From positions 1 through 26,162 of the IMG/VR virus record IMGVR_UViG_3300014913_000068: a stretch of DNA of 26,162 bases. One strand, given 5' to 3'. This document shows, in pieces, positions 1 through 26,162 of this stretch; position 1 is the first letter of the stretch, and each line of letters begins with the position of its first letter. The stretch comes from a virus. A program made the position numbers and the translations under genes. Under the pieces are notes generated by a model that worked only from the letters and a program-made list of their open reading frames with translations, made no database searches and was not told the origin of the DNA.

Positions 1-24
1 ATATTATACGAAAGGCAAGAGTTA

Positions 25-1635
25 GTGCAGCTTGTGGCAAATGATATGAATCTCCAGAATTATAGGAATATAATCAAAAGTATATCTTTAGGAGATAATA
101 TTCGTTTGTCTAGAGATGCTGAACGTAAACTGGCTTTAAATGATACTTGGTATCTTGGAACCTTTATTTTAGGATATAGTTGGTTGGATAGTAAATTTCA
201 TCCAGCACTTTGCACATTTTTCGATGATAATTTTGATACGAATCAAATACATTTACATCCACGAGGACATCTAAAAACTACAACTATTACTATTACTGGT
301 AGTATTCGTAGAATTCTTGTTCATCCTAATTGGAGAGTTGCGATTTGTGCTAATGTATCTGATAATGCTTCTTCGATGTTGAATGAAATTAGAGCACATT
401 TTATTCACAACACTAAATTTTGTGATCTGTTTCCTGAACATAAGGTGACTAGGTCAAAGCAAGAAGGAACTGGAATCAAATTTACTACGCCTGGTAGGAC
501 TTTAAAACATATTAGAGAAGCATCTTTTGAAGCATTTGGGATAGATACTGCTATTGTTTCAAGGCATTATGATATAATCATATTTGAAGACATTTGCGAT
601 TCCAAGAATTCTAAAACACATATGTTAAGAGAAGGAGTAAAAAGAACTTTTAAAGAAATGATGTCTCTTCTTACTCCAAGAGATGGACAAGAACCTGTAA
701 AGATTGTTGTAGGGACTAGATGGCATTTTAACGATTTTTACAGTTGGATTCTCAAAGGAAATGTAAAATCTAAAAAATATAAAGTGCTGATAACTCAATC
801 TTATTGGGAAGAGGATGGTGAAATTGTTGTATTATTTCCTGAACAATTTAGTTATGAATACTTAATGGCTTTAAAAGATGAAGATTCTGGTCAAGGTGCT
901 TATATCTTTAGTTGTCAATATCAAAATAATCCTATTCCAGATAAAGATAAAGAAATGGATACAAAGAAAATAAATAAATATAAAAATGTAGCTCCAGATA
1001 AGTTGCCTTTCTCTGGACTATATTTTAGATATATGACAGTAGATCCTGGTGGATGGGAAGAACAACGTGGTATTAAAAAGCATGATGACACATTTATTTC
1101 GGTAGCAGATGTTGATACTAAAGGTAATATCTGGATAAGAGAGTGTATTTTTGGGGAATGGCATCCAGACGATCAGATACTTTATATTATTTCTATGATT
1201 AGAAAATGGATTCCAAAAGATGTTGGGATTGAAAGTGTTTCCCTTCAAAAGACTTTAAATTTCTTTTTGAAAAAAGAATTAATTAAACATGGAATATATG
1301 CAGAACCTACTGAAATCAAAAGAGGAAAAATGTCTAAAGAAGAAAGACAGAGACGAATAATTCCTTACTTAAATGCTGGACAATTATATGTTCCAATAGA
1401 GCCTGATGGAACCCTGAATAAAGGAATTAGAAGATTGTTATTAGAGATGGATGAATTTCCTGCTGCTAAACATGATGATGGATTAGATACATTAGCTGAT
1501 ATTATTGAAATTATGGATGTTCCAGTCGAAATTGTTAAACAAAAAGTACCTTATAGGGTACCTCCAATACTCTATAGAAATAGAAGAAATTTTCAGACAG
1601 GACATTCTACAAGATCTATTTGTGGAGTTAGGTAA
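25..1635 (+). CDS. terL: Terminase large subunit (packaging ATPase/nuclease)
   Basis: This is the motor protein that pumps phage DNA into the procapsid and cuts it. Numbering from the GTG at 25, an N-terminal ATPase carries a Walker A-like loop HPRGHLKTT (78-86), a Walker B stretch YDIIIFED (182-189) and a motor-coupling motif VVGTRWHFND (228-237). The C-terminal RNase H-fold nuclease shows the acidic residues expected: TVDPGG (D340), GIES (E403) and KHDDGLDTLAD (D484/D485). Length (about 536 residues) is normal for the family. The reading frame stays open through base 1, so the true start may lie upstream; GTG 25, GTG 34 and ATG 46 are the first candidates here. The small terminase is presumably upstream of the window. 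The stop codon directly abuts the portal ATG. Confidence 0.95.
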   Translation: MQLVANDMNLQNYRNIIKSISLGDNIRLSRDAERKLALNDTWYLGTFILGYSWLDSKFHPALCTFFDDNFDTNQIHLHPRGHLKTTTITITGSIRRILVHPNWRVAICANVSDNASSMLNEIRAHFIHNTKFCDLFPEHKVTRSKQEGTGIKFTTPGRTLKHIREASFEAFGIDTAIVSRHYDIIIFEDICDSKNSKTHMLREGVKRTFKEMMSLLTPRDGQEPVKIVVGTRWHFNDFYSWILKGNVKSKKYKVLITQSYWEEDGEIVVLFPEQFSYEYLMALKDEDSGQGAYIFSCQYQNNPIPDKDKEMDTKKINKYKNVAPDKLPFSGLYFRYMTVDPGGWEEQRGIKKHDDTFISVADVDTKGNIWIRECIFGEWHPDDQILYIISMIRKWIPKDVGIESVSLQKTLNFFLKKELIKHGIYAEPTEIKRGKMSKEERQRRIIPYLNAGQLYVPIEPDGTLNKGIRRLLLEMDEFPAAKHDDGLDTLADIIEIMDVPVEIVKQKVPYRVPPILYRNRRNFQTGHSTRSICGVR

Positions 1636-3771
1636 ATGGCTCAGTTTGTTAGCGATAGCGAAATCTCTAAAATTGTTAGCCGAGATTGGAAATGGGCTGA
1701 CGATTATAGGGAGAGATATAAAGGTGAATGGAAAAGATTTTATAGAGCTTATAAAGCTTACTTAGATGAGACAAGTTATCCATTTGAAGCAAATTTATCT
1801 ATTCCTATTGTGTTTTGGATAATTGAAACTCAATTACCTTATCTTCTGAAAATGATCTTTTCGAATGGAGAATTTATAGAAGTTACTGGAAGAAACCTTC
1901 GAGGACAGTTATCTGCTCCTGCTGTAAAAGATATGTTAAATTATTTCTTTGAAAATCATTTCGATATCTACAACGATATGTATGAATTTGGAAAACAGTT
2001 GTTAATGTTTGGAACTAGTATTTATTTTCCGTATTGGGAATATGAAGTTGAAGAGCGAACCCAATTTATACCGGAGTATAGAAACAATGAATTTGTTAGT
2101 TATCGTGAAGAACGGGTGCCGCAAGTCATAAAAAACAATCCAACCGGTCGCGTCGTCGATATTTTTGATTTTTTTGTGGACCCAAATGCTTCACAAAAAA
2201 GTAATGCTAGATTTGCTGGTGAAGATTTGTGGTTAGATCCTATGGTATTGATTGAAAAACAAAGAATGGGATTATTTAAGAATGTAGAGAAAGTTTTAGG
2301 TTATGAAATGGTTGAAGCAAATCAGAGTCTTGTAGATCGTGAATCTGTATTGAATATTCAATCTTATCAGCGAAGTCCCTATATTTATCGAGGAAAGATA
2401 CATTGTGTAGACTATTGGGGATATATTTCAAAAGGATTTGAAAAGTATACTGATAAATTTACTATGAAAACTAAACGACAATTGATGCATTGTGTTGTAG
2501 CTTATTCAAGTAATATGGCTATGGAACAAGATGGAATTGTGTTATTGGCTGAAGAAACTCCATTTCACCATAATAAATTGCCTTATATTGATGCTAGAAT
2601 TCATCATTGTAAAGGTGAATTTTATGGAATGGGAGATATTGAAGTTATTGAAAGTATGTGTCAAGAGTTTATTGATATGCGTAATATGAGGTTGGATAAT
2701 CTCAATAGAATTCTTAATACAATGTTTAAGTTACGTATGGGAGTTGGAATTGATGAATCTGAATTGCTTTGGAGACCTGGTGGGGTGGTTCATGTTAGAA
2801 ATATGGATGATGTTATGCCATTAGAATCTGGTGGAATTGAGCCTGGACATTTCAGAGAAACTGAAGATATTCGACGGGATATTGAACAATTTTCTGGTGT
2901 CAACGATTTTATGGGTGGAAACTTTAGATCTAGTACAGGATTTAATGATACTGCTACTGGGATATCTTTAATTCAAAGAGCAGTGTTAGAAAGAACAGGT
3001 CTTAAAGGAAATGTTATTCAGCGAGCAATTAAAGAGATTAGTGAATTTACTTTTAATCTTGTTGCTCAGTATATGCCATATGGAGTTACTGTTAGAACTC
3101 TACTGCCGAGCAGTGCTTTAAAGTATAAATTTGTAGATGTTTCTGCTGATGCTTTACGACAGATGTATGATTATCAGATAGTAAATTCTACTGCTGCTGG
3201 AAACAAGGAACTTCGAGTAACGCAATTAATACAACTCTTCCAGACTGCTATACCTTTAAGTCAGTATGCTAATGTACAGATGGATTGGAAAGCCTTTTTG
3301 CGTAGATTGCTTGAGTACATGGAAATTCCTAATCCTCAAGAACTTCTTGGATTTCCTGAATGGGATGTTCAATTGCCAGAAGAAATCAATCAGGAGGAGA
3401 ATTTTATCCACTACGATCCTGCTGAAGAAAATAGAATGATGATTATGGAAGGAATTTATATTCCTCCTAAATATGGAGAGAACCATCCACTTCATCTTTT
3501 TAGTCATATTGATGCAAAAAATAGTACAAACGATCCAGAAACAATTCGTAGAATTGAGACTCATATTAACGAAACAATCAGATTACAGAATCAGGAAAAA
3601 GGACAATTTGCTAATGTAATGGCAACGGCTGTTGGTGCTGGTACAAATAGAGGTCCGCAAGCTCCACAGATTACAACTGGAGAAGCTGCTTCTCCTGGCG
3701 GTCCTGCTGGAACTGGTGGATTTGAAGGAGTTATTAGAAATACGGCTAATATGGGAGCAGGAAATGGTTAA
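1636..3771 (+). CDS. Portal protein
   Basis: Forms the ring at the head vertex through which DNA enters and leaves, docking terminase during packaging and the tail adaptor afterwards. It starts immediately after terL with GGAG about 9 bases upstream. The family signature is near residues 343-390: a helix rich in Arg/Asn (DMRNMRLDNLNR) followed by a segment ending ELLWRPGGVVHV, the usual 'PGG' turn of podovirus-type portals. The N-terminal part has the aromatic, charged helices typical of the clip/stem region, and the last ~40 residues are Gly/Ala/Pro-rich and probably disordered. At 711 residues it is in the size range of P22-like portals. Position between terminase and scaffold supports the call. 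Bases 2140-2160 inside the gene are unusually CpG-rich compared with the rest of the gene. Confidence 0.92.
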   Translation: MAQFVSDSEISKIVSRDWKWADDYRERYKGEWKRFYRAYKAYLDETSYPFEANLSIPIVFWIIETQLPYLLKMIFSNGEFIEVTGRNLRGQLSAPAVKDMLNYFFENHFDIYNDMYEFGKQLLMFGTSIYFPYWEYEVEERTQFIPEYRNNEFVSYREERVPQVIKNNPTGRVVDIFDFFVDPNASQKSNARFAGEDLWLDPMVLIEKQRMGLFKNVEKVLGYEMVEANQSLVDRESVLNIQSYQRSPYIYRGKIHCVDYWGYISKGFEKYTDKFTMKTKRQLMHCVVAYSSNMAMEQDGIVLLAEETPFHHNKLPYIDARIHHCKGEFYGMGDIEVIESMCQEFIDMRNMRLDNLNRILNTMFKLRMGVGIDESELLWRPGGVVHVRNMDDVMPLESGGIEPGHFRETEDIRRDIEQFSGVNDFMGGNFRSSTGFNDTATGISLIQRAVLERTGLKGNVIQRAIKEISEFTFNLVAQYMPYGVTVRTLLPSSALKYKFVDVSADALRQMYDYQIVNSTAAGNKELRVTQLIQLFQTAIPLSQYANVQMDWKAFLRRLLEYMEIPNPQELLGFPEWDVQLPEEINQEENFIHYDPAEENRMMIMEGIYIPPKYGENHPLHLFSHIDAKNSTNDPETIRRIETHINETIRLQNQEKGQFANVMATAVGAGTNRGPQAPQITTGEAASPGGPAGTGGFEGVIRNTANMGAGNG

Positions 3772-4132
3772 AAATCTAAATGAAATGAGAGAACGTATAC
3801 GAGAGAGTAAAAGTAAGGTTAATAAAAAAATTAGGGAGCTTATACCTGATGAGTTACCCCCAATAAAAAAAGCAACCTATGAAGAATTGAAGTCTTATTT
3901 AGATTTTATAAATCATCCATTCTTTGAGTTTTATCTTAAATGTCTAAAACATGCGTCGATGAGTTTACAAGCAACCGCATTAGATCAAGTGAATTCTTAT
4001 GAACTAGGAAAAGTAAAAGGGCAAGACATGGGTCTTCGGTTTTTAATTTCTATTCTAGAGGAAACTGAAATAGAAATGAAACGAAGAATTGATCCGAAGG
4101 AAAGAAAGATTAGAGAAACTGGAAAGGAATAA
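3764..4132 (+). CDS. Small unknown head-region protein
   Basis: A 122-residue, highly charged protein starting at ATG 3764, which overlaps the last 8 bases of the portal gene; GAGCAGGA just upstream is a good ribosome binding site. An in-frame extension back to 3632 exists but lies wholly within the portal gene and gives a low-complexity peptide, so I rejected it. The N-terminus is a basic helix (RERIRESKSKVNKKIRE). The C-terminal half contains a helix with the pattern YELGKVKGQDMGLRFLI followed by a Glu-rich tail. I recall small proteins with similar 'G..qG.rfL' helices between portal and scaffold in other short-tailed phages, but have no function for them. It is probably translationally coupled to the portal and may act in head assembly; that is inference from position only. 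Confidence 0.75.
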   Translation: MVKNLNEMRERIRESKSKVNKKIRELIPDELPPIKKATYEELKSYLDFINHPFFEFYLKCLKHASMSLQATALDQVNSYELGKVKGQDMGLRFLISILEETEIEMKRRIDPKERKIRETGKE

Positions 4133-4135
4133 ACT

Positions 4136-4939
4136 ATGCCTAATGATGGGACCGGCAACGATACTCCCAAAGATGGCCAAGAGAATGAATTAATCTTGGG
4201 TAAGTATAAAACTGTCGAAGATCTTGAGAAAGCTTACAAAACTTTAGAACGAGAATATCATGCAGCCAAAGCAGATTATAAACAAGCAGAACAGTTTGCA
4301 CAAATGGTTGCTCCTAATTTTAGGGTTGATGAAGAAGCTGGGACTGTTTCTTGGAATGAGGATTATTTGACTGAAGTTATGAAAGCTCTTGGATATAGAG
4401 TAGAAAAAAGCTCTAATTCAGAACCAGATTCTGATTCCGATACAGACAATGATAAGGATAATGATATGAATAAACTTGATAAAAACATGCTTGGAGAGTT
4501 AATTAAAAAAGAAGTACAGAAAATGATTAGTCCTGTAGCTAAAACTGTAAATGAAATGACTACTAAAGAAATGCTAAGTGAGATGGAAAACAAATTTCCA
4601 GACTTTAAAGATTACCAGAAAGACATTGGTTTAGAAATGAAGAAGCGTGGAATTGTTGTTAATAATGTTAAAGATCTTGAATCTTTATATTGGGCAGTGA
4701 AAGGAAGTAAAGGTGATCTATTTGATCGTAAGACTGCTGAAGCTGAAGCTAAAGCTCTTCATGATATGTTGATGAAAACAGGAAGTTTTAATCTTAGGTC
4801 CGTTAATGCTTCCAATAAAGAACCTCAAGAAATTACAGGTGATACGTTATTGGGTATTGATAGTAACGCATCTAAGACAGATGAAGCTAAAGCTGCTCAG
4901 CATTTTACTGGTAGTCCTGCTCATCTGCTTAAAAAGTAG
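4136..4939 (+). CDS. Probable capsid scaffolding protein
   Basis: Likely the internal scaffold that guides capsid assembly and leaves before or during packaging. The 267-residue protein is acidic and largely helical: a segment beginning LGKYKTVEDLEKAYKTLE (21-38) looks like a coiled coil and is the pattern I associate with podophage scaffolds, then an Asp/Ser-rich linker (about 93-110), then further charged helices, and a basic last few residues (HLLKK) of the sort that bind coat protein. It sits directly before the major capsid gene, as scaffolds nearly always do, with AAGGA 10 bases before its ATG. No Ser-His-Asp protease triad is visible, so it is probably not a combined protease-scaffold. 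Confidence 0.85.
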   Translation: MPNDGTGNDTPKDGQENELILGKYKTVEDLEKAYKTLEREYHAAKADYKQAEQFAQMVAPNFRVDEEAGTVSWNEDYLTEVMKALGYRVEKSSNSEPDSDSDTDNDKDNDMNKLDKNMLGELIKKEVQKMISPVAKTVNEMTTKEMLSEMENKFPDFKDYQKDIGLEMKKRGIVVNNVKDLESLYWAVKGSKGDLFDRKTAEAEAKALHDMLMKTGSFNLRSVNASNKEPQEITGDTLLGIDSNASKTDEAKAAQHFTGSPAHLLKK

Positions 4940-4951
4940 TAGGAGATAAAA

Positions 4952-6169
4952 ATGGTTGAGTTTGCTTCTCTTAGTAACACCTTAACTGGTGTTCGACTGG
5001 AAACTGCAATCAATCAAGAACGTCTAGTTCGTGATGTAGCTGAACAAATTTTGCTTCTTGATCCTAATGAATATCCTCTTGTTGTGATTAGTAGTAAATT
5101 GCGGAAACGTTCGTGTAAACAGACTAAGTTTGAATGGCAGGAAGACAAATTTACAAAACCCTATATGACCTATAAATCTGGTGATGACTCTTCTGGTGGT
5201 GATTTTTCAGATGAAACTAGTCTTACTGTCGATACTGATGAGTATATTCCTTATCAGAAATGGGATGCTTTCTTGAATATGAACAGTGGAGAAATTATCT
5301 ATCTTACTGAAACTCCTACTTCTGAAACAATAAACAATATTGTTCGTGGTGCTTTTGGAACTACGCCTGCATATATGACAGCCGATGATAAACTCTGGTA
5401 TATTGGTAATGTTGTTGAGGAAGCTGCTGGAGCACCTGTAGCTATTCATACAAAAATTACCATGCCTTATAACTATGTTACTAAATTGAAAACTGCTGTT
5501 GAAATGTCTGGTGATATGCTTGCTGATGAAACCTACGGCGGCCCTGATTGGGAATATTTCCGTAGGAAAAAAGGTGTTGAACATGCAAGGAAAATTGAAA
5601 GACTTTTCTGGTGGGGTCAGCGTGGCATTGATACAAGTATCCAGAACAGTGCCCATATGAGTAGAGGTGTTATGCATTGGTTGAGTGCTGATAATATTAT
5701 CTCAAATTCTAGTGGTGCTTATACTGCGCAGCAGTTATTTGAAGATATGGAAACAATTGGTAGATATGGAGCTGGTATGAGAACTGCTTTTTGTGCTCCT
5801 AGAGCTTTAACAACTATTTCTGGTTGGGGATTGGACGATCTACAGACAATTCCTAGTGATGAGACTTACGGTATAAATATTAAACGTTTAGTTACTCCAC
5901 ATCTTGATCTGAATCTTGTCAAAACGAAGATGTTTCAGGATATGGGTGGACAGAGCCATCCAACTTGGGGAAATCCTAATACTCTTATGGTTCTCCTCCA
6001 GATGGATAAACTCGCTTATGTTTTTAAGCGTGGTAGAGATACCCATTACATAGCTAATATTCAGTTGAAAGAAGATGACCTCCAGAAAGATCAGTATTTC
6101 TCACAGGTTGGAATTCAGTTTGAGCAGCCTGAAATTCATGGAGCAATTGACGGAGTTACTACTAGCTAG
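4952..6169 (+). CDS. Major capsid protein
   Basis: The main shell protein, expected to have the HK97 fold. It is 405 residues, starts after an excellent AGGAGAT ribosome binding site, and follows the scaffold. The N-terminal part with LLLDPNEYPLVV (34-45) then FEWQED (60-65) resembles the SU10-type capsid family (DUF5309), where such an 'EW.ED' motif sits near the start of the E-loop. The central region (FWWGQRG, then MSRGVMHWL) also fits that family. There is no N-terminal delta domain, consistent with a separate scaffold gene. A strong hairpin follows the stop codon, which is common after capsid genes. The family assignment is from memory of motifs; the capsid role is well supported by position and length. 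Confidence 0.88.
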   Translation: MVEFASLSNTLTGVRLETAINQERLVRDVAEQILLLDPNEYPLVVISSKLRKRSCKQTKFEWQEDKFTKPYMTYKSGDDSSGGDFSDETSLTVDTDEYIPYQKWDAFLNMNSGEIIYLTETPTSETINNIVRGAFGTTPAYMTADDKLWYIGNVVEEAAGAPVAIHTKITMPYNYVTKLKTAVEMSGDMLADETYGGPDWEYFRRKKGVEHARKIERLFWWGQRGIDTSIQNSAHMSRGVMHWLSADNIISNSSGAYTAQQLFEDMETIGRYGAGMRTAFCAPRALTTISGWGLDDLQTIPSDETYGINIKRLVTPHLDLNLVKTKMFQDMGGQSHPTWGNPNTLMVLLQMDKLAYVFKRGRDTHYIANIQLKEDDLQKDQYFSQVGIQFEQPEIHGAIDGVTTS

Positions 6170-6174
6170 GAACA

Positions 6175-6216
6175 CGGCGGCGGGACTCCCTATTTTTAGG
6201 GAGTCCTATACCCGCT
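6175..6216 (+). terminator. Hairpin after the capsid gene, terminator-like
   Basis: A perfect 10-base inverted repeat (6183-6192 and 6197-6206) with a TTTT loop lies between the capsid stop and the next ATG. A weaker outer pairing of GCGGG (6180-6184) with CCCGC (6211-6215) can alternatively form. The stem is followed only by CTTTTA, so the U tract is weak: it may attenuate transcription, protect the 3' end of capsid mRNA, or both. Confidence 0.65.
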
Positions 6217-6231
6217 TTTAAGGAGAGAAAA

Positions 6232-6675
6232 ATGGCACAATATCGTTGTGTTGTAGCAAATAAAAAGATTGTATTTCAGAGTAGAGATATAGATATAATT
6301 GGTAGACATAAAGTACCAATTCCATCTGTATCTGTAACTTTTAATAACCATCTACTCGACACATCTAAATTGAAAAATGGAGAAGAAATTGAAAAACTAA
6401 TGGATGGTTTGTTGACTGGTATAGATGCTAATCGTTGGAATAAATTGATTATCAAAGTGGATTTCAATAAAACTAAAATTAAACAGAGTCTCGATACACA
6501 AATCGAAAAACTCAAGAAGAGAAAAAAAGAACTTGAAGCTGCTAGAGTCAATCGTGGTCCGGTAATGGAATATGATAGTGTGAAAGTAAATTTAAGTAAT
6601 TCTACTACGGAAGGAGATTCCTTAAATGGCGAAACTAAGCCTAACGGGAACGGAGGTAGTCAATCAGATTCTTAA
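6232..6675 (+). CDS. Unknown small structural-module protein
   Basis: A 147-residue protein that I do not recognise, with AAGGAGAG upstream of its ATG. Residues 1-85 look like mixed beta strands and short helices. Residues 85-108 form a strongly charged helix (KQSLDTQIEKLKKRKKELEA) likely to be a coiled coil. The last ~40 residues are Asn/Ser/Gly-rich and probably disordered. Its end overlaps the next gene by 50 bases in a different frame, suggesting coupled translation. Position between capsid and adaptor would suit a head decoration, head completion or connector role, but nothing in the sequence decides. Confidence 0.75.
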   Translation: MAQYRCVVANKKIVFQSRDIDIIGRHKVPIPSVSVTFNNHLLDTSKLKNGEEIEKLMDGLLTGIDANRWNKLIIKVDFNKTKIKQSLDTQIEKLKKRKKELEAARVNRGPVMEYDSVKVNLSNSTTEGDSLNGETKPNGNGGSQSDS

Positions 6676-7339
6676 AAGAATCAATGAACTTGATTCTCCA
6701 GATATGGCTACTGTAGTAAAAGAGAATATACAAAATGCTCTTGTAGAGGTAACTTCTTTACATGATTGGGAAGCATTACAACGAAAAACAGATCTTACGT
6801 ATAATGAAGATCCTTTGTGTATTGGAGAAATTGAATTAGATGAAGATGTAGATCGAATTTTAATTCTTAGACCACAAGATACAACTTATCCTCCATTAGA
6901 TAAAATTCCTGCTGCTTTATTTGAAGAATACCAGACTAGATATGTAGAACCTTCTAAACCGAGATGGTATACATACGTTGCACCGGATCATTCTGTAGAT
7001 ACTGCTATTCCAATTTTGAAGATTAAATTATGGCCTACGCCGGCTGATGGAGATGTATTTCCAATGTGGTATATTGAGCATATTGCTGAAATAACTGACT
7101 GGGATAAAGTACCTAAATTGCCAAGTCATTTGTGGCATCTTGTAGCTTTACGAACAATGGCAATAATGGTCACTAGAATGGATATGGGAAAAAATGCTAT
7201 CTTACAAGCGAATACAGACTATGAAGCTTATTTAGCTAGAATGCTTGTTAGAGAAGAATATGGTGATGATTCTCCTAAAGAAATTAGACAAAGTATGACT
7301 GTTAGTTCTTGGTATAAAAGAAGGAGACAGTCATTATGA
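6626..7339 (+). CDS. Probable head-tail adaptor protein
   Basis: Likely the ring protein that sits under the portal and receives the nozzle (equivalent to T7 gp11 or P22 gp4). It is 237 residues. Features matching podovirus adaptors are an N-terminal helical part with a conserved Trp after 'LHDW' (about 46-49), a beta region around PQDTTYPPLDKIP, a 'KLWPTPADGD' segment (about 134-143), and a C-terminal helical bundle beginning LPSHLWHLVALRTMAIMV with alternating Tyr/Leu. The ATG at 6626 has AAGGAGATT upstream. It lies directly before the large nozzle-like gene, which it overlaps by 4 bases (ATGA), the order seen in short-tailed phages. The role is inferred from the motif pattern and context, not from a search. 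Confidence 0.75.
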   Translation: MAKLSLTGTEVVNQILKRINELDSPDMATVVKENIQNALVEVTSLHDWEALQRKTDLTYNEDPLCIGEIELDEDVDRILILRPQDTTYPPLDKIPAALFEEYQTRYVEPSKPRWYTYVAPDHSVDTAIPILKIKLWPTPADGDVFPMWYIEHIAEITDWDKVPKLPSHLWHLVALRTMAIMVTRMDMGKNAILQANTDYEAYLARMLVREEYGDDSPKEIRQSMTVSSWYKRRRQSL

Positions 7340-10300
7340 TGGAAATAAGTGAAAAATATCCATTAAAATATCCATATCCAATTATAGGAACATTAGATGT
7401 AAATATGGATGATGATCCTTTAATGGTTGGGTCTGTAGATCCTAGATTACTTGTAGATTGTAGGAATATAGATATCCGTCCAATGACGAGAAAACTTCGT
7501 AATAGATATCGCAATACAATAGATAATAATACTATTAAATTTTATTCTTCTGGTGTATTTTTTCCTGATGGATCTAAAGCATCTTTTCCTCTAACTGTAG
7601 ATGATTATTGGGATAGTTTTTATATGGCTTCAAAGAATTCTTCTGGTCAAGCAGAAAATACACTTTGTTTTCTTGTAACTTTAAAATTGAAATGTGATGC
7701 AGTTGTTCCATATGATAGATATATCTTTAGAATTAAACATCCATGGTCTAATGCTGCCGGAACAAATAAATCTGAAAATTATATGGCATTAGAGATCGTT
7801 CCAGGAGCTGCTAGAGAAGATGCATATATTAAATTCACAATGACTTATAGTGTGACTGAAGGATCTACAGATGTAGAAGATTTAAGAACAATAACAATAG
7901 GTGGTGCAGATGTATCTGGAATGGAATTTCCTTGTGATGGAAAATGGCATCAAATAGCTATTGGTAGAAATTTTAGTCTTGGACCTACCGAAAGTTATAT
8001 TGCATATTTTTTAGACGGTTTAGAATCTTATGAAGATGCAACTGATTTAAATGCAGTTTTTATGCCTTCACATGGACAACTATTGGAAAGTTCTTGTACT
8101 TACGAAGGCGCTACTTATGAGACAAAAGAGAATCTCTCTTATAATGCTTTATGGATAGGTGAAGGTGGAAATATGTCTATTGCGGAATTTATAATGAGAG
8201 ATTTTCCTAGAAGTGTTTCTCAAGGACAGATAAGCAATTCAGATTATGAGACGTGGCTAACTACATATAAAAATATTCAATTAACCGAAGATGACTATAC
8301 TGCTTCAGATGCTTATATAGTTTGCTATATACCATTCGATGAGGGTGGTGGAAAAGTTTTTACAGATAAAATAACCGAAGCGACTGGATATTTTTCGCCT
8401 CAAGAACCATTCGTAAACGACGACGGAAATCTTGTTTTTACGGGAAGCAATTGTGTTGCTAGACCTTCTAAAAGTTCTTCTCATAAGTTATTGATGGACC
8501 AATTAGATACTATGGACGGTGAGGAAGATTCAGGTCCATTATTTCCTGTATCTCCAGATCAAAAATTTGAAGATTATAAACCAGTTACAGGAACGTTAGA
8601 AAATATAGAAAAGTGGTATGAAGGGACTGTACAAATAAAGATAAAACTTAGAGGATTGAAAGAGGGATGTATTGGTGGAAATCTCTGGATTGTCAGAATA
8701 AGTGATTCGTCTATAGATCAAGGATATGCTTTAGTTTTAAGAAGTCCGAGTAGTTTTTGGGTTTATAGCTCTGCATTTACTCCTGATTGGTATGCTACTA
8801 ATACTGCTGGACAAGTAGATGAAAGTTGGATTGGTGTAGAAAAAACTATTACATATAATATTTATTTGAGTGTGAGTGGTGGAACCCCTACTTATAAATA
8901 TAATGCTGAAATGTGGGTTGATGGTGATTCTGTAACTCTTCAAACTATAGATGAAATTACTTTTTTTGATTTGAATGCTGCTGCTAGTTATCAGAAAGTA
9001 GTTCCTAGTTATATGGGTGGTGATTCTTCTTCTGGTAGAGATGATTATAACTTTTTCACTAAGCCTATGCTTGGAGGCCATGAAGCAAATGAAAATCATT
9101 GTTTACCTTTTGAATTGATTTTCATGAGAGCTTGGGCTGGATCAAAGTTTACACAAGATGATGTCGATAATACTTATTCTATCGAAGATTTACCTATTGA
9201 GTATTTAGTAAGATTGAAAGGTTTTCCAGGATACATCTATGATGATGATGTTGGTTTTAGTAAAGAATTAATTTGTATTCTTGAATCTGAATTAGGTCCA
9301 TTTAGTTTAGGTGTGTCTACTAAGCCTATGGGAATAATCACAACTCCACATCAATTTTATACTGATGTAGATGATATGGATGATAAAGGATTTGTATATC
9401 AAACAGATTATCGTGGAAAAGAAATAATGTATGCTATACAACAGAGATTAGCTTTTCGAGTTAATAGTGTTTATAAAGCTGACATAACATTGTTTGATAA
9501 TCCATATGGAAATGATTATTACATGCCATCTGAGGCTAGAGGCCAATTGAGATTATTGAACGGTATAGATTATGGACATTGCATTTCCTATTACAATACA
9601 ACCACATTTCAAAATAATTTAGAGTCTAGAATTGAGTTTGACTATGAAGCAGATGATGGACGATTTGAGACTCCAGAATGGGGTCAATTGAAAGGTATTC
9701 TATCTTTACATAATGTCATAGTATCTGATACCAAGATTCAGGGTCGTAGAAAGTATGGATTGACACTTGAGAAAACTAGATTTCTTAGACTTGGAACTCA
9801 AAAAGCTTTTGCAAATATTAAAAATGTGGATCAACCTTCTGGAGATATAACTTCATCATTACAAATAAAGTGGGTGACTTGTGGAACTGGTGCAGATACA
9901 ACTGAAGAGAGTCCAGCTTTTTTAACTAAGCCAAAAGCTATTAGAGGAATATATCAATATATTTCTGAAGACGGAAAAATTAATAAATTAATTGTTGTCG
10001 TTCATAATACAGTCTATTCATATGATCCAGATACTCAAAATTTTGCTCCAGAACCTAATGCAAATATGGATAATGTAGATGATGAACAGATAAATTTCAC
10101 AATAGCGAATAACAAACTTATCTTAATGGATAGTAATAACGCTATAAAATTGAATCATAAAAATAATTGGTCTACTCTTGGCATTCATAGACCGAATAAA
10201 ATATATGCTGAAGCATGGCCCTCTATCAAAAATGGTAGTACATATGGAGCTTTTGATGAAGATAGAGATTATCATTATGCCTATACTGCTCAATATTATG

Positions 10301-12072
10301 ATGAAGAAAATAATGCTCGAAGTGGTACTTTACCGATATTTCCTACAAGTGGTCAAGGAGTCAAGTTTCAAAGAGACTTGTCTGGAACAAGTCTTTGGGC
10401 AGATTTTATAATTGTAAATTGCTCTACCCACTTAGATGGGAATGTAAATAGAGTTAAATTCTATAGAACCTTAGATTTAAATGTTAACGGAGCTGCGTCT
10501 GATTTATTTTTAACGGTAGAGACTGGAGTCAATAAGTTTAAAGAATTAGAAGGATATTTTAACACAGTTGATCCCAATGCTTATGGATACCATTCTGATT
10601 TAGATTTTACAGATACTAATGGTGAGTCTCATAAATTATTAAGGAGACATGGAAATAGAATTCTAGATATTTGGGAAGATTCCAAATTATCTGAACAACC
10701 TATGTTAGATACAAAATTCATTGGAGTAGATGCAGTTCCTCCACGTTCTAAAGCGATGGGAATGGTTTTAGGAAGATTTTGCGTTGGAAATACTCCACAG
10801 TATAGTAACGGATTCCAATGGTGTGAATTAGATGTATTAGGATTACCAATTCCTGATGAGATTCTAGAGACTAATCTAAAAATAGTAACTCGTGGTGAGT
10901 TGAATGAAATAACAGGCATCATACAAGCTGCGGATACTGGATTATTGTTTCAGCGAGAAGCAGTTCATAAAATAGTAGAATATACTCCAAATATTTTAGA
11001 TACTAAACTAGTCGTTTCTAAAATTGGTTGTATTAATCAAAGATGTTGCACTCGCGTCGGCGAATCTATCTATTTTTTAGGGCATAACGGGTTATATAAG
11101 TATTCCGGAGGTTTACCGACTTTAGTTTCTAAAAAGATACGAAAATTCTTCGAACAAAACATTAATCGTAATGAGATAGAGAGTTCCTTTATAGTTTATG
11201 AATCTAATTATCATAAAATTAGATGCTATGTTCCATCAACTAATGTTGAAGATGGAGATAAAGCGTGTGATATGTGTATTGTGTATGATATTGAAAGAGA
11301 ACAGATTACTTTTGAAGAAGTTCCAGAAATAGTATGTGGATATGAAACTTATGTGAATGGTGAATATGTAGTATATTTAGGAAATAAATGGGGGTCTTTC
11401 TTTAGAATAGTTTATGATGATAATTATATTGAAGGAATGGATCAAGTTATTGTAGATACTGATGTAACTATTACTGGTAAAGTGATATCTATAGATGGAC
11501 CAAATACTAATTGGCCTGAAGGTAGATATGGAATGTATGGGCTTCCTGTTTTTCTAATTAAACAAAATACAGGAACTCCGACTTCTTTATCTATATGGAA
11601 AGGAATGGTAAGTGAAATAAACTATCATTCCGGTACAGTTTATTATGCTGAAGTAGAGAAATGGATTCCATTATACAATGCAACTAGTGATCCAATAAAT
11701 GGAACATATGATTCTGTCATTTTTGGTGGAATGTATTACCACTTTAAAACTCCAGTATTAAATTTCCCAGATTTATTTTTTGAAAAATTGATTACTAAAA
11801 TTGAGTTCTTTACTAATAAAATAAATTTAGATGAACAATCTAATTTTAATATTAATCTAGGAATCACAATAACACTAAACCATGGACAGAGAGAAAATAA
11901 ATATTTATTATCATTACAAAATGATGATGATTTTTCGTATATAAGTCTCCAACGAGAACGGAGTAGATTTATACAAGTAGAAGTAGCTGGGGTTAGTATT
12001 ATTCCGTTGGATATAAAAGCTATGGTATTTCATGTTACTCGAACTGGCTCTAAGTTGGATACAGACCACTAA
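7336..12072 (+). CDS. Giant tail nozzle-like protein with lectin-like segments
   Basis: At 1578 residues this is far larger than T7 gp12 (about 794) or P22 gp10 (about 470). The first ~55 residues (DPRLLVDCRNIDIRPMTRKL) look like the start of a nozzle protein. Residues ~110-290 then resemble a LamG/concanavalin-like sandwich, with FPCDGKWHQIAIGRNF (near 197) and YIAYFLDGLE. A second possible lectin-like segment covers ~418-548 (WYEGTVQIKIKLRGLK, YNAEMWVDGD). From ~817 on the pattern is nozzle-like again: short repeats typical of a beta-propeller, 'RHGNRILD', 'FLGHNGLYKYSGG' (near 1246) and 'CDMCIVYDIEREQITF'. The next gene starts on its stop codon (TAATG). The product probably forms the tail tip, and the insert may bind host surface sugars, since no separate tailspike gene is visible here. 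Confidence 0.72.
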   Translation: MMEISEKYPLKYPYPIIGTLDVNMDDDPLMVGSVDPRLLVDCRNIDIRPMTRKLRNRYRNTIDNNTIKFYSSGVFFPDGSKASFPLTVDDYWDSFYMASKNSSGQAENTLCFLVTLKLKCDAVVPYDRYIFRIKHPWSNAAGTNKSENYMALEIVPGAAREDAYIKFTMTYSVTEGSTDVEDLRTITIGGADVSGMEFPCDGKWHQIAIGRNFSLGPTESYIAYFLDGLESYEDATDLNAVFMPSHGQLLESSCTYEGATYETKENLSYNALWIGEGGNMSIAEFIMRDFPRSVSQGQISNSDYETWLTTYKNIQLTEDDYTASDAYIVCYIPFDEGGGKVFTDKITEATGYFSPQEPFVNDDGNLVFTGSNCVARPSKSSSHKLLMDQLDTMDGEEDSGPLFPVSPDQKFEDYKPVTGTLENIEKWYEGTVQIKIKLRGLKEGCIGGNLWIVRISDSSIDQGYALVLRSPSSFWVYSSAFTPDWYATNTAGQVDESWIGVEKTITYNIYLSVSGGTPTYKYNAEMWVDGDSVTLQTIDEITFFDLNAAASYQKVVPSYMGGDSSSGRDDYNFFTKPMLGGHEANENHCLPFELIFMRAWAGSKFTQDDVDNTYSIEDLPIEYLVRLKGFPGYIYDDDVGFSKELICILESELGPFSLGVSTKPMGIITTPHQFYTDVDDMDDKGFVYQTDYRGKEIMYAIQQRLAFRVNSVYKADITLFDNPYGNDYYMPSEARGQLRLLNGIDYGHCISYYNTTTFQNNLESRIEFDYEADDGRFETPEWGQLKGILSLHNVIVSDTKIQGRRKYGLTLEKTRFLRLGTQKAFANIKNVDQPSGDITSSLQIKWVTCGTGADTTEESPAFLTKPKAIRGIYQYISEDGKINKLIVVVHNTVYSYDPDTQNFAPEPNANMDNVDDEQINFTIANNKLILMDSNNAIKLNHKNNWSTLGIHRPNKIYAEAWPSIKNGSTYGAFDEDRDYHYAYTAQYYDEENNARSGTLPIFPTSGQGVKFQRDLSGTSLWADFIIVNCSTHLDGNVNRVKFYRTLDLNVNGAASDLFLTVETGVNKFKELEGYFNTVDPNAYGYHSDLDFTDTNGESHKLLRRHGNRILDIWEDSKLSEQPMLDTKFIGVDAVPPRSKAMGMVLGRFCVGNTPQYSNGFQWCELDVLGLPIPDEILETNLKIVTRGELNEITGIIQAADTGLLFQREAVHKIVEYTPNILDTKLVVSKIGCINQRCCTRVGESIYFLGHNGLYKYSGGLPTLVSKKIRKFFEQNINRNEIESSFIVYESNYHKIRCYVPSTNVEDGDKACDMCIVYDIEREQITFEEVPEIVCGYETYVNGEYVVYLGNKWGSFFRIVYDDNYIEGMDQVIVDTDVTITGKVISIDGPNTNWPEGRYGMYGLPVFLIKQNTGTPTSLSIWKGMVSEINYHSGTVYYAEVEKWIPLYNATSDPINGTYDSVIFGGMYYHFKTPVLNFPDLFFEKLITKIEFFTNKINLDEQSNFNINLGITITLNHGQRENKYLLSLQNDDDFSYISLQRERSRFIQVEVAGVSIIPLDIKAMVFHVTRTGSKLDTDH

Positions 12073-12497
12073 TGACAAAATTTAAAGAATATATAGATCC
12101 ATCTGAAAAAATCCAAGGAGATCATGTTATTGGATATAGTGAATTGATTATCAAAGATTTTATAGATTCATCGAATAGACGAAATGTTTTATTTAGTGAT
12201 ATAATTGAGCAACTGAATTTCTTATCTTCTAACTTTCCCGACTATGATACTGGGTATTTAAAGGTGTCTGTAAATACAGAATACACTGTAAAACACAAAA
12301 TGAAGATAATTCCATTACGGTTTTTATGCTTCTTATCTATATCTGAAAAACCGGAGTACGCAAAAAAAGAGATCTACGTCGAATCTGGAATTCAGTATTT
12401 AAAGATGAATAATGAAGAAATTACCATAAAAACACCTACTACTTTCATTGATGGAAGTAGTTTAGATAGATATATTAGATTACTCCTTTGGAGGTAA
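12072..12497 (+). CDS. Small unknown tail-region protein
   Basis: A 141-residue protein whose ATG overlaps the stop codon of the nozzle-like gene, so it is almost surely co-translated with it. The core has alternating beta-strand character: LKVSVNTEYTVKHKMKIIP then RFLCFLSIS, and it ends in a strongly basic/aromatic strand (RYIRLLLWR). Small proteins with a central 'v.H.l...P' strand pair often follow nozzle genes in short-tailed phages, and this resembles them, but I cannot name a family with confidence. It may be an accessory tail or fibre-attachment protein. Confidence 0.7.
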   Translation: MTKFKEYIDPSEKIQGDHVIGYSELIIKDFIDSSNRRNVLFSDIIEQLNFLSSNFPDYDTGYLKVSVNTEYTVKHKMKIIPLRFLCFLSISEKPEYAKKEIYVESGIQYLKMNNEEITIKTPTTFIDGSSLDRYIRLLLWR

Positions 12498-12502
12498 TTG
12501 TT

Positions 12503-13090
12503 ATGGCTGGCGGAAATAATTTAGATTTATCAATATTGAGTAGACTTTTTGGTGCCACTGATACAGATCCTGAAATGTTAAAATTTACTGGATCTAAATC
12601 AGACAGATTTAAAAAACAATTATTACAAGACTATAGATCTAAAGAAATTAATCGTGTTTTGATGGCATTGTTGGCTGGAGAAGATACTGCTTGGATGAAT
12701 AAGATGAAAGAAGCTGCTGCTGGTCAAGCTGGAGGAATTAGAAGAGGTGTAGAAGGATCAGCAGAATCTTTGAAAGCTGCTTTATCAAGTAGAGGTGGTG
12801 GTAGTGTGGCTAGCGTCGGTGCTTTTGCTCCGATACAAGCTGCTGGAGAATCTCAAGTAGCTGGTCTTCGTCCTCAAGCACTTTTACAAGGTGCTCAAAC
12901 GTCTCAACAAATTGTAAAGCAACTTATGGATTTTGTAGTGAATCAATATAGTCTTGTAGCCGGATTACAAGCTCCTACAATTTCTGGACAATATGGAGTT
13001 GAACAACAAAAAGTCGCTGGTGAATATGGATTGAAAGAAGCTATGATTGGAGCACTTGGTAGAGGTGCTACTGCACTTGTTGGTGGATAA
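12503..13090 (+). CDS. Probable small internal/ejection protein
   Basis: A 195-residue Ala/Gly-rich protein. I choose ATG 12503, which has GGAGG at 12490-12494 at ideal spacing; the TTG at 12488 sits on the ribosome binding site and is unlikely. Residues 30-70 are amphipathic and charged, while ~70-130 are a low-complexity Ala/Gly/Ser/Gln region (AAAGQAGGIRRG, SSRGGGSVASVG), and the C-terminus is again Gly/Ala-rich (LGRGATALVGG). Such small-residue-rich, membrane-compatible proteins immediately before larger core proteins are typical of podovirus ejection proteins (T7 gp14, P22 gp7 class). It would be packed in the head and inserted into the host envelope during infection. Role inferred from composition and position. 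Confidence 0.65.
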   Translation: MAGGNNLDLSILSRLFGATDTDPEMLKFTGSKSDRFKKQLLQDYRSKEINRVLMALLAGEDTAWMNKMKEAAAGQAGGIRRGVEGSAESLKAALSSRGGGSVASVGAFAPIQAAGESQVAGLRPQALLQGAQTSQQIVKQLMDFVVNQYSLVAGLQAPTISGQYGVEQQKVAGEYGLKEAMIGALGRGATALVGG

Positions 13091-13105
13091 TTTAAGGATG
13101 TAAAA

Positions 13106-14914
13106 ATGCCTGAAGAAATAAAAGATACTTCAACAGAATCCAGTCAAGATACTGGAGATGGTATTACAGGTGCTTTGAGCACTACTTTACAAGCTCAATG
13201 GTTGGATGAACAGCAAAGAGAAAATGATATCCAAACTATTCAAAAAGATCTTACTACAGAGAGACTTTTAGAAGAATCTGCGGGAAAAGTAGGTGGTTAT
13301 GACGATATACAAGATGCTGAAGACAATTTATTGACTAGTTATATTCCTCCTGTGGATGAATCTCAAAAAATATCAGATCTTAATACTTATCTTCAGGGAC
13401 TGGAAGAGAAAAGAAAAAGAGAAAATGATGTACCGACGGCTGCAATGATTCTTGGAGGAATTGCTTCAGCTATTGGAGTTGGCGCAGGTCTTCCAGGAAT
13501 ATTTGCTGGTGGACTTTTGCTAAACGCAGCGGGTCAAAGAGAACAAAACAGAAGAACTCAATTTTATAATCAGAAACGAGAGGAAGCTATTGACGTTTTT
13601 AAGACTAATATTCAAAGAGATGTAGCTTTACAGTCTGCACTTATTTCAGGAAGTGCGGCAAAAAGTGCAGCAAAAATAGCTGCTGAAGCAAATAAATTTA
13701 GAACGATAACATTAGCTAAAACAGCAGATTTAGATAGACAAGTTGAACAATCTAAAATTGAAATGATGAAGAGTCAAAATAAAATTGAGTATGATAAATT
13801 ACAAGAAAGTATTAGACAATTTGATAAAGAATTCCTTTTAAAAGAAAAGGAAGTAGAAGCTAAAATTAAGAGAGGAGAGAAGATAACTCCTGACGATAAA
13901 AAGGTAGAGACTTTAGATAATTACACAAGTGAGACAGAAAGAACAATTGTAAACGAAGCTACGGGATTTTTTACTACACATTCTCAATACAATCAAGAAT
14001 TATTACAAGCTGCTGTATTAATAGATGCTGGTAAACTGACTGATGCTGGAAAAATGATTGAAGTGATTACAAATAAAGTGTATCCTAAATTACAGAAACA
14101 TATACAGCAAGTCCCTACTGCTGCTGGCCGTGAAGTTGAAACAAGTAAATTAGTACCTAAAGTTGTAAAGGCTTTTGTAAATGATATAATTCAAACAGCA
14201 CTTGAACAGCCAGATAGTGATATAGCTAAAAGACTTGCTGAAGCTAGAGGATTTACATCTATACAAGAAGAAAAAGCTAAAGCTAAAGCTGTAAGTCCAA
14301 GATTAGAACCGACACCTATAGGTAAAGGAATAATGAAGGATGAATTTATTCAGAAAGATACTGGTAAATATAATACAACTCTTATCAAAAATGCTTTAGC
14401 TTACGATCCTCGATCTTATGATAGAGATTTATATGAACCTAGAGATATTAATCAGAATCAAGAAGCAGTAGATAATTATCTATTTAAAGCTATGCATGAA
14501 CTTTTTCAAGTGTCTGGAAAATTTGGAATTCCTAATGCAATATTTGAAGAAGGCAATACTGATCCTGAAGATATAAAATGGTTTGGGACGTTTTTAGGCA
14601 TGGATAGGCCAGGGTACCCACAAGAGATTATTGATTTTACCCCTATGACTGAGAAAGATGAAATAAAAGGATATGGAGACTTTGAAGTGAAAAATAAGCG
14701 TGGTATTCGTCCACAGAGTAAAAAGTATTTTTATAGAGGAGATTATTATAGAAAGTTAGCACGTGAAAGAGATAAAAAATATGACTCATTTGATCTTTTT
14801 GTAAAGAAGGTTTTAGAAGAAGTTAAGAAAGGTAATGTGTCTCCTGCTTTTATGGAAAAATTTAAGCATGTGACGACGATTACGAATCAGGCATATGAAG
14901 AGGTTCCAGAATAA
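13106..14914 (+). CDS. Probable internal/ejection protein with glycine-zipper segment
   Basis: A 602-residue protein with AAGGATG upstream. Residues 1-108 are acidic and hydrophilic. A hydrophobic Gly/Ala-rich stretch follows at ~111-142 (MILGGIASAIGVGAGLPG), which looks like a glycine-zipper membrane hairpin. Then comes a long helical, probably coiled-coil region (~143-260) and a mostly helical C-terminal half. This layout matches internal core proteins that form a channel across the bacterial envelope on infection (T7 gp15-like or P22 gp20-like role). It ends with TAATG, sharing a base with the next, still larger core protein, so the two are made together. No enzymatic motif is visible. Confidence 0.65.
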   Translation: MPEEIKDTSTESSQDTGDGITGALSTTLQAQWLDEQQRENDIQTIQKDLTTERLLEESAGKVGGYDDIQDAEDNLLTSYIPPVDESQKISDLNTYLQGLEEKRKRENDVPTAAMILGGIASAIGVGAGLPGIFAGGLLLNAAGQREQNRRTQFYNQKREEAIDVFKTNIQRDVALQSALISGSAAKSAAKIAAEANKFRTITLAKTADLDRQVEQSKIEMMKSQNKIEYDKLQESIRQFDKEFLLKEKEVEAKIKRGEKITPDDKKVETLDNYTSETERTIVNEATGFFTTHSQYNQELLQAAVLIDAGKLTDAGKMIEVITNKVYPKLQKHIQQVPTAAGREVETSKLVPKVVKAFVNDIIQTALEQPDSDIAKRLAEARGFTSIQEEKAKAKAVSPRLEPTPIGKGIMKDEFIQKDTGKYNTTLIKNALAYDPRSYDRDLYEPRDINQNQEAVDNYLFKAMHELFQVSGKFGIPNAIFEEGNTDPEDIKWFGTFLGMDRPGYPQEIIDFTPMTEKDEIKGYGDFEVKNKRGIRPQSKKYFYRGDYYRKLARERDKKYDSFDLFVKKVLEEVKKGNVSPAFMEKFKHVTTITNQAYEEVPE

Positions 14915-17900
14915 TGGCTCTTGCACTTTCTTCATCTGTAAATAAGATATTATCTGGAAGTAGTCTATCTATTCCTCCAACAGTTGCTCGGATTTTGAGA
15001 GGAACAGAACCTGATCCAGATATGATTGGAATTGAAGATTTAGCTGAAAGACAAGTAGAAAAAGAAGAAAGTGGTGGTAATCCTTTATTTACTGTTCTTG
15101 AATGGATGGGTAGACCTCAAGCTGCTGTAGCTGGTATTATTAAAGATGCTATAGATGGAGGAGATTTTTCGCCATTAGATAGAGTACAAAAGGCTTTTAC
15201 TGGTGACGAATCTTATCGTACTTCAGATATTATGAGAGAAGCTGGAATACCAGTCGATTCTTATATAGCAAAAGGAGCAGCTTTTGTAGGTGATATTTTA
15301 ACTGATCCTCTTATGTATCTTAATTTAGGTAAAGTAGTTAAAACATTAGCATCTGGACAAAAACTTGCACGTTTAGGCTCAAAAGAAGTCAAACAAGCAG
15401 TGTCTTGGTTTGGAAAGAAGACAGCAAAACTACAGAGTATAGCAGATATAGATTCTAAACAAGCTAAAGAAAACTTTTTTAAACTGTTAAACAAAAAAAG
15501 AAAATTATTAAAAATTAAAGGTCGAAGTAGGTTAGAACAGCAAAAACTTGGAATCATTAATTACAAACTTATGAAATCTATTAAGGAATTGGCTGGAGAA
15601 ATAGATCATAAATATCTTCGTTTCTGGAATGAAGCACCTCCTGAAAAATATCCTTCAGATATTTTTAGAAAAGCTGCTGAGAATCCTTTCTTAAATAAGA
15701 CTCCAGTTAGAACTATCCAATTGATTCACGGACAGCATAGCACATTATCTAGATTAGAATATCATCAGAGAATGGTCCAAAAAGTCTTAGATAATCCAAA
15801 TAAATTTCCCTTATTATATGAAAGAATAACTCAAGGTAATGCTAAATTCTGGAAAAATGCGAAGATTCAAGAGGTAACTATTGCAAAACAATATAATGCT
15901 GGAGAGCGTAATTTAATAGCTTTAAACTTCTGGCCTTTAGCTAAATTAGGATCATTATTTGGAAAAGATCTTACTAATATTAACGTACTTGGAAGCCTTA
16001 ATAAACACATTGGAGCAGGATTAGCTCATACAGTCGGCAACCTTGCAGATAGTATCGGTGATATTGAGATGATGAGGCATATCAATAGAGTATTCAAATT
16101 GTCAAGCGGTATTAGGGCTTTAGATTATTATGCAAGTGTTGCAACGATGAATGCAACCGCATCTAGAGTAAGTTATGAGCAATTTATAAAACAGGCAAGA
16201 CCCATACTAGATCAAGTAACAAACAAAGAAGAATTTAAGAAAGTTTTAGAATTTATGGAGGGAAGAGGATATTATCAATATGGATATAAATTAGAAAATG
16301 TAGATCCTAAAATAGCCCAAGTAGCAGAGACATTAGAACAATTAACTGAAGAATTAAACTTAAAAGAGATGTTAGCTGGAACACGTGCTATAGGACACGA
16401 AATTTTTCGTCCAAAAACTACTTCAGAATTGCATAAAGCTTTTCAAACTTATATTACTAAATCTCAAAAAGATCGTAAAATTTTACAAAGACATTATGAA
16501 AACGAAGTAGCTGGAATGATGACTGCTCACTTTTTCAATAAATTACCTAAAGCAAGACAGAAACTAATTAGTTTGACTATGAAAGAATCTGGTATAGAAT
16601 TGAATTCTCCAGAACATTTTAAAGAATTATACAATCAAGTCAGAGATCACTATATCGAATACACTTCAATGCTTCCTCTAAAAAATAAAAGATCAATTCA
16701 TAGATGGTTATGGGTAGATGAAGGCTTTATTCCGTATGGTTCAAGCGGAATTAAAGATTTATCTAAAATACCAAGAGGTAGAGCATGGGCTGAAGAGAAT
16801 TGGGTTAAACAATTTGAGAAAAATTTGAAGAAATTCTTTGTAGCAAAACATATAGCTGGTCCTAAAAAGCTATTAGAAAAGTATAATAAGTTACTTTCTA
16901 AAAAAGCTAAAGGAGTAATAAATACCGAAGAATTGAGAGAGTTTGAGCGGTATAAAATGATGATGGAAATGGAGCTTGAACAAGCTGCTAGTATGTTTGG
17001 GAATGATAAACTTACTGGAGCTATGGGATATGTCCCAAGATATCTTTCTAAAGAAGGAAGAGATTTACTTGCTCATGTTTTAGACAAGACTACATTGCGA
17101 GACGGTGAATCGGCGGCGGCCCATTTTTTACGGGCTTCCAAAGGACGTAACTTTAAAAACATGGATATGAAAGAAGTTAATGAATTGATAAATAATGGAA
17201 GCTTGGATTCTGGATTCATTTCTTCGCTGATTACACAATTAAAAGAAGTAGCTAAAAAAGATCCTAAAATTGCTAAACGACTTGAGTTTATGAAAAACAA
17301 CGATATAGATTTTGATTTGTTTTTTCCTCCAGAACGTTTATATCAAGCATTTGCAATTAGGTGGGCTAGTGGTATTAGGGCTATTACTCATTCTGAAATC
17401 ATCAATACCATGACTGCTTTATTGGGAAGAGCTGTAAGGGGAGCAGATGATCTTAGATTAGGAGAAACTGTCTTTTCGTTTACTAAAAGAGGAATCAAAG
17501 GATATGATGTAGGTTTTTGGAGAAACCTAACTCCTGAACAGGATGCTTTTATTGGAGTATTAGAAAAAGAACAGTGGCTTGGTATTGAGGGACGAGCTAA
17601 GGGGCGTGAATTGTTTATAGAGATTGGTAAAGATCCTGTTCGATTAGCTGAAGGACTTGCAATAGATGTTCCTATGTGGGCTATTCCCATTCAAGCTAAA
17701 GAATTTATAGATCGAATGAGTGACCATTTACGAAATCCTCAAACAATGAATGCTTTCGTTAGAACGTGGGATAAGATTACAAATTTTTGGAAAACTATTA
17801 CATTAGTCCCATTTCCTGGATATCATTCGAGAAATGCTATTGGTAGTTTTTGGCAAAACATGTTAGCTGGGATCAATGTTTCTGATTATCTTAATTCGTC

Positions 17901-19089
17901 AAGAATAGTAGCTACTAGATTAGGTCAAAAAGCTAAGCTAACTGGAGGAATGTGGAAAGATCTTAAAAATCAGTTTATTACTCTTCCAGACAAAACTAAA
18001 CTTTCATTGGAAGAAGTTTATGATTTGTATGTCAAAAATGGTGGTGCTCCATTCTTTGGTGGCGAACTGCCTACAATGAAACGTGGTTTATCTACATTTG
18101 GAAAATCTAAAATTAAGAATATAGGTAGTGCAATAAATCCTCATAACGTCATCATTAAAACTGGAGCAGGTGTAGGACGGCAAGTAGAAGATGTTCATAG
18201 ATTATCTTTATTTATTAACAGACTCAAAAAAGGATATACTCCTAGTGAAGCAGGGATGTCTGTAAAAAAGTATCATTTTGATTATTCAGAACTTACGTTA
18301 ACTGAAAAAAATAAATTTCGACGACTTTTGCCATTTTATTCGTGGACTAGAAAAAATATTCCACTTCAATTAGAAATGATGATTAGACAACCTGGAAAAT
18401 TTAGCGCATTGAATCATTTCATTAGGGATTTTTGGGACAAGGATAGCGAATTAAATGAGCAAGATAGAAAACTATTACCAGGATTCGTATCTCGTAGGTA
18501 TGGAGTTGTTTCTAGATTAGACAAAGATACTGGAGATTTGTATGTAAATATTTTCCAGAGCTGGATTCCTGCTATGGATTTGATAGCGATTCAAGCACCC
18601 GTTCAGACTGGAATTGAAATGGCTAATCCACTTCTTAAAATCCCAACTGCTCTATATTTTAATAGAGATCCTTTTACTGGAAAGCCTATTGAAGAACCTA
18701 AAGGTCAGCAAGAAACTATATTCCCTGGTATAACTAAAGAACAATACGGGATAGGTTTAGAATTTCCAGTCCCACGAAAATTAGCTTTTACTGCAAGATC
18801 TTTTTCTAGAGGTTTTGCAGAAGTTGAAAGATTAGCATCTCCTAATCCGTATAAAGAAACTCCTCAATTTAATATACGTCTCAAAAGAGCATTGCTTGGA
18901 TTTAAAGAGTATAAGTTTAATCTTCAAAGACTTAAGAAACGGAGAAAATTTGATATCGCTAAGAGGTCTGGACAGTTAAAAAGACAGCTTCATAAAGCTA
19001 AACAAGTCGGAGATAAGGAAATGGTCCGCTGGTTTAAGGATATGATAGCAGATGCACAAGAAGAAAAACGACAGATCAATAGTTTTTAA
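14914..19089 (+). CDS. Very large internal virion protein, LPD38-like C-terminal region
   Basis: A 1391-residue protein, mainly alpha-helical. The N-terminal ~140 residues contain NPLFTVLEWMGRPQAAVAG and VGDILTDPLMYL, a pattern common at the start of large phage core proteins. Residues ~1120-1163 contain YHFDYSELTLTEKNKFRRL and LPFYSWTRKNIPLQLE, which I associate with the LPD38 domain of large polyvalent phage proteins. The last ~60 residues are a basic helix. I see no convincing transglycosylase, peptidase or polymerase active site. By order (195, 602, 1391 residues after the tail genes) it is equivalent to the largest ejected core protein, such as T7 gp16. Its start overlaps the previous stop codon, and its end overlaps the next gene by 38 bases. 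Confidence 0.7.
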   Translation: MALALSSSVNKILSGSSLSIPPTVARILRGTEPDPDMIGIEDLAERQVEKEESGGNPLFTVLEWMGRPQAAVAGIIKDAIDGGDFSPLDRVQKAFTGDESYRTSDIMREAGIPVDSYIAKGAAFVGDILTDPLMYLNLGKVVKTLASGQKLARLGSKEVKQAVSWFGKKTAKLQSIADIDSKQAKENFFKLLNKKRKLLKIKGRSRLEQQKLGIINYKLMKSIKELAGEIDHKYLRFWNEAPPEKYPSDIFRKAAENPFLNKTPVRTIQLIHGQHSTLSRLEYHQRMVQKVLDNPNKFPLLYERITQGNAKFWKNAKIQEVTIAKQYNAGERNLIALNFWPLAKLGSLFGKDLTNINVLGSLNKHIGAGLAHTVGNLADSIGDIEMMRHINRVFKLSSGIRALDYYASVATMNATASRVSYEQFIKQARPILDQVTNKEEFKKVLEFMEGRGYYQYGYKLENVDPKIAQVAETLEQLTEELNLKEMLAGTRAIGHEIFRPKTTSELHKAFQTYITKSQKDRKILQRHYENEVAGMMTAHFFNKLPKARQKLISLTMKESGIELNSPEHFKELYNQVRDHYIEYTSMLPLKNKRSIHRWLWVDEGFIPYGSSGIKDLSKIPRGRAWAEENWVKQFEKNLKKFFVAKHIAGPKKLLEKYNKLLSKKAKGVINTEELREFERYKMMMEMELEQAASMFGNDKLTGAMGYVPRYLSKEGRDLLAHVLDKTTLRDGESAAAHFLRASKGRNFKNMDMKEVNELINNGSLDSGFISSLITQLKEVAKKDPKIAKRLEFMKNNDIDFDLFFPPERLYQAFAIRWASGIRAITHSEIINTMTALLGRAVRGADDLRLGETVFSFTKRGIKGYDVGFWRNLTPEQDAFIGVLEKEQWLGIEGRAKGRELFIEIGKDPVRLAEGLAIDVPMWAIPIQAKEFIDRMSDHLRNPQTMNAFVRTWDKITNFWKTITLVPFPGYHSRNAIGSFWQNMLAGINVSDYLNSSRIVATRLGQKAKLTGGMWKDLKNQFITLPDKTKLSLEEVYDLYVKNGGAPFFGGELPTMKRGLSTFGKSKIKNIGSAINPHNVIIKTGAGVGRQVEDVHRLSLFINRLKKGYTPSEAGMSVKKYHFDYSELTLTEKNKFRRLLPFYSWTRKNIPLQLEMMIRQPGKFSALNHFIRDFWDKDSELNEQDRKLLPGFVSRRYGVVSRLDKDTGDLYVNIFQSWIPAMDLIAIQAPVQTGIEMANPLLKIPTALYFNRDPFTGKPIEEPKGQQETIFPGITKEQYGIGLEFPVPRKLAFTARSFSRGFAEVERLASPNPYKETPQFNIRLKRALLGFKEYKFNLQRLKKRRKFDIAKRSGQLKRQLHKAKQVGDKEMVRWFKDMIADAQEEKRQINSF

Positions 19090-19753
19090 ACATCATATAG
19101 AAGAACTTGTAGAAAATTTTAAAGATATCCCTGGATTTGTTGTAGGAAATGGCTGGAGTAAAACTTATTTTGATATAGATAAGTTAAAAGATATAGGAAT
19201 AATAATTGCGTGTAATGAAGCATTCAAAGAGCATCATGTTGATTTGTTGATGTTTCAAGATGTAGATAAACGAGATTTATTTGAAAAGATTATGAAATCT
19301 TACCCTCTAAAAGTTATGCATAAGTCGATAAAAAAGACATGGCAATTAGAACAAGTAGCTGAACAGAAAGAGAAAATATTCTATTATGATCTTAGAAGAT
19401 CCTTTAAACATTATAATGGACTGATGAAACAATTAAGTGGACATATGGCTTTTCAATTAGCTTACAAACTAGGATGTAATCCAATAATCTTAATAGGAGT
19501 AGATTGTTGTGCAGAGGGACCAAATAAAAGATTAAATACTCATAATTTACAAACTAGAACTTTAGCTAAGGAACAAGGTAAGTGGACTACTACTACTTTA
19601 AAAGCATCTATAAAACCGTTAGTAAAAGTATATAGAGAAATAAAGGATGAGAGAAAAGTTTTTAAATTAGGAAACTATGGACTCTTACCTTTCCCAATCA
19701 TTTCATGGGAACAGGTTTTAGATAGAGATTTTGAGGAGAGTCATCATGCATGA
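19052..19753 (+). CDS. MptE/DUF115/sialyltransferase-like protein
   Basis: A 233-residue protein starting at ATG 19052 (AAGGA 11 bases before), inside the end of the preceding gene. Motifs suggest the Rossmann-like fold shared by archaeal MptE, the MAF/DUF115 flagellin-glycosylation proteins and GT42 sialyltransferases: VVGNGWSK (30-37), IIIACNEAF (50-58), DLLMFQDVD (64-72), SGHMAFQLAYKLG (129-141) and IILIGVDCC (145-153). In that fold the first Gly-rich loop and the acidic residues bind a nucleotide-linked substrate. The substrate cannot be told; roles could be glycosylation of a virion or host surface molecule. Placement at the end of the virion module is unlike a housekeeping enzyme. Fold-level similarity is from motif recall; the biochemical role is unknown. 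Confidence 0.6.
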   Translation: MHKKKNDRSIVFKHHIEELVENFKDIPGFVVGNGWSKTYFDIDKLKDIGIIIACNEAFKEHHVDLLMFQDVDKRDLFEKIMKSYPLKVMHKSIKKTWQLEQVAEQKEKIFYYDLRRSFKHYNGLMKQLSGHMAFQLAYKLGCNPIILIGVDCCAEGPNKRLNTHNLQTRTLAKEQGKWTTTTLKASIKPLVKVYREIKDERKVFKLGNYGLLPFPIISWEQVLDRDFEESHHA

Positions 19754-20051
19754 GCTTTTCACCTATAGTCCTCAACTCTTCATTGTTTTACTTGGGATCG
19801 GTTATCTATTGGACAAATTAAAAAAGTTTAACGATAAAAAGAATGGAAATAATGGAGTAACTGCTTATCAAGCAAATCTTCTTGAAAAAATAACTTCCTT
19901 TCAAGCTAGAGTTTTAATTGTGCATGAACAACAAAATGAAAATCTTAAAACAATAATTGCTAAACTTACTGAAATGAATGGAGATAATAAAGAGATAAAA
20001 AGAGAATTAGCAGAGAGACCTTGTATTTTCAATAAACCAGACTCGAAATGA
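19746..20051 (+). CDS. Small membrane-anchored coiled-coil protein (holin/lysis candidate)
   Basis: A 101-residue protein. I choose ATG 19746 because GAGGAGA (19733-19739) lies at ideal spacing before it; an upstream TTG at 19731 overlaps that site. Residues 9-22 (PQLFIVLLGIGYLL) form one short hydrophobic helix near the N-terminus, followed by a basic stretch (DKLKKFNDKK) and then a long charged helix likely to be a coiled coil. This is the architecture of small BhlA-like holins and of other phage inner-membrane proteins. It is the last gene before a strong terminator, where lysis genes often sit, but no endolysin is seen next to it, so the lysis role is only a guess. Confidence 0.6.
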   Translation: MHELFTYSPQLFIVLLGIGYLLDKLKKFNDKKNGNNGVTAYQANLLEKITSFQARVLIVHEQQNENLKTIIAKLTEMNGDNKEIKRELAERPCIFNKPDSK

Positions 20052-20115
20052 GCCCTATATATAAGTAGGTAGAAACTCGAACATATCTATTTAAATTGAT
20101 TAGTGACTGTCTTCA

Positions 20116-20148
20116 TAACTCCTTATATACTAAGGAGTTAAAATTTTT
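20116..20148 (+). terminator. Rho-independent-type terminator closing the virion module
   Basis: A perfect 10-base inverted repeat (20116-20125 and 20131-20140) with a 5-base TATAC loop is followed by AAA and TTTTT at 20144-20148. It lies 65 bases after the last virion-module gene. A second, outer pairing ACTGTC (20106-20111) with GACAGT (20169-20174) is followed by six T residues (20174-20179), so a nested back-up terminator is possible. Confidence 0.75.
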
Positions 20149-20158
20149 CAGAATTTTC

Positions 20159-20187
20159 TTGAGTATGTGACAGTTTTTTGTTAGAGT
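20159..20187 (+). promoter_or_regulatory. Possible sigma-70-like promoter for the replication module
   Basis: TTGAGT (20159-20164) and TAGAGT (20182-20187) are separated by 17 bases, with a TG just upstream of the -10-like box (20179-20180, one base of spacing, the extended -10 pattern). Start of transcription would be near 20194, giving a ~27-base leader to the helicase ATG, with AGGTGA as its ribosome binding site. The position directly after a terminator supports it; both boxes are imperfect. Confidence 0.3.
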
Positions 20188-20220
20188 GGGAATACTCTGA
20201 AAACATGAGGTGAAATAAAT

Positions 20221-21597
20221 ATGTTAACGCAAGCCTTTAAACATCAACAAGTTATAGCTGATACCGTTTGCAAGAAACCGAGTGTACTCGGTACGTCTGT
20301 AGCTTTGCTTTGTGAATGTGGTACGGGAAAAACACGTATCATATTAGACATAATAGAACGCAGAGGATTTACTACTACATTAATATTGTGTCCAGCATAT
20401 GTAGTTGATACATGGATCAATGAAATACTTAAACATACTACATTCGCTTTTCATCTATTTCGTGGAACTGTCGTACAAAAAATGGAGCGATTTGTTAATT
20501 TTTGTATGGATACTGGACCGCGTATTTTAATTTGCTCTTATGAAAGTTATGTGAGATGGGCTGAAATATTGGAACCTAAAAAATTTGAAATGGTTGTCGC
20601 CGACGAAGCATCTATTTTTTCAGGTTACGGAAAAACAGTAAGATTAGCACTTAGAAAATTTAGAAACATAAAGAATAAAGCTATTATGACTGGAACAATT
20701 ATAGCGGAGAAATACCAAGACGTATTTACTCCGTTTTATTTTTTAGACGGTGGTAGGACCTTTGGGGATAGTTATTTTTATTTTCTGAAGAATTATTTTA
20801 CAGAGGATTTCAAGGGTGGATGGGAAGTTACGGATTGGGGAAGAAAAACTATACAACAAAAACTAAAGTATAATCCATATATATTTACTTTGTCTAAAAA
20901 GGAATGTTTGGATTTACCTCCAAAAATCTATCAAGCGTATTATTATAGAATGAGTAAAGATCAAACAAAGTTAGATCGTGAAATTGTAAAGAATTGGGAA
21001 GCTAAAATTTTTAATGAAGATGGAGAGTTAGTGACTTTTGAAGAGTTTAGCTATTCAATCCAAATCTTACAGAAGAGAATGCAAATTTGTTCTAATTTTA
21101 TGTATATAGAGAATGGAGACAATAAAAAAACTATTTATAGAATACCCGGAAAAAATCAGAAGCTCGCTGTCGTTCAAGATTTTATAAAAGAAAATCGTGA
21201 TGAAGGTATAATAATTGTTTATCAATATAAAGCTGAAGAAGAGATATTAAAAGAAGCAGGATTTAAGATATTTGAATCCCATAAAGATATAAAAAGTTTT
21301 CCTGGAATACTTGCTTGCCAAATAGATAAGATAAAGATGGGAGTAGACGGTTTTCAAGATGTAGCTAATATAGCTATATTCTTCTCAAATAAACTATCTC
21401 TAAAAGATAGAATACAATGTGAAGACAGGCTTCATAGATCAGGACAGAAAAAATCAGTAGTTATTGTTGATTTCATATGTAACGGTGCATATGATGCTCA
21501 AATATATTATATCTTAAAAGAAAAGAAAAAACCCCTTTTGGAGTTGTATAATGCCTATACAGAGAGCAATAGATTTGATCGGTTACGAATCTCCTAG
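20221..21597 (+). CDS. SNF2-type DEAD/DEAH helicase
   Basis: A 458-residue superfamily 2 helicase with the minimal two-domain core. Motif I is ECGTGKT (32-38), motif II is VADEAS (126-131), motif III contains MTGTI (156-160), and motif VI is QCEDRLHRSGQ (399-409), the RxHRxGQ-type signature of the SNF2 group. It would use ATP to translocate along duplex DNA, remodelling protein-DNA complexes or forks during phage replication or recombination. Size is like other compact phage SNF2 helicases, without accessory chromatin domains. The usual 'Q.....G.GL.L' motif V is represented only loosely by QIDKIKMGVDGFQDV (367-381). It opens the replication module, with AGGTGA upstream of its ATG, and overlaps the following small gene by 47 bases. 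Confidence 0.9.
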   Translation: MLTQAFKHQQVIADTVCKKPSVLGTSVALLCECGTGKTRIILDIIERRGFTTTLILCPAYVVDTWINEILKHTTFAFHLFRGTVVQKMERFVNFCMDTGPRILICSYESYVRWAEILEPKKFEMVVADEASIFSGYGKTVRLALRKFRNIKNKAIMTGTIIAEKYQDVFTPFYFLDGGRTFGDSYFYFLKNYFTEDFKGGWEVTDWGRKTIQQKLKYNPYIFTLSKKECLDLPPKIYQAYYYRMSKDQTKLDREIVKNWEAKIFNEDGELVTFEEFSYSIQILQKRMQICSNFMYIENGDNKKTIYRIPGKNQKLAVVQDFIKENRDEGIIIVYQYKAEEEILKEAGFKIFESHKDIKSFPGILACQIDKIKMGVDGFQDVANIAIFFSNKLSLKDRIQCEDRLHRSGQKKSVVIVDFICNGAYDAQIYYILKEKKKPLLELYNAYTESNRFDRLRIS

Positions 21598-21790
21598 AAC
21601 AAATTATCCGGTATCTGTTAGGATACGCCCTGATCTATTGGTAGTCATAGATAAAATTTGTGCTAAACTGTCTTTTAGTAGAAGTGATCTTATAAATTTG
21701 TTCATCCTAAATTCTTTAGGCCATACTAAAGTAGATTTTGATGCTAAAAGTATAGCTGTAGGTGAAGAATTTACAGTTATGGGAGAATAA
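21551..21790 (+). CDS. Ribbon-helix-helix DNA-binding protein
   Basis: A 79-residue protein with the Arc/MetJ/CopG-type pattern: one strand YPVSVRIRP (19-27), helix A DLLVVIDKICAKL (28-40), a turn with SFSRSD, and helix B LINLFILNSL (47-56). Two copies would pair to form a two-stranded sheet that reads the major groove. A C-terminal tail of ~23 residues is extra. It begins inside the helicase gene with GGAG 8 bases before the ATG and is followed 2 bases later by the zinc-ribbon gene. It may be a transcriptional repressor or may affect DNA replication. No operator can be assigned, though the imperfect palindromes at 20183-20198 and 24307-24319 are possible targets worth testing. Confidence 0.72.
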   Translation: MPIQRAIDLIGYESPRTNYPVSVRIRPDLLVVIDKICAKLSFSRSDLINLFILNSLGHTKVDFDAKSIAVGEEFTVMGE

Positions 21791-21792
21791 TT

Positions 21793-22008
21793 ATGTCTAT
21801 GATATGTGAACATTGTGGATCAACTTCTGTAATGATTGATGAAGGAGAAGTATTATCAAAAGACCATCCAAGTATTTTAACTGATACTTATTGTCTTGAT
21901 TGTGGACAAAAGATAGATCCAGAATTGGTGTATGACTATTTTAAAGGAATTGAAGAAGCAGTGGAAGACGAAAGAGTTTCAAAATATTTAGAAAATAGGA
22001 GAATATAA
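21793..22008 (+). CDS. Small zinc-ribbon protein
   Basis: A 71-residue protein with two CxxC knuckles, C5-C8 (ICEHCG) and C34-C37 (YCLDCG), spaced as in a zinc ribbon, followed by an acidic helical tail of ~30 residues. Such proteins bind zinc and often mediate DNA, RNA or protein contacts. The preceding gene ends 2 bases upstream, GGGAGAATA gives the ribosome binding site, and the stop codon overlaps the ATG of the nuclease gene, so it is made together with the recombination proteins. Specific role unknown. Confidence 0.72.
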   Translation: MSMICEHCGSTSVMIDEGEVLSKDHPSILTDTYCLDCGQKIDPELVYDYFKGIEEAVEDERVSKYLENRRI

Positions 22009-22883
22009 TGAATGACCAATCTTATATTCCAATAAGCCATAGTGCATTAGCTGCATTCCTAACTTGTCCTAGAAAATTCCAACTGTATCCAAAATATAAG
22101 GTAAAATCTTATGAAGAGCCTTTACGGACTGGTCATATTGCTCATAAAGTTTTTCAGAAGTTTTCACAGGATCAAAACCTTAATGATATCTATAAATATA
22201 TAGATGAAGAAGTGACTAAGGAATTAGAAACCCATATGAATGTTCCAGACATTAGTAAAATCTGCTATAAGATGGCAGGAATGTTAAAAGGAATGTGCGC
22301 AGGGAATCCATATTGGAAAGACATTATTCCCTATATTCAACATACCGAATTAAACTTTTCATATACTTTACCACAATTCGGTATTTTCGGATTGCATGGA
22401 TTTATAGATGCTATAATAAAAACTCCAAATGGATGTTTTGTAATAGAATATAAAACAACCGGAGATATCAGACGTTTTACGCATACAAAAGCACTAAGAG
22501 CTAATCTTCAAGCTACAATTTATTACTACGCATGTAAACATATGGGAATAGACATTCGCGGCGTCATGTTTATGATTTTTAAAAAACCTCAAATCAGACA
22601 AACAAAAAAAGAGACGCCTGAAATGTTTGAACAACGTTTGATTGAAGACTATAAAGCTCGGCCAGAGTTTTATTTTTATAAGGATTTTACTTATCGAGAT
22701 AAGGATTCTACAGATTTTGAAAATCGTTTGATAAAACATTTTTCTAGAATAGAAAGATGTTTTCAAGAAGATGATTTTTGGATGAATGAGGAATCTTGCT
22801 ACGGATTTAAACCGTGTGTCTTTTTACCGATTTGTCAAAACGATCCGAATTGGAAAGATTATTATGAGGAGATATCAGAATGA
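22008..22883 (+). CDS. Cas4/RecB-like PD-(D/E)XK nuclease with probable Fe-S cluster
   Basis: A 291-residue exonuclease-type protein. The N-terminus (ISHSALAAFLTCPRKFQL) is the classic opening of this family. Catalytic residues are visible: H46 in TGHIAHKVF, D134 in LHGFIDAI, E147 and K149 in VIEYKTT, and Q168 in ANLQATIYYYA. Four cysteines, C20 and then C264, C270 and C276 near the C-terminus, are placed as in Cas4/AddB-type proteins that hold a 4Fe-4S cluster around the nuclease domain. It probably resects DNA ends to make single strands for the neighbouring Sak4-like protein. There is no CRISPR array or other cas gene here, so this is phage recombination rather than adaptation. The ATG overlaps the previous stop codon, and its TGA overlaps the next ATG. 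Confidence 0.85.
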   Translation: MNDQSYIPISHSALAAFLTCPRKFQLYPKYKVKSYEEPLRTGHIAHKVFQKFSQDQNLNDIYKYIDEEVTKELETHMNVPDISKICYKMAGMLKGMCAGNPYWKDIIPYIQHTELNFSYTLPQFGIFGLHGFIDAIIKTPNGCFVIEYKTTGDIRRFTHTKALRANLQATIYYYACKHMGIDIRGVMFMIFKKPQIRQTKKETPEMFEQRLIEDYKARPEFYFYKDFTYRDKDSTDFENRLIKHFSRIERCFQEDDFWMNEESCYGFKPCVFLPICQNDPNWKDYYEEISE

Positions 22884-23635
22884 ATATTGAGAAAACAGTA
22901 CCTAAGAAAACTATGTATAACAGCAACTGGTTTCTTTATGGAGCACCTGGTATAGGGAAAACTACATTAGCTTCACAATTTCCTAAATCTTTGTTTATCT
23001 ATACAGAAGCTGGACAAGGATTTGTATCATCTGATTGTGTACTGACTGAACATGATAATCAAGTGTTTACAAGTTTTAAAGAAATTCAATTTGTCGTTAA
23101 TGGCATCTTGAAAGATCCAGAATATAAGGAGAATTATGATGTTATTTGGTTTGATACTGTAGATAATTTTATAGATTTAGCTTTTAGACATGTTTGCGAT
23201 TTGAAACATGTTGAACACGCTTCAGATTTACAATGGGGGAAAGGTTGGGATCTGACTTCACAAGAGATAAAACTAATAATTAGCAAGCTGCAATCAGTTG
23301 GCTTTACTCTTGGATTCATTTCTCATGAATTTTCGAAAGATCATCAATTCAAAGGAAGAACTATTACTAAAATCATTCCAAATCTAGGAACTACAGCAAG
23401 AAAAGCTATACTACCTTTAGTCGATTTTATCGGATATATGTACATGTCACCCATCAAAATAGGAAGTAAACTTGTAAATAAAAGAGCTATTTCTTTTGTT
23501 ATGCATAGTGAGTATGAATCAAAAGATCGCAGCGGTTTATTTACCGAACCTATTATCTTGGAAGATTCTAATACGTGTTATTCCAGACTAGAGGAAGTTT
23601 GGAACAAAAAAGTTTCTGCCATAGAGGAGAATTAA
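22880..23635 (+). CDS. Sak4-like RecA-fold ATPase (single-strand annealing/recombination)
   Basis: A 251-residue protein with one RecA/AAA core of the AAA_24 type. Walker A is GAPGIGKTT (21-29), Walker B is YDVIWFDT (86-93), and a sensor-like strand ends FISHEFSKD (147-154). This matches Sak4 family proteins, compact RecA relatives that promote annealing or strand invasion of phage DNA and usually work with a partner single-strand binding protein, here the next gene. The nuclease gene overlaps it by 4 bases (ATGA), and the SSB-like gene starts 1 base after its stop, so nuclease, annealase and SSB form one translation unit. The Sak4 name is a family-level inference; the ATPase fold is clear. 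Confidence 0.82.
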   Translation: MNIEKTVPKKTMYNSNWFLYGAPGIGKTTLASQFPKSLFIYTEAGQGFVSSDCVLTEHDNQVFTSFKEIQFVVNGILKDPEYKENYDVIWFDTVDNFIDLAFRHVCDLKHVEHASDLQWGKGWDLTSQEIKLIISKLQSVGFTLGFISHEFSKDHQFKGRTITKIIPNLGTTARKAILPLVDFIGYMYMSPIKIGSKLVNKRAISFVMHSEYESKDRSGLFTEPIILEDSNTCYSRLEEVWNKKVSAIEEN

Positions 23636-23636
23636 A

Positions 23637-24080
23637 ATGACAAATGAAGAGGTCAATTTTGAGCAAGAGTTGTTGAATATCCAATCAACATGGGATCAAT
23701 CGCAATCGAGAGAGGAACGTGAAGGTATTGAAGATGGAGATTATAAACTTGTAGTGAAAAGTATGGAGCTAAGGAAATCTCCAAAGACGGGAGATATACA
23801 GGTAAGAACTGTTTTTGAAATGCTTCCTGCTCCTGGAGAACCAAATTTTCTTGCTCGTACCATACCTCCGAAATGGGACAACCTTTCTGATCCTGATCGG
23901 GCAGGATATTTTAAAGACATGCTTAACGCAATGGGTTTAGAATATCCTGAAAAGATTGTGGATATTATTCCTGTTCTCGAACAAGCAAAAGATCGAATTG
24001 TTTGGGCAACAATCAGGAACGTATTTACCAACAATCGACATTACATCAATATCTATGTCAACAGTTTGTGTGAAGAATAA
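23637..24080 (+). CDS. Probable single-stranded DNA-binding protein (DUF669-like)
   Basis: A 147-residue protein with an N-terminal helical lead (1-30), then beta strands that fit an OB-like core: GDYKLVVKSMELRKS (34-48) followed by IQVRTVFEML (54-63), and a C-terminal strand pair VWATIRNVF / HYINIYVNSL. It ends with acidic residues (CEE), a common feature of SSB tails that recruit partners. The pattern 'dGdY...v......ktg...v...f..l' is what I associate with DUF669-type phage proteins found beside Sak4/Sak annealases. GAGGAG precedes the ATG. It probably coats the strands produced by the nuclease and loads the Sak4-like protein. The call rests on neighbours plus motif pattern. Confidence 0.72.
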   Translation: MTNEEVNFEQELLNIQSTWDQSQSREEREGIEDGDYKLVVKSMELRKSPKTGDIQVRTVFEMLPAPGEPNFLARTIPPKWDNLSDPDRAGYFKDMLNAMGLEYPEKIVDIIPVLEQAKDRIVWATIRNVFTNNRHYINIYVNSLCEE

Positions 24081-24099
24081 TACTCTTTAGGGTTTAAAT

Positions 24100-24206
24100 A
24101 GGGAGAATATATTGGAAAAGAATTTAGATACTCTTATCTTTATTTAGACAGCCTAGGATGTTTATCTAAGGATGGACCTAAATTGGACCTACAGTATATC
24201 CTCCCT
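24100..24206 (+). other. Structured domain I (long-range hairpin)
   Basis: Arms 24100-24114 and 24192-24206 pair over 14 positions: six pairs, one A/C mismatch (24106/24200), then eight pairs including one G-U. Inside, a hairpin AGATA-CTCT-TATCT (24126-24139) and another at 24145-24150/24159-24164 with loop GCCTAGGA can form; TTAGATA (24124-24130) can alternatively pair with TATCTAA (24163-24169), so two folds compete. TTTCTTT follows the closing arm. Confidence 0.55.
24173..24191 (+). repeat. Tandem 8-base direct repeat, 11-base period
   Basis: TGGACCTA occurs at 24173-24180 and again at 24184-24191, so the copies lie on the same face of the DNA about one helical turn apart. This is the geometry of iterons or of a dimeric protein's binding site. 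Only two copies are present and they lie inside domain I. Confidence 0.5.
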
Positions 24207-24221
24207 TTCTTTGACAATCAT

Positions 24222-24329
24222 AGAGCATGGGCGGGTTCCTTCCTTGAGTCCCCTGTATCCCTCACCTCTAGTGAAGGTCGTTACCATGATAACGCCTCCA
24301 ACCCAAACGATCCGATCGTCCCATGCTCT
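24222..24329 (+). ncRNA. Structured domain II (GC-rich, three-way-junction fold), candidate RNA
   Basis: A perfect 10-pair closing helix joins 24222-24231 to 24320-24329. Inside, GGGTT (24233-24237) pairs with AACCC (24300-24304), and ACGA (24307-24310) pairs with TCGT (24316-24319), directly stacked on the closing helix: a compact three-way junction with one- and two-base linkers. Within the second helix lie a hairpin CGTTA-loop-TAACG (24279-24294), extended by AGG/CCT pairs around a bulged T278, and a small TCAC-loop-GTGA hairpin (24262-24274). By hand count 59 of 108 bases are G or C, against roughly a third in flanking genes. Strand of transcription cannot be decided, and no known family is recognised. 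Confidence 0.45.
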
Positions 24330-24339
24330 TTATCTTTAT

Positions 24340-24415
24340 AGGGGATAGGATAGATTGAATCTTATGTTGTACGTCTTGTACACCCGATTGTGCTATTATT
24401 ACTATCCTATCCCCT
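24340..24415 (+). other. Structured domain III (14-pair stem before polymerase)
   Basis: Arms 24340-24353 and 24402-24415 are perfectly complementary (14 pairs). The 48-base interior holds a second stem AATC/GATT (24358-24361, 24386-24389) enclosing a hairpin TGTAC-GTCTT-GTACA (24368-24382). The closing arm is followed by TTCCTTTATCTT, so it could act as an attenuator or terminator just before the polymerase start, or as a leader structure. Confidence 0.55.
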
Positions 24416-24442
24416 TCCTTTATCTTAAAAAAGGAGATTTTC
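24415..24442 (+). promoter_or_regulatory. Polymerase ribosome binding site with its own anti-Shine-Dalgarno hairpin
   Basis: AAGGAG at 24431-24436 sits 6 bases before the polymerase ATG. The pyrimidine tract TTCCTTT (24415-24421) can pair with AAAGGAG (24430-24436) across an 8-base loop, which would cover the whole site. This hairpin can coexist with most of domain III, sharing only base 24415, so polymerase translation may be held low by default. Confidence 0.45.
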
Positions 24443-26107
24443 ATGCGGACTTATATAGCTATAGATACCGAAACTACTGGATTAGATATCCATAAAGACA
24501 AGCCTTTTCTAATCGGTACTATAGATAATAAAGGGACATATAATTTCTTAAAAGAATCAGACTTTAAAAAATTACCAGAAATCGTCGGCGACTCCATTCC
24601 TATTTTTCATAATGCCAAGTTTGATATTCTAATGCTAAAGAATGTCGGGTTTGATTTCTCTGATAGGGAATTCCATGATACACAATTAATGGCTTTTAAT
24701 GCTGATAGTAGAAAGAAGTTTCCATCGTTAGATTATTTAGTTAATAGATATCTTAAACGAGAACGTCCGTTTAATGAGATAGTTAAATTGATGATTAAAC
24801 TTGAAAAGAAAACTTATCAAGAAATACCTGAAGATATTATGTATAAGTATTTATATGAAGATGTAAGTGATACATTAAGATTATTTTATTTCTTTCTTCC
24901 TCTATTGAAAAATAGGTCTTATTTAGCAGATATTAGGTTGTTACCTACTTTATTAGTTATGGAACAAAGAGGTGTTCAGATATCAACTGATAAGATTCAT
25001 GAAGCAGCAGAAGAAGTGATAATGAAAATAAATAATCTAAGCAAAAAATTAAAAGAATCTTTAGGAGATATCAATCTCAATTCTTGGCAGCAAACTAAAA
25101 AAGCGTTCAAAGATAGATTAAATATCTCACTTCCAAGTGTCCAGAAGATATCCCTACTTAAAGTAGTACATCATACGGCTATTGAGTTAATCGAGTATAA
25201 AAAATGGAATAAATTATTGAGCACTTATTTAATGGGATTTCTCAAACGAAAAACTAATCGAAACACGATTCATACTACATATAATCAAGTTATACCAGTG
25301 ACAGGAAGACTATCTTCAAGTAATCCAAATCTTCAAAATATTCCAAAACGAGATAAGGAAGCTGCAAACTATATTAGAAAATGTATTGTAAGAAGGGATG
25401 GTTTTGTAAATTATGGCTTTGATTATTCGCAAATAGAATTAAAAATATTTGCTTGCACAGCTCAGTGTAAGAAAATGCTTAGCTATTTTAGTGAAGGAAT
25501 CAATGTGCATAGAGAAACTGCTAAATTTATTTTTAGCACACAGGAACCTTCTAACTCACAATATTATATTGCAAAGCAAATTAATTTTGGAATCATTTAT
25601 GGAATGGGACCAATAAGATTTGCTAAAGAGTTAAATGGATCTGCTTATCCGCAGGGACTTATTGATGATCTGATATCTGTAGATCAGACAAAGGAATGGT
25701 ATGAAATATATCACGAAATCTATCCAGAGATTAGTGACTATATGAATCGCTGTATTAAAACAATACACAATAATGGAAAGATAGTTGATATATTTGATAG
25801 AACATACTACCTAAAACCAGAAGAGTCTTATAAAGCAGCCAATTATACTATTCAAGGACCGGCAGCTACTATTCATAAAGAAGGACTTAGACGATTTTAT
25901 GAATGGAGTAGAGGTTTTAAAAATAAAATCAATCCAATTCTCATCATTCATGATGAAGTTATTGTTGAATTGATAGAAGATCTAGAATTTCTATGGGATC
26001 AAATCCCACATCAACTCAACGATTTAAAAAGTTTAGATCTGCCTATACGAGTGGATATTAATAAATATGGAGAAAACTTATCAATTAAGGAGGAGATTAA
26101 TGTATAG
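24443..26107 (+). CDS. Family A DNA polymerase with 3'-5' proofreading domain
   Basis: The replicative polymerase of the phage, 554 residues, on the small side for phage PolA proteins. The proofreading domain has Exo I DTETTG (D8, E10), Exo II FHNAKFD (D61) and Exo III YLYEDVSDT (Y136, D140). The polymerase domain has the template-contact motif TGRLSSSNPNLQNIP (287-301), motif A FDYSQIELK (D327, E332), motif B AKQINFGIIYGMG (K378, F382, Y386) and motif C IHDEVIVE (H503, D504, E505). F382 is the residue that, when Phe, discriminates against dideoxynucleotides. Oddly, the fingers arginine four residues before the motif B lysine (R754 in E. coli Pol I) is a tyrosine here (Y374). No 5'-nuclease domain is present. 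AAGGAG precedes the ATG, and its end overlaps the next gene by 8 bases. Confidence 0.95.
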   Translation: MRTYIAIDTETTGLDIHKDKPFLIGTIDNKGTYNFLKESDFKKLPEIVGDSIPIFHNAKFDILMLKNVGFDFSDREFHDTQLMAFNADSRKKFPSLDYLVNRYLKRERPFNEIVKLMIKLEKKTYQEIPEDIMYKYLYEDVSDTLRLFYFFLPLLKNRSYLADIRLLPTLLVMEQRGVQISTDKIHEAAEEVIMKINNLSKKLKESLGDINLNSWQQTKKAFKDRLNISLPSVQKISLLKVVHHTAIELIEYKKWNKLLSTYLMGFLKRKTNRNTIHTTYNQVIPVTGRLSSSNPNLQNIPKRDKEAANYIRKCIVRRDGFVNYGFDYSQIELKIFACTAQCKKMLSYFSEGINVHRETAKFIFSTQEPSNSQYYIAKQINFGIIYGMGPIRFAKELNGSAYPQGLIDDLISVDQTKEWYEIYHEIYPEISDYMNRCIKTIHNNGKIVDIFDRTYYLKPEESYKAANYTIQGPAATIHKEGLRRFYEWSRGFKNKINPILIIHDEVIVELIEDLEFLWDQIPHQLNDLKSLDLPIRVDINKYGENLSIKEEINV

Positions 26108-26162
26108 TACTCCTGAACAAATTGAAGCCTTTGATAGGATCTGTCAGAGACTTCGAGAAGAG
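26100..26162 (+). CDS. Start of an unknown gene, cut by the window end
   Basis: An ATG at 26100 is preceded by a very strong AAGGAGGAG site (26088-26096) and opens a frame that stays open for 21 codons to the window edge (MYSTPEQIEAFDRICQRLRE...). It overlaps the polymerase stop codon by 8 bases, the same coupled arrangement seen across this module. Too short to assign a function; the visible part is a charged helix. Confidence 0.7.
   Translation, partial: MYSTPEQIEAFDRICQRLREE

What the first reader, a model, noticed from the sequence alone, without database searches (positions are those of the whole stretch)
24222..24329. Candidate new structured RNA between the SSB-like and polymerase genes
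A 108-base segment closed by a perfect 10-pair helix folds on paper into a tight three-way junction (linkers of 1 and 2 bases) with further well-formed hairpins. It is about 55% GC by hand count in a genome whose genes are roughly a third GC, which is the classic mark of a functional structured RNA in AT-rich DNA. Its purine bias is also opposite to the coding strand of the neighbouring genes, so a transcript from the - strand is possible. I recognise no tRNA, riboswitch or ribozyme core in it.
Basis: partly seen in the sequence, partly recalled or inferred. Interest (0 to 1): 0.78.

Follow-up and report, generated by a model that had tools for sequence, protein, structure and literature searches.

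The report
Three-hairpin leader before phage polymerase gene
In an uncultured virus, the stretch just before the DNA polymerase gene folds into three long hairpins in a row; it is real and non-random, but no relative of it was found, so it is most likely a local control region for that gene and cannot yet be called a new class of RNA.

Summary
The observation largely holds. Segment 24222-24329 has a perfect 10-bp closing helix. Its GC (54.6%) is tied for the highest of any 108-nt stretch in this 33%-GC record, and its strand bias is reversed. It folds better than dinucleotide shuffles (z about -3 to -3.5), but only through the closing helix: the 88-nt interior folds no better than shuffles (z about -0.8). 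The stronger feature is outside the coordinates. The 362-nt gap holds three consecutive long-stem domains (24100-24206, 24222-24329, 24340-24415), then a small hairpin over the polA ribosome-binding site. None of 2000 shuffles gave three such stems. Rfam has nothing. The three closest polymerases with upstream DNA read (32-34% identity) start directly after another ORF, and no homologue of the element was found, so covariation cannot be tested. Best reading: a lineage-specific leader acting in cis on polA, mechanism inferred. A replication-origin hairpin cluster is the main rival. Interest is low to moderate. A side lead is more promising: a conserved, Rfam-less noncoding stretch beside a 26-tRNA array in another phage contig (L148/L040).

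The parts
   Evidence: ORF; Pfam DUF669 E 0.037, 14.6 bits against cut-off 21; no PHROG match
24081..24442 (+). 362-nt noncoding gap, the longest in the replication module; presumed polA leader
   Evidence: gap list; fold -100.5 (+) / -111.1 (-) kcal/mol, z -3.2 / -4.0
24100..24206 (+). domain D1, 15-nt arms 87% complementary, 77-nt loop; holds the direct repeat TGGACCTA
   Evidence: I4; z -3.6 on both strands
24222..24329 (+). domain D2, the segment reported: perfect 10-bp closing helix, 88-nt GC-rich interior
   Evidence: I8
24340..24415 (+). domain D3, perfect 14-bp closing helix, 48-nt loop; the strongest structure of the gap
   Evidence: I3; z -4.4 (+) / -6.1 (-); a 14-bp stem appears in 0.025% of shuffles
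24416..24435 (+). small hairpin TCCTTT/AAAGGA that covers the polA Shine-Dalgarno AAGGAG (24431-24436)
   Evidence: pair probabilities 0.82-1.0 over the SD; SD pairing 0.95 in local folds
24443..26107 (+). DNA polymerase family A with 3'-5' exonuclease domain, 554 aa
   Evidence: Pfam DNA_pol_A E 1e-67, DNA_pol_A_exo1 E 3e-12

Best explanation
The 362-nt gap is the untranslated leader or intergenic part of the + strand operon mRNA just before polA. It folds into three consecutive stem-closed domains (D1, D2, D3) followed by a small hairpin that covers the polA ribosome-binding site. It most likely acts in cis on polA expression: the stems would stabilise or direct processing of the mRNA, and the last hairpin would limit translation until a protein (possibly the polymerase or the upstream DUF669-like protein) or processing changes the fold. 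Shown: the stems, their non-randomness as a trio, no recognisable coding potential, and predicted pairing of the ribosome-binding site. Inferred: that it is transcribed, that it acts as RNA, and on what it acts.
For: Three disjoint long-stem loops in the gap, seen in 0 of 2000 dinucleotide shuffles, with two in only 1. Domain z-scores -3.6, -3.05 and -4.4 on the + strand. All main genes lie on the + strand. The + strand downstream of each 3' arm is T-rich, while the corresponding minus-strand flanks are not (sequence). No sigma-70-like promoter and no terminator-like site within the gap on either strand, so read-through from upstream is the simplest source of transcript. The polA Shine-Dalgarno is paired with probability about 0.95. 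Precedent: T4 gp43 and gp32 repress their own translation through RNA structures in their leaders (PMC3014915).
Against: No relative of the element was found, so no covariation. The three nearest polymerase genes with upstream DNA read start 0-10 nt after another ORF, so the leader is not a general feature of this polymerase clade. A highly paired Shine-Dalgarno is not special here: the major capsid gene (1.0) and the gene at 14914 (0.99) score as high. The minus strand of the gap folds better. No transcript data.
Confidence: 0.42

Rival explanations
1. The gap works as DNA: a hairpin-rich origin of replication or binding region for the replication proteins, placed among the replication genes (helicase, exonuclease, Sak4-like annealing protein, polymerase).
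For: Location in the middle of the replication module; long perfect inverted repeats; D1 holds the direct repeat TGGACCTA..TGGACCTA and an imperfect palindrome around CCTAGG; inverted repeats are strand-neutral, and the stability of D1 is similar on both strands.
Against: Cumulative GC skew shows only a local dip here and no lasting change of direction; only two repeat copies, too few for a clear iteron array; D2 is the most GC-rich stretch, not an AT-rich unwinding region.
Confidence: 0.2
2. D2 (or the three domains) is a free-standing small RNA of the phage, possibly read from the minus strand.
For: D2 is more stable on the minus strand (-42.3 against -32.9 kcal/mol), with 7 G-U pairs in the minus-strand fold against 1 in the plus-strand fold; purine bias fits a minus-strand transcript.
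Against: No promoter-like site for it on either strand in the gap or just downstream; interior folds no better than shuffles on either strand; no homologue.
Confidence: 0.16
3. The segment is a recently acquired GC-rich insert (for example a host palindromic repeat or a small transposon-like element) without function for the phage.
For: Composition and strand bias differ sharply from the rest of the record; the D2 arm pattern also occurs in REP-like palindromes of one gammaproteobacterial assembly (L130, L135); absent from relatives.
Against: No target-site duplication is seen next to the arms; the ten genome hits are near the number expected by chance (my own estimate, about 6) and their interiors do not resemble D2; D1 and D3 have ordinary composition yet the same architecture.
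Confidence: 0.15
4. The stems are intrinsic terminators of the upstream operon.
For: GC-containing stems followed by T-rich stretches on the + strand.
Against: Loops of 48-88 nt are far too long for an intrinsic terminator, the tails are interrupted, and the terminator scan finds none here while it finds one at 20116-20140.
Confidence: 0.05

Closest known systems
T4/RB69 gene 43 translational operator (DNA polymerase autoregulation)
   Same: An RNA hairpin in the leader of a phage DNA polymerase gene, near or over the ribosome-binding site.
   Different: T4's is an 18-nt (RB69 16-nt) hairpin with a UAAC loop bound by gp43 (PMC3014915); here there are three domains of 76-108 nt plus a small hairpin with the loop ATCTTAAA, and the polymerase is family A.
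GOLLD / ROOL / OLE large ornate RNAs
   Same: Large noncoding structured RNA; from general knowledge, some lie among phage genes.
   Different: No Rfam match to any of these even at relaxed thresholds; the region here is about 340 nt, the window has no tRNAs, and no relative of the element was found.
Phage replication-origin hairpins
   Same: Long inverted repeats in a noncoding gap among replication genes.
   Different: No skew switch, no clear iteron array, no AT-rich unwinding element at D2.

Membership tests
Any Rfam 15 family | Covariance-model match at the gathering score | tested here: not met
   No match in the window; with E up to 5 only three sub-threshold chance-like matches in the gap, none in D2
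T4-type gene 43 translational operator | Polymerase is the family B gp43 that binds the operator | tested here: not met
   The gene is DNA_pol_A with a DNA_pol_A_exo1 domain; that gp43 is family B is general knowledge
T4-type gene 43 translational operator | Short hairpin with UAAC-type loop upstream of and into the ribosome-binding site (PMC3014915) | tested here: not met
   The hairpin over the SD has the loop ATCTTAAA, not UAAC
T4-type gene 43 translational operator | Binding of the polymerase to its own leader represses translation | not testable with these tools
   Needs a binding and reporter assay
Structured RNA supported by comparative evidence | Compensatory base changes across homologues | tested here: inconclusive
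   No homologue found by DNA similarity, arm patterns or a single-sequence covariance model over about 1.6 Mb of related loci
tRNA or tmRNA | ARAGORN or Rfam tRNA match | tested here: not met
   None in the window
Intrinsic terminator | Short GC-rich hairpin with loop of 3-8 nt and a run of T | tested here: not met
   No site in the gap
Replication origin | Repeated initiator-binding sites and a change of GC-skew direction | tested here: inconclusive
   One pair of 8-nt direct repeats in D1; only a local dip of the cumulative skew
RNase III processing site | Cleavage by RNase III in a double-stranded stem | not testable with these tools
   Needs RNA 5'-end mapping

The most novel reading that the evidence does not exclude
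The gap encodes a previously undescribed three-domain phage RNA (about 340 nt) whose fold controls the polymerase gene, or acts on its own, with no counterpart in Rfam.
Probability: 0.12. Interest if true: 0.55.

Novelty: new member of a known kind. Interest (0 to 1): 0.24.

Why it matters
If it does control polA, it would add a family A phage polymerase to the phage replication genes governed by structured leaders, which reporter assays could settle. As it stands it is an orphan: one sequence, no relatives found and no expression data.

Tried and rejected
Close relatives in IMG/VR by PolA and by terminase: none. DNA similarity of the gap in phages and plasmids: none of substance. Terminase-profile relatives, searched for PolA and Sak4: PolA in 3 of 40 records, none with this upstream gap. 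PolA motif patterns led to the nearest polymerases, G041, G045 and G046, whose polA has no upstream gap. A PolA-profile scan gave 80 loci; the few with gaps over 200 nt (L148, L179, L161, L156) show no related element. L139, also about 34% identical, was covered only by the automatic gap listing. The D2 arm pattern in viral contigs (4 hits) and genomes (10 hits): interiors unrelated, numbers near chance. D3 arms: no hit. Small ORFs inside the gap: no Pfam match, so a hidden gene was judged unlikely. A phage-type promoter reading of TTTAAATAGGGAGA just before D1 was considered; the 21-mer TTTAGGGTTTAAATAGGGAGA occurs once with up to 3 mismatches and no recurring motif was found, so it was left aside. 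RBS sequestration as a specific sign of regulation was rejected because other genes score as high.

Full report
What the record is. The window is a whole 26,162-nt IMG/VR virus record. Its main genes run on the + strand: terminase, SU10-like portal and capsid proteins, then a replication module with an SNF2-type helicase, a PD-(D/E)XK exonuclease, a Sak4-like annealing protein, a 147-aa protein with a sub-threshold DUF669 match, and a family A DNA polymerase. It is remote from everything searched: the best phage matches of its terminase, portal and capsid are about 20-28% identical, and scans of viral contigs with its own polymerase or terminase found no close relative.

The observation. The segment 24222-24329 is as described: a perfect 10-bp closing helix, GC 54.6%, tied for the highest 108-nt window in the record, and a reversed purine bias. 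The 108 nt fold better than dinucleotide shuffles on both strands. Removing the closing helix removes the signal: the 88-nt interior has z -0.8 and -0.9. Coding windows elsewhere in the record reach z below -4, so the z-score of D2 alone would not single it out.

What is really there. The whole 362-nt gap 24081-24442 is structured. It holds three consecutive domains closed by long stems: D1 24100-24206 (15-nt arms, 87% complementary), D2 24222-24329 (10 of 10) and D3 24340-24415 (14 of 14). Domain z-scores are -3.6, -3.05 and -4.4 on the + strand and -3.6, -3.5 and -6.1 on the - strand. In 2000 dinucleotide shuffles of the gap none had three such stems, one had two and 92 had one. D2 and D3 are the only tandem pair of perfect inverted repeats of at least 10 bp with loops of 30-110 nt in the window. 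Behind D3 a small hairpin, TCCTTT/AAAGGA, covers the polA Shine-Dalgarno sequence. No ORF tested in the gap matches a family.

Relatives. Neither DNA similarity, arm patterns nor a single-sequence covariance model over about 1.6 Mb of related loci found a homologue; that model has little power for diverged relatives. The nearest polymerases whose upstream DNA I read (G041, G045, G046; 32-34% identity) start 0-10 nt after another ORF. Of the 80 polymerase loci most have short gaps, and the few long gaps are unrelated. The session's tools may leave out records very near the window, and metagenome contigs could not be scanned, so close relatives may exist. Covariation is therefore untested, not absent.

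Mechanism. The most economical reading is a cis-acting leader of polA on the operon mRNA: the main genes run that way, no promoter-like or terminator-like site lies in the gap, the T-rich flanks follow the 3' arms on the + strand only, and the ribosome-binding site is predicted to be paired. Phage replication genes with structured leaders are known (T4 genes 32 and 43; PMC3014915). However, a paired ribosome-binding site is not special in this record, and the - strand of D2 folds better. A DNA-level role as an origin is the main rival. No step beyond the predicted folding is shown.

Verdict. The structure is real as a trio of stems and is an orphan. It is not a member of any family tested. 'New structured RNA' remains possible but is not supported for the 108-nt unit alone.

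Side lead. While reading polymerase neighbourhoods I found that L148, from a 45-kb viral contig, carries 26 tRNA genes followed by about 985 nt with no convincing gene before polA. Part of it folds at z -4.8, and 375 nt of it are 84% identical (a core of some 200 nt is nearly identical) to a stretch of L040, a contig in which no tRNA was found. Neither matches Rfam, and L148 has no match in GenBank phages. That is a better candidate for an undescribed large phage RNA than the finding I was given.

Noticed in passing
L148:3941-4925 (+) and L040:1062-1404 (-): About 985 nt of apparently noncoding, strongly folding sequence between a 26-tRNA array and polA in one phage contig; a 375-nt part is 84% identical to a stretch of another contig (L040) in which no tRNA was found. 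No Rfam or GenBank phage match. Candidate undescribed large phage RNA in a GOLLD-like setting.
   Followed up: partly
L161:9152-9223 (+): Type II hammerhead ribozyme above the Rfam gathering score in a polymerase-bearing viral contig.
   Followed up: no
L042:343-452, 1939-2029, 2153-2238: Three elements of 86-110 nt in mostly gene-free stretches, closed by perfect stems of 19, 11 and 13 bp, in a contig with a terminase related to the window's; MITE-like or RNA-like.
   Followed up: partly
window 6183-6206: Perfect 10-bp hairpin with a 4-nt loop right after the major capsid gene, inside a longer GC-rich stem; looks like a terminator or processing site.
   Followed up: no
window 20052-20220: The other long gap: a 10-bp terminator-like hairpin (20116-20140) before the replication module.
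   Followed up: no
L130:6688-6792 and L135:4534-4634: REP-like palindromic arrays (GTTCCCACGCAGAGCATGGGAAC and relatives) at two places in one gammaproteobacterial assembly.
   Followed up: no
window 4941-4946: The Shine-Dalgarno of the major capsid gene is predicted fully paired (1.0), unexpected for a gene that should be highly expressed.
   Followed up: no
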